NCBI RefSeq assembly: GCF_026343335.1
Contig: NZ_JAPELX010000001.1
Location: 6,014,001-6,078,000, forward strand
Direction: 5' to 3'
DNA length: 64,000 nucleotides
Origin: Streptomyces sp. NBC_00078
Lineage (GTDB): Bacteria; Actinomycetota; Actinomycetes; Streptomycetales; Streptomycetaceae
The notes beneath the pieces are model-generated. The model made no database searches, was not told the origin of the DNA, and saw nothing but the letters and a program-made list of their open reading frames with translations. The position numbers and the translations under genes are program-made. Below are positions 1 to 64,000 of this stretch, piece after piece. Position 1 is the first letter of the stretch, and every line of letters begins with the position of its first letter.

Positions 1-2
1 GT

Positions 3-2147
3 ACGGATGCGGGCCGTTCGGCCCCGCAGCCGGAGGACCGCAAGACCGAGACCACACTGACGACCCGGATCCGGATCAACATCCCCGGGTCGCGGCCCAT
101 TCCGCCCGTCGTCGTGCGTACGCCCGTCGCGGACACCGAGGGCTTCGAGGAGACCTCGCAGTCCGAGGGCCAGGCGCCGGGGGCGACCCAGGCCATGGGT
201 ACCGTCGAACCGCCGGGCGAGCCCGCTCCGTCCGCCGAGGGTCCGGCGAGCAACTGGTTCGCGCCCCGCAAGCCGGCTCCCGCCAAGGGCGGTCAGGGCG
301 GCGGCGCCACCAACGGGGCCGGTCTGCCCGGCGGTTCGGGTGCACAGGGCGCGCCCGCCGCGGGGGCCGGGGCTCCTGGCGCGGGCGCCGCTGGCGGCGG
401 TGCACGGCCGGGCGCCGGTCGTCCCGGCGGCGTGGTCGGCTCCATGAGCGTGCCGGGCGGCTCCCGCCCCGGTGGCGCGAACGGCGGCGCTCCCCGCCCC
501 GGCGGGACGAACGGCGCCGGGCTGCCCGGTGCGACCGGCGGGCCGGTGGCTCCCGGGCACGGCGGCGGCACCGGTTCCTTCGACGTCACCGAGGCGCTGG
601 CCGCGGGACCGCTCGGAAACGGCGCGCGTCCCGGCGGCGAACCGCGCCGCGACGACCTGCCGTACTTCTCGGAAGGGGAGCACGGCGTCCCGAACGGGCC
701 GGGCGGCCAGGGCGGCTACGGCGGCGCGAGCGGCTTCAACGGCCCGGGCGGCCACGGCGGCGCGGGCGGCGCCCAGGGTCCCGCGGGCCCGACCGCCGGA
801 CCGGTCATGGGCGACAGCCCCCTGACCGCACCCCTCGGCGGCGCACCCCTCGGTGGCGCCCCTGCCGGACCCGGCTCACATGCCGGACTCGGCGCACCCG
901 CAGGCCCCGGCGGCATGGGCGGCCCGCACGGCGCCGGTCTCGGCCCCGGTGGCGGCCTCAGCGACGACACCGCGATCCTCACACCGCAGAAGCCGGCCCC
1001 GGCGCCGGGCACACAGGGCTACCCGGCCCCGGACAACGTCTCCGGACACACCGTCACCAGCAGCATGCCGGTCGTGCCCACCGACGCCAACTCGCCCTTC
1101 GGGCCCGGCGCCCACACCGACGGCCCGCTGCCGCACACGCCCCCGAAACTGCCCGAGCCGGTCGCACAGAACGTGCCGGCGTCATCCGCACCCAAGAAAA
1201 AGAAGAAGGGCCGCAACAAGCTGGTGCTGGTCGGCACCGGCGTGTTCGTCCTCGGCGGTGTCGCGTACGGCGCCGGGCTGCTGATGAACCACTCCGACGT
1301 ACCCAAGGGCACCACCGTGCTCGGCGTCGACATCGGCGGCGGCACCCGCGACGACGCCGTCAGGAAGCTCGACGAGGCCTTCGGCGACCGGGTGAACAAG
1401 CCGCTGAAGCTGTCGGTCGGCGGTGACACCGTCACCCTCAAGCCGGATCAGGCGGGGCTGCAGTTCGACGAGCAGGCCACCGTCGCCGCGGCCGCGCAGA
1501 GCGACTACAACCCGGTCTCCGTCATCGGCTCGCTCTTCGGCAACCACCGCGTCGTCGACCCGGTGATGCCCGTCGACGAGGAGAAGCTCAGCGCGGCCCT
1601 GAAGACCTCGGCCGGCGGCTCCGGATCGATGACCGAGGGCACGATCGAGTTCAAGTCCGGCAAGGCCGTCGCCGTCTACGGCAAGGCGGGCAAGGGCATC
1701 GACGTCCCCAAGTCGACCGAGGCGGTCAAGGAGGCGTACCGCAACCAGGTGGAGACCAACGCGACCTCCCCGGTGACGGTCGCGACGACGACCCAGCAGC
1801 CGTCGGTGACCAATGCCGAGGTCGACCGCGAGATGAAGGCGTTCGCCGAGCCGGCGATGTCGGGGCTCGTCACGGTCAAGACGGACACGGGTGTCTCGCT
1901 GCCGCTGAGCCCGCAGAACTCCCTGTGGAAGTTCCTCAGGGTCGAGGCCGTCAACGGCAAGCTCGTCGACAAGCCGGACCTCACCGCGCTCAAGGAGCTC
2001 TACGGCGGCCAGTTCAACGGCGTCCTGATCACCCGGGGCACCGGCAAGAAGACGGCCGTCACCCCCCAGGACGTCTATGTCGCCCTGCGCCAGGCACTCC
2101 TGAGCAAGACCAACAGGGTCGGCGTCATCGAGTCGAACCCCAGCTAG
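3..2147 (+). CDS. Membrane-anchored protein with extracellular PG_binding_4-type domain (5' end outside window)
   Basis: The reading frame is open from the first bases of the window, so the true start lies upstream; the GTG at 114 is only an internal candidate. About 350 residues of Gly/Pro/Ala-rich low-complexity sequence are followed by a basic stop-transfer patch (PKKKKKGRNK) and one membrane helix (coding roughly bases 1215-1290). The outside part has two similar alpha/beta segments typical of the putative peptidoglycan-binding domain found beside VanW-type domains (PF12229). I see no VanW or catalytic domain after it. It probably sits in the membrane with a long disordered cytoplasmic tail and touches the cell wall outside; that role is inferred from the family. 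A strong terminator follows directly. Confidence 0.8.
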   Translation, partial: TDAGRSAPQPEDRKTETTLTTRIRINIPGSRPIPPVVVRTPVADTEGFEETSQSEGQAPGATQAMGTVEPPGEPAPSAEGPASNWFAPRKPAPAKGGQGGGATNGAGLPGGSGAQGAPAAGAGAPGAGAAGGGARPGAGRPGGVVGSMSVPGGSRPGGANGGAPRPGGTNGAGLPGATGGPVAPGHGGGTGSFDVTEALAAGPLGNGARPGGEPRRDDLPYFSEGEHGVPNGPGGQGGYGGASGFNGPGGHGGAGGAQGPAGPTAGPVMGDSPLTAPLGGAPLGGAPAGPGSHAGLGAPAGPGGMGGPHGAGLGPGGGLSDDTAILTPQKPAPAPGTQGYPAPDNVSGHTVTSSMPVVPTDANSPFGPGAHTDGPLPHTPPKLPEPVAQNVPASSAPKKKKKGRNKLVLVGTGVFVLGGVAYGAGLLMNHSDVPKGTTVLGVDIGGGTRDDAVRKLDEAFGDRVNKPLKLSVGGDTVTLKPDQAGLQFDEQATVAAAAQSDYNPVSVIGSLFGNHRVVDPVMPVDEEKLSAALKTSAGGSGSMTEGTIEFKSGKAVAVYGKAGKGIDVPKSTEAVKEAYRNQVETNATSPVTVATTTQQPSVTNAEVDREMKAFAEPAMSGLVTVKTDTGVSLPLSPQNSLWKFLRVEAVNGKLVDKPDLTALKELYGGQFNGVLITRGTGKKTAVTPQDVYVALRQALLSKTNRVGVIESNPS

Positions 2148-2159
2148 CGGCACAGCCGC

Positions 2160-2197
2160 ACGAGAGGGCACCCGGCACCCGCCGGGTGCCCTCTCGT
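2160..2197 (+). terminator. Strong intrinsic-type hairpin
   Basis: A perfect 17-bp stem (2160-2176 with 2181-2197) closes a 4-nt ACCC loop, 13 bases after the preceding stop codon. There is no long T run, as usual in Streptomyces. Confidence 0.85.
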
Positions 2198-2217
2198 CGT
2201 ATGTCACCGCCGTCGGC

Positions 2218-2250
2218 ATGACATCTGTCATCCGGCGGTCAGGACCGCCG
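2218..2250 (+). promoter_or_regulatory. Two adjacent palindromes upstream of the ABC/two-component operon
   Basis: ATGACA-TC-TGTCAT (2218-2231) is a perfect 6-2-6 palindrome. It is followed at once by CGGCGGTC-AG-GACCGCCG (2233-2250), a perfect 8-2-8 palindrome. They lie about 35 bases before the first gene of an operon ending in a NarL/DesR-type regulator. TGACA-N2-TGTCA dyads are common binding sites for that regulator class, so the first palindrome is a plausible autoregulatory operator. The second could be an operator or an RNA hairpin. Confidence 0.5.
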
Positions 2251-2282
2251 ACACTGCCGCGACAGCGGCCAGAGCGGCCACG

Positions 2283-3221
2283 ATGGTGCACATGACGACG
2301 ACAGCGACAACGACCGCCACCCCGGTGGTCGGATTCGAGCAGGTGAGCAAGACCTACGGGAACGTGCGGGCCGTGGACGGGCTGACACTCGCCCTGCACC
2401 CGGGGGAGACCGTGGCCCTGCTGGGGCCCAACGGGGCCGGCAAGTCCACCACACTCGACCTGCTGCTGGGCCTGAAGCAGGCCGACAGCGGCACAGTCAG
2501 TGTCTTCGGCACCAGCCCGCGCGAGGCCATCGTCGCCGGCCGGGTGGGGGCCATGCTGCAGAGCGGCGGGCTGATGGACGAGGTGACGGTCGCCGAACTG
2601 GTGAAGCTCGCCTGCGACCTGCACCCCAAGCCGTACAAGAGCGGTGACGTCCTCGCCCGCGCCGGTGTCGCGCAGATCGCCGACCGCAAGGTCAACAAGC
2701 TCTCCGGAGGCCAGGCCCAGCGTGTCCGCTTCGCCCTGGCCACCGCCGGCGACAGCGACCTGATCGTCCTCGACGAGCCCACCACCGGCATGGACGTCTC
2801 CGCCCGCCAGGCCTTCTGGGCCACCATGCGCGAGCAGGCGGACCAGGGCCGGACCGTCCTGTTCGCCACGCACTACCTGGAGGAGGCGGACGCGATCGCC
2901 GACCGGGTGCTGGTGCTGCACCGGGGGCGGCTGCTCGCCGACGGGACGGCGGCCGAGATCAAGGCGAAGGCGGGAGCGAGGCGGGTCGCCTTCGACCTGG
3001 AGGGCCCCATCGACGAGGCACCTCTGCGCGCCCTTCCCTTTCTCACCTCCCTCGCCATCAGCGGCCAGACCGTCCGCATCCAGTCCGCCGACGCCGACGC
3101 GACCGTGCACGCCCTCTACGGCCTCGGCGTCTACCCCCGCAACCTCGAAGTCGCCGGGCTCGGCCTGGAGCAGGCCTTCGTCGCCATCACCGCCGCCGAG
3201 GAGGCCAAGCAGTCATGCTGA
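2283..3221 (+). CDS. ABC-2 type transporter ATP-binding protein
   Basis: A 312-residue ABC ATPase of the drug/antibiotic-export (DrrA/CcmA-like) type. Walker A GPNGAGKST lies at residues 48-56, the signature LSGGQ near 140, and Walker B LIVLDEP follows, with a switch histidine in FATHYLEE. The C-terminal 80 residues form the accessory region usual in DrrA-like subunits. ATG 2283 and ATG 2292 are both possible starts; neither has a good Shine-Dalgarno. The stop overlaps the permease start by 7 bases, so the two are translationally coupled. The pair should form a homodimeric exporter whose substrate cannot be read from sequence. The coupled kinase and regulator suggest it is their target. Confidence 0.85.
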   Translation: MVHMTTTATTTATPVVGFEQVSKTYGNVRAVDGLTLALHPGETVALLGPNGAGKSTTLDLLLGLKQADSGTVSVFGTSPREAIVAGRVGAMLQSGGLMDEVTVAELVKLACDLHPKPYKSGDVLARAGVAQIADRKVNKLSGGQAQRVRFALATAGDSDLIVLDEPTTGMDVSARQAFWATMREQADQGRTVLFATHYLEEADAIADRVLVLHRGRLLADGTAAEIKAKAGARRVAFDLEGPIDEAPLRALPFLTSLAISGQTVRIQSADADATVHALYGLGVYPRNLEVAGLGLEQAFVAITAAEEAKQSC

Positions 3222-3964
3222 ATACATTTGCTTCGCGGAGCCTGATCAAGCTGGAACTGGCGCGCGCCCTGCGCAACCGCAAGTTCCTGTTCTTCTCGGT
3301 GATCTACCCGTCGGTCATCTTCCTGCTGGCCTCCAGCCAGACGGGCACCGTCGACGGCACCGGCCTGAGCGTCGCGGCGTACGTCATGGTGTCCATGGCC
3401 TCCTTCGGCGCCCTGACGGCGGTCCTCATGGGCAACAGCGAGCGCATCGCCAAGGAGCGCGAGAGCGGCTGGGTACGGCAGCTGCGGCTGACCACGCTGC
3501 CGGGGAGCGGCTACGTCCTCGCCAAGACCGCCAGTGCCGCCGTCGTCAGCCTGCCGTCCATCGTGGTCGTCTTCGTGGTCGCCGCGGCCGTCAAGGACGT
3601 ACGCCTGGACGCCTGGCAGTGGCTCGCCCTCACCGGCGCGATCTGGGCCGGCAGCCTGGTCTTCGCCGCACTCGGCGTCGCCATCGGCTACCTCGCCTCC
3701 GGGGACGCGGTCCGCCCGATCACGATGATCATCTACTTCGGTCTGTCGATCCTCGGCGGCCTCTGGTTCCCCTCCACCAGCTTCCCGGCCTGGCTGCAGG
3801 ACATCGCCAGGTGGCTGCCCACGCACGCGTACGCTGCCCTGGGGCGCGCCATCGAACAGAGTCAGGCCCCGCACGCCCAGGACATCGCCATCCTCGTCGC
3901 CTTCTTCCTGCTCTTCGCGGGAGGCGCGGCCTGGCTGTACCGGAAGGACACGCTGAAGGCGTGA
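3215..3964 (+). CDS. ABC-2 type transporter permease
   Basis: A 249-residue membrane protein with about six hydrophobic segments and the typical ABC-2 layout: a short cytoplasmic N-terminus (SLIKLELARALRNRKF), then TM1 and a long first interval. It partners with the overlapping ATPase upstream. The next gene starts at GTG 3961, overlapping the stop in a GTGA junction, so transporter and kinase form one transcriptional unit. The substrate is unknown; lipids, bacteriocin-like peptides and drugs are all possible for the family. Confidence 0.85.
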   Translation: MLNTFASRSLIKLELARALRNRKFLFFSVIYPSVIFLLASSQTGTVDGTGLSVAAYVMVSMASFGALTAVLMGNSERIAKERESGWVRQLRLTTLPGSGYVLAKTASAAVVSLPSIVVVFVVAAAVKDVRLDAWQWLALTGAIWAGSLVFAALGVAIGYLASGDAVRPITMIIYFGLSILGGLWFPSTSFPAWLQDIARWLPTHAYAALGRAIEQSQAPHAQDIAILVAFFLLFAGGAAWLYRKDTLKA

Positions 3965-5160
3965 GCACGATGACGGACGACGGGCTGCCCGACGAACTGC
4001 GGGCCGAGAACACGATCAGGATCGGCCAGGAGCCCCGCAACGGCGGCGAGGCGCTGCGCAAGATGGTCTGGATCCTGCCCTGGCTGATCTTCCTCGGGGC
4101 GCCCATGCAGGACCTGGCCTCCGGCCGCCACACCCCCGCCGCGACCGCGGCCGGCTGGGTGGCCCTGGCGACCTTCACCGGCCTCTATCTGACGCTGGTC
4201 TTCCGGAACATGGGCCGCCCGTGCTCGGGCCGGACCGTCGGCGTCTTCGTCGGCCTGCTCGGCACGCTCGCGATCGTCCTGGGCCTCACTCTCGGCTACC
4301 CGTGGATCGGCCTATTCGTCTACGTCTCCGTCACCTGCGGCGCCACACTGCCGATGCCGGTGACGTACTGGGGGATCGGGCTGAACGCCCTGGCGATGCT
4401 CCTGGTGGGCCTGCGCAACGGCAAGTTCGACTGGAGCCTGCTGATGGTGGTGGTGCTCCTCGGCTTCGCGATGACGGGCGTGAAGCAACTGGTGCGCACC
4501 ACCGTCGAGTTGCGCAAGGCCCGCGCCACGGTCGCTCAACTGGCCGCCAACGAGGAGCGGTTGCGCCTGGCCCGTGACCTCCATGACCTGCTCGGCCACT
4601 CCCTGTCGCTGATCACGCTGAAGAGCGAGCTGGCGGGCCGTATGCTCCCCGGCGACCCCGGCAAGGCGGCCCAGCAGGTCGCCGACATCGAACAGGTCAG
4701 CCGCCAGGCCCTGGTGGACGTCCGCGAGGCGGTCACCGGCTACCGCCGCCCCCGGCTGTCCGGGGAACTCGCGGGCGCCCAGGTCGCCCTGGCGGCGGCC
4801 GGCATCACTGCCGACGTGCCCGCCGAACCGGACCTGGCCGGCGTCCCCGAGGAGAGCGAGTCGGCCCTGGCCTGGGCGCTGCGCGAGGCGATCACCAACG
4901 TGGTGCGCCACAGCGGTGCCGGACGGTGCACGGTGGAGGTGCTCAGGCGGCAGACCCTGGACGGGCAGACGCTCGAACTCTCCGTCGAGGACAACGGCTC
5001 CGGCGGCTCGGGCAAGGAGCCGGGCAACGGCCTGACCGGCCTGACCGAGCGTCTGGAGAAAGCGGGCGGAAGCCTGGAGGCGGGGCGTACGAAGCACGGG
5101 TTCCGGCTGGTCGCCCGCGTCCCCGCGGGCTCGCCGCCGGCCGTAGGATCCGGTGCATGA
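3961..5160 (+). CDS. DesK/NarL-class sensor histidine kinase
   Basis: Starting at GTG 3961 gives 399 residues. The N-terminal half has about five hydrophobic segments (residues ~30-165) and no extracytoplasmic domain, so it probably senses membrane state or works with the transporter. The HisKA_3 phosphoacceptor is H208 in the motif RDLHDLLGHSLS. The ATPase domain shows the N-box (EAITNVVRHS), then DNGSGG and GNGLTGLTERL. Longer upstream extensions of this frame overlap the permease and are not needed, because the GTGA junction supplies the start. The stop overlaps the regulator start (ATGA), a classic two-component pair. Confidence 0.9.
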   Translation: MSTMTDDGLPDELRAENTIRIGQEPRNGGEALRKMVWILPWLIFLGAPMQDLASGRHTPAATAAGWVALATFTGLYLTLVFRNMGRPCSGRTVGVFVGLLGTLAIVLGLTLGYPWIGLFVYVSVTCGATLPMPVTYWGIGLNALAMLLVGLRNGKFDWSLLMVVVLLGFAMTGVKQLVRTTVELRKARATVAQLAANEERLRLARDLHDLLGHSLSLITLKSELAGRMLPGDPGKAAQQVADIEQVSRQALVDVREAVTGYRRPRLSGELAGAQVALAAAGITADVPAEPDLAGVPEESESALAWALREAITNVVRHSGAGRCTVEVLRRQTLDGQTLELSVEDNGSGGSGKEPGNGLTGLTERLEKAGGSLEAGRTKHGFRLVARVPAGSPPAVGSGA

Positions 5161-5771
5161 GCCCTACGATCAAGGTTCTGCTCGCCGAGGACCAGTCGAT
5201 GGTCCGCGAGGCGCTGGCGGCCCTCCTCGGTCTTGAGGACGACATCGAGGTCGTCGCCCAAGTGGCGCGCGGCGACGAGGTGGTGGCGGCCGCCCGCGAG
5301 CACGAGGTGGATGTGGCCCTCCTCGACATCGAGATGCCGGGCTGCACCGGCATCGAGGCGGCGGCCCTGGTCCACAAGGAACTCCCGGCGGTGAAGCTGG
5401 TCGTCCTCACCACCTTCGGCCGCCCCGGCTACCTCCGCAGCGCCATGGAAGCGGGCGCCGACGCCTTCCTGGTCAAGGACGCCCCGGCCGCCCAACTGGC
5501 GCAGGCGGTACGCAAGGTACTGGCGGGAGAACGGGTCATCGACCCCACTCTCGCCGCCGCGGCCCTGGCAGGGGGCGCGAACCCCCTGACCGACCGCGAA
5601 CGGGAGATCCTGCGCGCGGCGGCCGGCGGTTCCACGAACGCGGAACTGGCGAAGGCCCTTCATCTGTCGCAGGGCACGGTCCGCAACTACCTTTCGACGG
5701 CGATCCAGAAACTGGCCGTACGCAACAGGGCCGAGGCGGTGCGGATCGCGAGGGAAAAGGGCTGGCTGTAA
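5157..5771 (+). CDS. NarL/FixJ-family response regulator (DesR-like)
   Basis: 204 residues starting at ATG 5157, inside the kinase stop. The receiver domain has the acidic pair early (LLAEDQ) and the phosphoacceptor D57 in ALLDIEMPG. The C-terminal LuxR-type HTH begins at LTDREREILRAAAGG and ends in the recognition-helix region LSQGTVRNYLSTAIQKL. It should be phosphorylated by the preceding kinase. The likely target is its own operon, through the palindromes at 2218-2250 (inference). Confidence 0.92.
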   Translation: MSPTIKVLLAEDQSMVREALAALLGLEDDIEVVAQVARGDEVVAAAREHEVDVALLDIEMPGCTGIEAAALVHKELPAVKLVVLTTFGRPGYLRSAMEAGADAFLVKDAPAAQLAQAVRKVLAGERVIDPTLAAAALAGGANPLTDREREILRAAAGGSTNAELAKALHLSQGTVRNYLSTAIQKLAVRNRAEAVRIAREKGWL

Positions 5772-5784
5772 CGGCCTCGGGGGT

Positions 5785-5816
5785 GCGGGGCCGTATCGAT
5801 GTGCGGCTCCGCCGCG
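5785..5816 (+). repeat. Dispersed intergenic repeat, copy 1
   Basis: A 32-bp block containing CCGTATCGATGTGCGGCT followed by CCGCCGCG. It has close relatives at 15371-15402 (same strand) and 39998-40030 (opposite strand). All three lie just after gene ends. Confidence 0.6.
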
Positions 5817-5883
5817 CGTGCGCGGCACGCCGCAACGCACCGTCACTCGCCCACGCACCGAACGTCATGCCCCTTGGGCGAAC

Positions 5884-6735
5884 TCAGTTGAGCAGTGCCC
5901 GAGCCGCTCGCGCCTGCCCCCGCACCCGCTCCGCGGCCCCTTCGTCGACCACCCTGATCAACTCCGCGTACTCCTCCAGCTCCACCGCACCGTCGACGAA
6001 GTCCCCCCGCTGTACGAGCAACTGGGCCCGCTCGTACCGCAGCCGCGCCGGATGCGAGGGCACCAGCAGCGCCAGCTCCACCGCCCACAACCCCACGTCC
6101 GACCGCTCGGGCCGCGCGGCAGCCCACGCACGGACGTTGTTCAGGATGCGCGACACCACCTCCAAAGGCGTCGCGGGCACCAGCATCGACGGATCCAACG
6201 GCGCCCCCGTGGCCCCGGCCACCAGCAACTCCGCGTCGCCCCCGCCGAGCACCCGCCCCCCGTCGAACGGATCGACGAGCACCTGTTCCTCCGCAGGCCC
6301 GAAACCGACGACGAAGTGCCCGGGCAGCGCGACCCCGTACACCGGCGCGCCCGCCCGCCGCGCGGCCTCCATCCACACCACCGACAGCAGGATCGGCAGC
6401 CCGCGGCGCCGCCGCAGCACCTGGTGCAGCAGGGACGACTCCAGGCGCTGGTAGTCGGCGGGGGAGCCGCGGAAGCCGTGCTGGACGCCCAGCAGGTGGT
6501 GCAGCGCCGTCGCCCAGGACAGCGACCCGCCCGGCCGGAACGGCAGCTGCCCCGCCAGCCGGTCCAGCTCCACCTGCGCGGCGTCCATGCCCGCCTCGTC
6601 CAGCGCCCCGTCCGCCGCGGCCCCCACCAGCAGGCACAGCGTGGACAGGTCGGGCCGCTCGGAACGTGCTTCCTCGGCGAACCGCCGCCGCAGTTCGGCG
6701 GACCGCTCGGGCGGGGGTGGGTATGGGGGACGCAT
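5884..6735 (-). CDS. SirB1/transglutaminase-like family protein
   Basis: 283 residues from ATG 6735. The core RGLPILLSVVWMEAARRAG...GVALPGHFVVGF is the hallmark of the SirB1 (transglutaminase-like fold) family. That fold normally uses Cys-His-Asp, but the helix that would carry the Cys reads GLPILLS here. It is therefore probably a non-catalytic member, as most SirB1 proteins appear to be. The C-terminal ~90 residues look like TPR-type helices (YERAQLLVQRGDFVDGA). It lies 32 bases downstream of the GNAT gene on the same strand and is probably co-transcribed. The molecular role is unknown. Confidence 0.75.
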   Translation of the reverse strand: MRPPYPPPPERSAELRRRFAEEARSERPDLSTLCLLVGAAADGALDEAGMDAAQVELDRLAGQLPFRPGGSLSWATALHHLLGVQHGFRGSPADYQRLESSLLHQVLRRRRGLPILLSVVWMEAARRAGAPVYGVALPGHFVVGFGPAEEQVLVDPFDGGRVLGGGDAELLVAGATGAPLDPSMLVPATPLEVVSRILNNVRAWAAARPERSDVGLWAVELALLVPSHPARLRYERAQLLVQRGDFVDGAVELEEYAELIRVVDEGAAERVRGQARAARALLN

Positions 6736-6767
6736 GGCAGGCTCGTGCCCTCTCACGGCGATCGGTA

Positions 6768-7859
6768 CTACTGGCCGCCGCCGGGAGCCGCCGGCTCCCG
6801 GTAGTGGTGGTACGTGTGGTGCGCGGCGAAGCCCAGGCCGGCGTACAGCGCCCGCGCGCCCGCGTTGTCCTCCTCGACCTGCAGCCAGGCGGCCGAGGCG
6901 CCCTCGTCCAGGGCCCGCCGGGCCAGCGCGGCCATCACGGTGCTCGCCAGCCCGCGCCGCCGCATCGCCGGGTCCACCTCGACGGCCGCGAAGGACGCCC
7001 ACCGCCCGTCCACGACACACCGGCCGATCGCGGCAGGGGCCCCGGCACCGGGAACCGTCGCGAACCACACGGACGGCCCGCTCCCGAGCACCTTCAGCGC
7101 CACCTCGCTCACGCCCTTGCGCTGGTAGCGCGCAAGCCACGCCTCGTCGGCCTCCCGGGTCAGCACCACGCCCGCGCCCTCCGCCCGGTCGGCGACCGGC
7201 GCCAGCGCCCCGGTCCACAACTCGGCGGTCACCTCGCGCACCCACCCGCGCCGCTCCAGTTCCGCGCACAGCAGCTCCTGCGTGCCCTCGGCGCCGGTCG
7301 CGGTCTGGACGTACGCGGGCAGCCCACGGTCGCCGTACCACTGCCGTACGGCGCTCAGCGCCTCGTCGAGCGGCACACCGGGGTCGCCCAGCGGCAGCAC
7401 GGAATTGGCCCGCCGGGTGAAGCCCGCCTGTCGCCCGGCCGCCGCCCCCCGCGGACGCTCCCCCGGTGCCGAAAGCCTGGGGGGACCCCCATCGCGCGGC
7501 ACGTTCTGGACTGCGGCCCGCAGTTCCCACCCGCCGAGCCGCTCGCTCTCGACCGGCTGCCACGCGCGCGCGGCGACGCGGGCGAGTTCCTCGTACGAGG
7601 CGGCTGGGCCCCTGCGCCGGGCGGGCGCCGCGGGCACGACCTTCCCCGCGACCAGCGAGGACTCCAGAATCCGGACGCTCTCGCCGCTCTTACGTGTGAT
7701 CAGCAGCACACCGTCGTCCCATGATGTGAGAACACCCACCGTGTCGGTGAACTTCTCTTCCGGGACTCCGGCGTCGGTCAAGCGCCGCACGGAGACTCGT
7801 TTCCCCACGTCAGCAGCGGTGATACGAACCTCAAGACGTCCGCCGGCCGAGATTTCCAC
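6768..7859 (-). CDS. GNAT-family N-acetyltransferase
   Basis: 363 residues from GTG 7859, with GGAGGGG about 11 bases upstream. Residues 1-75 form a small beta-rich N-terminal domain (VGVLTSWDDGVLLITRKSGE). The C-terminal half is a GNAT fold with the acetyl-CoA loop RRRGLASTVMAAL and the final EEDNAGARALYAGLGF motif. A variable middle part probably shapes the acceptor site. It is divergent from fdxA. The substrate is unknown. Confidence 0.8.
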   Translation of the reverse strand: MEISAGGRLEVRITAADVGKRVSVRRLTDAGVPEEKFTDTVGVLTSWDDGVLLITRKSGESVRILESSLVAGKVVPAAPARRRGPAASYEELARVAARAWQPVESERLGGWELRAAVQNVPRDGGPPRLSAPGERPRGAAAGRQAGFTRRANSVLPLGDPGVPLDEALSAVRQWYGDRGLPAYVQTATGAEGTQELLCAELERRGWVREVTAELWTGALAPVADRAEGAGVVLTREADEAWLARYQRKGVSEVALKVLGSGPSVWFATVPGAGAPAAIGRCVVDGRWASFAAVEVDPAMRRRGLASTVMAALARRALDEGASAAWLQVEEDNAGARALYAGLGFAAHHTYHHYREPAAPGGGQ

Positions 7860-7879
7860 AGGTCAGTTCACCCCTCCTG

Positions 7880-7908
7880 TTCGGATCATGCCCAAGAACG
7901 GAGATACT
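7880..7908 (+). promoter_or_regulatory. Candidate fdxA promoter
   Basis: TTCGGA (7880-7885), a 17-bp spacer and GATACT (7903-7908) form a reasonable housekeeping-sigma promoter. It would leave about an 85-base leader before the fdxA start. Confidence 0.45.
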
Positions 7909-7999
7909 AGGGGCGGGCATCGACGACGCCGCGCTCCCGCGCGCCAGGCGGCGGAGCCTGAGGAGGCCCGCCGGCGCCCTAACGAGGAGGAACGACAGC

Positions 8000-8320
8000 G
8001 TGACCTACGTCATCGCGCAGCCTTGTGTCGACTTGAAGGACAAGGCGTGCATCGAAGAGTGCCCGGTCGACTGCATCTACGAGGGCCAGCGGTCCTTGTA
8101 CATCCACCCGGACGAATGCGTCGACTGTGGGGCCTGTGAGCCGGTCTGCCCGGTGGAGGCCATCTTCTACGAGGACGACACTCCGGAGGAGTGGAAGGAC
8201 TACTACAAGGCGAACGTCGAGTTCTTCGACGAACTCGGCTCCCCCGGCGGTGCCAGCAAGCTGGGCCTGATCGAGCGGGACCACCCCTTCATCGCCGCAC
8301 TGCCGCCGCAGGCCGAGTAA
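8000..8320 (+). CDS. fdxA: 7Fe ferredoxin ([3Fe-4S][4Fe-4S])
   Basis: 106 residues from GTG 8000, preceded by GAGGAGG at 7984-7990. Cysteines are placed exactly as in seven-iron ferredoxins of Mycobacterium and Thermus: C9, C17 and C50 for the [3Fe-4S] cluster and C21, C40, C43 and C46 for the [4Fe-4S] cluster, with C25 extra. The C-terminal acidic extension (YYKANVEFFDELG) is also typical. It is a soluble electron carrier. The adjacency to an aminotransferase of the DapC type is conserved in actinobacteria (M. tuberculosis Rv1177-Rv1178), although no redox chemistry links the two directly. Confidence 0.95.
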   Translation: MTYVIAQPCVDLKDKACIEECPVDCIYEGQRSLYIHPDECVDCGACEPVCPVEAIFYEDDTPEEWKDYYKANVEFFDELGSPGGASKLGLIERDHPFIAALPPQAE

Positions 8321-8356
8321 TCACGCAAGCGGCCCGCATACACGTGCCGCCTCGGT

Positions 8357-8382
8357 CCCGTACGGCCTGATCGCCGTACGGG
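8357..8382 (+). terminator. Hairpin between fdxA and dapC
   Basis: A perfect 10-bp stem (8357-8366 with 8373-8382) has a CTGATC loop and lies 36 bases after the fdxA stop. It may end fdxA transcripts or only attenuate read-through into dapC. Confidence 0.6.
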
Positions 8383-8439
8383 GCCGGGGCGTTTGCCGTT
8401 CCCGGGCCTTACGCCGTACCAGAAAGTGAGCCAGATCCC

Positions 8440-9555
8440 GTGTCCGCAGTCTCCGACCGCCTGCCCACCTTCCCCTGGGACAAGCTGGAGCCGTACAAGA
8501 AAGCGGCCGCCTCCCACCCGGACGGCATCGTCGACCTCTCCGTCGGCACCCCGGTCGACCCGGTCCCGGAGCTGGTCCAGAAGGCCCTCATCGACGCGGC
8601 GGACTCCCCGGGCTACCCGACCGTCTGGGGCACCCCGGCCCTGCGCGACGCGATCACCGGCTGGCTGGAGCGCCGCCTGGGCGCCCGCGGGGTCACCCAC
8701 AGGCACGTCCTGCCGATCGTCGGCTCCAAGGAACTCGTCGCCTGGCTGCCGACCCAGCTGGGCCTCGGCCCCGGCGACACGGTCGCCTTCCCGCAGCTCG
8801 CGTACCCGACGTACGAGGTCGGCGCCCGCCTGGCCCGCGCGGACCACGTGGCCTACGACCCGGAGACCTTTGCGGCTGCCCCGGCGGGGGCCGGACTCGA
8901 CCCGGCGAACCTGAAGCTCCTCTGGCTCAACTCGCCGTCGAACCCGACCGGCAAGGTGCTGAGCAAGGACGAGCTGACCCGGATCGTCGCCTGGGCCCGC
9001 GAGCACGGCGTCCTGGTCTTCTCCGACGAGTGCTACCTGGAGCTGGGCTGGGAGGCCGACCCCGTCTCGGTCCTGCACCCGGACGTGAACGGCGGCTCGT
9101 ACGAGGGCATCGTCTCCGTCCATTCGCTGTCGAAGCGCTCGAACCTGGCGGGCTACCGCGCGGCCTTCCTGGCCGGTGACCCGGCCGTCCTGGGCCCGCT
9201 GCTGGAGATCCGCAAGCACGGCGGAATGATGACGTCGGCGCCCACCCAGGCGGCCGTGGTGGCGGCCCTGGGCGACGACCAGCACGTCCATGAGCAGCGG
9301 GAGCGGTACGCGGCCCGCCGTACGGTCCTGCGCGAGGCGCTCCTCGGCCACGGCTTCCGCATCGAGCACAGCGAGGCGAGCCTCTACCTGTGGGCGACGC
9401 GGGACGAGTCCTGCTGGGACACGGTGGCTCACCTCGCCGAGCTCGGCATCCTGGTCGCGCCGGGTGACTTCTACGGCCCGGCGGGCGAGAGGTTCGTACG
9501 GGTGGCGCTGACGGCGACGGACGAGCGGGTGCGGGCGGCCGTGGCGCGTCTGTAG
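8440..9555 (+). CDS. dapC: N-succinyldiaminopimelate aminotransferase, actinobacterial type
   Basis: 371 residues from GTG 8440. A fold-type I PLP aminotransferase: the substrate loop YPTVWGTPALRDAI is followed by LWLNSPSNPTGK, the Asp in FSDECYLEL, and the Schiff-base lysine K232 in HSLSKRSNLAGYR. The whole matches the actinobacterial DapC family of lysine/diaminopimelate synthesis, which feeds peptidoglycan. dapE, the next step of the succinylase branch, lies 1.9 kb downstream. The 3' end, including the stop codon, is duplicated in tandem (9531-9599) without altering the protein. Confidence 0.9.
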   Translation: MSAVSDRLPTFPWDKLEPYKKAAASHPDGIVDLSVGTPVDPVPELVQKALIDAADSPGYPTVWGTPALRDAITGWLERRLGARGVTHRHVLPIVGSKELVAWLPTQLGLGPGDTVAFPQLAYPTYEVGARLARADHVAYDPETFAAAPAGAGLDPANLKLLWLNSPSNPTGKVLSKDELTRIVAWAREHGVLVFSDECYLELGWEADPVSVLHPDVNGGSYEGIVSVHSLSKRSNLAGYRAAFLAGDPAVLGPLLEIRKHGGMMTSAPTQAAVVAALGDDQHVHEQRERYAARRTVLREALLGHGFRIEHSEASLYLWATRDESCWDTVAHLAELGILVAPGDFYGPAGERFVRVALTATDERVRAAVARL

Positions 9556-9599
9556 GTCCGGCGCGGGCGGCCGTGGCGCGTCTGTAGGTCCGGCGCGGG
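9531..9599 (+). repeat. 32-bp tandem duplication across the dapC stop codon
   Basis: Bases 9531-9562 are repeated at 9563-9594, and identity runs on to 9599. The unit carries the last eight codons of dapC plus its TAG. Because 32 is not a multiple of 3 and the first copy keeps the stop, the protein is unchanged. It looks like a recent slippage or unequal-exchange event. Confidence 0.95.
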
Positions 9600-9624
9600 A
9601 GCGGAAGCCGCCTCACGCACGATC

Positions 9625-9655
9625 AGGGGGCCCGGGAAACTGTCCCGGGCCCCCT
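9625..9655. terminator. Bidirectional terminator between convergent dapC and secreted-protein gene
   Basis: A 13-bp stem (9625-9637 with 9643-9655) closes a 5-nt AACTG loop. It can serve both converging genes. Confidence 0.85.
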
Positions 9656-9671
9656 TCGTCGTACAGCTTGC

Positions 9672-10130
9672 TCAGCCGCCGATCGGCAGGCCCTTCACGG
9701 GCAGGGTGCCGGTCGCCGGCAGGCCGCCCTTGGTCAGCGAGTCCGTCGGCAGGCCGCCGCCGCTCTTGGCCGCCGTCTGCGTGGTGGCGCCGACGATCTC
9801 CCCGACGGAGCCGGCCGCGGCCCCCGCGGCCTTCTGCGCCGCCGGTGCCGCCTTCCTCGCGACACCGCCGCTGGTCTTGCCCGCGTTCGGCACGGCGTTC
9901 TGGACCGCGTTGGCACCGGTGGCGCCCGCGAGCCCGGTGACGTTCTGCGCCGCACCGTCGACGGTGTTGCCGACGCTCGCCCCGTCCAGCGCGGTCAGGC
10001 CGCCCACGTTCGGGGTGGCGGGCAGTTCGGGGGCCGCGCTCGCGGAGCCGGCCGCACCGACCCCGGCAGCCGCTCCCGCTGCGACGAGCAGCGCGGCACG
10101 GGCGATCCGACGGGTCAGGGGGAGGGACAT
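9672..10130 (-). CDS. Small secreted Ala/Gly-rich protein
   Basis: 152 residues from ATG 10130, with AAGGAG at ideal spacing. A clear Sec signal peptide (RRIARAALLVAAGAAAG) ends near SASAAPEL. The mature part is Ala/Gly/Val-rich with no Cys and no recognisable domain. Similar short secreted proteins occur widely in Streptomyces without known function. The AT-richer upstream region contains AATGCG-T-CGCATT (10226-10238), a possible operator. It converges with dapC. Confidence 0.75.
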   Translation of the reverse strand: MSLPLTRRIARAALLVAAGAAAGVGAAGSASAAPELPATPNVGGLTALDGASVGNTVDGAAQNVTGLAGATGANAVQNAVPNAGKTSGGVARKAAPAAQKAAGAAAGSVGEIVGATTQTAAKSGGGLPTDSLTKGGLPATGTLPVKGLPIGG

Positions 10131-10407
10131 GATGCTCCTTCGATGGATGTGATCGTCCGGGTCGGACGCTGTAACTACCGCTCGAAGGCCCCGAAGGTTG
10201 CGGCGGCCAAAAGTAAAGAGTTGGCAATGCGTCGCATTATCAGCTGCGGATAAAAACGGGCAAAAGGTGCGCGGTCGGAAAGTGTGCGGAATCCTTACAG
10301 CTCTTTGTTTCCAAGGGCTTTTACGGATCCAGGGGTGAGGGCGCGAAAACCTGCCCACTCCACGCCCCGCGCATGCCCCAGGTAACCCGTGCGGGTGAGG
10401 GCCCGTA

Positions 10408-11373
10408 CTACTGGCCGGTGACGATCCGTACCGCGCCCGCGGTCGTGCGCGCCCCCTCGGCGGCAGTGCGCCACTCGCTGTCGGTGTTCCCGGCGATCCA
10501 CTCCCGCCCGCCGTAGGAGACCCCTTCGATGTGCAGCGCCGAGGAGTTGGCCACCGCCCAGTGGGCGAGCTGCCAGCCGCGCTGCCGCACGCTGCGGCCC
10601 TTGGCGGGGCTCGCGTCCTGGTCGACGGGGAGCGTGACGGTCCGCGCGGGGGCCCGCGTGCTCGGGGCCGCCGAAGGCGTCGGCGTCGTCGCGGCGCCCA
10701 CTTCCGCGCCGGCCGGCTGCAGCGCGTCGCGCCCGAAGTCCCGTACCAGCGCGGCCCGTACCGCGTCCGGGCCCGCCGCCCGGGTTCCGGCCGGGCGGCC
10801 GTCACAGGTCAGCGTGGCGGCCGAGTGACCGGTGAGGGCGGCCGAGAGCAGGGTGGCGTCCATCTCGTGCCTGGCGTACGCCTCCGGAAAACCGCTGCGC
10901 TGCACCCGCTGCGCGGCCACCGTGAGGGGGAGCTTCGGGTAGTCCCGCACCTTGGCCAGGTGCTGGTAGAAGACGCCCGCCGCGTACGTCGGGTCCAGGA
11001 TCTGCTTCCTCGTGCCCCAGCCCTGCGAGGGCCGCTGCTGGAACAGGCCGATCGAGTCCCGGTCGCCGTGCTCGATGTTGCGCAGCCCCGACTCCTGCAG
11101 CGAGGTCGCCAGCGCGATGGTCACCGCCCGCTCGGGCATGCCGCGGCCGGTGCCCACGGCGGCGATCGTCGCCGCGTTCACCGCCTGCTCGGGCGTGAAC
11201 TCGAACGTCGTCCCTCCGGCCTCGTCCGAGACCACCTTGCAGCCCGGAGCGCCGCTGCCTCCGGTGACGTACTGCACCGCGAGATAGCCCGCGACGGCGA
11301 GGAGGACGACGAAGGCCGCCCCGATGCGGAAGAGGCGGCCACGGCGTCTGAGGGTGGGTGACGGCTCTGGCAC
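10408..11373 (-). CDS. Membrane-anchored lysozyme-like (SLT-fold) protein, putative
   Basis: 321 residues from GTG 11373. A short arginine-rich N-terminus is followed by one membrane helix (IGAAFVVLLAVAGYLAVQYV), then an extracellular domain. The segment ALATSLQESGLRNIEHGDRDSIGLFQQRPS resembles the catalytic-Glu helix and the GLFQ motif of transglycosylase/lysozyme-like domains. Pro/Thr/Ala linker sequence separates it from a C-terminal ~80-residue part (HWAVANSSALHIEGVSYGG) of unknown role. It may cleave or bind cell wall, but activity is not proven. It is divergent from dapE. Confidence 0.6.
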   Translation of the reverse strand: MPEPSPTLRRRGRLFRIGAAFVVLLAVAGYLAVQYVTGGSGAPGCKVVSDEAGGTTFEFTPEQAVNAATIAAVGTGRGMPERAVTIALATSLQESGLRNIEHGDRDSIGLFQQRPSQGWGTRKQILDPTYAAGVFYQHLAKVRDYPKLPLTVAAQRVQRSGFPEAYARHEMDATLLSAALTGHSAATLTCDGRPAGTRAAGPDAVRAALVRDFGRDALQPAGAEVGAATTPTPSAAPSTRAPARTVTLPVDQDASPAKGRSVRQRGWQLAHWAVANSSALHIEGVSYGGREWIAGNTDSEWRTAAEGARTTAGAVRIVTGQ

Positions 11374-11445
11374 GCCGTCCAAGGTAGCGGAGGCCGCTGT
11401 GTCCCACGTGCCCGGTGTGGACAGTGGGCCGAGGCATGGGCGGGT

Positions 11446-11451
11446 TAGGGT
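11446..11451 (+). promoter_or_regulatory. -10 element for a leaderless dapE transcript
   Basis: TAGGGT ends 7 bases before the ATG at 11459, so a transcript would begin at or next to the start codon. No Shine-Dalgarno is present. This is the standard layout of leaderless actinobacterial genes. Confidence 0.5.
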
Positions 11452-11458
11452 CGACGGC

Positions 11459-12538
11459 ATGGCCGACACCCCGCTTGACCTCACTCTGGACGCTGCCGAG
11501 CTCACCGCCCAGCTCGTCGACCTCCCGTCCGAGAGCGGTACCGAGAAGCCCCTCGCCGACGCGATCGAGACCGCCCTGCGCGCCCTGCCGCACCTGACGG
11601 TCGAGCGGTACGGCAACAACGTCGTCGCGCGGACGAACCTGGGCCGCTCGCAGCGGGTGATCCTGGCCGGCCACATCGACACGGTGCCCATCGCGGACAA
11701 CGTCCCCTCCCGGCTGGACGAGGACGGCGTCCTGTGGGGCTGCGGGACCTGCGACATGAAGTCGGGTGTGGCGGTGCAGCTGCGCATCGCGGCGACGGTG
11801 CCGGCCCCCAACCGCGACCTGACCTTCGTCTTCTACGACAACGAAGAGGTGGCGGCGGAGCTCAACGGCCTCAAGCACATGGCCGAGGCGCACCCCGACT
11901 GGCTGGAGGGCGACTTCGCGGTGCTCCTGGAGCCCTCGGACGGCGAGGTCGAGGGCGGCTGCCAGGGCACCCTGCGGGTGCTGCTGAAGACCAGGGGCGA
12001 GCGGGCCCACTCGGCACGCAGCTGGATGGGCTCCAACGCGATCCACGCGGCCGCGCCGATCCTGGCCCGCCTGGCCTCGTACACGCCCCGTTACCCCGTG
12101 ATCGACGGCCTGGAGTACCGGGAGGGCCTGAACGCGGTGGGCATCTCCGGTGGCGTGGCGGGCAATGTCATCCCCGACGAATGCGTCGTGACCGTCAACT
12201 TCCGCTATGCGCCCGACCGCACGGAGGAAGAGGCGATCGCCCACGTCAGGGAGGTCTTCGCGGACTGCGGGGTGGACGAATTCGTGGTGGACGACCACAG
12301 CGGCGCCGCGCTGCCGGGCCTGGGCCGTCCGGCCGCTGCGGCCTTCATCGAGGCGGTGGGCGGCACCCCGCAGCCCAAGTACGGCTGGACGGACGTGTCC
12401 CGCTTCTCCGCCCTCGGCATTCCCGCCGTCAACTACGGCCCCGGGAACCCGCACTTGGCGCACAAGCGGGACGAACGGGTCGAAACGGCGAAGATCCTGG
12501 CGGGCGAGGAACGACTGCGGGCCTGGCTGACGGCTTGA
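11459..12538 (+). CDS. dapE: Succinyl-diaminopimelate desuccinylase
   Basis: 359 residues from ATG 11459. An M20 dinuclear-zinc hydrolase: GHIDTVP carries the first ligand and the catalytic Asp, WGCGTCDMKSG the bridging Asp, FYDNEEV the general-base Glu, and GPGNPHLAHKRDE the last His ligand. The central lid domain (RGERAHSARSWMG) handles dimerisation and substrate. It converts N-succinyl-LL-DAP to LL-DAP and succinate, downstream of DapC. The start sits 7 bases after a TAGGGT -10 box, suggesting leaderless translation. Confidence 0.92.
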   Translation: MADTPLDLTLDAAELTAQLVDLPSESGTEKPLADAIETALRALPHLTVERYGNNVVARTNLGRSQRVILAGHIDTVPIADNVPSRLDEDGVLWGCGTCDMKSGVAVQLRIAATVPAPNRDLTFVFYDNEEVAAELNGLKHMAEAHPDWLEGDFAVLLEPSDGEVEGGCQGTLRVLLKTRGERAHSARSWMGSNAIHAAAPILARLASYTPRYPVIDGLEYREGLNAVGISGGVAGNVIPDECVVTVNFRYAPDRTEEEAIAHVREVFADCGVDEFVVDDHSGAALPGLGRPAAAAFIEAVGGTPQPKYGWTDVSRFSALGIPAVNYGPGNPHLAHKRDERVETAKILAGEERLRAWLTA

Positions 12539-12660
12539 CAGCGGGCCGGTGCGACCGTCGTGCCGGTGCCTCTTCACGGCGGACATGCCCACGTCCCCCG
12601 TCCGTAACCCGTGTGGATCTACGCTGAGACGGAAACACCCCGCAAGCGGAGGGAGCGCAC

Positions 12661-13419
12661 ATGGCTACCGGGAACCCCGAGGGCAAGAAGCAGCCACCGG
12701 ACGAACAGCGCCTTGGACCGGTCCTCCGGCGGCGGAACCAGGTCACGGCGAGCACGACGGACCAGCGGCTGCTGGACGCGGGCGGCCCGTCGGACTGGGT
12801 CCACACGGACCCCTGGCGCGTACTGCGCATCCAGTCGGAGTTCATCGAGGGCTTCGGCACACTCGCCGAACTGCCGCCCGCGATCAGCGTGTTCGGCTCG
12901 GCGCGCACCAAGGTGGACTCACCGGAGTACGAGGCGGGAGTGCGGCTCGGGCGTGGCCTGGTGGACGCCGGCTGGGCGGTCATCACGGGCGGCGGCCCCG
13001 GTGCCATGGAGGCGGCCAACAAGGGCGCCCTGGAGGCGAAGGGCGTCTCGGTCGGGCTGGGCATCGAGCTGCCCTTCGAGCAGGGGCTGAACCCCTACGT
13101 CGACATCGGCCTGAACTTCCGCTACTTCTTCGTCCGCAAGATGATGTTCGTGAAGTACGCGCAGGGCTTTGTGGTCCTGCCCGGCGGCCTGGGCACCCTC
13201 GACGAACTCTTCGAGGCCCTCACCCTGGTCCAGACCCAGAAGGTCACCCGCTTCCCGATCGTGCTGTTCGGGAGCGAGTACTGGGGCGGCCTGGTGGACT
13301 GGCTGAAGAACACGCTGGTCGCCCAGGGCAAGGCCTCGGAGAAGGACCTGCTCCTGTTCCACGTCACGGACGACGTGGACGAGGCGGTCGCCCTGGTCTC
13401 CAAGGAGGCCGCCCGGTAA
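12661..13419 (+). CDS. LOG family (TIGR00730) nucleotide-processing protein
   Basis: 252 residues from ATG 12661, with GGAGGGAG nearby upstream. A Rossmann-like lysine-decarboxylase-fold domain shows the two family motifs GGGPGAMEAANKGA and PGGLGTLDELFEAL, the latter being the PGGxGTxxE signature of cytokinin-riboside 5'-monophosphate phosphoribohydrolases. An ~80-residue N-terminal extension is present. It follows dapE, as in M. tuberculosis (Rv1202, Rv1205). Many members cleave nucleoside monophosphates; the physiological substrate here is uncertain. Confidence 0.85.
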   Translation: MATGNPEGKKQPPDEQRLGPVLRRRNQVTASTTDQRLLDAGGPSDWVHTDPWRVLRIQSEFIEGFGTLAELPPAISVFGSARTKVDSPEYEAGVRLGRGLVDAGWAVITGGGPGAMEAANKGALEAKGVSVGLGIELPFEQGLNPYVDIGLNFRYFFVRKMMFVKYAQGFVVLPGGLGTLDELFEALTLVQTQKVTRFPIVLFGSEYWGGLVDWLKNTLVAQGKASEKDLLLFHVTDDVDEAVALVSKEAAR

Positions 13420-13426
13420 CACGGGC

Positions 13427-14287
13427 CTACGCGAGCCCCCGGCGGCCGACCGCCGGGGGCCGGTGACCCGCGATCGACGCCACCATGTCCAGCACCTGGC
13501 GGGTCTCGGCGACCTCGTGCACGCGGTAGACCTGCGCGCCGAGCCAGGCCGAGACCGCCGTGGTGGCGAGCGTCCCGACCACCCGCTCCTTCAGCGGCTT
13601 GTCCAGGGTCTCGCCCACGAAGTCCTTGTTGGACAGGGAGACGAGCACGGGCCAGCCCGTCCCGACCATCTCCCCGAGCCGCCGCGTCGCCTCCAGGCTG
13701 TGCCGCGTGTTCTTCCCGAAGTCGTGCCCGGGATCGATCAGCACGGACTCCCGGGGCACCCCCAGCGCCACCGCCCGCTCGGCCAGCCCGAGCGTCACCC
13801 GCAGGATGTCGGCCACGACGTCGTCGTACGTCACCCGATGGGGACGGGTCCGCGGCTGCGCCCCACCCGCGTGCGTGCACACCAGTCCGACGCCGTACCG
13901 CGCCGCGACCTCCGCAAGGCCGGGGTCGACACCGCCCCACGCGTCGTTCAGCAGATCCGCCCCCACCTCGCACACGGCCTCGCCGACCTCGGCCCGCCAG
14001 GTGTCCACACTGATGACGACATCCGGGAAGCGCCGCCGCACCTCGGCCACGAAGCCGACCGTCCGCCGCGCCTCCTCCTCGGCCGACACCTCGTCCCCCG
14101 GACCGGCCTTGACCCCGCCGACGTCGATGATGGCGGCGCCCTCCGAGACGGCCTGCTCCACGCGCGCGAGGGCGGGTTCGTCGCGGAAGGTCGCTCCTTG
14201 GTCGTAGAAGGAGTCCGGGGTCCGGTTCACGATCGCCATGATCACCGGCTCGTGCGCCTCGAATTCGCGCCTGCCCAGCCTGAGCAT
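13427..14287 (-). CDS. folP2: Dihydropteroate synthase-like protein (FolP2 type)
   Basis: 286 residues from ATG 14287, with GGAGAGG upstream. A pterin-binding TIM barrel with IVNRTPDSFYDQG, IDVGG, SVDTWRAEVG, LLNDAWGG, DPGHDFGKN and SLSNKDFVGE. Compared with true DHPS, the first loop has NRT for NVT, the central motif DPGHDFGK replaces DPGxGFGK, and the usual SRK loop is SNK. These changes, and its place beside LOG, DivIVA and Tag, match the mycobacterial FolP2 (Rv1207) group, reported to lack DHPS activity. Folate synthesis is probably served by another copy elsewhere. Confidence 0.85.
   Translation of the reverse strand: MLRLGRREFEAHEPVIMAIVNRTPDSFYDQGATFRDEPALARVEQAVSEGAAIIDVGGVKAGPGDEVSAEEEARRTVGFVAEVRRRFPDVVISVDTWRAEVGEAVCEVGADLLNDAWGGVDPGLAEVAARYGVGLVCTHAGGAQPRTRPHRVTYDDVVADILRVTLGLAERAVALGVPRESVLIDPGHDFGKNTRHSLEATRRLGEMVGTGWPVLVSLSNKDFVGETLDKPLKERVVGTLATTAVSAWLGAQVYRVHEVAETRQVLDMVASIAGHRPPAVGRRGLA
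13435..13460 (+). terminator. Hairpin after the LOG gene, inside the folP2 3' end
   Basis: A perfect 11-bp stem (13435-13445 with 13450-13460) with a CCGA loop begins 16 bases after the LOG stop. It lies in the last codons of the convergent folP-like gene. Confidence 0.65.
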
Positions 14288-14422
14288 GCCCTGTGACCTC
14301 TCCTAGTACGTCCTGGGTGTCCCGGCCTTCAGGCCGCCTGCGACCCTAACTGTCAGAGTCGCATGGCACGATCGGACCCTGACAGATTCAGCTTCCGGAC
14401 ATCGAGCGTGGGGACCACAGCG

Positions 14423-14788
14423 ATGGTTATGTTCTTGTTCCTGGTCATCGCTCTCGCCGTCGTGGTCGCCGCGGTGACACTCGCCGTGGTCGGCGGCGGA
14501 GAGGGCGAGGGCCCGCTGCCCGAGGTGGCCCCCGAGCGACTGCAGGACCCGCTGCCGCCGGACCGCCCGGTGGGCCGCGCCGACGTCGACACCCTGCGCT
14601 TCCCGCTCGCCGCCCGCGGCTACCGCATGTCGGACGTCGACGACGCCCTGAACCGGCTCGGCGCCGAACTCGCCGAGCGCGACGCCCGCATCGCCGACCT
14701 GGAATCCGCGCTCGCGGGCGCCCAGGCCGCCGCCCACCACGTCTCCGTCGACAAGCCGGCGCAGCACGGCCGGGAGGAACAGCAGTGA
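14423..14788 (+). CDS. DivIVA-domain membrane protein
   Basis: 121 residues from ATG 14423, which has GGGGAC at 14410-14415. This start puts the membrane helix at the very N-terminus (FLFLVIALAVVVAAVTLAV). It is followed by a DivIVA-type repeat, TLRFPLAARGYRMSDVDDAL, and a short coiled coil (LGAELAERDARIADLESAL). An in-frame ATG at 14363 would add 20 residues but lacks a ribosome site. It overlaps tag by 4 bases (GTGA). It may link envelope and cytoskeleton; the function is not established. Confidence 0.8.
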   Translation: MVMFLFLVIALAVVVAAVTLAVVGGGEGEGPLPEVAPERLQDPLPPDRPVGRADVDTLRFPLAARGYRMSDVDDALNRLGAELAERDARIADLESALAGAQAAAHHVSVDKPAQHGREEQQ

Positions 14789-15366
14789 GCGACGGCACCG
14801 CCCTCGCCGGCCCCGACGGGGGGCTGCGCTGCCCCTGGGCCCTGTCCACCGAGGACTACGTGGCGTACCACGACGAGGAGTGGGGCCGCCCGGTCCACGG
14901 CGACGACGCCCTCTTCGAGCGCCTCAGCCTGGAGGCCTTCCAGTCCGGTCTGTCCTGGATCACGATCCTGCGCCGCCGCCCGGGCTTCCGCGCCGCCTTC
15001 GCCGACTTCCGGATCGAGAAGGTCGCCGCCTTCACGGACGCGGACCGCGACCGCCTCCTCGCCGACGCGGGCATCATCCGTAACCGCGCCAAGATCGACG
15101 CCACAGTGGCCAACGCGCGCGTGCTGGAGGAGTGGGCGCCGGATGAGCTGGACACCTTCATCTGGTCCTACGCCCCGTCCCCGGGTCCGGCCCCCAAGAC
15201 CCTGGGGGACGTCCCGGCGGTCACCCCCGAATCGACGGCTCTGTCCAAAGCCCTCAAGAAGCGGGGCCTGCGCTTCGTCGGCCCGACAACGGCGTACGCC
15301 CTGATGCAGGCGTGCGGACTGGTCGACGACCACTTGGAGGCATGCGTCGCCCGGAGGGCCGCTTAG
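14785..15366 (+). CDS. tag: DNA-3-methyladenine glycosylase I
   Basis: 193 residues from GTG 14785. The Tag family is recognised by LRCPWALSTEDYVAYHDEEWGRP..., by ESLSW-like FQSGLSWITILRRR, and by the C-terminal FVGPTTAYALMQACG plus DDHLEAC. The zinc-site residues (Cys of RCPW, His of YHDEEW, His and Cys of DDHLEAC) are all present. It excises 3-methyladenine from alkylated DNA. Translation is coupled to the DivIVA-domain gene, an association also seen in mycobacteria (Rv1210 tagA). Confidence 0.93.
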   Translation: MSDGTALAGPDGGLRCPWALSTEDYVAYHDEEWGRPVHGDDALFERLSLEAFQSGLSWITILRRRPGFRAAFADFRIEKVAAFTDADRDRLLADAGIIRNRAKIDATVANARVLEEWAPDELDTFIWSYAPSPGPAPKTLGDVPAVTPESTALSKALKKRGLRFVGPTTAYALMQACGLVDDHLEACVARRAA

Positions 15367-15370
15367 GGCC

Positions 15371-15402
15371 GCGAGGCCGTGTCCATGTGCGGCTGCGCCG
15401 CG
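15371..15402 (+). repeat. Dispersed intergenic repeat, copy 2
   Basis: A degenerate copy of the element at 5785-5816, sharing the CATGTGCGGCT and GCGCCGCG parts. It occupies the short gap between tag and the convergent enoyl-CoA hydratase gene. Confidence 0.55.
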
Positions 15403-15443
15403 TGGGGGGCGAAGGCCACGACGAACCCGCCCCCCGACGGCGC

Positions 15444-16247
15444 TCACCGCCCCAGATATTTCGGCTTCTCCTTGTTCACGAACGCCTGCACCGCGATCAC
15501 ATGGTCCTCCGAGGACCCCGCCCGAGTCTGCAGCTCGTCCTCCTTGTCCAAGGTCTCGGAGAGCGAGTGCGAGAGCCCGTAGGCCACCGCTTCCTTGATC
15601 GCCGCATACGCCACCGTCGGTCCCTCGGCCAGCGCGCGAGCCACCTTCGCGGCCTCGGCAGGCAGCTCAGCGGCCGGCACGAGACGATTCGCGATACCCA
15701 GATCGAAGGCCTCCTGGGCCTTGATGCTCCGCGGGAAGAGGAGCAGGTCGGCGGCCCGTCCCGGCCCGATGACCCGCGGCAGGCTCCATGAGATGCCGGA
15801 GTCGGCGGTCAGCGCGACACCCGCGAACGACGTGTTGAAGGCGGCCGTGTCCGCCACCACCCGGTAGTCCGCGGCGAGAGCGAGCCCGAAGCCGGCCCCG
15901 GCCGCAACCCCGTTCACCCCGGCCACCACGGGCTTCGGCATCCCCGCCAGGGCCCGCACGATCGGGTTGTAATGCTCCTTCACCGTGCTCATCGTCTGCC
16001 CGGACCCCGTCTCCCGGTCCTGCACGAGCAGCCCGATGTGCTCCTTGAGGTCCTGCCCCACGCAGAACGCCCGCTCTCCGGCGGCGGTCAGCAGCACCGC
16101 CCGTACCGCGTCGTCCTCGGCCGCGGAGCGAACCGCCTCCCGCAGGGCGACCTTCGTCGCGATGTTCAGCGCGTTCATCGCCTCGGGGCGATTGAGCGCG
16201 ATCGTCGCGAGTCCGTCGCTCACCTCGTAGAGCACGGTGTCCGCCAT
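15444..16247 (-). CDS. Enoyl-CoA hydratase/isomerase family protein (PaaG-like)
   Basis: 267 residues from ATG 16247, with GGGGAA upstream. A crotonase fold: oxyanion-hole motifs AFCVGQDLKEH and NGVAAGAGFGLALAAD, then the PaaG/isomerase-type Asp in LTADSGISWSLPR in place of the hydratase Glu pair. Crotonases of this pattern isomerise or hydrate acyl-CoA intermediates, for example in phenylacetate catabolism. The substrate is not determinable here. Two back-to-back palindromes (16276-16312) lie in its promoter region, suggesting tight repression. Confidence 0.85.
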   Translation of the reverse strand: MADTVLYEVSDGLATIALNRPEAMNALNIATKVALREAVRSAAEDDAVRAVLLTAAGERAFCVGQDLKEHIGLLVQDRETGSGQTMSTVKEHYNPIVRALAGMPKPVVAGVNGVAAGAGFGLALAADYRVVADTAAFNTSFAGVALTADSGISWSLPRVIGPGRAADLLLFPRSIKAQEAFDLGIANRLVPAAELPAEAAKVARALAEGPTVAYAAIKEAVAYGLSHSLSETLDKEDELQTRAGSSEDHVIAVQAFVNKEKPKYLGR

Positions 16248-16275
16248 GGTGTGTTCCCCTCCGCCGTCGCGGCTC

Positions 16276-16312
16276 GGGCGTACCGGCCGGTACGCCCCTG
16301 TCCGTAGGACAG
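16276..16312 (-). promoter_or_regulatory. Tandem palindromic operators upstream of the crotonase gene
   Basis: 16276-16297 is a perfect 22-bp palindrome with half-site GGGCGTACCGG. It abuts CTGTCC-GTA-GGACAG (16298-16312), a perfect 6-3-6 dyad. They start 29 bases before the crotonase start. TACCGGCCGGTA-like dyads are typical TetR-family operators of acyl-CoA pathways (family knowledge; the regulator is not in the window). Confidence 0.6.
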
Positions 16313-16623
16313 CATGGCGGAGATCACCGCCGGGAGACCTGAGTGGACGTGTGACCTGCGTCAAAGAATTCTGGGCGGATTCCGGTCCGTGGAGGTCCGT
16401 GCGGCGGCGCAGTATCGCAGTCACATCGCCGAATTGGGTGGTTTTGCTCGCGCGCGTTGCCCAAGCGATGCCGACTGATGTTGGTCATCGGGTCCTGAGA
16501 TGCGGGATAATGGCTTGGAAGCAATGTGTTCGACGCCGGTGTCGCGTGTCTCACGCTAGACATGCGTGCCCTCCCAGGGCCGTCGGCTTTGACGATGAGC
16601 TGGTTTCAGGAAGGGGAACGAGC
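16313..16623. other. Intergenic region before the DUF3117 gene
   Basis: No gene is seen in this ~310-base stretch, which is less GC-rich than its neighbours. GATAAT at 16506-16511 is the best -10-like hexamer for the DUF3117 gene, with a possible TTGGTC -35 (16481-16486) at a long 19-bp spacing. The leader would be about 105 bases. Confidence 0.35.
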
Positions 16624-16791
16624 ATGGCGGCCATGAAGCCGCGAACGGGCGATGGCCCGCTCGAGGTGACCAAGGAGGGGCGGGGCATCGTCATGCGTGT
16701 TCCGCTCGAAGGCGGCGGTCGGCTCGTCGTCGAGCTGACCCCTGACGAGGCCGACGCGCTCGGCGATGCCCTCAAGAAGGTCGTCGGCTGA
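16624..16791 (+). CDS. DUF3117 family small protein
   Basis: 55 residues from ATG 16624, with AGGGGAA upstream. The sequence AAMKPRTGDGPLEVTKEG...VELTPDEADALGDALK is the actinobacterial DUF3117 family (M. tuberculosis Rv1211), highly conserved and present in one copy per genome. It is single-domain and has no Cys and no membrane segment. The function is not known; published mycobacterial work suggests calmodulin-like behaviour, which I cannot see from motifs. A strong terminator follows. Confidence 0.92.
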   Translation: MAAMKPRTGDGPLEVTKEGRGIVMRVPLEGGGRLVVELTPDEADALGDALKKVVG

Positions 16792-16817
16792 CGCGGAAGC
16801 GACGATACCCTTTCGAC

Positions 16818-16847
16818 AACCCCGGCATCCAAAACGGTGCCGGGGTT
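16818..16847 (+). terminator. Terminator of the DUF3117 gene
   Basis: A perfect 10-bp stem AACCCCGGCA/TGCCGGGGTT (16818-16827 with 16838-16847) lies 26 bases after the stop. Confidence 0.85.
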
Positions 16848-16868
16848 GGTGTTTGTGCAGTTCACCGC

Positions 16869-16936
16869 CGTGCGGGGCCCATCTTCGTGCGGGGCTCAGC
16901 GTCGTGCGGAGTTCATCGCCGTGCAGGGCTCAGCGT
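16869..16936. repeat. Four imperfect 17-bp tandem repeats
   Basis: Units starting with CGTGC at 16869, 16886, 16903 and 16920 repeat with a 17-bp period. The last unit runs over the stop codon of the convergent O-methyltransferase gene. Confidence 0.75.
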
Positions 16937-17562
16937 TTGACGGCGCACAGCAGCCCGTCGCCGACCGGCAGCAGGGACGGCACCAGTTCCTGGGTCTCGC
17001 GCACCGCACGCAGCAGCTCCCGCAGCCGCAGGACCTCGGTGGGCTGCGGTCCCGAGTCGACGGTACGGCCGTTCGCGAAGACCCCCTCGAAGACCACCAG
17101 GCCACCCGTACGCAGCAGGCGCAACGATTCAGCGAGGTAGTCCATGACCTCCTGCCGGTCGCCGTCGCAGAAGACGAGGTCGTAACCGGCGTCCGCGAGG
17201 CGAGGCAGGACGTCCAGGGCGCGGCCCGGGATGAAGCGGGCGCGATTGCTGGCGAAACCGGAGGCACGGAAGGCCTGGCGGGCGAACTGCTGGTGCTCGG
17301 GCTCGGGGTCCACCGTGGTCAGCACCCCGTCCGGGCGCATGCCGTGCAACAGATGGATGCCGGAGACGCCGGTGCCGGTACCGATCTCCGCCACCGCCTT
17401 GGCGTCCACCGAGGCGGCCAGCAAGCGCAGCGCGGAGCCCGTGCCGGGCGACACCGAGCGCAGCCCCGCATCACGGGCCCGGTCACGGGCCCAGTGCAGT
17501 ACTTCGTCCTCGGCGACGTAGGCGTCGGCGAACGCCCAGCTCGTCTGCCGGTTGCCGGTAAT
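16930..17562 (-). CDS. Class I SAM-dependent O-methyltransferase, apparent ATT start
   Basis: Family methyltransferase_3: SAM motif AEIGTGTGVSGIHLL, then VDPEPEH, and the metal/substrate Asp in VFCDGDR. The only standard start in frame (GTG 17454) would remove the helix before the SAM motif. The frame continues upstream through an N-terminus typical of the family (TGNRQTSWAFADAYVAEDE) to ATT at 17560-17562, preceded by AGGAGAGG at good spacing; no ATG, GTG, TTG or CTG occurs near there in frame. With ATT it is 210 residues, close to M. tuberculosis Rv1220c. It is divergent from sigE, as in mycobacteria. The acceptor is unknown. Confidence 0.8.
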   Translation of the reverse strand: MTGNRQTSWAFADAYVAEDEVLHWARDRARDAGLRSVSPGTGSALRLLAASVDAKAVAEIGTGTGVSGIHLLHGMRPDGVLTTVDPEPEHQQFARQAFRASGFASNRARFIPGRALDVLPRLADAGYDLVFCDGDRQEVMDYLAESLRLLRTGGLVVFEGVFANGRTVDSGPQPTEVLRLRELLRAVRETQELVPSLLPVGDGLLCAVKR

Positions 17563-17651
17563 GACCCTCTCCTGTCCCCGTGGTTGCCTCGGCGTGACTG
17601 TATCCGTTGGGCCCGGGAACCTGCTGATGGGACCGGGCGTTTAGAGGGGTG

Positions 17652-17676
17652 GGAACGATGGCGGGGGGACACAGTT
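17652..17676 (+). promoter_or_regulatory. ECF-type (SigE-like) promoter upstream of sigE
   Basis: GGAAC (17652-17656), 17 bases, then GTT (17674-17676) matches the group-IV sigma consensus used by SigE/SigH-type factors. Its position predicts transcription from about 17684. That rules out the TTG at 17675 as the sigE start and suggests autoregulation. Confidence 0.6.
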
Positions 17677-17791
17677 GGATCACGATGAGGGGCAGGCGCC
17701 CGAGCAACTGCTGACGCAGCGGTCCGAGCGGTATCAGCCCAGATCAAATTCTCGTAAAACCGCTTATCCGGAGCTAACGGGCGAGGTGGCT

Positions 17792-18568
17792 ATGGTAGGG
17801 GCTCCACTGGACACCACCAGAGCCGATAGGGGAGGTGCGGCTGCGCCTGTGGATCGGGGAGGAGTGCTGCGGCGCTTCCTCGGATCGGCGGGTAGGCCGA
17901 AATCCGTGAACGACACCGCTGCTGACCCCAGCCACGCCGCTGACCACGCCCAGACCGCGACTTTCTCCACCGACGCGGACGGGCAGGCGTGGACTCCGCC
18001 CACCTGGGAGGAGATCGTCAGCACGCACAGCGGCCGTGTATACCGCCTCGCATACCGCCTGACCGGCAACCAGCACGACGCCGAGGACCTCACACAGGAG
18101 GTCTTCGTCCGCGTCTTCCGCTCGCTGTCGACGTACACGCCGGGCACCTTCGAGGGCTGGCTGCACCGCATCACCACCAACCTCTTCCTGGACGTGGTCC
18201 GCCGCAAGCAGCGGATCCGCTTCGACGCGCTCGGCGAGGACGCGGCCGAGCGGCTGCCCAGCCGGGAGCCCTCGCCCCAGCAGGTCTTCAACGACGCGCA
18301 CTTCGACGCCGACGTCCAGCAGGCCCTCGACACCCTCGCACCCGAGTTCCGTGCCGCGGTCGTCCTGTGCGACATCGAAGGACTGTCGTACGAGGAGATC
18401 GCCGCGACCCTGGGCGTCAAGCTCGGCACGGTCCGCTCCCGGATCCACCGCGGCCGTTCGCAGCTGCGCAAGGCCCTCGCGCACCGGTCGCCGGAGGCCC
18501 GGGCGGCCGAGCGGCGCTCCTTCGTGCCGCGTGTGGCCGCACTGGGGGGAGGGGGCGCGAGCGCGTGA
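17792..18568 (+). CDS. sigE: ECF RNA polymerase sigma factor SigE (actinobacterial RseA-linked type)
   Basis: 258 residues from ATG 17792, which has GCGAGG 5 bases upstream; GTG 17849 and GTG 17864 are possible alternatives. Sigma region 2 begins at [21 protein letters not shown] and includes the [14 protein letters not shown] core-binding segment. Region 4 is [23 protein letters not shown]. The first ~70 residues are a poorly conserved extension. This is the orthologue by context of M. tuberculosis SigE (envelope stress), not of the S. coelicolor SCO3356 factor also called SigE. The stop overlaps the anti-sigma start (GTGA). Confidence 0.9.
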
Positions 18569-19551
18569 GTGGATCACCACCCAGCCCCGCCGAGAGGCGT
18601 CTGGCCGAGCAGCACCTGGGAGACCGACTCTCCGCCCTGGTGGACGGAGAGCTCGGCCATGAGTCGCGCGAGCGAGTCCTCGCGCACCTGGCCACCTGTG
18701 CCAGGTGCAAGGCCGAGGCGGATGCGCAGCGACAGTTGAAGAACGTGTTCGCGGAGGCCGCCCCGCCGCCGCCCTCCGAGAGCTTCCTGGCTCGTCTCCA
18801 GGGGCTCCCTGCCGGAGGTGACGATTCGGACGGCGGCTCGCCGTACGGCGGGGGAGCACTCCCCGGTTCGGCCTCCGGGAAGTTCGGCACCACCGGCGTC
18901 TTCGGCATGAAGCGGGGCGACCGCTTCGAGTTCGGCTACGTCCCCTCCACCCCGCACACCCCCTCTTCCGCGCTCCCCGAATCCGGCCGCGGTTTCCACA
19001 TACACGACGTCAGCCGCCACGAGGCCGAGCGGTCGGCCTCGCGCGGGATGCGGTTCGCGTTCGCCGCCGCCGGTGCGGTGTCGCTCGCCGCGATCGCGCT
19101 GGGCGGCGTCACGACGGTCAGCCCGACCGACACCGCGGACGCGCGCGGTGGCACGGGCGCGGGCAGCAATGTGACTCCGACGCGTACGCAGGGGACGGGT
19201 GCCGCGACGGCTCCCGAGAACCAGCGACGCCGGGGCCCGCTGCTCGCGCAGGGCCGGCAGTCGTTCGGTGAGGCCCCGGTGGCCCCGACCGAGGTGTCCG
19301 CGCCGCTGCTGCCGGGCGCTGCGAGCCCCGTGGGCGCGCTGCGAGTCGGGCAGCAGGCCATGCACATGCTGACGACCCCCGTGATGGCGGGCGCCGCCGT
19401 GATGTCCCCACTGATACGCCCGCTTTCCACCACCCCTCCGCTCACCCTGACCTCGTGGTCCACAGCCCCCGAGGCCTCGTCCCCCGGCCTTCTCGCCGCC
19501 CCCCTCCCCGACTCGACCACCGCTCCCTCCTCACCTCACACCTCCCGCTGA
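18565..19551 (+). CDS. rseA: Zinc-finger anti-sigma factor, membrane-anchored
   Basis: 328 residues from GTG 18565. The ZAS motif HxxxCxxC is H41, C45, C48 within [17 protein letters not shown]; the preceding [13 protein letters not shown] helix is typical. A single membrane helix ([20 protein letters not shown], residues 162-181) separates it from a ~145-residue Pro/Thr/Ser-rich outer part. M. tuberculosis RseA is shorter and lacks this anchor. It should bind and hold SigE, releasing it on envelope or thiol stress. Coupled translation to sigE and htrA downstream fit a stress circuit. Confidence 0.88.
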
Positions 19552-19689
19552 CCGGCCTCTGCGCGACGGCCTGCGAACCTGGTTGAATCCAGGGTGGGCC
19601 GCGCCCACGGCAGGCAGCCGCGCGCGGAGTCGACAACTGAGGCCACGGCTGCCGAGCTGTGCCGTGCCGTGGCCAGCTGTGGGGAGAGC

Positions 19690-21891
19690 ATGAACGAGGG
19701 GAAGCCCACGAAGCCGAAGTGGTGGAACCGGCCACGCCTGCAGGATCCTGCGGGGCAGGCGGAGGGGGCCGCGCCCGCGCCGCGCCCCGGTGAGGTGGGC
19801 CCGCCGGACGCCGAGTACATCTCCGACGGTGACTTCGAGCTGGCGCGCCCGGACGGTGTGGACAGCGGGCCCGTGACCGCCTCCGGGGGCGACTACGAGT
19901 TGGGACGCCCGGACACCGGCAAGGGCACGGCTGTTTCCGACGGCGCCCCCGCGGTGGACCGGCCGGACGGCGTCGTGACCGAAAGCGCGGCCTCCGCAGA
20001 GGGCGCCGGGACGAGGCGTTCCGCAGACGCCGGTCATGGGCAGGGAACCCTGCCCGAGGGCGACTTCGAGTTGCGGGCGCCACGGGCTCCGGAGGATGTG
20101 GCCCGTGGGCAGGCGGACAGCGGCACGGCTGTCGGTTCGGCCGCCGAGGCGGCGGGCGGCCCGGTGAGCGGCTCCAAGACGGCGGTGTCGGGCGCGCCCC
20201 GTGCCGACGGTGACTTCGAGCTGGACAGGCCCGCGGCGACGGCGTCCGTCACCCAGGTGGACCCGGCTCAGGCCTCCGCCCCCACCGGTGAGCGCCCCAG
20301 GCCCCTGCACGACCCCGACCCCTACAGCACCCCGCCCTACGGCGAGCCCGGCCCCTGGGCCCCCGCCCCGCCGGTGCAGCACCCTGCGGCGACAACCGCC
20401 CAGGGGACGACGGCGATACCGGCACCGGCCGCCCACCACGGTGCGGCGATACCGACGGCTCCTGCGCCACACGGCACGCTGCCCCAGGTACCGGCAACGG
20501 CTCAGGGCGCGGCGCCGACGCCGGTCTCCGGCACCTCCGCCCCGGCGGAGGTGCCGCACGCTTCACCTGCTGAGGCTCCCGTGGCGGCTCCGGAGCCGGG
20601 CATGCCCGCCCCCGGCGTACCGTCCTCCTTCGCCGGCCCCTCTCCCCAAAGCCCGGCAGCAGCCTCCTCCCCACCCCCCTCCCAGTCCTCCTCCACGCCT
20701 TGGCAGAACTACGACCCCTGGGCTCCCGCCCCCCTTCAGCAGAACGGGGCGGTCGTCGAAAGCAAGGACAAGCGGCGCAGGCGGCTGAAGAGGGCCCTTG
20801 TCGGGGGTGCCGTGGCGCTTGCGCTGGTGTCCGGGGGCGTCGGTGGCGTCATCGGGACCTACCTGGAGCGCAACGGCGGTGTGGGAGCCGTAGAGCTGCC
20901 GCAGGCCGGTAAGGAGCCCGCGGGGCGGGCGCCGGACAGCGTGGCCGGGATCGCCGCAAGGGCCCTGCCGAGCGTCGTGACCCTGCATGTGACCGGAGCC
21001 GAGGAGTCCGGCACCGGGACGGGCATCGTGCTGGACGACCTGGGGCACATCCTCACCAACAACCACGTCGTCGAACCGGCCGCCGGCTCCGCCGGCCAGA
21101 TATCCGTGACCTTCGACAGCGGGGACACGGCCAAGGCCACCGTCGTCGGACGGGACAGCGGTTACGACCTCGCCGTCGTGAAGGTCAGCCATGTGCGCGG
21201 GCTCAAGCCCATGCCGCTGGGCAACTCCGACAACGTCCGGGTCGGCGACCCCGTCGTAGCCATCGGCGCTCCCTTCGACCTGGAGGGCACCGTCACCTCG
21301 GGCATCATCAGCGCCAAGGAACGGCCCATCACAGCCGGCGGTGACAGCTCAGGCGGAAGCGATGTGTCGTACGTCGACGCGCTTCAGACCGACGCGCCGA
21401 TCAATCCCGGCAACTCCGGCGGGCCCCTCCTCGACTCCGAGGCCCGTGTCATCGGCATCAACTCCGCCATCCGTTCCGCCGACGACGGCGCGGACTCGGG
21501 CGGTGGCCAGGCGGGTTCGATCGGTCTCGGGTTCGCCATTCCCGTCAACCAGGCCAAGCGAGTGGCCGAGGAACTCATCAACACCGGCAAGGCGGCCCAC
21601 CCGGTCATCGGCGTCACGCTCGACATGGACTACACGGGCGACGGCGCCCGCGTCGGCGCCAAGGCACAGGGCGGCGGCCCCGCAGTGAACGCCGGCGGCC
21701 CGGGCGACAAGGCCGGCATCAAGGCGGGCGACGTCATCACCGCGGTGGACGGCCGGCGCGTGCACTCCGGCGAGGAACTGATCGTCAGGACGCGCGCCCA
21801 CCGCCCCGGCGACCGCCTGGAGCTGACGGTGCTGCGCGACGGCAAGGAGAAGAGGATCTCGCTGGTGCTCGGCTCCTCGGACGGCGGCTGA
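19690..21891 (+). CDS. htrA: HtrA/DegP-like membrane serine protease with PDZ domain
   Basis: 733 residues from ATG 19690 (GGGGAGAG just upstream). The first ~355 residues are disordered and carry four copies of a GDFEL-type motif (Asp at 48, 68, 125, 175). Then comes one membrane helix (RALVGGAVALALVSGGVGGV). The extracytoplasmic protease has the triad H459 (TNNHVV), D493 (YDLAVV) and S576 (NPGNSGGPL), followed by one PDZ domain (GVTLDMDY to LVLG). It degrades or senses misfolded envelope proteins. In mycobacteria the equivalent protein is linked to RseA-SigE signalling. A 138-base gap separates it from rseA, so an extra promoter is possible. Confidence 0.93.
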   Translation: MNEGKPTKPKWWNRPRLQDPAGQAEGAAPAPRPGEVGPPDAEYISDGDFELARPDGVDSGPVTASGGDYELGRPDTGKGTAVSDGAPAVDRPDGVVTESAASAEGAGTRRSADAGHGQGTLPEGDFELRAPRAPEDVARGQADSGTAVGSAAEAAGGPVSGSKTAVSGAPRADGDFELDRPAATASVTQVDPAQASAPTGERPRPLHDPDPYSTPPYGEPGPWAPAPPVQHPAATTAQGTTAIPAPAAHHGAAIPTAPAPHGTLPQVPATAQGAAPTPVSGTSAPAEVPHASPAEAPVAAPEPGMPAPGVPSSFAGPSPQSPAAASSPPPSQSSSTPWQNYDPWAPAPLQQNGAVVESKDKRRRRLKRALVGGAVALALVSGGVGGVIGTYLERNGGVGAVELPQAGKEPAGRAPDSVAGIAARALPSVVTLHVTGAEESGTGTGIVLDDLGHILTNNHVVEPAAGSAGQISVTFDSGDTAKATVVGRDSGYDLAVVKVSHVRGLKPMPLGNSDNVRVGDPVVAIGAPFDLEGTVTSGIISAKERPITAGGDSSGGSDVSYVDALQTDAPINPGNSGGPLLDSEARVIGINSAIRSADDGADSGGGQAGSIGLGFAIPVNQAKRVAEELINTGKAAHPVIGVTLDMDYTGDGARVGAKAQGGGPAVNAGGPGDKAGIKAGDVITAVDGRRVHSGEELIVRTRAHRPGDRLELTVLRDGKEKRISLVLGSSDGG

Positions 21892-22153
21892 GGAAGGGTG
21901 GCGAGATTCAGGGGATACGCGGCGAGACTCAGGCAAAGTTCACAGAAAACGTCAGCGGGAGCCCCTGCCGCCGCTTCACCTGGTGCCGCACAAGGCAAAC
22001 AACCCCCAAAACCACCCACGAAGACCCACTCGGAGCCCCCGGGACAGTACCGGTCGTACGGGATGGCCGGGTACCGTGGATCCGGCCCGGACCACGGAAG
22101 ACCGGCACAGACCACCGAGGGCCGAGGACCGAGGACATCGCAAGGAGCTTCAG

Positions 22154-22591
22154 GTGTTCAATGACATAGGACCGCTCGAGCTGGTCACGCTCGTTGTCCT
22201 TGCCGTACTCGTCTTCGGTCCGGACAAGCTCCCGAAGCTCATTCAGGACGTCACGCGGACCATTCGCAAGATCCGTGAGTTCTCGGAGAGCGCCAAGCAG
22301 GACATCCGGTCCGAACTCGGCCCGGAGTTCAAGGACTTCGACTTCGAGGACCTCAACCCCAAGACGTTCATCCGCAAGCAGCTGGACAACGACGACCTGG
22401 GGCTCAAGGAGATCCGCAACGGCTTCGACCTGAAGAAGGAGATGGCCGAGGTCACGGACGCGGTCCACAGCCGCGAGGCGGACTCGCCGTCGTCGGCCTC
22501 GTCGTCCTCCGACTCCACCCGCGGCCGAGTCGACATGACGAAGAAGCCCGAGGAAGACGACCGCCCGCCCTTCGACGCGGACGCCACCTGA
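22154..22591 (+). CDS. tatB: Sec-independent protein translocase TatB
   Basis: 145 residues from GTG 22154, with AAGGAG 7 bases upstream (22142-22147). The N-terminal membrane helix begins FNDIGPLELVTLVVLAVLVFG and ends at the Tat-specific GPDKLP turn. An amphipathic helix follows (LIQDVTRTIRKIREFSESA), then a charged tail. It forms the receptor part of the twin-arginine pathway with TatA and TatC encoded elsewhere. Position after htrA is conserved in actinobacteria. No obvious terminator follows. Confidence 0.92.
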   Translation: MFNDIGPLELVTLVVLAVLVFGPDKLPKLIQDVTRTIRKIREFSESAKQDIRSELGPEFKDFDFEDLNPKTFIRKQLDNDDLGLKEIRNGFDLKKEMAEVTDAVHSREADSPSSASSSSDSTRGRVDMTKKPEEDDRPPFDADAT

Positions 22592-22827
22592 GCCGTACGC
22601 CCGGGCCGCTCACCCCCGTCGTACGTGACGCGTTTCATACTCGGTGATGCCTCCGCGGGGCCCGAACCGGGCCTCTGCGCGACCCACGTGGCGGGCGGTT
22701 TCCCTGCTGTCTTGAGTGGGGTGGCTATGCTGCCGAGTTGTTGTGCGGACCGTACTTCAAGGAGTAACGCCGCCCGAAGGGGGGCGGGCCGCTCCGGTCC
22801 GACGAGAACGAGGAGGCGTCCGGGCAC

Positions 22828-23496
22828 ATGGAGACGACGAGTCAGGCAGTCGCGCAGGCGGCGGCCGCAGAGGGCGGACAGCAGCTTCCCTCCGCCCGGC
22901 GCACGGTCGACGGCTACCTGCTGGCGCCCTTCCCTTGGTACGGCCTCGACGAGGCCTTCACGGGGCCGCGCTGGCTGATGCAGGTCGGGACGGCGGCCGA
23001 CGGAGCCGTCGAACACGGTTCGATCGGACACGGCGACGAGCCCTCCGTGAAGAACGAGTACGCGGCCGGCTCCGGTGAGCCGCGGGAGAAGTTCGCGGTC
23101 GTGGTGACCGTCGCGGCGAGCCCCGTACGGCGCAGTGCCGACGGCACGGGGCTGCTGGAGGCCACGTCGGTGTCCTCGGCGGCCTGGCTCGCGGGTGTGG
23201 GGCTGCTGTCCTTCACCTGGCCCGGGCAGATGGACCACTCCCTGCGGGACGACTGGCTGGAGCAGCAGACGGAGACGGCGTGGGCCCTGGCCGACGACCT
23301 GTCCGGCCCCGAGTGGTCGACGCTCTCCCTCCCCGTGGACGGGGTGCCCACGCCGTTCCACTACCGCGAGTCCGAGTTCGGCTGGGTCCTCGCGGGGTCC
23401 ACGGGCGAAGGGCTGCACGTGGGGGCGTACGGAAGAGGCATGAGCGCGTACGGCCTCGGCTTCGCCATGATCAAGGACATCAGCACGTACGCCTAG
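22828..23496 (+). CDS. Conserved Streptomyces protein of unknown function
   Basis: 222 residues from ATG 22828, with AGGAGG at 22811-22816. I do not recognise a family. It is soluble, aromatic-rich and has no signal peptide or Cys motif; conserved-looking patches include FPWYGLDEAFTGPRW, LEQQTETAWALADDL and GEGLHVGAYGRGMSAYG. Upstream, TATGCT (22726-22731) is a weak -10 candidate. A 21-bp terminator hairpin separates it from convergent mrp. Confidence 0.75.
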   Translation: METTSQAVAQAAAAEGGQQLPSARRTVDGYLLAPFPWYGLDEAFTGPRWLMQVGTAADGAVEHGSIGHGDEPSVKNEYAAGSGEPREKFAVVVTVAASPVRRSADGTGLLEATSVSSAAWLAGVGLLSFTWPGQMDHSLRDDWLEQQTETAWALADDLSGPEWSTLSLPVDGVPTPFHYRESEFGWVLAGSTGEGLHVGAYGRGMSAYGLGFAMIKDISTYA

Positions 23497-23505
23497 CAAG
23501 GCGTG

Positions 23506-23550
23506 ACGACTGTGGGGCGCCGTCCCACCGGGACGGCGCCCCACAGTCGT
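23506..23550. terminator. Very strong bidirectional terminator
   Basis: A perfect 21-bp stem (23506-23526 with 23530-23550) closes a 3-nt ACC loop, between the convergent unknown gene and mrp. Confidence 0.92.
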
Positions 23551-23591
23551 GTCCAGTCCTGGGCCGGCCCCGGAACTGCGTTGGAACTGCC

Positions 23592-24725
23592 CTAGAACTT
23601 GTTCTTCGGCGTGATCCCCAGCGACAGCCCCGAAAGGCCGCGCTGCCGACCGCCGAGCTTCCCCGCGATCCCGCGCAGGGCCGAGCCCGCGGGGGAGTCG
23701 GGGTCGGTGAGGACGACCGGCCTGCCGTCGTCCCCGCCCTGGCGCAGACGGACGTCGATCGGGATGGAGCCGAGGACGGGGACCGTCGCGCCCGTCGTGC
23801 GGGTCAGGCCGTCCGCCACCGACTGGCCGCCGCCCGTGCCGAAGACGTCGACCATCTCGCCGCAGTGCGGGCAGGGCAGGCCGGACATGTTCTCGACGAC
23901 GCCGACGATCTTCTGGTGGGTCTGGACGGCGATGGAACCCGCGCGCTCGGCCACTTCCGCGGCCGCCTGCTGAGGCGTCGTCACGACCAGGATCTCGGCG
24001 TTCGGGACCAGCTGGGCGACCGAGATGGCGATGTCGCCGGTGCCGGGCGGGAGGTCCATCAGCAGGACGTCCAGGTCGCCCCAGTACACGTCCGCGAGGA
24101 ACTGCTGCAGGGCGCGGTGGAGCATCGGGCCGCGCCACACCACCGGGGCGTTGCCCGGGGTGAACATGCCGATGGAGATGACCTTCACGCCGTTCGCCGA
24201 CGGCGGCATGATCATGTTCTCGACCTGGGTCGGGCGCCCGTCCGCGCCCAGCATGCGCGGCACGGAGTGGCCGTAGATGTCGGCGTCGACGACGCCCACC
24301 TTCAGGCCGTCGGCGGCCATCGCCGCCGCCAGGTTCACCGTCACCGAGGACTTGCCCACGCCGCCCTTGCCGGACGCGACCGCGTACACGCGCGTGAGCG
24401 AGCCCGGCTTGGCGAAGGGGACCTCTCGCTCGGCCGTACCGCCGCGCAGGGCGGTCGCCAGTTCCTTGCGCTGCTCGTCGCTCATCACGTCGAGCGTGAC
24501 GTCGACGCGGGTGACGCCCTCGACGCGGGAGACCGCCTCGGTCACGCGCTGGGTGATCGTCTCGCGCATCGGGCAGCCGGAAACCGTCAGGTACACGGTG
24601 ACCGCGACCGTCCCGTCCGCGCCGATCTCCACCGACTTCACCATCCCGAGTTCGGTGATGGGCCGGTTGATCTCGGGGTCGTTCACCGTCGCCAGTGCCT
24701 CGCGCACCGCGTCTTCGCTAGCCAT
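23592..24725 (-). CDS. mrp: Iron-sulfur cluster carrier ATPase Mrp/ApbC
   Basis: 377 residues from ATG 24725. The N-terminal MIP18-type domain (LATVNDPEINRPITELG, then SGCPMRETI) precedes a ParA-like ATPase with the deviant Walker A SGKGGVGKSS, LLMDLPPGTGD, and the cluster-binding CPHCG motif. It carries Fe-S clusters to apo-proteins. It matches M. tuberculosis Rv1229c, in the same neighbourhood as sigE-htrA-tatB. A TACCAT -10 box sits 7 bases before the ATG and there is no Shine-Dalgarno, so it is probably leaderless. Confidence 0.93.
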   Translation of the reverse strand: MASEDAVREALATVNDPEINRPITELGMVKSVEIGADGTVAVTVYLTVSGCPMRETITQRVTEAVSRVEGVTRVDVTLDVMSDEQRKELATALRGGTAEREVPFAKPGSLTRVYAVASGKGGVGKSSVTVNLAAAMAADGLKVGVVDADIYGHSVPRMLGADGRPTQVENMIMPPSANGVKVISIGMFTPGNAPVVWRGPMLHRALQQFLADVYWGDLDVLLMDLPPGTGDIAISVAQLVPNAEILVVTTPQQAAAEVAERAGSIAVQTHQKIVGVVENMSGLPCPHCGEMVDVFGTGGGQSVADGLTRTTGATVPVLGSIPIDVRLRQGGDDGRPVVLTDPDSPAGSALRGIAGKLGGRQRGLSGLSLGITPKNKF

Positions 24726-24732
24726 AAGGACG

Positions 24733-24738
24733 ATGGTA
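24733..24738 (-). promoter_or_regulatory. -10 element for leaderless mrp
   Basis: TACCAT on the minus strand is separated by 7 bases (24726-24732) from the mrp ATG. Confidence 0.5.
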
Positions 24739-24768
24739 CGGCTCCGCGAGGTGCCCCCGGGATGCCGG

Positions 24769-25362
24769 TCAGCGGTCTTCTACGTCACGTCTGCGCGACC
24801 GTTCTGCCGGGAATACGGCATGTTCGTGGTGACCGTCCTGCCGTTCTTCCAGCTCCTTGACCAGGTCCTGCAGCTCGGAGCGGATCCAGTCGCGGGTGGC
24901 GACCTCGCCGAGGCCGATGCGCAGGGAGGCGATCTCACGGGTCAGGTACTCGGTGTCGGCGATCGACCGCTCGTTCTGCTTGCGGTCCTGTTCCAGATTG
25001 ACCCTGTCCCGGTCGTCCTGCCGGTTCTGGGCGAGCAGGATCAGCGGGGCCGCGTAGGAGGCCTGGAGCGACAGCATCAGGGTCAGGAAGATGAACGGGT
25101 AGTTGTCGAAGCGCAGGTCACGCGGTGCGAAGATGTTCCACAGCACCCACGCGATGATGACGACCGTCATCCAGACGATGAACCGTCCGGTACCCAGGAA
25201 GCGCGCGATGCGCTCCGAGAACCGTCCGAAGGCCTCCGGGTCCCACTCGGGCAGGATCCGACGGCGCGCCGGCCGGGGCTGGTCCAGCCGGGCACGCGTG
25301 CGCGAGGACGCCGTCGCCCCCGCAGGGGTGCGCTCGCGGCCGATGTCGCGCTCAGGAGCCAT
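24769..25362 (-). CDS. DUF1003 membrane protein
   Basis: 197 residues from ATG 25362, which lies inside the 3' end of the upstream gene (11-base overlap), so translation is coupled. The DUF1003 core has two membrane helices, FIVWMTVVIIAWVLWNI and NYPFIFLTLMLSLQASYAA, flanking the conserved FDNYPF turn. A charged coiled-coil tail follows (RDRVNLEQDRKQNERSI). The function is unknown. Pairing with an MgtE_N-CBS protein suggests a role in divalent-metal response. Confidence 0.85.
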   Translation of the reverse strand: MAPERDIGRERTPAGATASSRTRARLDQPRPARRRILPEWDPEAFGRFSERIARFLGTGRFIVWMTVVIIAWVLWNIFAPRDLRFDNYPFIFLTLMLSLQASYAAPLILLAQNRQDDRDRVNLEQDRKQNERSIADTEYLTREIASLRIGLGEVATRDWIRSELQDLVKELEERQDGHHEHAVFPAERSRRRDVEDR

Positions 25363-26647
25363 GGGCCTTCGCCCCCTCGGCACCCTCGCCCTCGTCCAGG
25401 TGGAACTCGGTCTCCCGCCAGTCCTCGGGCAGCATGTGGTCCAGTACGTCGTCCACCGTCACCGCGCCCAGCAGCGACCCGGCCTCGTCGACGACGGGCG
25501 CCGCGACCATGTCGTACGTCGCGAAGAACCCGGCGACGACGGGCAGCTGGGCATCGGGGTCCAGGTGTTGCAGGTCGTCGTCGATGATCGAGCTGACCAG
25601 GGTGTACGGCGGGTCGCGCAGCAGCCGCTGGAAGTGGACCGTGCCGAGGTACTTGCCGGTCGGTGTCTCGTCGGGCGGGCGGCAGACGTAGACCTGGGCG
25701 GCGAGGGCGGGCGACAGGTCGCGGTTGCGCACGCGGGCGAGGGCGTCGGCGACGGTGGCGTCGGGGCGCAGGATGATCGGCTCGGTCGTCATCAGACCGC
25801 CGGCCGTGTGCTCCTCGTACGACATCAGGCGCCGCATGTCGGCCGCGTCGGAGGGCTCCATCAGGCTCAGCAGCCGCTCCTTGTCCTCCTCGGGGAGTTC
25901 GGAGAGCAGGTCGGCGGCGTCGTCCGGGTCCATGGCCTCCAGGACGTCGGCGGCGCGTTCCTCCTTCAGCTTGCCGAGGATCTCGATCTGGTCGTCCTCG
26001 GGGAGCTCTTCGAGGACGTCGGCGAGGCGGTCGTCGTCGAGGGCCGCGGCCACCTCGGCGCGGCGCTTGGGGGAGAGGTGGTGCAGGACGTTCGCCAGGT
26101 CGGCGGGGCGCAGCTGCTCGAAGGTGGCCAGCAGGCTCTCGGCGCCCTGTCCGTGCTCCTCCAGGGAGAAGCCGGTGACGGCGGACCACTCGGCGGTCAG
26201 GGTCTCGCCCTTGGCCCGGCGGAAGGTGCCGCTCTTGCCCTTCCGTACGAACACCCGGCCGATCTCCCAGTCCCGTCGGGCCGGCAGCTGCTGCACCGAG
26301 ATGTCGAGGACGGTGACCTCCTCGCCGGTCTCGACGAGTGTGACGCGCCGGTCGAGGAGCTCACCGAAGACCAGGCGCTCGGTGGGCCGCTGCTCGAAGC
26401 GGCGGACGTTGACCACCCCGGTGGTGATGACCTGGCCGGACTCGATGCCGGTCACCCGGGTCATGGGGAGGAAGATACGGCGCCGCGTGGAGAGTTCGAC
26501 GACCAGTCCGAGCACCCTGGGAGGCCGTCGCCCGACCCGCAGCATCACGACCAGATCGCGCACGCGGCCCACCTGGTCGCCGCTCGGGTCGAAGACGGGG
26601 ACGCCGGCGAGGTGCGAGACGAAGATCCGGGGGGCGCCCGCTGCCAT
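25352..26647 (-). CDS. MgtE_N and CBS domain protein lacking a channel domain
   Basis: 431 residues from ATG 26647, with a perfect AAGGAGG. Residues 1-120 are PRC-barrel-like (VFDPSGDQVGRVRDLVV). Residues ~165-275 form the MgtE intracellular helical domain (LRPADLANVLHHLSPKRRAEV, ELPEDDQIEILGKLKEERAADVL). Residues ~285-415 are two CBS motifs (MTTEPIILRPDATVADAL; ...GAVTVDDVLDHMLPEDW). The membrane channel of true MgtE is missing. It therefore looks like the Mg2+-sensing half alone, perhaps acting through the coupled DUF1003 protein or CorA nearby. M. tuberculosis has a similar gene (Rv1232c) near corA. Confidence 0.85.
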   Translation of the reverse strand: MAAGAPRIFVSHLAGVPVFDPSGDQVGRVRDLVVMLRVGRRPPRVLGLVVELSTRRRIFLPMTRVTGIESGQVITTGVVNVRRFEQRPTERLVFGELLDRRVTLVETGEEVTVLDISVQQLPARRDWEIGRVFVRKGKSGTFRRAKGETLTAEWSAVTGFSLEEHGQGAESLLATFEQLRPADLANVLHHLSPKRRAEVAAALDDDRLADVLEELPEDDQIEILGKLKEERAADVLEAMDPDDAADLLSELPEEDKERLLSLMEPSDAADMRRLMSYEEHTAGGLMTTEPIILRPDATVADALARVRNRDLSPALAAQVYVCRPPDETPTGKYLGTVHFQRLLRDPPYTLVSSIIDDDLQHLDPDAQLPVVAGFFATYDMVAAPVVDEAGSLLGAVTVDDVLDHMLPEDWRETEFHLDEGEGAEGAKAHGS

Positions 26648-26880
26648 GGCTGCGCCTCCTTTTCGTACGGGTGTTCCGGGATTGCAGTGCGTGGAGTTGC
26701 TGTGCTTCTTTTCCGAATTGCCCGCTCAGGTGGGCTTCAGGCTAGCCCGTGCCGATCGGCTCCGCCCTGGTGGGGGGTCCGGACGGACTGCCTCCGTTCG
26801 GTCTGTGCGACCCCGGTACGCTGCGGTAGCCGTTGGGGCCCTTTCGGCCCGCGTTCCTCGACAGAAAGGCAGCCCCACCT

Positions 26881-27624
26881 GTGACTGTGATGCGCCAGGG
26901 CCGGATCCGTCGGACGACGCTGGTGGGTGCGGTGTGCGCTCTGGTGGTGACGGGGACGGGGCTGCTCGCGGGGTGCAGCGAGGATGCCGACGCGGGCACG
27001 AACGGGGTCGGCAAGCTGCCGGCCGACACGATCCAGTCGAAGACCAGGGCGGCCGCCGACTCCGCCGAGGCGGTACGGCTCTCCGGAACCGTGGTCACCA
27101 ACGGGCGCACGTACAAACTCGACATGCGCCTGAAGCCCGGCGGCGGCAGCGGCACGGTCACCTCCGAGGGGGCGGCCTTCGGGCTGCTGCGCATCGGGAA
27201 GCAGCTGTATCTGAAGGCCGACGCGCGGTTCTGGAACCACACGGACGGCGACAGCGACGCAGCCACCTCGGGCACGCTCGACGGCAAGTACGTCAAGGTG
27301 CCGCAGGGCGACCCCTCGTACAAGAAGTTCAGCGGGTTCACGGACAAGGACGTCCTCCTCGACGGCCTGCTGACCCTGCACGGTGCGCTGGCGACGGACG
27401 GCCACCACGAGCAGGCGGGTACCCGCACCATCCGCATCACCGGCGACAAAGGTTCCGGGGGCACGCTGGACGTCTCCCTGGAGGGTCGGCCGTACCCGCT
27501 CCGCCTGGAGCGCGCGGGCGGCGCCGGCACGCTGACCTTCTCGTCCTGGGGCAGGGACTTCGCGCTGACCGAGCCGAAGAAGAACGAGACGGTGGACTAC
27601 GGCAAGCAGCTGCCGTCGTCGTAG
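26881..27624 (+). CDS. Secreted lipoprotein
   Basis: 247 residues from GTG 26881 (GTG 26887 and ATG 26890 are equally possible). The signal peptide ends in the lipobox LLAGC. The mature part is a beta-rich ~200-residue domain (VVTNGRTYKLDMRLKPGG, LLRIGKQLYLKADARFWN, ALTEPKKNETVDY) that resembles LppX/LprG-like lipid-binding lipoproteins in size and repeat pattern. I am not certain of that assignment. It ends 17 bases before a convergent gene with no hairpin between. Confidence 0.75.
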   Translation: MTVMRQGRIRRTTLVGAVCALVVTGTGLLAGCSEDADAGTNGVGKLPADTIQSKTRAAADSAEAVRLSGTVVTNGRTYKLDMRLKPGGGSGTVTSEGAAFGLLRIGKQLYLKADARFWNHTDGDSDAATSGTLDGKYVKVPQGDPSYKKFSGFTDKDVLLDGLLTLHGALATDGHHEQAGTRTIRITGDKGSGGTLDVSLEGRPYPLRLERAGGAGTLTFSSWGRDFALTEPKKNETVDYGKQLPSS

Positions 27625-27641
27625 CCCGCTCGTCGGCACCG

Positions 27642-28154
27642 TCAGCGGCGTTTGCGCTTCTTGAGCAGCAGGCGCGGCAGCCCCGCGGGCATCGGCTCGC
27701 GGGTCGTGGCCGGTGAGGGCAGGGGTGCCTCGGCCAGGCTGCCGTCGGGCAGCGGCGCCGAGGCCCCGGCCGGCTCCAGGCGCAGCACCCGGCACTCGCG
27801 GGCCCAACGGTCCGGCATGGCCTCGCCGTCGGGGGCGTTGAGGCGCTTGCCCTTGAGCTCGGCGACCGTTGCCTCCCACACCTCGGAACCCGGCGCAAGC
27901 TCCACGACCTTCGCCGGCCAGGACACCAGTCGGCCGCCCTTGTCCTTGCTGCGGACGGTCACCTCGGCCGCGGCCCCGTCGGCCAGTCCCGGCAGCGGCT
28001 GCTCGCCCGGTCCGTCGCCGATCACGCACGCGGCACCCTCGTGCCACACGTGCCACAGCGCCCGGGCCGGGACGCCGGGACCGCTGACCCAGATGAGGCC
28101 GGACTTCTTGGTGGCCTCCTCGACGAGGGCCTGGTCGAGCAGCTCGCTTGTCAT
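27642..28154 (-). CDS. Conserved protein of unknown function
   Basis: 170 residues from ATG 28154. The region up to ~120 is beta-rich (GLIWVSGPGVPARALWHVWHEGAACVIGDGPGEQ) and loosely recalls a flavin-reductase/PNPOx split barrel, but no cofactor motif is clear. The tail is Pro-rich and ends in a basic KKRKRR. It starts 23 bases after corA ends on the same strand, so it is probably co-transcribed with corA. Confidence 0.65.
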   Translation of the reverse strand: MTSELLDQALVEEATKKSGLIWVSGPGVPARALWHVWHEGAACVIGDGPGEQPLPGLADGAAAEVTVRSKDKGGRLVSWPAKVVELAPGSEVWEATVAELKGKRLNAPDGEAMPDRWARECRVLRLEPAGASAPLPDGSLAEAPLPSPATTREPMPAGLPRLLLKKRKRR

Positions 28155-28177
28155 GCGCCCAGCCTATCCAGGAGCCC

Positions 28178-29296
28178 TCACAGCCAGCCGTTGCGCTTCA
28201 GGGCGCGGTGGATGCCCAGGCAGAGCACCACGGTGACGCTCATGATCACCGGGTAGCCGTACTTCCAGTGCAGCTCCGGCATGTACTTGAAGTTCATCCC
28301 GTACACCCCGCACACCATCGTCGGTACGGCGATGATCGCGGCCCAGGACGTGATCTTCCGCATGTCCTCGTTCTGTGCGACGGACGCCTGCGCGAGGTTG
28401 GCCTGGAGGATCGAGTTGAGCAGCTCGTCGAAGCCGATGACCTGCTCGTGGACGCGGGCGAGGTGGTCGGCGACGTCCCGGAAGTACTTCTGGATATCGG
28501 GGTCGATCAGCCGCATCGGCCGCTCGCTCAGCAGCTGCATGGGGCGCAGCAGCGGCGAGACGGCCCGCTTGAACTCCAGCACCTCGCGCTTGAGCTGGTA
28601 GATCCGCGCCGAGTCCACACCGCGCGAGACGCCACCCCGGCGCCCCGGCGAGAACACCTCGGTCTCGACCTCGTCGATGTCGTCCTGGACGGCGTCGGCG
28701 ACCGCGACATAGCCGTCGACGACGTGGTCGGCGATCGAGTGCAGCACCGCCGAGGGGCCCTTGGCGAGCAGCTCGGGGTCGTCCTGCAGCCGGTGCCGCA
28801 GCGCACGCAGCGAGCCCTGGCCGCCGTGCCGGACGGTGATGAAGAAGTCCCGTCCGGTGAAGCACATGACCTCGCCGGTCTCGACGACCTCGCTGTTGGC
28901 GGTGAGCTGGTCGTGCTCGACGTAGTGGATGGTCTTGAAGACGGTGAAGAGGGAGTCGTCGTACCGCTCCAGCTTGGGCCGCTGGTGGGCCTGGACGGCG
29001 TCCTCCACGGCCAGCGGGTGCAGTCCGAACTCGCCCGCGATACCGGCGAATTCGGCCTCCGTCGGCTCGTGCAGGCCGATCCACACGAAGCCTCCGTCGC
29101 GACGCACCAGGCGCATCGCCTCCTGTGGGGTCATCGGCTTGCCACTGTCGACGCGGGCGCCGTCGCGGTAGACCGCGCAGTCGACGACGGCGGAGGGAGT
29201 CGCGGGGTCGCGGGTCGTGTCGTACGCGCCCGTGTCCTTGCGCAGTGAGGTGCGGGACGGCCGGACGGCGGCCCGGAGGTCACGGATCATCGACAT
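28178..29296 (-). CDS. corA: CorA-family magnesium/cobalt transporter
   Basis: 372 residues from ATG 29296, with AAGGAG at good spacing. The N-terminal cytoplasmic alpha/beta funnel is followed by a long helix (VSPLLRPMQLLSERPMRLI) and two C-terminal membrane helices. The signature YGMNF follows the first, and the tail ends in basic KRNGWL, as in CorA pentamers. It mediates Mg2+ (or Co2+/Ni2+) influx. A 400-base leader region lies upstream (see separate entry). Confidence 0.93.
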   Translation of the reverse strand: MSMIRDLRAAVRPSRTSLRKDTGAYDTTRDPATPSAVVDCAVYRDGARVDSGKPMTPQEAMRLVRRDGGFVWIGLHEPTEAEFAGIAGEFGLHPLAVEDAVQAHQRPKLERYDDSLFTVFKTIHYVEHDQLTANSEVVETGEVMCFTGRDFFITVRHGGQGSLRALRHRLQDDPELLAKGPSAVLHSIADHVVDGYVAVADAVQDDIDEVETEVFSPGRRGGVSRGVDSARIYQLKREVLEFKRAVSPLLRPMQLLSERPMRLIDPDIQKYFRDVADHLARVHEQVIGFDELLNSILQANLAQASVAQNEDMRKITSWAAIIAVPTMVCGVYGMNFKYMPELHWKYGYPVIMSVTVVLCLGIHRALKRNGWL

Positions 29297-29537
29297 GGCT
29301 GGCTCCTTCGTGGCAGGCAACGAAAGGGCACCGACGAGGGGTGGAACTACCCGGAATGGGGACGTCCTGCATGCGGGTGTTTGGCACGTCCACAAAGCGG
29401 GGAGCACCGCACCGTCGCGGTGGCGAGCTTCGCTGCTGAGTCAGATCAGACAGATCAGGCAAAACGAAACGAAGTGCTCTTCCGCGAGAAGACGTGAGCG
29501 TGAAAGGCGGCAGTCAGCCAGAGCCGGATCAGCGATA

Positions 29538-29585
29538 TCAGCGGCAGGAAGAGCGAGTGGTACTGCACGGGTGACTTCGATCCAT
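29538..29585 (-). CDS. Possible 15-residue leader peptide upstream of corA
   Basis: ATG 29585 follows a perfect AGGAGGT Shine-Dalgarno at 9-base spacing and opens a 15-codon frame with Cys at positions 7 and 14, ending SSCR. A competing 69-codon frame overlaps it. It is too short for coding statistics; support is the ribosome site and position only. Confidence 0.3.
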   Translation of the reverse strand: MDRSHPCSTTRSSCR

Positions 29586-29760
29586 GACAGCCCCACCTCC
29601 TCCGGCCGGTCCCTCGTAAGGGACGGTTCAATCCCGTAAGGGAGTCTCAATGGCGTCGGGACTCGATCGCGACGCTTCTGCGTGCTGCCCCGAACGACCG
29701 GGCCAGAGTATCAGCCGCCCAAACTGTCAAGGCACTGCTTTGCCCGGCGCTGACGAGTTC

Positions 29761-29766
29761 TATGCT
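29761..29766 (+). promoter_or_regulatory. -10 element for a leaderless gene
   Basis: TATGCT lies 6 bases before ATG 29773, and no Shine-Dalgarno is present. A weak TTTGCC (29739-29744) sits 16 bases upstream. Confidence 0.5.
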
Positions 29767-29772
29767 CACCGC

Positions 29773-30357
29773 ATGGTTGATGTTCTCCCTCTGGTCGAGG
29801 CCCGGTTGCGCACCGTGCTGGGTGAACCGGATGCCCGCGCGGCGGTCACGTTCCTGGGCACGGACCGCATCGAGGTACTGCGTTTCCAGCAGGGCGACAT
29901 CGTCCGCTACGCCACGCTCGGCATGTCCGCCCAGCCGATGAGCGATCCCTCCTCGGCGCTCGCCGACCCGGTCAAGGGTCCGCGAGCCGAGCTGATCCTC
30001 TCGGTGCGCGGCGGCCTCGCCGACACGGACAAGGTCCTTCGCCCGCTCGCCGTACTCGCCGCGTCCCCGCAGGTCGAAGGTGTCATCGTGGCCCCGGGAG
30101 CCTCGCTCGACGTCGGCGAACCCCTGTGGCCCGGCGCCCCGTTCAGCTCGGTACTGGTCGCCGAACCGGGCGGCCTGGCCGAGGACCTCGACCTCGACGA
30201 GCCCCTGGACCCCGTGCGGTTCCTGCCCCTGCTCCCCATGACGGCGAACGAGGCCGCCTGGAAGCGCGTGCACGGCGCCCAGGCCCTCCAGGAGCGCTGG
30301 CTGACGAACGGGACGGACCTGAGGGACCCCTCCCGCAGGTCCGTCCCGCTGGACTGA
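29773..30357 (+). CDS. Suppressor-of-fused (SUFU) domain protein
   Basis: 194 residues from ATG 29773. The sequence fits the bacterial SUFU-like family: VARYATLGMSAQPM-type segment (VRYATLGMSAQPMSD), ELILSVRGG, then FSSVLVAEPGGL and FLPLLPMTANEAAWKRVHG. Bacterial members are small soluble proteins, often near immunity or stress loci; the function is unknown. It is probably leaderless. A hairpin (30310-30347) overlaps the last codons. Confidence 0.8.
   Translation: MVDVLPLVEARLRTVLGEPDARAAVTFLGTDRIEVLRFQQGDIVRYATLGMSAQPMSDPSSALADPVKGPRAELILSVRGGLADTDKVLRPLAVLAASPQVEGVIVAPGASLDVGEPLWPGAPFSSVLVAEPGGLAEDLDLDEPLDPVRFLPLLPMTANEAAWKRVHGAQALQERWLTNGTDLRDPSRRSVPLD
30310..30347 (+). terminator. Terminator-like hairpin inside the 3' end of the SUFU-domain gene
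   Basis: A 12-bp perfect stem GGGACGGACCTG/CAGGTCCGTCCC (30310-30321 with 30336-30347) has a 14-nt loop and ends 10 bases before the stop codon's last base. Confidence 0.55.
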
Positions 30358-30366
30358 CCGCGCCGA

Positions 30367-30380
30367 GTGAGCAAGCTCAC
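30367..30380. promoter_or_regulatory. Palindrome next to the MFS relic
   Basis: GTGAGC-AA-GCTCAC is a perfect 6-2-6 dyad in a gene-free strip between the SUFU-domain gene and the MFS fragment. The same strip on the minus strand holds a short open stretch ending in a stop, possibly another gene remnant. Confidence 0.35.
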
Positions 30381-30466
30381 CAACACGCCGCTGGAACAGG
30401 TCAGTTGGCGCCCTGGCCGAGCGCCTTGACGGGGTCGAGCAGTGAGGTCTTCCCGGCCGGCTTCGG

Positions 30467-30829
30467 CTACTCCTTCAGGAACGTCGTGATGCCCAGGAAG
30501 CCGACTGCCATCAGGAACGCGGTGCCGAAGAAGGGGTGGCGCCAGCTCTGGTTGCCGAGCAGCGCGCCCAGCAGTGGGCCGCACGCCATGCCGAGGCCGA
30601 GGGCGGACTCGTACAGCAGGATCGCGGCGGCACTCCCGCCCGTGGCCGCGCCGACGACGACCGCGAGGGCCGTCGAGACGGAAAGGGCGTTGCCGAGGCT
30701 CCGGCCGGCGCGGAAGCCGACGACTTCGCCGGCCGAGTTCGAGGTGCCCGCCAGGACCGCGAAGACCATGACGAACGCGAGGCCGAGCAGCAGGGTCTTC
30801 GTGCCGCCGATGCGGCTGGAGCCGAAGCC
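30467..30829 (-). pseudogene. Remnant of an MFS transporter
   Basis: About 120 codons are open between a TAG at 30830-30832 and the stop at 30467. They encode only an internal part of a 12-helix major-facilitator protein: roughly TM3 to TM6 (LLLGLAFVMVFAVLAGTSN; GLGMACGPLLGALLGNQSW; FFGTAFLMAVGFLGI). The first helices and the whole C-terminal half are missing on either side. It is a truncated, presumably dead gene. A TTAGC dyad just upstream may be its old operator. Confidence 0.85.
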
Positions 30830-30837
30830 CTAGTGAG

Positions 30838-30850
30838 TTAGCAAAGCTAA
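30838..30850 (-). promoter_or_regulatory. TTAGC-AAA-GCTAA dyad, relic operator
   Basis: A perfect 5-3-5 palindrome lies 6 bases upstream of the MFS fragment, in an AT-rich patch unusual for the window. Such dyads are typical for MarR-family regulators of MFS exporters (family knowledge). No MarR gene remains nearby. Confidence 0.5.
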
Positions 30851-30960
30851 TTAATGCAAATAGCATCCACTTTCGCCTGGTGAGGGTTCCGGTGAAGGGT
30901 TCCGTCCGGACGGGTGATCGTCCTTGACGTGGGGGAGCGAGGGTAGGACCGTGGGGCCCT

Positions 30961-31602
30961 ATGAGGGGCGAACCCAGTTGCCCGAAGTGTGGTGGCCGGG
31001 TCAGGGCTCCCGGACTCTTCGCCGATTCGTGGCAGTGCGATGAGCACGGCACCGTGCATCCGGTGCAGCCTGTGGTCCCGCCCAGCGTCGAGGCCCTCAG
31101 TGTCGTGGTGCACCGCACGCAGGTGCCGGTGTGGATGCCGTGGCCCCTGCCGGTCGGCTGGCTGTTCACGGGCGTGGCCTGCGCGGGCGACGACCGCCAC
31201 GGCGGCCGGGCCACCGCGGTGGCCTGCTCGGGGCCGGGGCCGCTCGGTGGCATGGGGGAGCTGATCCTGGTCGCCGAGGAACTCGGTGTCGGGCTCGGTG
31301 CCCGGTACGCGGGTGTCGACGGTCCGGATCCGGGGCCGTATCTGAACGTCGAGAAGCCGCCCGAGGCCAAGGTGCTGGCCGGCGGTCGGCCCACTCCGCT
31401 CTGGCATGTCTCCGGCGGCCCGGACGACCGTGCCGTGTTCGCGGGTGAGGCGCGCGGTCTGTGGCTTTGGGCGGTTGTGTGGCCCGAGCAGTCGGGGTTG
31501 TTGATGTACGACGAGCTGGTGCTGACCGACTTGCGCGATGCGGGGGCCGAGGTGGAGCTGGTGCCCTGTGGGGCGCTGTCGCCGCGCTTGCTTGAGCCGT
31601 AA
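30961..31602 (+). CDS. Conserved Streptomyces protein with N-terminal zinc ribbon
   Basis: 213 residues from ATG 30961. The N-terminus CPKCGG...WQCDEH is a likely zinc-binding knuckle. The rest is a compact alpha/beta domain with conserved-looking PVWMPWPLPVGWLFTG, GGMGELILVAEELGVGLGARYAG and RGLWLWAVVWPEQSGLLMYDEL. I believe this corresponds to the family called DUF6758 but cannot confirm it. The function is unknown. TAGGAC lies about 11 bases before the ATG, so the leader is very short. Confidence 0.75.
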   Translation: MRGEPSCPKCGGRVRAPGLFADSWQCDEHGTVHPVQPVVPPSVEALSVVVHRTQVPVWMPWPLPVGWLFTGVACAGDDRHGGRATAVACSGPGPLGGMGELILVAEELGVGLGARYAGVDGPDPGPYLNVEKPPEAKVLAGGRPTPLWHVSGGPDDRAVFAGEARGLWLWAVVWPEQSGLLMYDELVLTDLRDAGAEVELVPCGALSPRLLEP

Positions 31603-31801
31603 CGCCTGCGCAGTGGCGTGTCCTGGTCTGTGGGCGGCTGTGGGCGGCTGCGGGTGCAGGGGGTCGGCCGCACGGTTCCGCGCACCCCGGGGCGGGCTGG
31701 TGTAAAGGTCGCTCACTGGCTGCGGGTGTGACGAGGTGGTGCGAAAAGCTGGTTATCCTTGAGCGTTCCCTTCCGTCCCGTCATCGCCTGGAGTTCGCGT
31801 A

Positions 31802-32659
31802 GTGCGTATCGATCTGCACGCCCACTCCACCGCTTCCGACGGTACGGACACGCCGGCCGGGCTGGTGCGCAACGCCGCCGCGGCCGGGCTGGACGTCGTC
31901 GCCCTGACCGACCATGACACGACCCGTGGATACGCCGAGGCGATCGGCGCGCTGCCCGAAGGGCTCACGCTGGTCACCGGTGCGGAGCTGTCCTGTCGTG
32001 TCGGCGGTGTCTCCATGCACATGCTCGCCTACCTCTTCGATCCCGAGGAGCCGGCGCTGTTCGCCGAGCGCGAGCTGGTGCGGGACGACCGGGTGCCGCG
32101 GGCCCAGGGCATGGTCGCCAAGCTGAACGGGCTGGGCGTGCCGGTCACCTGGGAGCAGGTCGCGCGGATCGCCGGTGACGGTTCGGTCGGGCGCCCGCAC
32201 GTCGCCACCGCGCTCGTCGAGCTCGGCGTCGTGCCGACCGTGAGCGACGCGTTCACCCCGGACTGGCTGGCCGACGGAGGCCGGGCCTTCGTCGAGAAGC
32301 ACGAGACGGACCCCTTCGAGGCGATCCGCCTGGTCAAGGCCGCGGGCGGGGTCACCGTCTTCGCGCATCCGGGCGCCAGCAAGCGCGGTCGGACGGTGCC
32401 GGAGTCCGCGATCGCCGAGATGGCCGCCGCCGGGCTCGACGGCGTCGAGGTCGACCACATGGACCACGACGAGGAGACGCGGGCACGACTGCGCGGGCTG
32501 GCGAAGGAACTGGGGCTGCTGGCCACCGGCTCCAGCGACTACCACGGCAGCCGCAAGACGTGCGTGCTCGGCGAGTACGTCACGGATCCCGAGGTGTACG
32601 GGGAGATCACGCGGCGGGCGACAGGGGCGTTCCCGGTGCCGGGGACCGGCGGGGCCTGA
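31802..32659 (+). CDS. PHP-domain phosphoesterase (TrpH/RNase AM-like)
   Basis: 285 residues from GTG 31802 (GGAG about 9 bases upstream). PHP metal-site motifs are in order: DLHAHSTASDG, LTDHDTTRG, GAELSC, the late FAHPG and SSDYHG. This matches the YciV/TrpH group, which hydrolyses 3',5'-nucleoside bisphosphates and short 5' RNA ends. It is cytoplasmic and single-domain of normal family length. The 200-base gap before it holds two copies of TGTGGGCGGC and a possible TATCCT -10, but nothing firm. Confidence 0.88.
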   Translation: MRIDLHAHSTASDGTDTPAGLVRNAAAAGLDVVALTDHDTTRGYAEAIGALPEGLTLVTGAELSCRVGGVSMHMLAYLFDPEEPALFAERELVRDDRVPRAQGMVAKLNGLGVPVTWEQVARIAGDGSVGRPHVATALVELGVVPTVSDAFTPDWLADGGRAFVEKHETDPFEAIRLVKAAGGVTVFAHPGASKRGRTVPESAIAEMAAAGLDGVEVDHMDHDEETRARLRGLAKELGLLATGSSDYHGSRKTCVLGEYVTDPEVYGEITRRATGAFPVPGTGGA

Positions 32660-32737
32660 GCACGATCCCCTCCCACTCCCGTTCACGCTCACGTCTGTTC
32701 CTCACCGTCCCTCTCCTGCAAGGCCAGTAACTCACCC

Positions 32738-33343
32738 ATGTTCGACGTCGCCGTCTTCGGCTCTCTCTTCCTGACCCTTTTTGTCATCATGGATCCCCCC
32801 GGGATCACCCCGATCTTCCTCGCGCTGACCGCCGGACGCCCCGGCAAGGTGCAGAAGCGGATGGCCTTCCAGGCCGTCTGTGTCGCCGGCGGCGTGATCA
32901 CCGTCTTCGGGCTGCTCGGGCATCAGATCCTCGACTATCTGCACGTCTCCGTGCCCGCGCTGATGATCGCGGGTGGACTGCTGCTCCTGCTCATCGCCCT
33001 CGACCTGCTGACCGGCAAGACCGACGAGCCGAAGCAGACCAAGGACGTCAACGTGGCGCTCGTACCGCTCGGCATGCCGCTGCTGGCGGGTCCGGGCGCG
33101 ATCGTCTCGGTGATCCTCGCCGTGCAGAAGGCCGGCAGTGTGGCCACGCAGGTGTCGGTGTGGTGCGCGATCCTCGCCATCCATGTCGTGCTGTGGCTGG
33201 TGATGCGGTACTCGCTGCTGATCATCCGGGTCATCAAGGACGGCGGCGTGGTCCTGGTGACGCGGCTCGCGGGCATGATGCTCTCCGCCATCGCCGTGCA
33301 GCAGATCATCAACGGCGTCACGCAGGTGATCAAGGGCGCGTGA
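32738..33343 (+). CDS. MarC family integral membrane protein
   Basis: 201 residues from ATG 32738 with six hydrophobic segments. Family landmarks are the N-terminal FLTLFVIMDPPGITPIF, the PLGMPLLAGPGAI motif and the C-terminal RLAGMMLSAIAVQQIINGV. MarC was once linked to multiple antibiotic resistance, but the transport function remains undefined. It follows the PHP gene by 78 bases and may share its transcript. A good terminator follows. Confidence 0.9.
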   Translation: MFDVAVFGSLFLTLFVIMDPPGITPIFLALTAGRPGKVQKRMAFQAVCVAGGVITVFGLLGHQILDYLHVSVPALMIAGGLLLLLIALDLLTGKTDEPKQTKDVNVALVPLGMPLLAGPGAIVSVILAVQKAGSVATQVSVWCAILAIHVVLWLVMRYSLLIIRVIKDGGVVLVTRLAGMMLSAIAVQQIINGVTQVIKGA

Positions 33344-33393
33344 GCCCGCCCCGCCCTTCGCCGCGACCGGACCGCTCCTTGCCCCGCTGTGCG

Positions 33394-33433
33394 CAGAGCC
33401 CCCGTACGGCATCGACGCCGTACGGGGGCTCTG
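33394..33433. terminator. Terminator after the MarC gene
   Basis: A 17-bp perfect stem (33394-33410 with 33417-33433) and a 6-nt ATCGAC loop lie between marC-like and the convergent 50-aa gene. Confidence 0.88.
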
Positions 33434-33458
33434 AAGATTCAGCGGTGATCCGCGTCTG

Positions 33459-33611
33459 TTACACGGCCGAACTCTCGGCCGGCCGGATCCAGAGCCGCTG
33501 CCCGATGGCTGCAGCCTGCTGAACGATCCGGTTGACGGAGGCGGCGTCCACGACAGTGCTGTCCACGGTCGTGCCGTTGACCTCGTCGAGTCGCATGATT
33601 TCGAAGCGCAT
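33459..33611 (-). CDS. 50-residue conserved protein, probable SigR-regulated gene
   Basis: 50 residues from ATG 33611, with GGAGAGG directly upstream. The sequence (MRFEIMRLDEVNGTTVDST, VNRIVQQAAAIGQRLWIRPAE) has no Cys and no membrane segment, and I recognise no characterised family. An exact GGAAT-N18-GTT promoter motif lies 37 bases upstream, implying expression under thiol-oxidative stress (inference). The upstream 100 bases are unusually AT-rich. Confidence 0.75.
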   Translation of the reverse strand: MRFEIMRLDEVNGTTVDSTVVDAASVNRIVQQAAAIGQRLWIRPAESSAV

Positions 33612-33647
33612 GGCCTCTCCCTTCGTCTCGCTGTGTTCGTAGGAGTC

Positions 33648-33673
33648 AACGGGCTGCGTGTTACAAACATTCC
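33648..33673 (-). promoter_or_regulatory. SigR-type promoter of the 50-aa gene
   Basis: On the minus strand GGAAT (plus 33669-33673), exactly 18 bases, then GTT (plus 33648-33650) equals the Streptomyces SigR consensus. The start point would fall near 33640, giving a ~30-base leader containing the Shine-Dalgarno. Confidence 0.65.
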
Positions 33674-33784
33674 CTACGCTAAAGAAATTTTTCGAACGGC
33701 TAACTACTAGGCGGTAAGCCATCGCGGGGGAGACCGACCGGGACCGGTTGTGTTCGCAGCGTGACCGCCGGGACAATAGAGGCG

Positions 33785-34678
33785 ATGAACGACGACCCCG
33801 TGGCCCTCAGCGCCCGCATCGACCGTACGAACGAGCTACTGCAGCGCATGCTCGCCGAGGTGGCGAAGACACCCTCGACGCATGCGATCTTCGTCGACGC
33901 GGGATACCTGTACGCGGCCGCGGGCCGGCTGGTGGCGGGCACGGAGGACCGGCGCGCCTTCGACCTGGACGCGGAGGGCCTGATCGAGGCACTCATCGAC
34001 AAGGCCCGCACGATCTTCGCGGACAGCCGGCTGCTCCGCGTCTACTGGTACGACGGTGCGAGACGCCGTATCCACACCGCCGAGCAGCAGTCGATCGCAG
34101 AGCTCCCGGACGTGAAGGTCCGGCTGGGCAATCTCAATGCCAACAACCAGCAGAAGGGCGTCGATTCGCTGATCAGGTCGGATCTGGAGTCCCTGGCCAG
34201 ACACCGCGCGATCAGCGACGCTGCCCTGCTGGGCGGCGACGAGGACCTGGTGTCGGCGGTCGAGGCGGCGCAGGGGTACGGGGCGCGCGTCCACCTGTGG
34301 GGCATCGAAGCCCCTGAGGGACGCAACCAGGCGGAGCCCCTGCTCTGGGAGGTCGACAGTCAGCGCACCCTCGACCTCGACTTCTTCAAGCCGTACGTCG
34401 CCCGGCGCACGGCGGCCGCCTACGAGTCCACCGCGGTCCGGCCCACCCGTGAGGGCGTCCGCTTCGTGGGCGCGCAGATCGCGGCGAAGTGGCTGGCCGC
34501 GCGGGGCAGGGAGTCCCTGGTGGAACTGCTGCCCGGACACCCCTACCTGCCGGGCTCGGTGGACCAGGACCTGCTGGTGGAGGCGGAGGGCCTGCTGCAG
34601 TACTCACTGCGCGGCCAGGCGGATCTGCGGCGCGCGCTGCGGGACGGGTTCTGGGAGCACCTGCAGGCGCAGTACTAG
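33785..34678 (+). CDS. NYN-domain (PIN-like) putative RNase
   Basis: 297 residues from ATG 33785. The NYN/PIN-like core runs from THAIFVDAGYLYAAAG (first Asp) through VYWYDGARRR and KGVDSLIRSDLESLA to DAALLGGDEDLVSAVEAA, supplying the four acidic residues of the metal site. The C-terminal ~110 residues (FVGAQIAAKWLAARG, LPGSVDQDLLVEAEGLL) form an added helical domain. It probably cleaves RNA; the target is unknown. GACAAT lies 7 bases before the ATG with no Shine-Dalgarno, so a leaderless transcript is possible. Confidence 0.85.
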   Translation: MNDDPVALSARIDRTNELLQRMLAEVAKTPSTHAIFVDAGYLYAAAGRLVAGTEDRRAFDLDAEGLIEALIDKARTIFADSRLLRVYWYDGARRRIHTAEQQSIAELPDVKVRLGNLNANNQQKGVDSLIRSDLESLARHRAISDAALLGGDEDLVSAVEAAQGYGARVHLWGIEAPEGRNQAEPLLWEVDSQRTLDLDFFKPYVARRTAAAYESTAVRPTREGVRFVGAQIAAKWLAARGRESLVELLPGHPYLPGSVDQDLLVEAEGLLQYSLRGQADLRRALRDGFWEHLQAQY

Positions 34679-34736
34679 CCGGTGTCCTGCGCCTGAAATC
34701 CGTCGGTGGGCATTTCCCCGTTGCGGTGCGGGAGCC

Positions 34737-35615
34737 CTAGCGGGCCTCTGCCCGGTCCCAGAAGTCCGCGAAAGCGCGGGCCGTTTCGAGTGGGTTGTCC
34801 GTGTTCGGTGAGTGTTCGGCGTTCTGGACGATGGTGCGGTGCGCGCGCAGCCGTAGCGCCATGTCGTCGAGCAGGGACACCGCCCAGGTGTCGTCGCGGG
34901 AACCCGACAGGACGTGGAACGGCAGTGGCACGGCGGCCAGATCCGCCACCCGGTCCGGTTCGACGCACAACTGGAGGCCCGTGGCCATGAGCTGGGCGGG
35001 CTTGTTGCCGAGCCAGCGCCGGCGCAGGTCGTCCTGGTCGTCGAGCCCCGCGTCCAGGTCGCCGGTGTCGGTCTCCTCTGGCGGCTCCATGGCCTGGATC
35101 GCTTCCCACACGTCGGCCATGCTCATCACGGCGAGCGCGTCCCGGAGCAGTTTGACGCGCTGCTGCTGGGAGACGGAGATCTGGGCCGGGCCGGAGGCCA
35201 TGAGCGTGAGCGACAGGAAGGGAGCGCGGTCCAGCAGGACGGCGGCCCGCGCGATCTGGCCGCCCAGGGAGTGGCCGACGAGGTGCACGGGGGCGCCGAG
35301 GGCGGCGGCCTGGGCGAGCACGTCCTGCGCCAACTCGGCCTGGGCGTAAGCCGATTCGTCGTCCTGGGGCCCGTCGGACTCGTACTGCCCCCGCCCGTCC
35401 ACCGCGACGGTCCGGTAACCGCGCGCCGAAAGTGCCTCCTGCAGCGGGTTGAAGTCCTCCTTGCTGCCGGTGAAGCCGGGCAGCAACAGCGCGGTCCCCT
35501 TGGGCACGACTCCGTCCGCCACGGGGGAGTCGACGACGGCGAACTCTCCGCGCGCGGTACGCAGCGAGTACGCGCGGGCGCCGGGGGGCGGGGTGAAGCT
35601 CGGGGGCCTGCTCAT
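34737..35615 (-). CDS. Alpha/beta hydrolase
   Basis: 292 residues from ATG 35615. Nucleophile elbow GHSLGG (VHLVGHSLGGQIARA), oxyanion region LLLPGFTGSKEDF, acid in VLSGSRDDTW and catalytic His in QNAEHSPNTDNP are all present. There is no signal peptide. The cap region (residues ~150-210) is acidic and charged. The substrate is unknown. A TAACCT -10 box 6 bases before the ATG and no Shine-Dalgarno suggest a leaderless mRNA. Confidence 0.87.
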   Translation of the reverse strand: MSRPPSFTPPPGARAYSLRTARGEFAVVDSPVADGVVPKGTALLLPGFTGSKEDFNPLQEALSARGYRTVAVDGRGQYESDGPQDDESAYAQAELAQDVLAQAAALGAPVHLVGHSLGGQIARAAVLLDRAPFLSLTLMASGPAQISVSQQQRVKLLRDALAVMSMADVWEAIQAMEPPEETDTGDLDAGLDDQDDLRRRWLGNKPAQLMATGLQLCVEPDRVADLAAVPLPFHVLSGSRDDTWAVSLLDDMALRLRAHRTIVQNAEHSPNTDNPLETARAFADFWDRAEAR

Positions 35616-35621
35616 GAGGTG

Positions 35622-35627
35622 AGGTTA
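35622..35627 (-). promoter_or_regulatory. -10 element for leaderless alpha/beta hydrolase gene
   Basis: TAACCT on the minus strand is followed by 6 bases (35616-35621) and then the ATG. Confidence 0.45.
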
Positions 35628-35700
35628 TCGGGCGACGGTGACGAGGAAGGGGACGGGCTGGGGCATCCGGGGTGGCTTGCGACTGTCGTGGAGGGGAGTG

Positions 35701-35736
35701 AGGCGGTCTGTCAGGCGGTCTGTCAGGCGGTCTGTC
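35701..35736. repeat. Three perfect 12-bp tandem repeats
   Basis: AGGCGGTCTGTC occurs three times in a row between the hydrolase gene and the helicase terminator. The surrounding 230 bases hold no convincing gene. Confidence 0.9.
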
Positions 35737-35845
35737 CGGGCGGCGTCGTGGGAGGGGGACGGCGGTCTGCCCGGGAGGGTGGGGCCACGACCGCCCTCAC
35801 CGTGAGGCTGGGCCGGGGGCACGTGTGAAGGCAGGTGCCGGAACG

Positions 35846-35884
35846 CCGACGGCCCGGTCCACACGAGGTGGACCGGGCCGTCGG
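35846..35884 (-). terminator. Terminator of the DEAD-box helicase gene
   Basis: A 17-bp perfect stem (35846-35862 with 35868-35884) and an ACGAG loop begin 12 bases past the helicase stop. Confidence 0.88.
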
Positions 35885-35895
35885 GGAGGGAGGGA

Positions 35896-38784
35896 TCAGC
35901 TCTCCGCGGGCTCCGCTGCGGCCGTGGCCTTCCGCGGACGGCGCGTCCTGGGCTTGACCTCGGCCACGTCCGCGTTGGCCTCGGCGGATGCCGTGGCCTT
36001 GCGGGCGCGGGTGCGGGGCTTGGCCTCGGGCTCCTCCGCGGCCTGCGCCGGGATCGCGGCTACGGCGGCGGCAGCCTTGCGGGTGCGGCGCGGCTTGGCC
36101 TCGGTGGCCTCGGCCGTGTCGACCGCGGAGGCCGCTGCCTTCCGCGTGCGGCGAGGCTTGGTCTCCTCGGCGGTGTCCGAGGCGGCAGCCGCCGTCGCCT
36201 TGCGCGTACGGGTACGCGGCTTGGCTTCCGTGGCCTCGGCCGCGTCCACCGGGGTCTCGGTGGCGGCGGCCGTCTTGCGGGTGCGGGTACGGGGCTTCGC
36301 CTCGACCGCTTCGGCGGTGTCGACCGCGGCTTCCGCCGCAGCCGCCGCCTTGCGCGTCCGGCGCGGCTTGGCCTCGGTGGCCTCCGGCGCCGCAGCGACG
36401 TCGGCGGACTCGGCGACCTTGCGCGTACGCCGACGGGGAGCTGCTGCCTCGGTGGTTTCCGAGGCGGCCTCAGCCGTCTTGCGGGTGCGGGTGCGCGGCT
36501 TGGCCTCGGTGGCCTCGGCCGTGTCGACCGCGGCCTCCGCCGCAGCCGTGGCCTTGCGGGTCCGGGTGCGCGGCTTGGCCACGGGCTCCTCGGCGGCCTG
36601 CGCCGGGATCTCGGCGACGGCTGCCGCCTTGCGTGTCCGGGTACGGGGCTTCGCCTCGACCGCTTCGGCGGTGTCGACGGCGGCCTCGGCGGCAGCCGTC
36701 GTCTTGCGCGTACGGGTACGGGGCCCGGCTTCCGTGGCCTCGGCCGTGTCGACCGGGGTCTCGGTGGCGGCGGCCGTCTTGCGGGTGCGGGTGCGCGGCT
36801 TGGCCTGCGTGGCCTCGGCCGTGTCGACCGTGGCCTCCGCCGCTGCCGTCGCCTTGCGGGTGCGGCGGCGCGGTGTGGTCTCGGCCGGCTCCGGGGCGGA
36901 CTCGGTCGTTCCCTCGGCCGTGTCGACCGCGGCCTGGGCGGCAGTCGTCGCCTTGCGGGTACGGCGGCGCGGGGTGGCGGCGGGAGCCTCGGGCTCGGAG
37001 GCCGCCACGGCTGCCGGAGCTTCCGTGACCGACGGCGTCTCCTGGACGACCGGCTCCGCTGCCGTCGTCTCCGCGGACTTGCGGGTGCGGCGGCGACGCG
37101 AAGTCACCGGGGCCTCGGGGGCGGCGTCCAGGGCAGGGCCTTCCGCCGTCGTGACGGCGGCTTCCGCGGCCTCGGGCGCCGCGGCTGCGGCCACCACCGG
37201 CTGCGACCCCGAACCGCTGCGGGTGCGGCGACGGCGACGCAGGGTGCGGGGGCCGGAGGCCTCCTCGGGCGCCGAGACCTCCGTGGAGACCTCGGCAGAG
37301 ATCTCAGGAGCGGCCGTCGCGTCCGCGGTCGACCCGCCGCGCGTACGGCGGCGACGACGCGGCGTACGATCCGGGCGCTCACGCTCGGCGGACCGGGACT
37401 CACCCCGGCCCCCTCGCTCGTCCCGGCCACCGCGCTCGTCCCGGCCACCGCGCTCGTCCCGGCCACCGCGACCGCGGCCACCGCGTGCGCCGCGGCCGCC
37501 GGTCTCGCCCAGGTCTTCGAGCTCCTCCGCGTCGAGCCCCGCGCGAGTGCGGTCGGCACGCGGCAGGACACCCTTGGTGCCCGTGGGGATGCTCAGCTCC
37601 TCGTAGAGGTGCGGGGAGGTGGAGTACGTCTCCGGCGGGTCGTTGAAGCCCAGGTCCAGCGCCTTGTTGATGAGCTGCCAGCGCGGGATGTCGTCCCAGT
37701 CGACGAGCGTGATCGCGATGCCCTTCGCACCCGCGCGGCCCGTACGGCCGATGCGGTGCAGGTACGTCTTCTCGTCTTCCGGCGACTGGTAGTTGACGAC
37801 GTGCGTCACGCCCTCGACGTCGATGCCGCGGGCGGCGACGTCGGTGCAGACGAGGACGTCCACCTTGCCGTTGCGGAAGGCGCGCAGCGCCTGCTCGCGG
37901 GCACCCTGGCCGAGGTCGCCGTGGACCGCGCCGGCCGCGAAACCGCGCTGCTTGAGCTGGTCGGCGAGGTCGGCCGCGGTGCGCTTCGTACGGCAGAAGA
38001 CCATGGCCAGGCCCCGGCCGTCGGCCTGCAGTATGCGGGCGACCAGCTCGGGCTTGTCCATGTTGTGCGCACGGTAGATGTGCTGCTTGGTGTTCGCGAC
38101 CGTCGCGCCCTCGTCGTCCGGCGAGGTGGCGCGGATGTGCGTGGGCTGCGACATGTAGCGGCGCGCGAGACCGATGACCGCACCCGGCATGGTCGCCGAG
38201 AACAGCATCGTCTGGCGGCGGGGCGGCAGCATGTTGATGATCTTCTCGACGTCGGGCAGGAAGCCCAGGTCGAGCATCTCGTCGGCCTCGTCGAGGACGA
38301 GTGCCTTGATGTGCTTGAGGTTGAGCTTCTTCTGGCCCGCGAGGTCCAGAAGGCGGCCCGGGGTGCCGACGATCACGTCGACGCCTCGCTTGAGGGCCTC
38401 CACCTGGGGCTCGTAGGCCCGGCCGCCGTAGATGGCGAGAACGCGTACGTTGCGCACCTTGCCCGCGGTCAGCAGGTCGTTGGTGACCTGCGTGCACAGC
38501 TCGCGGGTGGGGACGACGACGAGCGCCTGCGGGGCGTCGGTGAGGTCGTCGGGCTTCGCGCGGCCCGCCTCCACGTCCGCGGGGACGGTGACGCGCTCCA
38601 GGAGCGGAAGACCGAAGCCCAGCGTCTTGCCGGTGCCGGTCTTGGCCTGGCCGATGACGTCCGTGCCCGAGAGGGCGACGGGGAGGGTCATCTCCTGGAT
38701 GGGGAAGGGGTTGATGATGCCGACGGCTTCGAGGGCCTCGGCGGTCTCGGGAAGGATGCCGAGATCTCTGAACGTGGTAGTCAG
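35896..38784 (-). CDS. DEAD-box RNA helicase with very long basic repeat tail
   Basis: Helicase core: Q motif (TTTFRDLGILPETAEAL...PFPIQ), Walker A GTGKT at 50-54, DEAD at 165-168, SAT, then HRIGRTGRAG. A linker with repeats of GGRDER follows (~residues 435-470). The last ~400 residues are Ala/Glu/Thr-rich with 16 copies of an RxRK-type basic motif (PRTRTRK, PRRTRK). I chose CTG 38784 (962 aa) because AGAGG sits 7 bases before it and homology starts there; a GTG at 38886 would add 34 residues without a ribosome site. It resembles RhlE/DeaD helicases of RNA decay, ribosome assembly or cold response. Confidence 0.88.
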   Translation of the reverse strand: MTTTFRDLGILPETAEALEAVGIINPFPIQEMTLPVALSGTDVIGQAKTGTGKTLGFGLPLLERVTVPADVEAGRAKPDDLTDAPQALVVVPTRELCTQVTNDLLTAGKVRNVRVLAIYGGRAYEPQVEALKRGVDVIVGTPGRLLDLAGQKKLNLKHIKALVLDEADEMLDLGFLPDVEKIINMLPPRRQTMLFSATMPGAVIGLARRYMSQPTHIRATSPDDEGATVANTKQHIYRAHNMDKPELVARILQADGRGLAMVFCRTKRTAADLADQLKQRGFAAGAVHGDLGQGAREQALRAFRNGKVDVLVCTDVAARGIDVEGVTHVVNYQSPEDEKTYLHRIGRTGRAGAKGIAITLVDWDDIPRWQLINKALDLGFNDPPETYSTSPHLYEELSIPTGTKGVLPRADRTRAGLDAEELEDLGETGGRGARGGRGRGGRDERGGRDERGGRDERGGRGESRSAERERPDRTPRRRRRTRGGSTADATAAPEISAEVSTEVSAPEEASGPRTLRRRRRTRSGSGSQPVVAAAAAPEAAEAAVTTAEGPALDAAPEAPVTSRRRRTRKSAETTAAEPVVQETPSVTEAPAAVAASEPEAPAATPRRRTRKATTAAQAAVDTAEGTTESAPEPAETTPRRRTRKATAAAEATVDTAEATQAKPRTRTRKTAAATETPVDTAEATEAGPRTRTRKTTAAAEAAVDTAEAVEAKPRTRTRKAAAVAEIPAQAAEEPVAKPRTRTRKATAAAEAAVDTAEATEAKPRTRTRKTAEAASETTEAAAPRRRTRKVAESADVAAAPEATEAKPRRTRKAAAAAEAAVDTAEAVEAKPRTRTRKTAAATETPVDAAEATEAKPRTRTRKATAAAASDTAEETKPRRTRKAAASAVDTAEATEAKPRRTRKAAAAVAAIPAQAAEEPEAKPRTRARKATASAEANADVAEVKPRTRRPRKATAAAEPAES

Positions 38785-39163
38785 GGTGCTGCCTCTTCTG
38801 TGTGCGCGGTGCGAGGCGAGCGCGGGGGTCTTTGACGGACCGTGCCGGGGGACGTCGGCTGCCTTACGGGACTTGCCGTAACGCACGGGACCACTGCCGA
38901 CGCTCTAGCGCTCGTACCGCTGAGGGATGTCCCTCCGGGCGCCGTACGCGATGTGCCGTACGACAAGGAGGGCTGTCGGGTCGGAGCCGATCGGGCCACC
39001 GACCGGGCATCCTCATACGTGCGGCCCGTCGAGTAGTCGGCAGGCGCATTACCACCATACCCCGGAATCTCGCACATGCGGTGGCCGATTTGGTCACGTA
39101 GCCGCCATCACACTGATTGACCAGGGACTTCCGCGGCCCGGCAAGCGGACTATTGTGCGCTTC
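38785..39163. other. Divergent promoter region between helicase and ferritin-like gene
   Basis: No gene is convincing in these ~380 bases. On the helicase side there is a likely long leader; TATGGT near the far end is the best -10 guess but lacks a matching -35. Inverted sequences around CCGTAC and GTACGG could fold in the RNA. The right edge carries the ferritin-like gene's TATTGT box. Confidence 0.35.
39151..39156 (+). promoter_or_regulatory. -10 element for leaderless ferritin-like gene
   Basis: TATTGT is followed by 7 bases and ATG 39164, with no Shine-Dalgarno between. Confidence 0.5.
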
Positions 39164-39901
39164 ATGACGACGCCTGACAACACCTCTGACGCACCCGCCG
39201 AGCACACCGCAGTGGCCGCCCAGGACTGGGACCGGTCGTCCGCGGACCCCCAGTACCGCGCCGCGGTCGTCGACCTGCTCGGTGCGCTCGCGTACGGCGA
39301 ACTCGCGGCATTCGAGCGGCTCGCGGAGGACGCCAAGCTGGCGCCGACGCTGGCCGACAAGGCGGAGCTGGCGAAGATGGCGTCGGCCGAGTTCCACCAC
39401 TTCGAGAGGCTGCGCGACCGGCTCGCGGAGATCGGCGAGGAGCCCACGCAGGCGATGGAGCCGTTCGTCGCCGCGCTGGACGGCTTCCACAAGCAGACGG
39501 CGCCCTCGGACTGGCTGGAGGGGCTGGTCAAGGCGTACGTCGGCGACTCGATCGCCAGTGACTTCTACCGGGAGGTCGCGGCCCGGCTCGACTCGGACTC
39601 GCGTGAGCTCGTGCTGGCCGTTCTGGACGACACCGGGCACGCCGGCTTCGCCGTGGAGAAGGTGCGGGCCGCCATCGACGCCGATCCGCGCGTGGGCGGC
39701 CGGCTCGCGCTGTGGGCGCGGCGGCTGATGGGCGAGGCACTGTCGCAGTCCCAGCGGGTGGTCGCGGACCGGGACGCGCTGTCGACGATGCTGGTCGGTG
39801 GTGTGGCCGACGGGTTCGATCTCGCCGAGGTGGGCCGGATGTTCTCGCGGATCACCGAGGCGCACACGAAGCGGATGGCTGCGCTGGGCCTGGCCGCGTA
39901 G
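39164..39901 (+). CDS. Ferritin-like (MiaE-type fold) protein
   Basis: 245 residues from ATG 39164. A four-helix diiron-like fold is suggested by ALAYGELAAFERLAEDA, the ExxH-type SAEFHHFERLRDRL, GDSIASDFYREVA and DDTGHAGFAVEKV. This is the pattern of the tRNA-hydroxylase-like ferritin-fold proteins found next to a DEAD-box helicase in mycobacteria (Rv3210c/Rv3211). Actual oxygenase activity is not established. It is probably leaderless. Confidence 0.82.
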   Translation: MTTPDNTSDAPAEHTAVAAQDWDRSSADPQYRAAVVDLLGALAYGELAAFERLAEDAKLAPTLADKAELAKMASAEFHHFERLRDRLAEIGEEPTQAMEPFVAALDGFHKQTAPSDWLEGLVKAYVGDSIASDFYREVAARLDSDSRELVLAVLDDTGHAGFAVEKVRAAIDADPRVGGRLALWARRLMGEALSQSQRVVADRDALSTMLVGGVADGFDLAEVGRMFSRITEAHTKRMAALGLAA

Positions 39902-39997
39902 CCCCGCGGCGGCTCGGCCGGGTGCGCGGCCGCGGTGGGCGAGGGCCGCGGCGGGGTGAGTGAGGGCTGCGGCGGGATGGTGGCCGGCGCAGCCCCT

Positions 39998-40030
39998 GCG
40001 GCGCAGCCACAGATCGATACAGCCCCGCGC
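39998..40030 (-). repeat. Dispersed intergenic repeat, copy 3
   Basis: Reading the minus strand gives GGGGCTGTATCGATCTGTGG then CTGCGCCGCA, about 27 of 32 columns identical to copy 1 at 5785-5816. The ~100 bases before it are further GC-rich low-complexity sequence without a gene. Confidence 0.6.
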
Positions 40031-40076
40031 CCCTAGGGGCGTCGTCCACGCCGTCGCTCGAACCGGCGCCGTGTGC

Positions 40077-40349
40077 CTACGCCGGTGCCGAGCGGCGGCG
40101 GAGTCTTCCCGCCGGGCGCAGCAGCAGTGACAGGGAGGCGGTCGAGACGATCGCCGCGCCGATCACGACGAGCAGCGGGTAACCGGGGTCGAAGGCGCTC
40201 TCGGTGACGAAGGCACCGAAGAGGGCTCCGGTGACACCCGTCGCCAGCACGAGCGAACGGGCGGGCAGACGGTGGGAGAGACGGCGGTCCGCGCCCCAGG
40301 CCAGCACGAGGCCGAGCAGGGCGGAGCCGAGCGCTTCGAACAACATCAT
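40077..40349 (-). CDS. Small membrane protein
   Basis: 90 residues from ATG 40349, chosen because GGGAGGGA ends 5 bases before it; an ATG 45 bases upstream lacks a site. Three hydrophobic segments are visible (MLFEALGSALLGLVLAW; LVLATGVTGALFGAFV; LLVVIGAAIVSTASLSLLL), with a basic C-terminus. No known family is recognised, but the layout recalls small GlsB/YeaQ-like (transglycosylase-associated) membrane proteins. Confidence 0.65.
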   Translation of the reverse strand: MMLFEALGSALLGLVLAWGADRRLSHRLPARSLVLATGVTGALFGAFVTESAFDPGYPLLVVIGAAIVSTASLSLLLRPAGRLRRRSAPA

Positions 40350-40487
40350 GAGGGTCCCTCCCACGGCCACACTGCGCGTCACGGTGCGTATCACGGTCGT
40401 AGCCCGTCATACCCGTGACCTGCGGAATGCAATCCTCCCCTGTGCGCGAGTTGTGCTCCAGATGTGGAGAAAAAAACTTGCGGACAT

Positions 40488-40530
40488 CGAGAAGGGGTCC
40501 GGCAGCCGATGGCCGCCGGACCCCCTCTCG
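40488..40530 (-). terminator. Terminator of the DUF3107 gene
   Basis: A 16-bp stem with one mismatch (40488-40503 with 40515-40530) follows the DUF3107 stop by 10 bases. On the minus strand a T7 run occurs shortly after the hairpin. Confidence 0.8.
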
Positions 40531-40540
40531 CGATGTGTGC

Positions 40541-40768
40541 CTACAGCGCTCCGAAGCCCACCTTGCGCGGGGCCGGCTCGCCGAGCTCGACGTAGGCGAG
40601 GCGCTCGGCCGGGACGAGGACCTTGCGGCCGTGCTCGTCCACGAGGGTCAGCAGCTGCGACTTCCCGGCAAGTGCCTCGGCCACGATCCGCTCGACCTCC
40701 TCGGCACTCTGACCGCTCTCCAGAACGATCTCGCGGGGCGCGTGCTGCACGCCGATCTTGACCTCCAC
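40541..40768 (-). CDS. DUF3107 family protein
   Basis: 75 residues from GTG 40768, with GGAGGG at 8-base spacing. VEVKIGVQHAPREIVLESGQ, then LVDEHGRKVLVPAERLAYVELG, is the actinobacterial DUF3107 family (M. tuberculosis TB9.4, Rv3208A). It is a small soluble alpha/beta protein of unknown function. It lies next to a TetR gene, as in mycobacteria. Confidence 0.92.
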   Translation of the reverse strand: MEVKIGVQHAPREIVLESGQSAEEVERIVAEALAGKSQLLTLVDEHGRKVLVPAERLAYVELGEPAPRKVGFGAL

Positions 40769-40924
40769 GGCTAAGTCCCTCCGACGGTCGGTGAAGTGCG
40801 CGACCTTTACGCGCCGTACCCAGCACACATTAGCCCGGTGAGGGGACGTACACGCTCCGCCCCGGAACGCCAAGAGCGAACAGGTGACGGGAACAAACGC
40901 CCGGCGGAGGGGACCGCCGCGCCG

Positions 40925-41569
40925 TCAGTGGTGCTGATCGGTGCCGTGCAGCGGGAAGCCCGCGATTCCGCGCCAGGCCAGTGAGGTCAGCAACTGCACC
41001 GCCTGGTCGCGCGGCACGCTGCGGTCGCTGTGCAGCCACGAACGGGCCACCACCTGGGCGAGACCGCCGAGGCCGGAGGCCAGCAGCATCGACTCCGCGC
41101 GCGAGAGGCCGGTGTCCTCGGCGATGACCTCGCAGATCGCCTCCGCGCACTCGGTCGTGACCTTGTCGACGCGCTCGCGCACTGCGGGCTCGTTCGTCAG
41201 GTCCGACTCGAAGACCAGGCGGAAGGCGCCGCCGTCGTCCTCGACGTACGCGAAATAGGCGTCCATCGTCGCCCGTACGCGCTGCTTGTTGTCGGTCGTC
41301 GACGCGAGCGCTTCGCGTACCGCCCCGATCAATGACTCGCAGTGCTGGTCCAGCAGGGCGAGATAGAGGTCGAGCTTGCCCGGGAAGTGCTGGTAGAGCA
41401 CCGGCTTGCTGACGCCGGCGCGCTCGGCGATGTCGTCCATGGCGGCCGCGTGGTAGCCCTGCGCCACGAAGACTTCCTGGGCGGCGCCCAGCAGTTGGTT
41501 CCGTCGGGCACGGCGCGGCAGGCGCGTGCCTCGCGGGCGTGCTGCCTCTGTCTGCTCGATGGCTGTCAC
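40925..41569 (-). CDS. TetR-family transcriptional regulator
   Basis: 214 residues from GTG 41569, chosen for the GGGAGG just upstream; ATG 41593 is an alternative. The N-terminal HTH (RRNQLLGAAQEVFVAQGY...MDDIAERAGVSKPVLYQHFPGKLDLYLALL) is canonical. The helical C-terminal ligand domain matches the Rv3208-type regulators beside DUF3107. The ligand and targets are unknown. Confidence 0.92.
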   Translation of the reverse strand: MTAIEQTEAARPRGTRLPRRARRNQLLGAAQEVFVAQGYHAAAMDDIAERAGVSKPVLYQHFPGKLDLYLALLDQHCESLIGAVREALASTTDNKQRVRATMDAYFAYVEDDGGAFRLVFESDLTNEPAVRERVDKVTTECAEAICEVIAEDTGLSRAESMLLASGLGGLAQVVARSWLHSDRSVPRDQAVQLLTSLAWRGIAGFPLHGTDQHH

Positions 41570-41774
41570 GCCGCCTCCCAAATTCGTCCACATGCGGTGT
41601 GCGCCGCGCCGCCATCGTACTTTTCGGTAACCCTGGTGTGCGCGGTGCGAGCGCAGAATTTCACGGACCGGACGGTGGCGAAAGCAGCGCAGACGGTTTC
41701 AAACCGGATCGAAACGGGCAACACGCCGCCTCGTTCCAGCTCAGTGGCGCCCTCCGGCGCTTCCGTATCCCTCG

Positions 41775-41999
41775 TCAGCGGTAATCGTCCTCGTCGATCG
41801 AGACGACGCGGCGCTGCTCGACGATGTCGGCCTCGTTCGCCTTGGCCGGATCCACGTCCTCAAGAGGGTCGTCGCGCTCCGATGTCAGGCCCGCAAGCTG
41901 TTCCGCGGTGTCGTTCTCCGGGGCCTCGACGTCGATCTCCTTGGCTTCCTGCGTGTCGTCGACCTCGAACGTCTCGGGATCGGTGGGGTCTACGGCCAT
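41775..41999 (-). CDS. Small acidic protein of unknown function
   Basis: 74 residues from ATG 41999, with AAGGGAG upstream. The sequence is strongly acidic (DPTDPETFEVDDTQEAKEID; ERDDPLEDVDPAKA) with no Cys or hydrophobic stretch, so it is probably disordered. It lies alone between TetR and a leaderless hydrolase gene. TAGGCT upstream is a possible -10. Confidence 0.65.
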   Translation of the reverse strand: MAVDPTDPETFEVDDTQEAKEIDVEAPENDTAEQLAGLTSERDDPLEDVDPAKANEADIVEQRRVVSIDEDDYR

Positions 42000-42151
42000 G
42001 GTTGGGCTCCCTTCCTACGAATGTCCCTGAAAGAAGCAGGGGCCACAGCGGGTGCCCTCAATACGAGCCTAGGAGACACGGCATTCGGACGCTATGCGGT
42101 GTGCGCGCGATCTGTGACGGCGAACACACGAGCCACTGCGTGATCGTCTCG

Positions 42152-42157
42152 TAACAT
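42152..42157 (+). promoter_or_regulatory. -10 element for leaderless hydrolase gene
   Basis: TAACAT is followed by 6 bases and ATG 42164, without a Shine-Dalgarno. Confidence 0.5.
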
Positions 42158-42163
42158 TGCCGC

Positions 42164-43231
42164 ATGTCTTCGACCGAGCTGCCGTCCGTGCCGGCAACCA
42201 ATGTGCTCCCGAAGGTGGCGCCCGTCAGGGTCGCGGAGGGCGAGCGGCTCAGGTCGGTCGGACTGCCGGGGATCACGCTGACGGTGCGGTCGAGACCACC
42301 GACGCGCGAGGGGCTGCCGCCCGCGTTGTACGTCCACGGGCTCGGCGGTTCCTCGCAGAACTGGTCGGCGCTGATGGAGCAGCTGGAGGGGGTCGTCGAC
42401 GGCGAGGCCGTCGACCTGCCCGGATTCGGCGACTCCCCGCCGCCGGACGACGGCGACTACTCGGTCTCCGGGCACGCGCGCGCGGTGATCCGCTTCCTCG
42501 ACGCGTCCGGCCGTGGGCCGGTGCACCTCTTCGGCAACTCGCTCGGTGGCGCCGTCACCACCCGCGTCGCGGCACTGCGCCCCGACCTCGTACGGACGCT
42601 CACGCTCGTGTCGCCGGCACTGCCGGAGATCCTCGTCCAGCGGACGGCGGTACCGACGGCGCTGCTCGCGCTGCCCGGGGTCACCGGCCTGTTCACCCGG
42701 CTCACCAGGGAGTGGACCGCGGAGCAGCGGGTCCACGGGGTGACGGCGCTGTGTTACGGCGACCCGGGACGGGTATCGCCGGAGGGTTTCAGCAACGCCG
42801 TGGAGGAGATGGAGCGGCGCCTTCAACTGCCGTACTTCTGGGACGCGATGACACGTTCCGCGCGCGGGATCGTGAACGCGTACACGCTGGGCGGCCAGCA
42901 CGGGCTGTGGCGCCAGGCCGAGCGCGTCCTCGCCCCGACCCTGCTCGTGTACGGCGGCCGGGACCAGCTCGTCGGCTTCCGCATGGCCCGGAGGGCGGCT
43001 CGCACCTTCCGCGACTCCCGCCTGCTCACCCTGCCGGAGGCGGGGCACGTGGCGATGATGGAGTACCCGGAGACGGTGGCCCGGGCCTTCTACGAACTTC
43101 TCCGCGATGCAGGCGAGTTGGCGGCGGGCCTTCCATCCGGGGAGCCGGCCGTCAAGGGCTCGGCCTCCGCCGACGGCGGTGACGCGGTCGTCGGCGACGG
43201 CGAGACCGCTGCCGAGAGCACGGGGAGCTGA
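42164..43231 (+). CDS. Alpha/beta hydrolase
   Basis: 355 residues from ATG 42164. The oxyanion motif YVHGLGGSSQNW, nucleophile elbow HLFGNSLGG, acid in VYGGRDQLVG and His in PEAGHVAMMEYP complete the triad. The N-terminal ~45 residues and the Ala/Gly-rich tail are extra. No signal peptide is seen. It ends 8 bases before the DUF3152 gene, so the two are probably one operon; a link to cell-envelope processing is only a guess. Confidence 0.88.
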   Translation: MSSTELPSVPATNVLPKVAPVRVAEGERLRSVGLPGITLTVRSRPPTREGLPPALYVHGLGGSSQNWSALMEQLEGVVDGEAVDLPGFGDSPPPDDGDYSVSGHARAVIRFLDASGRGPVHLFGNSLGGAVTTRVAALRPDLVRTLTLVSPALPEILVQRTAVPTALLALPGVTGLFTRLTREWTAEQRVHGVTALCYGDPGRVSPEGFSNAVEEMERRLQLPYFWDAMTRSARGIVNAYTLGGQHGLWRQAERVLAPTLLVYGGRDQLVGFRMARRAARTFRDSRLLTLPEAGHVAMMEYPETVARAFYELLRDAGELAAGLPSGEPAVKGSASADGGDAVVGDGETAAESTGS

Positions 43232-43239
43232 GGGCCGAC

Positions 43240-44907
43240 GTGGGACGCCACAGCCGCCGCGGAGGCCCGGCCTCCGCGAAGAGCGCCGGGGACATGGGCG
43301 AGGGGCGGGAAACCGGGGGCTCCGGGGCGCCCGAGGCCGCTGCGGGTCCCGGGAGGGACGGGGCTTCCGCCGGTTCTGCGGGATACGCGGCTCCTGCGGG
43401 GCCTGGGGGAGCCGGAGCTTCTACGGCGCCCCGGGCTGCCGGGGGGCGTCGTGACGCCCGGGACTCGGAAGGGCCGGTGCCGCAGGGGCAGGGGCAGGGG
43501 CCGCAGGGCGGTGCCGGTGGGCGCCGGGTACCCGGGCCGCCGTCCGGGCAGCAGCCCCCGGCGTACGGGGCGCCGGGGAGGGCGGGGGGCACGCCCGGCC
43601 GTGGGGCCCCGCGGCCGGCGGACGGGACGCCGGCACATGGGGTGCCGCGGTTTGCGGACGGGACGCCGGCACATGGGGTGCCGCGGTTTGCGGACGGGAC
43701 GCCGGCACATGGGGTGCCGCGGTTTGCGGACGGTACGCCCGCGCGTGGGGTGCCGCTTCTTCCTGACGGCACACCCGCACGTGGCGTTCCCCGGCTCGCC
43801 GACGGCACCCCCGCCCGTGGCACGCCCCAAGTCCGTGGTGGTCACCCCGAGCAGCGTGAAGGCGGCGGCGGGTGGGGCGAGCTGAGGCAGTCAGGCGTCT
43901 CCATACCGCGGCAGCGGCAGGCGCCGCCCGGGGGGCCGCGGCAGGACTACGTCGACGCCTTCGGCGAGGACGACGACGTCTTCGCGCCTCGCAACGCCGC
44001 CTCCGCACACGCCTCCCACCCGTACGCCTCCGTCACCGACCGGGATCCCGGCGCCGGTGTCGGTGTATCCGCCGAGACCGACGACGACCCGCCGACCGGC
44101 GTGCCGGCGCAGGCCAAGGGCGGCAAGGGGCGGACGTTCACCGGAATCGCGGCCGCCGCCGTCACCACGGTGCTCGCCGTGATCGTCGCCGGGCAGGTCG
44201 CGAACGGACGCGAAGACGACGCCGGAGGAACGCGGTCGGCCACCGACCAGGCGCGGGACGCCCGGGGCTCGGACTCGCGGCCGTCCTCGTCGCCGAGCGT
44301 GGCGACGTTGACCTATGCGCAGGCGATGGGGGAGAAGTACCCGCTCGGCGCGACGCTCAAGGGGCCGGGGAGGTTCGACGCGGTCCCCGGGTTCGACAAG
44401 GCGCCGGGCACGGGACAGAAGTACACCTACCGCGTGGACGTGGAGCAGGGGCTCGGGCTCGACGGCGAACTGTTCGCCCAGGCCGTGCAGAAGACGCTCA
44501 ACGACAAGCGGAGCTGGGCCCACAACGGCGCCCGCACCTTCGAGCGCATCCATACCGGCAAGCCCGACTTCGTGATCACACTCGCCAGCCCCGGGACCAC
44601 GGCGAAGTGGTGCGCAAAGTCCGGCCTCGACACCACCGAGGACAACGTCTCGTGCGACTCGGCCTCCACCGAGCGCGTGATGATCAACGCCTACCGATGG
44701 GCGCAGGGATCCAAGACCTATGGTGATCAAATTCACGCCTACCGGCAGATGCTGATCAATCACGAGGTCGGTCACCGGCTCGGCCACGGCCATGTCACCT
44801 GCAGCAAGAACGGCCAGCTCGCGCCGGTCATGCAGCAGCAGACCAAGTTCCTCGACCATGACGGAATCCACTGTCTGCCCAACCCCTGGCCGTATCCCGG
44901 GAGTTGA
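43240..44907 (+). CDS. DUF3152 membrane-anchored zinc metalloprotease-like protein
   Basis: 555 residues from GTG 43240. The first ~290 residues are Pro/Gly-rich and include six PDGTPARGVP-like repeats, three of them identical. One membrane helix (FTGIAAAAVTTVLAVIVAG) follows. The C-terminal DUF3152 domain ends in the zincin motif HEVGHRLGHGH (H508, E509, H512, H518). Cys pairs (WCAKSGL, NVSCDS, TCSKNG, IHCLPN) suggest disulfides. It should be an extracytoplasmic protease, equivalent by context to M. tuberculosis Rv3207c. The substrate is unknown. Confidence 0.88.
   Translation: MGRHSRRGGPASAKSAGDMGEGRETGGSGAPEAAAGPGRDGASAGSAGYAAPAGPGGAGASTAPRAAGGRRDARDSEGPVPQGQGQGPQGGAGGRRVPGPPSGQQPPAYGAPGRAGGTPGRGAPRPADGTPAHGVPRFADGTPAHGVPRFADGTPAHGVPRFADGTPARGVPLLPDGTPARGVPRLADGTPARGTPQVRGGHPEQREGGGGWGELRQSGVSIPRQRQAPPGGPRQDYVDAFGEDDDVFAPRNAASAHASHPYASVTDRDPGAGVGVSAETDDDPPTGVPAQAKGGKGRTFTGIAAAAVTTVLAVIVAGQVANGREDDAGGTRSATDQARDARGSDSRPSSSPSVATLTYAQAMGEKYPLGATLKGPGRFDAVPGFDKAPGTGQKYTYRVDVEQGLGLDGELFAQAVQKTLNDKRSWAHNGARTFERIHTGKPDFVITLASPGTTAKWCAKSGLDTTEDNVSCDSASTERVMINAYRWAQGSKTYGDQIHAYRQMLINHEVGHRLGHGHVTCSKNGQLAPVMQQQTKFLDHDGIHCLPNPWPYPGS
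43618..43725 (+). repeat. Three perfect 36-bp in-frame repeats in the DUF3152 gene
   Basis: Units at 43618-43653, 43654-43689 and 43690-43725 are identical and encode ADGTPAHGVPRF. Diverged units follow (ADGTPARGVPLL and relatives). The copy number should vary between strains. Confidence 0.93.
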
Positions 44908-44927
44908 CGGACGCCTCATATGTCACG

Positions 44928-44956
44928 TTGACATGCGCAGAAAGTTCGTAGATATT
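44928..44956 (+). promoter_or_regulatory. Strong housekeeping-type promoter of the peptide-transporter leader
   Basis: A perfect TTGACA (44928-44933), a 17-bp spacer and GATATT (44951-44956) lie 7 bases before ATG 44964. This is the best housekeeping promoter by eye in the window. Confidence 0.7.
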
Positions 44957-44963
44957 TCTGGGC

Positions 44964-45056
44964 ATGTCGACCCCCTACGCCTCCGCACGCGCAGCCATCG
45001 AGCTGGCGCTGATCGGCGTGACCCCGCTCTGCGTGGCCGACATCCTCTGTCGCTGA
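44964..45056 (+). CDS. Leaderless 30-residue ORF, candidate leader peptide
   Basis: ATG 44964 is at the predicted transcription start. The peptide begins MSTPYASARAAIELAL, is moderately hydrophobic and ends with two cysteines in LCVADILCR followed by TGA. It lies 186 bases before the peptide-binding-protein gene. A hairpin with a T run occupies the gap, as expected for attenuation. A stable small membrane peptide is the alternative. The match of promoter and start makes translation likely. Confidence 0.55.
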   Translation: MSTPYASARAAIELALIGVTPLCVADILCR

Positions 45057-45097
45057 CGTTCGCCCTCAGGCGTTCGCGTCGCGATCTTCTTCCTCCT

Positions 45098-45118
45098 CCG
45101 TGACCCGGTCACGGTTTT
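45098..45118 (+). terminator. Candidate attenuator hairpin with T run
   Basis: CCGTGAC-CCG-GTCACGG (45098-45114), a perfect 7-bp stem, is followed by TTTT. It lies between the 30-codon ORF and the transporter operon. Confidence 0.55.
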
Positions 45119-45241
45119 CGACGACCTGACGCCCGGGCAGACGTCTGTTCACTTTCGTCTCACTCCTCGTCAATCCGTCTCATCATTCGAGCAAGCCCGG
45201 TTTCACCGTAGCTCGGACCACTTCGAGAGGTCGTCCATCCG

Positions 45242-46969
45242 ATGCGTCAACCGTCCGTCAGAGTGCGCCGCGTGGCCGCGGCATCCGTAGGCCTGGTTCT
45301 GGCGGCGGGTGCCGCCGCCTGCGGGCCGAAGGACAACGATGCCAAGGGCACCGGTGGCGACTCCACCCCCCACAAGGGCGGCACGCTCACGGTCCTGAAC
45401 TCCGAGGCCCAGACGGACTTCGACCCCGCGCGTCTGTACACCTCCGGCGGCGGCAACGTCCCGTCCCTGGTCTTCCGTACGCTCACCACCCGCAACCGCG
45501 AGAACGGCGCGGCCGGCGCCAAGGTCGTCCCGGACCTCGCCACTGACACCGGGCGCCCCAACAAGGACGCGACCGTGTGGACGTACACCCTGAAGAAGGG
45601 CCTCAAGTACGAGGACGGCACGCCGATCACCTCCGCCGACATCAAGTACGGCATCGAGCGCTCCTTCGCGCCCGAACTGTCCGGTGGCGCCCCCTACTTG
45701 AGGGACTGGCTGGTCGGCGCGGCCGGCTACGAGGGCCCGTACAAGGACAAGAAGGACACGAAGGGCCTGAAGGCGATCGAGACGCCGGACAGCCGGACCG
45801 TCGTCTTCCACCTGAACAAGCCCGAGGGCGAGTTCCCGTACCTGGCCACGCAGACGCAGTTCACACCCGTACCCAAGGCCAAGGACACGGGTACGAAGTA
45901 CGAGGAGCACCCGATCTCGTCCGGCCCGTACAAGGTCGTCAAGAACGAGAACGACGGTGAGCACCTCGTCCTGGAGCGCAACGCGTACTGGTCCACGGCC
46001 GTGGACGACGAGCGCAAGGCCTACCCCGACAAGGTCGACGTGCGGTCCGGTCTGGACTCGTCCGTGATCAACCAGCGGCTGTCCGCGTCCCAGGGTGCGG
46101 ACGCGTCCGCCGTCACGACGGACACCAACCTCGGTCCGGCCGAGCTCGCCAAGGTGTCGGGCGACAAGGCCCTGGCCGCGCGCGTCGGCACGGGCCACTT
46201 CGGCTACACGAACTACATAGCGTTCAACCCGACCGTCAAGCCGTTCAACAACGTCAAGGTGCGGCAGGCGATCTCCTACGCCATCGACCGGTCGTCGGTG
46301 ATCAACGCGGCCGGCGGTTCCGCGCTCGCCGAGGCGGCCACCACCTACCTGCCGAACCAGAAGTCCTTCGGCTACACGCCGTACGACCTCTTCCCTGCGG
46401 GCCCGGCCGGCAACGCCGCGAAGGCCAAGCAGCTGCTGGCCCAGGCGGGTTACAGGAACGGGCTCACGATCACCCTGAGCCACTCCAACGCCAAGGACTT
46501 CGAGACCAGCCCGGAGATCGCGACCTCGATCCAGGACGCGCTCAAGAAGGCCGGCATCACGGTCAAGCTGCAGGGCCTGGAGGACAACGACTACCGGGAC
46601 AAGATCCACAACGTGAAGACCGAGCCCGGCTTCTTCCTCGCCCGCTGGGGTGCCGACTGGCCCTCCGGAGGCCCCTTCCTCGCCCCGATCTTCGACGGCC
46701 GGCAGATCGTCAAGGACGGCTCGAACTTCAACAACGGCCTGTTGAACGACAAGTCGGTCAATGACGAGATTGACGCGATCAACAAGTTGACCGATCTTGA
46801 CGCGGCCGCCAAGAGGTGGGGTGCACTGGACAAGAAGATCGGTGAGCAGGCCCTGACCGTGCCGCTGTTCCACCCCGTCTACAAGCGCCTGGTCGGCAGC
46901 GACATCAAGAACGTCGTGATCAGTGACTGGACCGGCGTGCTGGACATCTCGCAGGTCGCGGTGAAGTAG
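45242..46969 (+). CDS. Peptide ABC transporter substrate-binding lipoprotein (SBP family 5)
   Basis: 575 residues from ATG 45242 (GAGAGG about 13 bases upstream). The signal peptide ends AAGAAACGP, a relaxed lipobox with Cys as the acylated residue. The mature protein follows the DppA/OppA pattern: GGTLTVL start, the signature WTYTLKKGLKYEDGTPITSADIKYGIERS, ISSGPYKV, NYIAFNP, VRQAISYAIDR, and the late WGADWPSG. It captures di- or oligopeptides at the membrane surface. First gene of a four-gene import operon. Confidence 0.93.
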   Translation: MRQPSVRVRRVAAASVGLVLAAGAAACGPKDNDAKGTGGDSTPHKGGTLTVLNSEAQTDFDPARLYTSGGGNVPSLVFRTLTTRNRENGAAGAKVVPDLATDTGRPNKDATVWTYTLKKGLKYEDGTPITSADIKYGIERSFAPELSGGAPYLRDWLVGAAGYEGPYKDKKDTKGLKAIETPDSRTVVFHLNKPEGEFPYLATQTQFTPVPKAKDTGTKYEEHPISSGPYKVVKNENDGEHLVLERNAYWSTAVDDERKAYPDKVDVRSGLDSSVINQRLSASQGADASAVTTDTNLGPAELAKVSGDKALAARVGTGHFGYTNYIAFNPTVKPFNNVKVRQAISYAIDRSSVINAAGGSALAEAATTYLPNQKSFGYTPYDLFPAGPAGNAAKAKQLLAQAGYRNGLTITLSHSNAKDFETSPEIATSIQDALKKAGITVKLQGLEDNDYRDKIHNVKTEPGFFLARWGADWPSGGPFLAPIFDGRQIVKDGSNFNNGLLNDKSVNDEIDAINKLTDLDAAAKRWGALDKKIGEQALTVPLFHPVYKRLVGSDIKNVVISDWTGVLDISQVAVK

Positions 46970-46973
46970 CGCC

Positions 46974-47990
46974 GTGAGCGAGGCACTTGTCGCCACCCAG
47001 GTCCCCGAGGTGTCCCCCTCGGGGACCTCGGGGGCCCGTCAGTTCTGGCGGCGGCTGCGTACGCAGCGCGCCGCCCTCGTCGCGGCGGCCGTCGTCGCGC
47101 TGCTGGTCCTGCTCGCGCTCGCCGCGCCGCTGCTCACCGCGATCGAGGGGCAGGACCCGACCACGTACCATCCCTCCCTGGTGGACTCCGCGCGCGGTGG
47201 CGTGCCGATCGGATCCTTCGGAGGGATGAGCGGGGACCACTGGCTCGGCGTCGAACCGCAGACCGGACGCGACCTGTTCGCGCGGCTGGTCTACGGCGCC
47301 AGGGTCTCCCTGGGCGTCGCGCTCGCCGCCACCGCCGTGCAGGTCTTCCTCGGTGTCGTCGTCGGCGTCGCGGCCGCGCTCGGCAGCCGATGGGTTGATC
47401 AACTGTTGAGCCGGCTCGCGGACATCATCGTCGCCCTGCCATTGATGATCATGGCGTTGGCTCTGCTGGCCATCGTGCCCAGCAGCTTCCCGAGGCCGGT
47501 GCTGGTCGCGCTCATCATCGGCTTCGTCGCCTGGGGCACCATCGCCAAGATCGCGCGCGCCGCGACGCTCAGCCTGAAGGAACTCGACTACGTCTCCGCC
47601 GCCCGGCTCAGCGGCTGGAGCACCTGGCGGATCGCCCGCCGGGAACTGCTGCCCGGGCTCGCCGCGCCCGTCATCACCTACGCCGCGCTCATGGTCCCGG
47701 CCAACATCGCCATCGAGGCCTCGCTGTCCTTCCTCGGCGTCGGTGTGAAGCCTCCGACGCCGTCCTGGGGACAGATGCTCACCTCCGCCAACGTCTGGTA
47801 CCAGGCCGCCCCGCAGTACCTGCTGCTGCCGGCAGGCGCGCTGTTCGTGACCGTGCTCGCGCTCACCGTCCTCGGCGACGGCATCCGCACCGCCCTGGAC
47901 CCGCGCGCGGCCTCCCGCCTGCGCGTGGGCACGGGCCGCAAGCAGGAGGCCAAGGCGGACACGAGCGCCGGGCAGGAGGCGCGCTCATGA
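46974..47990 (+). CDS. Peptide ABC transporter permease (DppC-like)
   Basis: 338 residues from GTG 46974, 4 bases after the binding-protein stop. An N-terminal TM (FWRRLRTQRAALVAAAVVALLVLLAL) and the DppC signature HWLGVEPQTGRDLFARLVYGARVSL are seen, with the EAA loop GWSTWRIARRELLPGLAAPV. About six membrane segments. Its stop overlaps the next start (ATGA). The C-type permease precedes the B-type here, the reverse of the usual order. Confidence 0.93.
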   Translation: MSEALVATQVPEVSPSGTSGARQFWRRLRTQRAALVAAAVVALLVLLALAAPLLTAIEGQDPTTYHPSLVDSARGGVPIGSFGGMSGDHWLGVEPQTGRDLFARLVYGARVSLGVALAATAVQVFLGVVVGVAAALGSRWVDQLLSRLADIIVALPLMIMALALLAIVPSSFPRPVLVALIIGFVAWGTIAKIARAATLSLKELDYVSAARLSGWSTWRIARRELLPGLAAPVITYAALMVPANIAIEASLSFLGVGVKPPTPSWGQMLTSANVWYQAAPQYLLLPAGALFVTVLALTVLGDGIRTALDPRAASRLRVGTGRKQEAKADTSAGQEARS

Positions 47991-48985
47991 GCGGCTTCGC
48001 CGGTTTCGCGCTGCGCCGGACCGTGGGCAGCGTGATCACCCTGCTCGTCATCTCGGTGATCATCTACGTCGTCTTCTACGCCACTCCCGGCAACGTCGCC
48101 CAGATCACCTGCGGCCCGCGCTGCTCACCGGAACAGGTCCACCAGGTCGCCCAGCAGCTCAAGCTCGGCGATCCGCTGTACCTGCGCTACTGGCACTTCC
48201 TGGAAGGCATCGTCGTCGGCCAGGACTACTCGACCGGCACGTCCGTCGAACACTGCTCGGCACCCTGCCTGGGGCTCTCGTACCAGACCGACCAGCAGGT
48301 CACCCGGATCATCCTGACGAAGCTGCCCGTCAGCCTGTCACTGGTGGTCGGAGCGATGGTCCTCTGGCTCCTGCTGGGCGTCGGCACCGGGGTGCTCTCC
48401 GCCTGGCGGCGCGGCCGGTTCACCGAGCGTGCCCTGACCGGAATCACCCTCGCGGGCATCTCCACACCCGTCTTCGTCATCGGCCTCGTCCTGATGATCG
48501 TGGTCTGCGGGCAACTGGAGCTGCTGCCCTTCCCGGAGTACGTCTCCTTCTCCGGCGACCCCGAGCAGTGGGCCTGGGGCCTGCTGCTGCCCTGGTTCAC
48601 CCTCGCCCTCAGCGAGTCGGCCTACTTCGCCCGGCTCACCCGGGCGTCGATGCTGGAGACGCTCGCCGAGGACCACATCCGCACCTTCCGCGCCTACGGG
48701 GTGGGCGAGCGGTCCATCGTGGGCCGGCACGCCCTGCGGGGCGCCATGGCACCGATCATCGCCCTGAACGCCAACGACTTCGGCAGTGCGGTGGGCGGCG
48801 CCGTGCTCATCGAGTCGCTCTTCGGGCTGCCCGGCATCGGCCAGGAACTGGTGCATGCCGTGACCGTCGTGGACCTCCCGGTCGTCGTCGGCATGGTCCT
48901 GGTGATCGGCTTCTTCGTGGTCCTCGCCAACGCCGTCGCCGACGTGCTGTACGCGGTGGCCGACCGACGGGTGGTACTGACGTGA
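47987..48985 (+). CDS. Peptide ABC transporter permease (DppB-like)
   Basis: 332 residues from ATG 47987. It begins with the DppB-type helix FALRRTVGSVITLLVISVIIY followed by ATPGNVAQ. The EAA loop is YGVGERSIVGRHALRGAMAPIIALNANDFG. An insertion between TM1 and TM2 contains four Cys (ITCGPRCS; EHCSAPC), which could form outer disulfides. It overlaps the ATPase gene by 4 bases. Confidence 0.93.
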   Translation: MSGFAGFALRRTVGSVITLLVISVIIYVVFYATPGNVAQITCGPRCSPEQVHQVAQQLKLGDPLYLRYWHFLEGIVVGQDYSTGTSVEHCSAPCLGLSYQTDQQVTRIILTKLPVSLSLVVGAMVLWLLLGVGTGVLSAWRRGRFTERALTGITLAGISTPVFVIGLVLMIVVCGQLELLPFPEYVSFSGDPEQWAWGLLLPWFTLALSESAYFARLTRASMLETLAEDHIRTFRAYGVGERSIVGRHALRGAMAPIIALNANDFGSAVGGAVLIESLFGLPGIGQELVHAVTVVDLPVVVGMVLVIGFFVVLANAVADVLYAVADRRVVLT

Positions 48986-50574
48986 GTCTCGTCCAAGTCA
49001 CGGATCTGTCCGTCGAGTTCGGGGACCTCAGGGCCGTCGACGGCCTCTCCTTCAGCCTGGAACAGGGCGGCGCCCTGGCCCTGGTCGGCGAGTCCGGCTC
49101 CGGCAAGTCCACGGTCGCCTCGGCCCTGCTGGGGCTGCACCGCGGGACCGGCGCGCGGGTCGGCGGCTCGATCGAGGTCGCGGGCGTCGACGTACAGCAG
49201 GCGTCCGAGGACGGCCTGCGGCGGCTGCGCGGCGCGAAGGCGGCCATGGTCTTCCAGGACCCGCTGTCGTCCCTCGACCCGTACTACGCGATCGGCGACC
49301 AGATCGCCGAGGTGTACCGCGTGCACACGCGCGTGTCGCGACGAGCGGCACGCGCGCGTGCGACGGAAGTACTGGACCGGGTGGGAATTCCGGACGCACG
49401 GCGCCGGTCGCGGTCCCGTCCGAACGAGTTCAGCGGCGGCATGCGGCAGCGCGCGCTCATCGCCATGGCGCTGGCCTGCGAGCCCGGCCTGCTGATCGCC
49501 GACGAGCCGACCACCGCGCTCGACGTGACCGTCCAGGCCCAGATCCTCGACCTGCTGCACACACTGCGCGAGGAGACCGGCATGGGGCTGCTGCTCGTCA
49601 CGCACGACGTGGGCGTGGCCGCCGAGAGCGTCGACGAGGTGCTCGTCATGCGGCACGGGCGCGTGGTCGAACACGGGCCGGTCGGCACCGTACTGGGATC
49701 GCCCGCCCAGGCGTACACCCGCGAACTCCTCGGTGCCGTCCCGCGCGTGGACGCGCCGCGCGCGCCCTCGCAGGCGTCCGACGAGGTCGCCCTGGAGGCG
49801 AAGGGCCTCAGGCGCGAGTTCGGGCGCGGCAAGCGGGCGTTCGCGGCCGTGGACGACGTGTCGCTGACCATCCACCGGGGCGAGACCCTCGGCGTCGTCG
49901 GCGAGAGCGGCAGCGGCAAGACGACCCTGGGGCGCATGCTGGTCGGGCTGCTGGAGCCGACCGCGGGGGCGGTCCGCTACGACGGGCACGCGCGCGTGGG
50001 CGTGAACCCGGCCGTGCAGATGGTCTTCCAGGACCCCGTCTCCTCCCTCAACCCCCGCCGCAGCGTGGGCGAGTCGATCGCCGACCCGCTCCGCGCACGT
50101 CGGGAGCGGGACGAGAAGCGGATCAGGGGGCGCGTGACGGAACTGCTGGAGCGCGTGGGGCTCGACGGGGCGCACTACGACCGCTACCCGCACGAGTTCA
50201 GCGGTGGCCAACGCCAGCGTGTGGGCATCGCGCGGGCGCTCGCGGCCGACCCGCGCGTCATCGTCTGCGACGAGCCCGTCTCCGCGCTGGACGTGACGAC
50301 GCAGGCCCAGGTCGTCGCCCTCCTCGGTGAACTCCAGCGAGAACTCGGGCTCGCGCTCGTCTTCGTCGCGCACGACCTCGCCGTCGTCCGTCAGGTCAGC
50401 GACCGGGTCATGGTGATGCGCGGCGGCCGGATCGTCGAGTCCGGACCCGCCGACGAGGTGTACGACAACCCCCAGGACCCGTACACCAAGCAGCTCCTGG
50501 CCGCCGTGCCGGCACTCGACCCCCAGGTCGCGGCCCGGCGCAGGGCGGCACGGCGGGATCTGGCCGCAGCTTGA
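48982..50574 (+). CDS. Fused dual ATP-binding protein of a peptide ABC transporter (DppD-DppF)
   Basis: 530 residues from GTG 48982. Two complete ABC ATPases are joined: Walker A GESGSGKS at 36-43 and 307-314; signatures FSGGMRQR and FSGGQRQR; Walker [13 protein letters not shown] and [13 protein letters not shown] linker (~residues 255-270) separates them. The oligopeptide-type C-terminal segments ([15 protein letters not shown] and [15 protein letters not shown]) are present after each half. It energises the two permeases. A strong hairpin follows. Confidence 0.93.
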
Positions 50575-50650
50575 CGTAACGTAACTGCTTGATCTCTTAG
50601 CGCGATCGAACGCGGCCCGCACGGGAAAGTTACGAGCGTTCACCCCTTCT

Positions 50651-50684
50651 GGTGGTGCGACGGACAACCGTCCGCCGCACCACC
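50651..50684 (+). terminator. Terminator of the peptide-transporter operon
   Basis: A 15-bp stem with one A-C mismatch (50651-50665 with 50670-50684) and an AACC loop. A second hairpin GAGCCGCC/GGCGGCTC (50714-50721 with 50730-50737) lies just before the next operon and may affect its translation. Confidence 0.8.
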
Positions 50685-50764
50685 GCCTTGTCCGCATACG
50701 TTCTTCCCGCTGCGAGCCGCCGGGTCAACGGCGGCTCTCCAAACGGGAGATCGGGGGTGCGCTC

Positions 50765-52498
50765 GTGCGCATCGGACTGCTTACGGAGGGTGGCTATCCG
50801 TATGTGAGCGGTGACGCCAGGCTCTGGTGCGACCGGCTCGTGCGCGGGCTCGGGCAGCACGAATTCGACCTCTACGCGCTCAGCCGCACCGAGCGTCAGG
50901 AGGACGAGGGCTGGATCCCGCTGCCGCCGCAGGTCAGCCGCGTGCGTACGGCGCCGCTGTGGACGGCCGACGACGACGGGGTCCGGTACGGGCGGCGGGC
51001 GCGCCGACGGTTCGCCGAGTGCTACGGCGAGTTGGCGACCGCGCTGTGCGCGGGGAGCGCCGGGGATCCTTCCGAGGCGTCCGGGAAGGCCCCCGCCGCT
51101 GAGGCGGACCGTTTCGGCAGCGCGCTGTACGGGCTCGCCGAACTCGCCCGCGACGAAGGCGGGCTGGTGAGAGCACTCCGCTCCGAGACCGCCGTACACG
51201 CCCTGGAACGCGCGTGTCGTGCGCCCGGAGCCCTGAGGGCGGCGCGCGAGGCGCGCGTACCGGATCTGCTTGCCGTCGCCGCACATCTCGAACTCGCCCT
51301 GCGCCCCCTCTCGCTCGACTGGTACAAGGACGACGGGCTCGGCTCGGTCGACCTGTGCCATGCGACGTCCGGCGGCCCCGCGGCCCTGCCCGGCCTGCTC
51401 GCCGGCCACTTCCACGGCGTACCCCTGCTGGTGACCGAGTACGGTGTCCGGCTGCGCACGCACTACCTGGCCGCCACGGACGCTCCGCCCGCCGTACGGT
51501 CCCTGCTCGCCTCCTTCCACGGCAGGCTCGCCGCCGAGATCTACGACCGGGCCGAGGTCGTCACGCCCGGCAACGCGCACGCCCGCCGCTGGCAGGAGCG
51601 CTGCGGTGCCGACCGCGCGAAGCTCCGCACCGTCTACCCGGGCATGGAGGCCTCCCGTTTCGCGGAGGTGGGCGAGTCCCCGGACTGCGCGGACCCCTTC
51701 ACCCTGGTCTGGGTCGGCCGCGTCGAACCCGCCAAGGACCTGGTCTCGTTGCTGCACGCCTTCGCGGAGATCCGCAAGGAGGAGCCGAAGGCCCGGCTGC
51801 GGATCGTCGGCACACCGGCCGGCGCCGAGGGCGAGGCCTATCTCGGGCACTGCCGGGTGCTGGCCGCGCAGCTCTTCCCCGACGAGGCCGAAGGGCTGCA
51901 CTCCGTCGGAGACAACCCCGTCTCCTTCCAGGAGGTCGGCGGCCCGGAACTCCCGGACCTCACCGACGCGTACGCCGCCGGCGCCGTCACCGTCCTGTCC
52001 AGCGTCGTCGAGGGATTCCCGATCAGCCTGGTCGAGGCCATGTTCTGCGGCCGCGCGACGGTCTCCACGGACGTCGGCGCGGTCGTGGAGATCATCGGAG
52101 GCACGGGGCTCGTCGTACCGCCGCGCAACCCGCGGGCGCTCGCCGAGGCGTGCCTGGCGCTCCTGCGCGACCCCGAGCGCCGTGAGCGCCTGGGTGCCGC
52201 CGCACGCGCGCGTGCGCTCGAACTGTTCACCGTCGAGCAGAACACCACGGCATTTCACGGCATTTACCTGGAGATCGTCTCGCACGCGCCGGTGCGCCGC
52301 GTCGTCCTCGACGCCGCCGGCGAGCCCCTGCCCTTCGCCGCCCCCGCCGAGGCCCATGTGCCCGGCCGCTGGACCGACCCGGCAGCACGTGTCGTGGCCC
52401 GCGGCGGACCCGGCTGGGCGGCGGCGGACGCGCCGGGACGCGCGACGCCGCCGACGCCGGCCAGGCCCGCGATGCCGGCCACGGGGGGTGCGCGATGA
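50765..52498 (+). CDS. PelF-like family 4 glycosyltransferase (DUF3492 N-domain)
   Basis: 577 residues from GTG 50765. The N-terminus RIGLLTEGGYPYVSGDARLW is the DUF3492 hallmark of PelF-type enzymes. The C-terminal GT-B domain has FTLVWVGRVEPAKDLVSLL and the donor-site E-x7-E as E416/E424 in EGFPISLVE. It is cytoplasmic with no membrane helix. A C-terminal ~70-residue Ala/Pro tail is extra. PelF polymerises UDP-linked hexosamine for Pel exopolysaccharide, so a polymerase role is likely; the sugar is unknown. It overlaps the next gene (ATGA). Confidence 0.85.
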   Translation: MRIGLLTEGGYPYVSGDARLWCDRLVRGLGQHEFDLYALSRTERQEDEGWIPLPPQVSRVRTAPLWTADDDGVRYGRRARRRFAECYGELATALCAGSAGDPSEASGKAPAAEADRFGSALYGLAELARDEGGLVRALRSETAVHALERACRAPGALRAAREARVPDLLAVAAHLELALRPLSLDWYKDDGLGSVDLCHATSGGPAALPGLLAGHFHGVPLLVTEYGVRLRTHYLAATDAPPAVRSLLASFHGRLAAEIYDRAEVVTPGNAHARRWQERCGADRAKLRTVYPGMEASRFAEVGESPDCADPFTLVWVGRVEPAKDLVSLLHAFAEIRKEEPKARLRIVGTPAGAEGEAYLGHCRVLAAQLFPDEAEGLHSVGDNPVSFQEVGGPELPDLTDAYAAGAVTVLSSVVEGFPISLVEAMFCGRATVSTDVGAVVEIIGGTGLVVPPRNPRALAEACLALLRDPERRERLGAAARARALELFTVEQNTTAFHGIYLEIVSHAPVRRVVLDAAGEPLPFAAPAEAHVPGRWTDPAARVVARGGPGWAAADAPGRATPPTPARPAMPATGGAR

Positions 52499-53940
52499 GC
52501 GACTTGGGGGCACTGGACTGTCCCGGCGTGCCGGACAGCCCCGGAGCCTGGCACGAACGGTCGCAGGGGTGGCTCGCCGAGGAGACCTCCACCGTGGAGG
52601 GCGCCGGCGGCGAAGCGGCGCCGGGTCTGCCCTACGGCGATGGGACACCGGCGCGCGGGGGCGGCGAGGCGGAGGCCCCGGTGCGCGGGGGCGGGGACGT
52701 GGAGACGCCGGTGCGCGTGGGCGCCGGCACCGAAGCGCCCGTACGCACGCGTGCCGACGCCGACGCCGATACCGACGCTCCGGCACTCGCGCGCGCCGAT
52801 GCCGACGCCCAGGCCGCCCGGCGGCAATCCGCGCCCCGGCGGGCCGGCGCCGACCCGGTGAAGGCGTTGATGCACCGTCACCGTGAGCTGTGCGAGCGGG
52901 CGGTGGACTCCTTGGAGATCGCAGCGGGTCTCGAAGCCCACGGCGTCACGGACCGGACCGCCACGCGCTTCCGACACCGGGACGTCTTCTCCCTGGCGGA
53001 GGAGATGTACGCGCGCGCGGGCCGCGACGACGCCCCCGCCTACCCCGCACCCCTCAACGCTCCCCGGGCGCGCGCCGACTGGGCCCTGCTCACCCTCCTG
53101 CCCGGAGCACTGTGCGCCGCGACCGTGGCCGCCCTGCACCTCACCCACGGACAGTCCCGAGCGATCGCGGCCGGCGTCGGCGTCCTCGCCGTGGCCCTCG
53201 CCCTGCGCACCGCGCTCTCCCGCGGCCCCCTCGGCGCCGCGAACCGCACGCCCCCGGGATCCGCCCTGCACGGGTCCGGCAGCCGAGTGTGGACGTACTG
53301 TCTCGTCGCCTACGCCGTCCTCGGAGACGGCCTCCTGCGCGCGGCCCTCGCCGGAGGCCCCGACGGCCCGCCCACCGGCAGCGCCGACGGCCCCTGGCCC
53401 GTCACCACGGCCCCCGTCCTGGCCCTCACCCTGTCCTGCGCTCCCGCCGCCTGGTGCGCCCACCTGTTCGCCGCACGCGCCCGTCGCAGACTGACCGCGA
53501 GCCGCGGCCTGGAGGAGTTCGCCGCCTCCGTACGGCCACTGCTGCTCGGCACGTTCGCCCTGTTCCTGTGCGCCCTGACGGCCCTGCTCGCCCTGTGCGG
53601 CACAGCCCTGGGCGAGAGTGCGGCCTACGCCCAGACCGTCACCCTGGGCGCCCTGCTGCTCCTCGCCCGCCTCCTCACCACACACGGCTTCGCCCATGTT
53701 CCGGCGCTCGCCCTCACCGCCACGGCCACGGCCGAGGCGACCGCCCTGGCCACGGTCTTCACCGGCCGCCTGCCCGGGTGCGGCTTCCTCGCCGTCCCCG
53801 TGGAAACCGTGTCCGACGCCTGGGGCCCCGGCAGCGTCCCCGCGCTCGCCTGCGGGGCGGCCGCCCTGGCCCTGCTGATCCACTCGGCCGGCACCCTTGC
53901 CCGGGCTTCGGCCCACGCCCCCGAGGACCGGCCGTGCTGA
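52495..53940 (+). CDS. Multi-spanning membrane protein of the glycosyltransferase operon
   Basis: 481 residues from ATG 52495. The first ~180 residues are cytoplasmic and low-complexity, with degenerate repeats (APVRGGGDVETPVRVGAG; ARADADADTDAPALARADA). A short helical part (MHRHRELCERAVDSLEIAAG) precedes about eight membrane helices between ~200 and 470. I recognise no family. By position it could do the job of PelG (export of the polymer), but PelG has twelve helices and no such tail. It is translationally coupled to the glycosyltransferase. Confidence 0.75.
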   Translation: MSDLGALDCPGVPDSPGAWHERSQGWLAEETSTVEGAGGEAAPGLPYGDGTPARGGGEAEAPVRGGGDVETPVRVGAGTEAPVRTRADADADTDAPALARADADAQAARRQSAPRRAGADPVKALMHRHRELCERAVDSLEIAAGLEAHGVTDRTATRFRHRDVFSLAEEMYARAGRDDAPAYPAPLNAPRARADWALLTLLPGALCAATVAALHLTHGQSRAIAAGVGVLAVALALRTALSRGPLGAANRTPPGSALHGSGSRVWTYCLVAYAVLGDGLLRAALAGGPDGPPTGSADGPWPVTTAPVLALTLSCAPAAWCAHLFAARARRRLTASRGLEEFAASVRPLLLGTFALFLCALTALLALCGTALGESAAYAQTVTLGALLLLARLLTTHGFAHVPALALTATATAEATALATVFTGRLPGCGFLAVPVETVSDAWGPGSVPALACGAAALALLIHSAGTLARASAHAPEDRPC

Positions 53941-54071
53941 CGCGCCGGACAACCCCGGAGTACCTCCACGAGTCGCCCCCAGCCCGGCGAGCTTCGGTCC
54001 GCACCATGCCGCAGCCGCCCGGTCCCGCCGCCCGAGGCAACCGCACCACCCCCTCCGAAGGAGAAGCCCAG

Positions 54072-54119
54072 ATGATCACCTCCCGACCCGACGCCTCGGC
54101 CCCGGGAGCCGCCCGATGA
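54072..54119 (+). CDS. 15-codon ORF coupled to the epimerase start
   Basis: ATG 54072 follows AAGGAG (54057-54062) at 9-base spacing and encodes MITSRPDASAPGAAR, then TGA overlapping the epimerase ATG (ATGA). It may be a translational-coupling mini-ORF. It could also be the detached original N-terminus of the epimerase after a frame change. Confidence 0.4.
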   Translation: MITSRPDASAPGAAR

Positions 54120-55075
54120 GAGTCCTGTTGATCGGAGCCAACGGCTACCTCGGCCGCTTCGTCGCCGACCGTCTGCTCGCCGACCCGGCCGTCCAGCTCA
54201 CCGCACTCGGCCGCGGGGACGACGCCGACGTCCGCTTCGACCTCGCGTCCGGCAGCCCCGGTGCCCTCACCCGCTTCCTCGACGCGGTCCACCCCGGAGT
54301 CGTCGTCAACTGCGCCGGCGCCACCCGGGGCGGCGCCCGCGATCTCACCCGCCACAACACCGTCGCCGTCGCCACCGTCTGCGAAGCCCTGCGGCGCAGC
54401 GGCTGCGGCGCCCGCCTGGTGCAGATCGGCTGCGGCGCCGAGTACGGGCCGAGCCAAGCGGGCTCCTCCACGGCCGAGGACGCCGTGCCGCGCCCCGGCG
54501 GCCCGTACGGCGTGAGCAAGCTCGCCGCCACCGAACTGGTCCTCGGCTCGGGCCTGGACGCGGTCGTCCTGCGGGTATTCTCACCGGCCGGCCCCGGCAC
54601 CCCCGCCGGCTCGCCGCTCGGCCGCCTCGCCGAGGCCATGCGCCGCGCCATGCAGTCCGGCGACGGCGAGCTGAAGCTCGGTGGCCTCGGCGTCCAGCGC
54701 GACTTCATCGACGTACGGGACGTGGCCCGCGCCGTGCACGCAGCCTCGCTCTCGGCCGCCCAGGGCGTCATCAACATCGGCTCGGGCCGCGCCATCCGCC
54801 TGCGCGATGCCGCCGCCGTGCTCGCCCGCGTGGCCGGATACGGCGGCGCCCTCCACGAACTGGACGGCCCGCCCGGCGCCCTGCGGCCGACCATCGGCCA
54901 CCCGCGCCCCGAACCCGACCACGCCGCCCCGGCGGCGTACCCGTACCCGGACGGCTGCGGCAGCTGGCAGCAGGCAGACGTGCGTACGGCACGCGACCGG
55001 CTCGGCTGGCGTCCCAGGATCAACCTCGAAGAGTCCCTCGCCGACATCTGGATGGAGGCGGCATGCCGTATCTGA
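54116..55075 (+). CDS. NAD-dependent sugar-nucleotide epimerase/dehydratase (extended SDR)
   Basis: 319 residues from ATG 54116. The Rossmann motif LLIGANGYLGRF, NCAGATRGG and the catalytic YxxxK pair Y131/K135 (GGPYGVSKLAATE) are present. LRVFSPAGPGTPAG and RDFIDVRDVARAV complete the UDP-hexose epimerase pattern. It would supply the activated sugar (for example UDP-Gal or UDP-GalNAc) to the glycosyltransferase two genes upstream; this is inference. It overlaps the spherulin-family gene by 13 bases. Confidence 0.85.
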   Translation: MRVLLIGANGYLGRFVADRLLADPAVQLTALGRGDDADVRFDLASGSPGALTRFLDAVHPGVVVNCAGATRGGARDLTRHNTVAVATVCEALRRSGCGARLVQIGCGAEYGPSQAGSSTAEDAVPRPGGPYGVSKLAATELVLGSGLDAVVLRVFSPAGPGTPAGSPLGRLAEAMRRAMQSGDGELKLGGLGVQRDFIDVRDVARAVHAASLSAAQGVINIGSGRAIRLRDAAAVLARVAGYGGALHELDGPPGALRPTIGHPRPEPDHAAPAAYPYPDGCGSWQQADVRTARDRLGWRPRINLEESLADIWMEAACRI

Positions 55076-55812
55076 CCAGCACCAGAGCGGGCACCGCGAG
55101 CACCGACGTCCGCACCGGCTTCGGCATCCCCGGCTACGCACACCCCCTCGTCGCCCCCACCGAGTGGGCCGAACTCACCCGCCCCAATACACCCTTGCAC
55201 TGGGTCGTCCTCAACGTGGCCGACGGCCCCGGCTCCCGCCCCGATCCACACTGTCTTGAGGCAGCCGGCCGCCTGCGCAACGCGGGCGTCCGGGTCCTCG
55301 GTCATCTCGACTGCGCGTACGGGGCCCGGGCCTTCGGCGAGGTGATCTCCGACGCGTACCGCCACATCGACTGGTACCAGGTCGACGGCTTCCTCCTGGA
55401 CCGCTGCCCGAGCGAACGCGCCTCGCTCGCCGAGATCCGCCGCACCGTCGGCACGCTGCGCACGATCCGTGACGGTGCCCACATCGTCCTGGGCCACGGC
55501 ACTCACCCGTACCCCGGCTATGCGGACAGCGCCGACCAGATGGTCACCTTCCGCGGCCCCTGGAGCGACTACCGCTGGTCGCAGGTGGCCGAGTGGACGG
55601 CCGGCCATCCGCCCGAGCGCTTCTGCCACTTCGTGCACGGGGTGCCCCGCCCGCATCTGGAGGAGGCACTGCGCATCGCGCGCTGGCAGGGCGCCTCGAC
55701 CATCTACTTCACCGATCACACCGACCGTGGTGGCCGCAGCGACCCCTGGGCGACCATGCCCGGCTACTGGGACGAAATCGTCTCGCGGATCGGAACGGGT
55801 GTCTCGGAATGA
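55063..55812 (+). CDS. Spherulin-4 family protein (GH135-like fold), altered active site
   Basis: 249 residues from ATG 55063, no signal peptide. The TIM-barrel pattern is clear: FGIPGYAHPLVAPTEWAEL, HWVVLNVADGPG, VRVLGHLDCAYGAR, WYQVDGFLLDRCP and ADQMVTFRGPW. In active fungal Sph3 the DE pair at strand 4 and a Glu at strand 5 act in hydrolysis. Here the aligned positions by eye are D113-R114 and R164, so two acids appear replaced by Arg. It may bind rather than cut polymer. Coupled to the epimerase, which argues for a shared polysaccharide pathway. Confidence 0.8.
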   Translation: MPYLTSTRAGTASTDVRTGFGIPGYAHPLVAPTEWAELTRPNTPLHWVVLNVADGPGSRPDPHCLEAAGRLRNAGVRVLGHLDCAYGARAFGEVISDAYRHIDWYQVDGFLLDRCPSERASLAEIRRTVGTLRTIRDGAHIVLGHGTHPYPGYADSADQMVTFRGPWSDYRWSQVAEWTAGHPPERFCHFVHGVPRPHLEEALRIARWQGASTIYFTDHTDRGGRSDPWATMPGYWDEIVSRIGTGVSE

Positions 55813-55875
55813 AGAAGGCCGTGGCAGTGTTACGGGGAGAACAACTGTAGTGATTGACCGACCAACGGAGTCCCC

Positions 55876-57054
55876 GTGTCGCTGCCACCCCTGGTCGAGC
55901 CCGCTTCTGAGCTCACCGTAGACGAGGTCCGCAGGTACTCCCGCCACCTGATCATCCCCGACGTGGGGATGGACGGGCAGAAGCGGCTGAAGAACGCCAA
56001 GGTGCTCTGTGTGGGCGCCGGCGGCCTGGGCTCGCCGGCGCTGATGTACCTGGCCGCCGCGGGCGTCGGCACGCTCGGCATCGTGGAGTTCGACGAGGTC
56101 GACGAGTCGAACCTGCAGCGCCAGATCATCCACAGCCAGGCCGACATCGGCCGCTCCAAGGCAGAGTCCGCGCGCGACTCCGTCCTGGGCATCAACCCGT
56201 ACGTGAACGTGGTCCTTCACGAGGAGCGGCTCGAGGCCGACAACGTGCTGGACATCTTCAGCCAGTACGACCTGATCGTCGACGGCACGGACAACTTCGC
56301 GACCCGCTACCTGGTCAACGACGCGGCCGTGCTGCTCAACAAGCCGTACGTGTGGGGTTCGATCTACCGCTTCGACGGCCAGGCCTCCGTCTTCTGGTCC
56401 GAGCACGGCCCCTGCTACCGCTGCCTCTACCCGGAGCCCCCGCCGCCGGGCATGGTCCCCTCCTGCGCCGAGGGCGGCGTCCTGGGCGTGCTGTGCGCGT
56501 CCATCGGCTCCATCCAGGTCACCGAGGCCATCAAGCTCCTCGCGGGCATCGGCGAACCCCTGGTGGGCCGCCTGATGATCTACGACGCCCTGGAGATGCA
56601 GTACCGCCAGGTCAAGGTCCGCAAGGACCCCGACTGCGCGGTCTGCGGCCCGAACGCGACCGTCACCGAACTCATCGACTACGAGGCCTTCTGCGGCGTC
56701 GTCTCCGAGGAGGCCCAGGAGGCCGCCGCCGGTTCGACGATCACTCCCAAGCAGCTCAAGGAGTGGATCGACGACGGCGAGAACATCGAGATCATCGACG
56801 TCCGCGAGATCAACGAGTACGAGATCGTCGCGATCCCCGGCGCCAAGCTGATCCCGAAGAACGAGTTCCTTATGGGCACCGCCCTGGAGAGCCTCCCGCA
56901 GGACAAGAAGATCGTCCTGCACTGCAAGACGGGTGTCCGCAGTGCGGAAGTCCTCGCGGTCCTGAAGTCCGCGGGCTTCTCCGACGCCGTGCACGTCGGC
57001 GGCGGCGTGATCGGCTGGGTCAACCAGATCGAGCCCGGCAAGCCGGTGTACTAG
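55876..57054 (+). CDS. moeZ: Adenylyltransferase/sulfurtransferase MoeZ
   Basis: 392 residues from GTG 55876, with ACGGAG 5 bases upstream. The N-terminal ThiF/MoeB domain has VLCVGAGGLGSPAL, SNLQRQIIH and zinc Cys pairs CYRC and CAVC. The C-terminal rhodanese domain has the active-site loop HCKTGVRS with C350. MoeZ adenylates and thiocarboxylates small sulfur-carrier proteins (CysO, MoaD, ThiS), serving cysteine, molybdopterin and thiamine synthesis. M. tuberculosis Rv3206c is equivalent by context. A terminator follows. Confidence 0.95.
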   Translation: MSLPPLVEPASELTVDEVRRYSRHLIIPDVGMDGQKRLKNAKVLCVGAGGLGSPALMYLAAAGVGTLGIVEFDEVDESNLQRQIIHSQADIGRSKAESARDSVLGINPYVNVVLHEERLEADNVLDIFSQYDLIVDGTDNFATRYLVNDAAVLLNKPYVWGSIYRFDGQASVFWSEHGPCYRCLYPEPPPPGMVPSCAEGGVLGVLCASIGSIQVTEAIKLLAGIGEPLVGRLMIYDALEMQYRQVKVRKDPDCAVCGPNATVTELIDYEAFCGVVSEEAQEAAAGSTITPKQLKEWIDDGENIEIIDVREINEYEIVAIPGAKLIPKNEFLMGTALESLPQDKKIVLHCKTGVRSAEVLAVLKSAGFSDAVHVGGGVIGWVNQIEPGKPVY

Positions 57055-57104
57055 CCCGACCAGCCGGCGTACTGGTCGGCGCATCGGGCGCACGCCTTCT
57101 CGGC

Positions 57105-57135
57105 AGGGGCCCGGCACCACGCGTGCCGGGCCCCT
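57105..57135. terminator. Bidirectional terminator between moeZ and the convergent peptidase gene
   Basis: A 13-bp perfect stem AGGGGCCCGGCAC/GTGCCGGGCCCCT (57105-57117 with 57123-57135) with a CACGC loop. Confidence 0.88.
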
Positions 57136-57164
57136 CTCCGTTTCCCGGGTCAGGAGCGCCCGGG

Positions 57165-58724
57165 CTACGAGGCGCAGACCTTGCCGTCCTTGGGCACCGT
57201 CCCCTGCAGCAGATACGCGTTCACCGTCGAGTCGACGCAGTCGCTCCCGCTGCCGTACGCGCCGTGTCCCTCGCCCTTCCAGGTCAGCTCCACGCCGACG
57301 CCCCTGCCCAGTTCGTCGGCCATCTTCCGGGCGCCCTCGTACGGAGTCGCCGGGTCGCCGGTGTTGCCGACCACCAGGATCGGTGCCGCACCGGGCGCGC
57401 TCACCTCCGGGGTGTCGTACTGGCCGGCCACCGGCCAGTCGTGGCACCAGCCGGCCGTGTCCCAGCCGAGGAAGGCCCCGAACACGGGTGAGATCTTCTC
57501 GAACGCCGGCAGCAGCTTCTTCGTCTCCTCGGAGGTCGGCCGCTGCTTGTCGTCCAGGCACGATATGACTCGTTGCGAGTGGGTCGCCGTGCCGTAGTGC
57601 CCCGATGTGTCGCGGTCGTTGTAACCGTCGGCGAGCGCCAGCAGCTCCGAACCGTCGCCCTGTTCCGCCGAGTTCAGAGCGCTGGTCAGCGTGGGCCAGC
57701 CGGCCTTGCTGTACAGCGGCATGACGATGCCGGTCACGGCGAGCGTCTGCGTCAGTTTCCGCCGGGACGAGGTGGGCAGCGGGTTCGTGTCGAGCCGCTT
57801 CACCAGGTTCGCGATCTTCTGGGTGCCCTGCTTCGGGTCCTGGCCGGTCGACTTGAGGTAGTCGTCCAGGGCGCGCTGGAAGCCCTTGGTCTGGTTCTCG
57901 GCGTGGCCCACGGTGTCGGCGCTCGGGTCGACGACCGCGTCGAGCGTCAGCCGCCCCACGTGCTGGGGGAACAAGTGGGCGTAGACACCGCCGAGTTCGG
58001 TGCCGTACGAGATGCCGAAGTAGTGCATCTTCGTGTCGCCCAGCACCTGGCGCATCAGATCCATGTCCCGGGCCGTGTCTGTCGTCGACACGTGCGCCAT
58101 CAGCTTTCCGGCGGCCTTGTGGCAGCCTTTGCCGAAGTCGACGGCGTCCTGGAAGTACGCCTTCTCCTCGGCCGGAGTGTCCGGGGTGGCATCCACGCCC
58201 TCGGCGGCCTGGATGTTCCTGTCGCTGCGGCAGCGCACGCCCTCGCTGGCGGCGACCCCGCGGGGGTCCCAGCTCACCAGGTCGTACCGCTCGCGGAGCA
58301 CGGACACCGTGGGGGCGTACGAGGGCATCATGGACACGCCCGAGCCGCCGGGGCCGCCGAAGTTGAACAGGAGTGAGCCGATGCGCTTTCCTCCGCGGGC
58401 CTTGGCCCGGATGAGCGCGAGGCCGATCGTGCCGCCCTGGGGCCTGGACCAGTCCAGCGGGGCGTTCAGCGTCGCACACTGCCAGTCGTTGCCCGGTGCG
58501 GGGGAGCCCGCGGTGCCGTCACAGCGCCCCCAGGCGAGCTTCTGCCCGGTCAGTGAAGAGGGCAACGCGGCGCTCGTATCGGCGGGGGAGCCGGACGACG
58601 GCGAGGCGGCCACGCTCGTCCTGTCACCACCCTTGCCGCCGTCGGACGACGAACCGCTGCTGCAGCCGCCCACCAGGAGCGCCGCGGCGGCCCCCAGCGC
58701 GGTGAACCGCACCCATCGCGCCAT
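57165..58724 (-). CDS. Tap/Slp-type lipoprotein tripeptidyl aminopeptidase (copy 1)
   Basis: 519 residues from ATG 58724 (GAAGGG upstream). Signal peptide with lipobox LLVGGC. Alpha/beta-hydrolase fold: LLFNFGGPGGSG, nucleophile S239 in YFGISYGTELGG, then VVGNTGDPATPYEGA (acid) and KGEGHGAY (His). The YAHLFPQHVGRLTLDAVVDP segment is diagnostic of the Tap family, which removes tripeptides from N-termini outside the cell. It is a tandem paralogue of the next gene. Confidence 0.92.
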   Translation of the reverse strand: MARWVRFTALGAAAALLVGGCSSGSSSDGGKGGDRTSVAASPSSGSPADTSAALPSSLTGQKLAWGRCDGTAGSPAPGNDWQCATLNAPLDWSRPQGGTIGLALIRAKARGGKRIGSLLFNFGGPGGSGVSMMPSYAPTVSVLRERYDLVSWDPRGVAASEGVRCRSDRNIQAAEGVDATPDTPAEEKAYFQDAVDFGKGCHKAAGKLMAHVSTTDTARDMDLMRQVLGDTKMHYFGISYGTELGGVYAHLFPQHVGRLTLDAVVDPSADTVGHAENQTKGFQRALDDYLKSTGQDPKQGTQKIANLVKRLDTNPLPTSSRRKLTQTLAVTGIVMPLYSKAGWPTLTSALNSAEQGDGSELLALADGYNDRDTSGHYGTATHSQRVISCLDDKQRPTSEETKKLLPAFEKISPVFGAFLGWDTAGWCHDWPVAGQYDTPEVSAPGAAPILVVGNTGDPATPYEGARKMADELGRGVGVELTWKGEGHGAYGSGSDCVDSTVNAYLLQGTVPKDGKVCAS

Positions 58725-58861
58725 GTCCCTTCCCCCCTCGCAGGCCGTCCGCGTCGGGCAGCAGACGGCGGTCAGGCCATGGTAGGCGGATCAAGTCACA
58801 TCTGCCCGAGCCTGTGGATAACCTTCTGACCTGCATGTTTACCCAGAATCTGCCGTGTGCT

Positions 58862-60412
58862 TCAGGCGCAGACGATTCCGGCCGGCGGCACTTTCCCGTC
58901 CAGTAGATAGCCGTTCACCGCAGCCTGCACGCACTTGTTCTTGCTGTCGTAGGCGCCGTGCCCCTGGCCCTTGTACGTCAGCTCGACGCCGACGCCCCTG
59001 CCCAGCGCGTCCACCATCTTCTTCGCGCCCTCGTACGGCGTGGCCGGGTCGCCGGTGTTGCCCACGACGAGGATCGGTGCGGCCCCCGGCGCGCTCACGT
59101 CGGGATGGTCGGCGGCGCCCGCCACCGCCCAGTCGGTGCAGCCGGCCATGCTCCAGGCCAGGAAGTCACCGAACAGGGGCGAGGCGGACCGGAACTCGGG
59201 CAGTTTCTGCTGCACGTAGCCGGTGCTGTAGCGGGGCTTGTCGTCTGCGCAGTTGATCGCGATGTTGGCGGCGGTGATGTTGCTGTACTCGCCGTTCTCG
59301 CTGCGCCCGTTCAGCGAGTCGGACAGCGCCATGAGGACCTTGCCGTCGCCGTCGTACGCCTGCTGCAGGCCCTCGGTGAGGTACTGCCAGAAGTCCTTCG
59401 AGTACAGCGCCTGTGCGATGCCGTTGGTTGCGGCGGTCTGGGTCAGCCGGCGGGGGAAGATACCGGAGATCGGCTTGCTGTCGAGGTCATTCAGCAGTGT
59501 GGCGATACGGTCCTTCACGTCCTGGGCGGTGTCGCCGATGGGGCACTCCGTGGTCTTCGACGTGCAGTCCTCGGCGAAGTTGTCGAGCGCGAGCTGGAAG
59601 CCCTTGGCCTGTCCGAGCGAGCCCTGTTCGGAGTTCTGCGTGGGGTCGACGACCGCGTCGAAGACGGCACGGCCCACGTGCTTGGGGAACAAGTGGGCGT
59701 AGACACCGCCGAGTTCGGTGCCGTAGGAGATGCCGAAGTAGTACAGCTTGTCGTCACCGAGGACCTGGCGCATCAGGTCCATGTCCCGGGCCGCGTCGGT
59801 GGTGCGCACATGGGGCAGCACCTTCTTGGAGTTCTTCTCGCAGGCCGAGTTGAACTGCTTGGTGCTGTCCAGGAAATCGGCGCGCTCGGCGGCGTCGTCG
59901 GGGGTCGCGTCCTGCTGGAAGTACGCGTCGAGCTGCTGGTCGCTCTCGCACTTCACGGGGGCGCTGCGGCCGACTCCGCGCGGGTCGAAGCTGACCAGGT
60001 CGTAGCGGGTGCGCAGTTTCGCGTAATCCTGGCCGAAGGAGGGCAGTGTGGTGACGCCCGAGCCGCCGGGTCCGCCGAAGTTGAAGACGAGTGAGCCGAT
60101 GCGCCTGCTCTTCTGGCCGCTCGCCTTCGCACGGATCAGCGCGATGCCGATCGTGTCGCCCTTGGGTTCGGCCCAGTCGAGGGGCGCCTTCATCGTGGCG
60201 CACTGCCACTGGCCGCCGTTCGGCAGGGCGGAGGGGGCGTCGCCGCCTCCTTCGGCGGCGGACGGGGCCGGGCAGTTCGTCCAGTCCAGCTTCTGGGCCG
60301 ACAGGTCCTCGTCCTTGGAGTCGCCGCTGCTGCTGCATCCCGCCAGCACGGCGGACAGCAGCACGACGGTGGCGGTCAGAGCGGCGGCGCGCAGGCGGGG
60401 AGGATTCGGCAT
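58862..60412 (-). CDS. Tap/Slp-type lipoprotein tripeptidyl aminopeptidase (copy 2)
   Basis: 516 residues from ATG 60412. Lipobox VLAGC, nucleophile S229 in YFGISYGTELGG, acid loop VVGNTGDPATPYEGA and KGQGHGAY match copy 1 closely, while the signal region and the middle (RALDDYLKSTG versus LALDNFAEDCTSKTTE) differ. It has extra Cys that may form disulfides. It lies upstream of copy 1 on the same strand with a 137-base gap containing a TACCAT box, so copy 1 may have its own promoter. Confidence 0.92.
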   Translation of the reverse strand: MPNPPRLRAAALTATVVLLSAVLAGCSSSGDSKDEDLSAQKLDWTNCPAPSAAEGGGDAPSALPNGGQWQCATMKAPLDWAEPKGDTIGIALIRAKASGQKSRRIGSLVFNFGGPGGSGVTTLPSFGQDYAKLRTRYDLVSFDPRGVGRSAPVKCESDQQLDAYFQQDATPDDAAERADFLDSTKQFNSACEKNSKKVLPHVRTTDAARDMDLMRQVLGDDKLYYFGISYGTELGGVYAHLFPKHVGRAVFDAVVDPTQNSEQGSLGQAKGFQLALDNFAEDCTSKTTECPIGDTAQDVKDRIATLLNDLDSKPISGIFPRRLTQTAATNGIAQALYSKDFWQYLTEGLQQAYDGDGKVLMALSDSLNGRSENGEYSNITAANIAINCADDKPRYSTGYVQQKLPEFRSASPLFGDFLAWSMAGCTDWAVAGAADHPDVSAPGAAPILVVGNTGDPATPYEGAKKMVDALGRGVGVELTYKGQGHGAYDSKNKCVQAAVNGYLLDGKVPPAGIVCA

Positions 60413-60507
60413 GGTTCCATCCTGCGGTCGCGTCGGCGGGGACGCTCGGGGCGCGCGCCGTAAGAGGTACCGAGAGGCCCGAGAGGTACGCCGTCCACGG
60501 TCGTCGT

Positions 60508-60595
60508 ACTACGGCCTTCGCAGTACGGCTTTCGCTGTACCGCCATCGCACTGCAGCCTTGGCACTACGGCCCTCGCTCACAGCCTTCCTGCTAC
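60508..60595. repeat. Degenerate ~15-bp tandem repeats
   Basis: Units of the form TACGGCYYTCGCTG recur about six times with drift between the peptidase gene and the flippase-fusion gene, and reach the stop codon of the latter. Confidence 0.55.
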
Positions 60596-63360
60596 AGCGC
60601 GCCCTTGCGTGAGAGTTGGTTGAAGGCCAGCCAGCCCGGCAGCACCGGCAGCCACAGCGTCAGCAGACGGAACAGCAGGACGGCCGGGGCGGCCACCTCC
60701 TTGGGCAGGCCCACGGCGATCAGACCGACTGTCAGGGTCGCCTCGACCGCGCCCACACCGCCGGGGGTCGGGGCGGCGGACCCGAGCGCGTTGCCGGCGA
60801 GGAAGACGACTGCGACGCTGGCGATGCTGAGGGAGGTGCCCTGGCTGCCGAAGGCACGGATCGAGGCGTCCAGGCACATCACGAAGCAGGCGGTCAGCAG
60901 CAGCATGCCGCCGATGCCGGTGACGAGCTTCTGCGGCCGCTGCAGCACGTCCAGCATGCGCGGCACGACACCGGCGAAAAGCGACCGCACGCGCGTGGCG
61001 ACGAATTTCCGCAGGAAGGGCACCGAGGTGACCACGAGGACGAGCACCGCCACCGTCAGCAGACCCGCGATGACCGTCCGGGACGGCGACAGCGAGGGCG
61101 TTTTCTCGGTGCCTGTGAGGTAGCCGAAGGACAGCAGCATCAGGATGTGGCAGCCGAGCCCGAACAGCTGTGAGGCGCCCACGCTCGCCACCGCGAGTCC
61201 CGGACGCACCCCCGAGCGCTGCAGGAAGCGGGTGTTGAGGGCGACGCCGCCCACCGCGGCCGGAGCGACGATCTTGACGAACGACCCGGCGACCTGCGCC
61301 GCCACGGCCCGAATGAACGGCACCCGTTCGGGCACGAACCCCAGCAGCGCCATCGCCGCCGCGAAGTAGCTGGCCGCCGAGAACGCCGCGGCCGCCAGGA
61401 CCCAGCCCCACTGCGCGTTCGCGACCAGGGGGCCGAGTTCGATGTGGGTGAGCTGCGTCAGCAGGAAATAGGCACCGATGGCGCCGGCGATGAAACTGAT
61501 CAGCGTGCGTGGCCGCACCCGCTCCAGGCGGGCCGGTTCCACGGGCGCCTGCGGCCTGATCAACAGCACCTGGTGACGGATCTGCGTGAGCAGATCCTCC
61601 TCGCGAGCCTCGTCCAGGGCCTCGTCGATGGCCCTCTTCTCGGCCCGCTGCTCGGCGCGCACGGCCTTCTTGTCGGGCTTTTCGAGTACGAGGGGCCCGG
61701 TGTGGTCCGAGGCCTCTTCCAGCCGGGCCTGCTTGGCCTGACGGGACGCCTCCAGGACCGCCTCGCGCTCGCGCTGGGCGCGCTCCCGGGCCAGCTTGCG
61801 CAGGGTCGCGCGGGAGGTGCGGCTGAGGGCGATGGGCTGCAGCATCGGCAGACAGTCCGCCACGTCGTCCGGGCCGAGCACACCCACCGCCGACGCCACC
61901 GCACGCTCGGCGCCCACCCTCAGTCCGAGCGTCACCAGGAGCTGCGAGATGTCCATGCGCAGCAGCAGGTCGCCGGCCGCGATCTCGCCGACACGCAGAT
62001 CGGTCAGGATCACCGTGCCGGAACGATCCACCAGAATCGCCTCGCCCACCAGCCTGCGGTGCGCGATGCGCCGGGACTGCAGCGCCCGGACCTGGTGCCA
62101 GGTGTCGTGCAGCAGCTCGTCGGTGATCTCGTCGTCTGCCAGGGCGTCGAGCGTGCGCCCGCCCGTGTGCTCGTAGACGAGTATCACGGCGTCCGGGCCG
62201 AGCTCCGAGGTCGCGATCAGCTTGGGTGCGTTGGCGCCGGCCGCGATGGCCGCGTAGGCGAGCAGCGCCTCCTGCTCCAGCGCCTGCCGCAGCGACTGGA
62301 GGCTGCTGCGCGTGGCGAAGCCGCGCAGCGTCAGATTGCGCCACGCACGGTAGAAGAACCCCTGAGCCTGCTGCTCCCGGTCGACCACCGTCACGTCCAG
62401 CGGCGGTCCGTCCTCCAGCGTGACGAAGTAGCGCCGGCCCCGGTCCCCGGCCTCCGGGTTGTCCGAGACCTCCTCGCGGGCAGCGCTCACCGGACGGAAA
62501 CCGACGTGCCTGAGGCCCGCCATCAGGGTCCGCCCGGTGGGACGGACATTGGGCGAGCCGACCGCGTACAGCGTCCCGTAGGCCACGGTCCAGCCGATCA
62601 GCACCGTCAGGATGATCGAGAACGGTGTCGTGTAGCCGGTGACCAGCATCGAGAAGGCATCGAGGAGCAGCACGATCCACAGCACCGCGCGCCAGCGTGG
62701 CCGCCGGGACATGCCGACGGCGGTCATGTACGCGATGACCGGCGCGAGATAGCCGTGCACCGGGTCGGTCAGGGCGTGGATGTCGCCGGGGGAGGGCTGG
62801 GTGAGCGCCTCCTGGATGGAGTCGGGTGCGGCCTTGGCGACCCACAGGTCTGTGGCCAGAGTCACTCCGTGTGCGAGGACCGCGGCGAGCACACCGTCGG
62901 CGATGCGCAGCCCGTCGCGCTTGATCAGCCGCTCGATCGCGAACGCGACCGGCACCAGGAGGATCGCGATGCTGGACGCCAGACCCGCGATCTTGATGAG
63001 CAGATCGGGCGCCTGCCCGGTGCCCTTGTTGATGTCCTGTTCGAGGCCCGAGGTGGTGCCGTGGGCGAACGCGGCGATCGCCAGCAGCACGATGACGGCG
63101 AGTACGCCCACCAGGAGGCGCATCAGGTCGGACGGACGGTGCACGCGCGCGGGGAGCAGCGGCTCGTCGCCCTCGACCTCGTCGATGTGGGCCTCGTCGC
63201 AGAACTCGTCCTCGCCGCTGTCCACGTGGGAAGGAGTGTCCTTACCGCTCGTACCGGCACTGGAACCGGCGTCGGAGTCGGTGCCGGAACCGGTGTGGGG
63301 GCGCGGCGAAGAGGCAGAGGTGCTCTCCGCGTCCTCTGGGTGCGCACCCTGCTGCTTCAT
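60592..63360 (-). CDS. Membrane protein: kinase-like domain fused to LPG-synthase/flippase-like TM domain
   Basis: 922 residues from ATG 63360 (GTG 63384 would add 8). A ~75-residue acidic tail precedes six membrane helices (~residues 80-280). Residues ~300-500 are kinase-like, with AHRRLVGEAILVD and VILTDLRVGE where kinases have HRD...N and DFG; both catalytic acids are changed, so it is a pseudokinase. A coiled charged linker (RAQREREAVLEASRQAKQ) leads to a C-terminal lysylphosphatidylglycerol-synthase-type transmembrane domain (about eight helices, ending GSAAPTPGGVGAVEATLT). It lacks the aminoacyl-transfer domain, so lipid flipping or polymer export is more likely than synthesis. Confidence 0.82.
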   Translation of the reverse strand: MKQQGAHPEDAESTSASSPRPHTGSGTDSDAGSSAGTSGKDTPSHVDSGEDEFCDEAHIDEVEGDEPLLPARVHRPSDLMRLLVGVLAVIVLLAIAAFAHGTTSGLEQDINKGTGQAPDLLIKIAGLASSIAILLVPVAFAIERLIKRDGLRIADGVLAAVLAHGVTLATDLWVAKAAPDSIQEALTQPSPGDIHALTDPVHGYLAPVIAYMTAVGMSRRPRWRAVLWIVLLLDAFSMLVTGYTTPFSIILTVLIGWTVAYGTLYAVGSPNVRPTGRTLMAGLRHVGFRPVSAAREEVSDNPEAGDRGRRYFVTLEDGPPLDVTVVDREQQAQGFFYRAWRNLTLRGFATRSSLQSLRQALEQEALLAYAAIAAGANAPKLIATSELGPDAVILVYEHTGGRTLDALADDEITDELLHDTWHQVRALQSRRIAHRRLVGEAILVDRSGTVILTDLRVGEIAAGDLLLRMDISQLLVTLGLRVGAERAVASAVGVLGPDDVADCLPMLQPIALSRTSRATLRKLARERAQREREAVLEASRQAKQARLEEASDHTGPLVLEKPDKKAVRAEQRAEKRAIDEALDEAREEDLLTQIRHQVLLIRPQAPVEPARLERVRPRTLISFIAGAIGAYFLLTQLTHIELGPLVANAQWGWVLAAAAFSAASYFAAAMALLGFVPERVPFIRAVAAQVAGSFVKIVAPAAVGGVALNTRFLQRSGVRPGLAVASVGASQLFGLGCHILMLLSFGYLTGTEKTPSLSPSRTVIAGLLTVAVLVLVVTSVPFLRKFVATRVRSLFAGVVPRMLDVLQRPQKLVTGIGGMLLLTACFVMCLDASIRAFGSQGTSLSIASVAVVFLAGNALGSAAPTPGGVGAVEATLTVGLIAVGLPKEVAAPAVLLFRLLTLWLPVLPGWLAFNQLSRKGAL

Positions 63361-63558
63361 CTTCTCTTCTTGATCTCGTATCACCGGTCACCGCCCGCAT
63401 GATGGTGGCATGCCCCACCGACACGCGGGGGTGTCAGGGTGCACATGCGGGGGCGCACAGTCTGCCGGAAGCGCCGCCCGGGGGCGAGGGAGAGGCACAG
63501 CCGCACGCACAGTCGCGGGCCCGGCACACTGTCGGAGGCGTGGGGCAGGATGGGCCGG

Positions 63559-63945
63559 ATGAGCGAGGAGAGCCTTCCGCACGACGACCGCCCGGAGCCC
63601 CCGGACGCGCTGCCGGAGTACGCCGAGCGCGTCCTGGACGTCGCCGAACTGATCCCGCCCGGGCATGTCATGACATACGGCGACGTTGCCGAATGGCTGG
63701 AGGAGGGCGGTCCCCGCCAGGTCGGCCGCGTGATGGCGCTCTACGGGGGAGCCGCCCCCTGGTGGCGCGTCGTGCGCGCGGACGGCGTCCTCCTCCCGGG
63801 CCACGAACTGCGCGCCCTCGACCACTACCGCGTCGAGGGCACCCCCCTGAAGGAGGCGAGCAGAGCCACCGAAGGCCACCTGCCGCGCCTCGACATGAAG
63901 CGGGCGCGGTGGGACGGCGGCGAACACGCGGACGGTCACACCTGA
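63559..63945 (+). CDS. Alkyltransferase-like protein (ATL), MGMT fold without active Cys
   Basis: 128 residues from ATG 63559 (ATG 63550 is in frame too). The MGMT DNA-binding domain is clear: VLDVAELIPPGHVMTYGDVA, then GGPRQVGRVMALYGGAAPWWRVV and LKEASRATEGH. The reactive PCHR motif of true methyltransferases reads P67-W68-W69-R70. ATL proteins replace that Cys by Trp and recruit nucleotide excision repair to O6-alkylguanine. It corresponds by context to M. tuberculosis Rv3204. CAGGAT 7 bases before the ATG may allow a leaderless transcript. No gene is seen after 63945. Confidence 0.9.
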   Translation: MSEESLPHDDRPEPPDALPEYAERVLDVAELIPPGHVMTYGDVAEWLEEGGPRQVGRVMALYGGAAPWWRVVRADGVLLPGHELRALDHYRVEGTPLKEASRATEGHLPRLDMKRARWDGGEHADGHT

Positions 63946-64000
63946 CAGCTTCCGCCATACGAAGGGTCCGCGGGTGGCCCGTGATCCGTACGAGGGAACA

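Follow-up and report, generated by a model that had tools for sequence, protein, structure and literature searches.

The locus raises a simple question: what switches on a 50-codon gene that carries no recognisable domain, and does this gene belong to the thiol-oxidative stress regulon? The gene, P0001, lies on the minus strand of the 64,000-nucleotide stretch of Streptomyces sp. NBC_00078 DNA analysed here (the window; C1:6014001-6078000 of the genome). It occupies positions 33459..33611 with the stop included and runs from an ATG at 33611-33609 to a TAA at 33461-33459 (50 codons). A first-pass annotation had called it an uncharacterised gene, placed it behind an exact SigR promoter, and proposed it as a new small member of that regulon.

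P0001 evolves as a protein-coding gene under protein-type selection. Across 81 Streptomyces sequences, pN/pS is 0.17 (mean pS 0.24, mean pN 0.041), and the columns that fall below a 95% majority number 7, 2, and 26 at codon positions 1, 2, and 3, respectively (of 45 each). BLAST identified a P0001-type gene in 136 of 150 genomes of the Streptomycetaceae family. A profile search added 7 of the 14 BLAST-negative genomes (E 8.8e-7 or better), which brings the gene to 143 of 150. The selection on the protein and its distribution bear out the earlier gene call. A recognisable copy is missing from seven genomes of 5.4-7.7 Mb, which are possible gene losses: G044, G098, G113, G116, G125, G146 (g1), and G022 (g8). 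In a 296-genome sample of the class, we found no convincing homologue outside the family; four weak partial matches lie in long frames (E 0.002-0.008). The genome itself encodes no P0001 paralogue, the next match after P0001 having an E of 0.45. A mobile or phage origin was considered and rejected, as the gene matches no phage record and its one plasmid-record match is a 3.1-Mb Embleya replicon.

The lack of a known domain, also claimed by the first-pass annotation, was confirmed: P0001 matches no Pfam or NCBIfam family at E up to 1. Stray profile matches to three families (best E 0.024) appear among the 24 members of alignment A2. P0001 is a small, family-wide protein missed by the domain libraries searched. 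The window copy contains no Cys, as had been stated, and some orthologues do contain Cys (L077-L079, L085, L095, and many copies in group g14). Residues E4, A33, A34, G37, R39, I42, R43, and P44 are invariant in the 24 chosen members. An AlphaFold2 model of P0001 has a beta-beta-alpha-beta topology (mean pLDDT 89). Searches of the PDB with this model returned no significant match by Foldseek (best E 0.1) or by VIA-align (best Z 5.1 over 45 residues at 2.5 A). The weak fold matches, which include PII, T7 Gp2, RepB, and linkers of the phycobilisome, are unremarkable for so small a fold and were disregarded. In g14 loci such as L170, L205, and L212, a Pro/Arg-rich upstream frame looks open on visual inspection and continues into the small reading frame. 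Given these longer open frames, translation in these genera may begin further upstream, or the protein may be coupled to a leader peptide.

The neighbourhood of P0001 is conserved. The 149 loci compared keep a stable gene order, with a hydrolase gene followed by the small gene and then by MarC and/or PHP. In the window, a convergent gene for a MarC family membrane protein (32738..33343, plus strand; Pfam accession PF01914, E 1.3e-46) faces P0001. Between the two lies a 17-bp hairpin (33394..33433) that is a probable bidirectional terminator, with folding energies of -39.1 kcal/mol (z -8.65) on one strand and -39.9 kcal/mol (z -9.40) on the other. The hairpin has no T run, and a consensus terminator scan that requires one found nothing at this site. 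On the other side, a divergent gene for an NYN-domain protein (33761..34678, plus strand; PF01936, E 1.5e-7) begins at 33761 or, equally possibly, at an ATG at 33786. Beyond it lies an alpha/beta hydrolase gene (34737..35615, minus strand; PF12697, E 1.6e-20), which is the next upstream same-strand gene in relatives that lack the NYN gene.

The promoter named by the first-pass annotation is exact. A GGAAT -35 element (33669..33673, minus strand) and a GTT -10 element (33648..33650, minus strand) are separated by 18 nt, so that GGAAT-N18-GTT spans 33673-33648. GGAAT begins 62 nt before the P0001 ATG, and exactly 36 nt lie between GTT and ATG. The published SigR consensus is GGAAT-N18-19-GTT (PMC9205884). 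The window contains three exact motifs against 0.31 expected, a number that 0 of 100 shuffles reach. Genome-wide (9.33 Mb), we counted 77 exact matches, compared to 16 when the motif is reversed. Most exact matches are therefore real, yet about one in five, taken alone, may be due to chance. A third exact motif (78-103, minus strand) sits at the window edge, and overlaps a plus-strand frame; any gene under its control would lie beyond the window.

The genome encodes the components expected of a SigR system. RsrA is encoded at 6119520 (TIGR03988, above the curated cut-off), and a reading frame just upstream that appears by eye to be a sigma-factor gene carries its own GGAAT-N19-GTT. Another exact site in the window (55806-55831, plus strand) ends 44 nt before a moeZ/moeB-type reading frame (55876-57054). 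A SigR-type site precedes this gene in all 30 genus genomes that have it. An exact site at C1:6088328 precedes a reading frame of the CGYC mycoredoxin type, and mycoredoxin is a member of the SigR regulon. The gene moeB is a known SigR target (PMC9205884), and a citing paper credits Kim et al. (2012) with 108 SigR ChIP targets.

The SigR-type promoter is conserved together with the gene. We assembled the best 80 of 257 relatives found (L031-L110, all titled Streptomyces), a set that leans to near relatives because it is the best of 257. A site with an 18-19 nt spacer precedes the gene in all 80 (79 exact N18, one N19). In 71 of these, the exact site lies within 130 nt upstream; in the other nine it lies further out or, in one case, has the N19 spacer. 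An even sample of 31 genus genomes gave the same picture: 30 have the gene, all 30 have the site, and 28 have it with exact N18. When 81 rows are aligned on GGAAT, this element is 100% conserved, GTT is 99-100% conserved, the C just before GTT (33651) is 84% conserved, and the centre of the spacer is variable. The alternative that a chance site precedes a reading frame that is not a gene draws on the reversed control, by which roughly 16 of the 77 matches in the genome are to be expected. It is refuted by the conservation of both site and protein. Because of the motif controls and the orthologue conservation, we regard the site as more than chance and the SigR-type promoter of P0001 as very likely functional.

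Control by this promoter is not uniform across the family. We collected 190 family leaders, comprising the 80 Streptomyces loci, 109 of 135 non-own BLAST-positive loci, and the window; some species may be represented in both the 80 and the 109. GGAA[TC]-N17-19-GTT occurs within 330 nt in 155 of the 190 leaders. As controls, the reversed motif occurs in 1 of 190 and a version with a 24-26 nt spacer in 2 of 190. By group, the site is found in Streptomyces (80/80), g1 (31/31), g7 (11/13), g14 (13/35), and g3 (5/14). It is missing or broken in 35 of the 190 leaders: 22 of 35 in g14, 9 of 14 in g3, 2 of 13 in g7, and the one copy each in g12 and g17. The gene thus does not depend on SigR everywhere, which would mean that, in some genera, strict SigR control is younger than the P0001-type gene or is dispensable for it.

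Conservation extends beyond the promoter elements. A nearly invariant block (33674..33706, minus strand; window letters TAGTTAGCCGTTCGAAAAATTTCTTTAGCGTAG) abuts the -35 element. The block is composed of TTAG, an A-tract, and TTTAGCGTAG, and contains two TTAG motifs 21 bp apart. In 29 genomes, 17 of its 33 columns are invariant, with a mean of 1.55 bits per column. The SigR-type promoter of mycoredoxin has 1 invariant column of 33 and a mean of 0.41 bits per column in the same genomes. The moeZ promoter, which gave a mean of 1.72 bits, failed as a control because it sits inside the last part of the coding sequence upstream, and it was replaced by mycoredoxin. A 23-bp pattern made of the proximal block and GGAAT has a single genomic match when up to three mismatches are allowed. 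Since the conservation reaches well past what SigR needs, part of it has another cause. The near-invariance of about 33 bp upstream of the -35 element is newly described here and suggests a candidate second cis element or a UP-like A-tract.

One such cause could be the divergent NYN gene, whose promoter would merely overlap the block. The intergenic region 33706-33786 is common to the NYN gene and P0001, and an NYN promoter there may overlap the conserved block. The NYN gene is inserted divergently in most Streptomyces; in 114 of 149 loci it is no more than 1.5 kb away, and 111 of these 114 match a loose block pattern, as this explanation would predict. However, the block is intact in loci in which no NYN gene was found (for example, L109, L137, L139, L140, L165, L166, L178, and L179). 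In total, 11 of 35 NYN-less loci match the loose pattern, and most of the others are g14, g3, and g11 loci, which have the other arrangement. The block is therefore more than an NYN promoter, and we consider this explanation of it quite unlikely.

A second alternative concerns the sigma factor. S. coelicolor encodes 59 sigma factors (PMC9205884), and a second ECF factor could use the promoter, with the block as part of that promoter or as an activator site and only a small role for SigR. This would account for a nearly invariant block that extends 33 bp past the -35 element. It also fits published diamide arrays of S. coelicolor, which showed no change at 46 of 50 further GGAAT-N16,19-GTT sites (PMC2375139). 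Leaders of g14 and part of g3 add a further point in its favour: NNGACA-N17-TAATNT, which by eye is of the housekeeping type, stands at the same place. There the block position reads GTTAG-N5-GTAAT, and on visual inspection GACA stands 17 nt ahead of TAATNT. The housekeeping-like and SigR-like sites are nevertheless separate in g14, since 13 of 35 leaders keep a full GGAA[TC]-N17-19-GTT, in every case exactly 20 nt further downstream. Moreover, the boxes and spacing agree with the published SigR consensus, and the Streptomyces spacer is fixed at 18-19 nt while its bases vary. Exclusive or dominant use by another ECF factor thus seems unlikely to us, and SigR remains the preferred candidate for the core promoter. 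On one reading, an older housekeeping-type -10 element (GGTAATATTTG in g14) may have been turned into the SigR -35 element (GGGAATGTTTG) in Streptomyces.

The first-pass annotation had also described a short leader with a good ribosome site. This holds for the window, where the predicted leader is about 30 nt (33612..33641, minus strand), with a start placed about 7 nt after GTT from SigR promoter geometry. The ribosome-binding site AAGGGAGAGG (33614..33623, minus strand) lies directly before the ATG, and its AAGGG is invariant in 39 aligned orthologous leaders. Among the Streptomyces orthologues, the short leader is a minority form. Besides the window copy, 9 of the 80 relatives have predicted leaders of at most 45 nt, and the 80 have a median of 74 nt and a maximum of 139 nt. 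In 71 of 80 Streptomyces orthologues, a hairpin and GACCAGACGAAGGGAG lie between promoter and ATG (for example, L047:2939-3000). This hairpin is missing from the window copy (33612-33641), which has no predicted structure (z +1.1), and from nine relatives.

The hairpin precedes the ribosome site and typically reads AGTAGTTCTCC-TCA-GGAGGATGACCAGACGAAGGGAGAAGCC, followed by the ATG. In the 39 of 80 leaders counted, 97.8% of cells pair. One pair is doubly changed (in 3 sequences), a level that 113 of 500 shuffles reach, and single sequences are unremarkable (z +0.4 and -1.4). Mean folding z-scores are weak at +0.52 for 25 short, -0.71 for 86 mid-length, and -1.28 for 44 long leaders. The element before the ribosome site is likely a hairpin and not a riboswitch.

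The long leaders of relatives contain further conserved letters. A gap-free block, CGAAACC-N-GG..TTTACGG..GGGCAAC...GAAGCAG, is present in g14, g11, part of g3, and L159 (the rows of alignment A3), and similar letters occur in L068, L109, and L158. A3 holds 32 of 47 extracted elements; the 15 left out are 11 near-duplicates and four g3 copies with a different core (L145, L222-L224), and their omission makes the invariant columns of A3 look better than they are. RNAalifold predicts no consensus pairs for A3, and a proposed A3 hairpin pairs in 70.5% of cells, above its own slid versions. Searches of these long leaders against Rfam gave no match at the gathering score (10 and 16 sources). At E up to 5, L169 (2600-3000) had none and L068 (2780-3060) had two sub-threshold matches. 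A riboswitch, at first suspected in these leaders, is thus supported neither by Rfam nor by RNAalifold, and no structure of the block is well supported. We also considered whether the leaders encode a conserved upstream frame; by eye, the frames differ between clades.

Published work connects what is probably the same gene to nitrogen. By SCO numbering, the gene order presumably agrees with P0001 being SCO5163. Upstream of SCO5163, at -141 to -168, Lewis et al. (2011) list GTAAC and GTAAT with 17 nt between them (PMC3073908). The same GTAAC-17-GTAAT arrangement lies at -168 to -142 of the P0001 orthologue in L061 and L100. These upstream coordinates and the gene order make SCO5163 a likely orthologue of P0001, with Sven_4809 as its probable counterpart in S. 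venezuelae. The gene is reported to be induced by nitrogen limitation in both S. coelicolor and S. venezuelae (PMC3073908, PMC3087709), a behaviour that the first-pass annotation had not anticipated. Pullan et al. give a 12.5-fold induction by nitrogen starvation and a 3.7-fold repression by ammonium for Sven_4809/SCO5163 (PMC3087709).

These data make GlnR an obvious candidate, acting on P0001 as part of the nitrogen regulon through an upstream pair of a-sites of the nasA type. Both the proposed GTAAC-17-GTAAT element and the response to nitrogen limitation speak for this assignment. However, SCO5163/Sven_4809 appears neither among the 21 genes changed more than 5-fold in the GlnR-dependent Table 2 nor in the GlnR ChIP Table 3 of the S. 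venezuelae report (PMC3087709). The absence is weak evidence, because glnK (Sven_5280), a GlnR target in S. coelicolor that is 16-fold induced, is likewise missing from Table 2, and the promoters of eight homologues of known GlnR targets are not enriched in Table 3 (PMC3087709). The conservation of the sites is more telling. GTAAC-N17-GTAAT, counted in the published arrangement only, occurs in 4 of 80 orthologues, compared to 80 of 80 for the SigR-type site. The nitrogen response may well bypass the proposed GlnR element, and membership of the gene in the GlnR regulon through this pair appears decidedly doubtful.

Taken together, the results describe P0001 best as a gene of the whole family, probably induced by nitrogen starvation, whose composite promoter contains a SigR-type core. 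We consider this explanation as a whole, which includes a Streptomycetaceae core gene with a cytosolic 50-aa product, to be probable. RNA polymerase with SigR, or with an ECF sigma factor that recognises the same promoters, would transcribe P0001 from GGAAT-N18-GTT, and the one-gene mRNA would end at the hairpin common to marC. A second regulator would most likely act through the roughly 33-bp block next to the -35 element. The composite promoter could respond to thiol or translation stress through SigR, and to nitrogen starvation through another input or through SigR itself. Thiol-stress induction, and with it the proposed membership in the thiol-oxidative regulon, is a plausible prediction, but similar sites have a mixed record, as the 46 of 50 S. 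coelicolor sites without a diamide response show.

The function of the protein is the weakest step of this proposal. P0001, with its beta-beta-alpha-beta fold and conserved E4, A33-A34, G37, R39, and I42-R43-P44, might contact a larger stress or housekeeping machine. A role as a small adaptor or regulator is at best tentative, and because no fold match is significant it amounts to a guess. An extended scenario, which strikes us as unlikely, would have SigR and a second regulator on the fixed block join thiol/translation stress to nitrogen starvation independently of GlnR. It would also have one lineage rewire a core stress gene by promoter-element conversion, and the protein act as a new small stress adaptor. 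In 2011, the regulation of SCO5163 was left open or credited to a possible GlnR element; a SigR-type promoter with a second conserved element is the alternative offered here. This SigR-type promoter, which all Streptomyces orthologues analysed retain, makes it possible to test whether thiol stress and nitrogen starvation are connected.

Like the GlnR regulon, the P0001 orthologue is induced by nitrogen starvation and repressed by ammonium; unlike that regulon, its proposed a-sites are poorly conserved and it is missing from GlnR tables that are themselves incomplete. P0001 shares both boxes and their spacing with members of the SigR regulon (moeB, sigR-rsrA, and mycoredoxin). The distance from GGAAT to ATG is also similar: 62 nt for P0001, and in most cases some 70-76 nt for the two controls, moeZ and mycoredoxin. 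P0001 differs from this regulon in its upstream block, which the mycoredoxin promoter lacks, in the published response of its orthologue to nitrogen starvation, and in a protein without thiol chemistry. SCO5163/Sven_4809 is very probably the same gene as P0001. The published passages on it deal with nitrogen and GlnR, to which this analysis adds a SigR-type promoter and its conservation.
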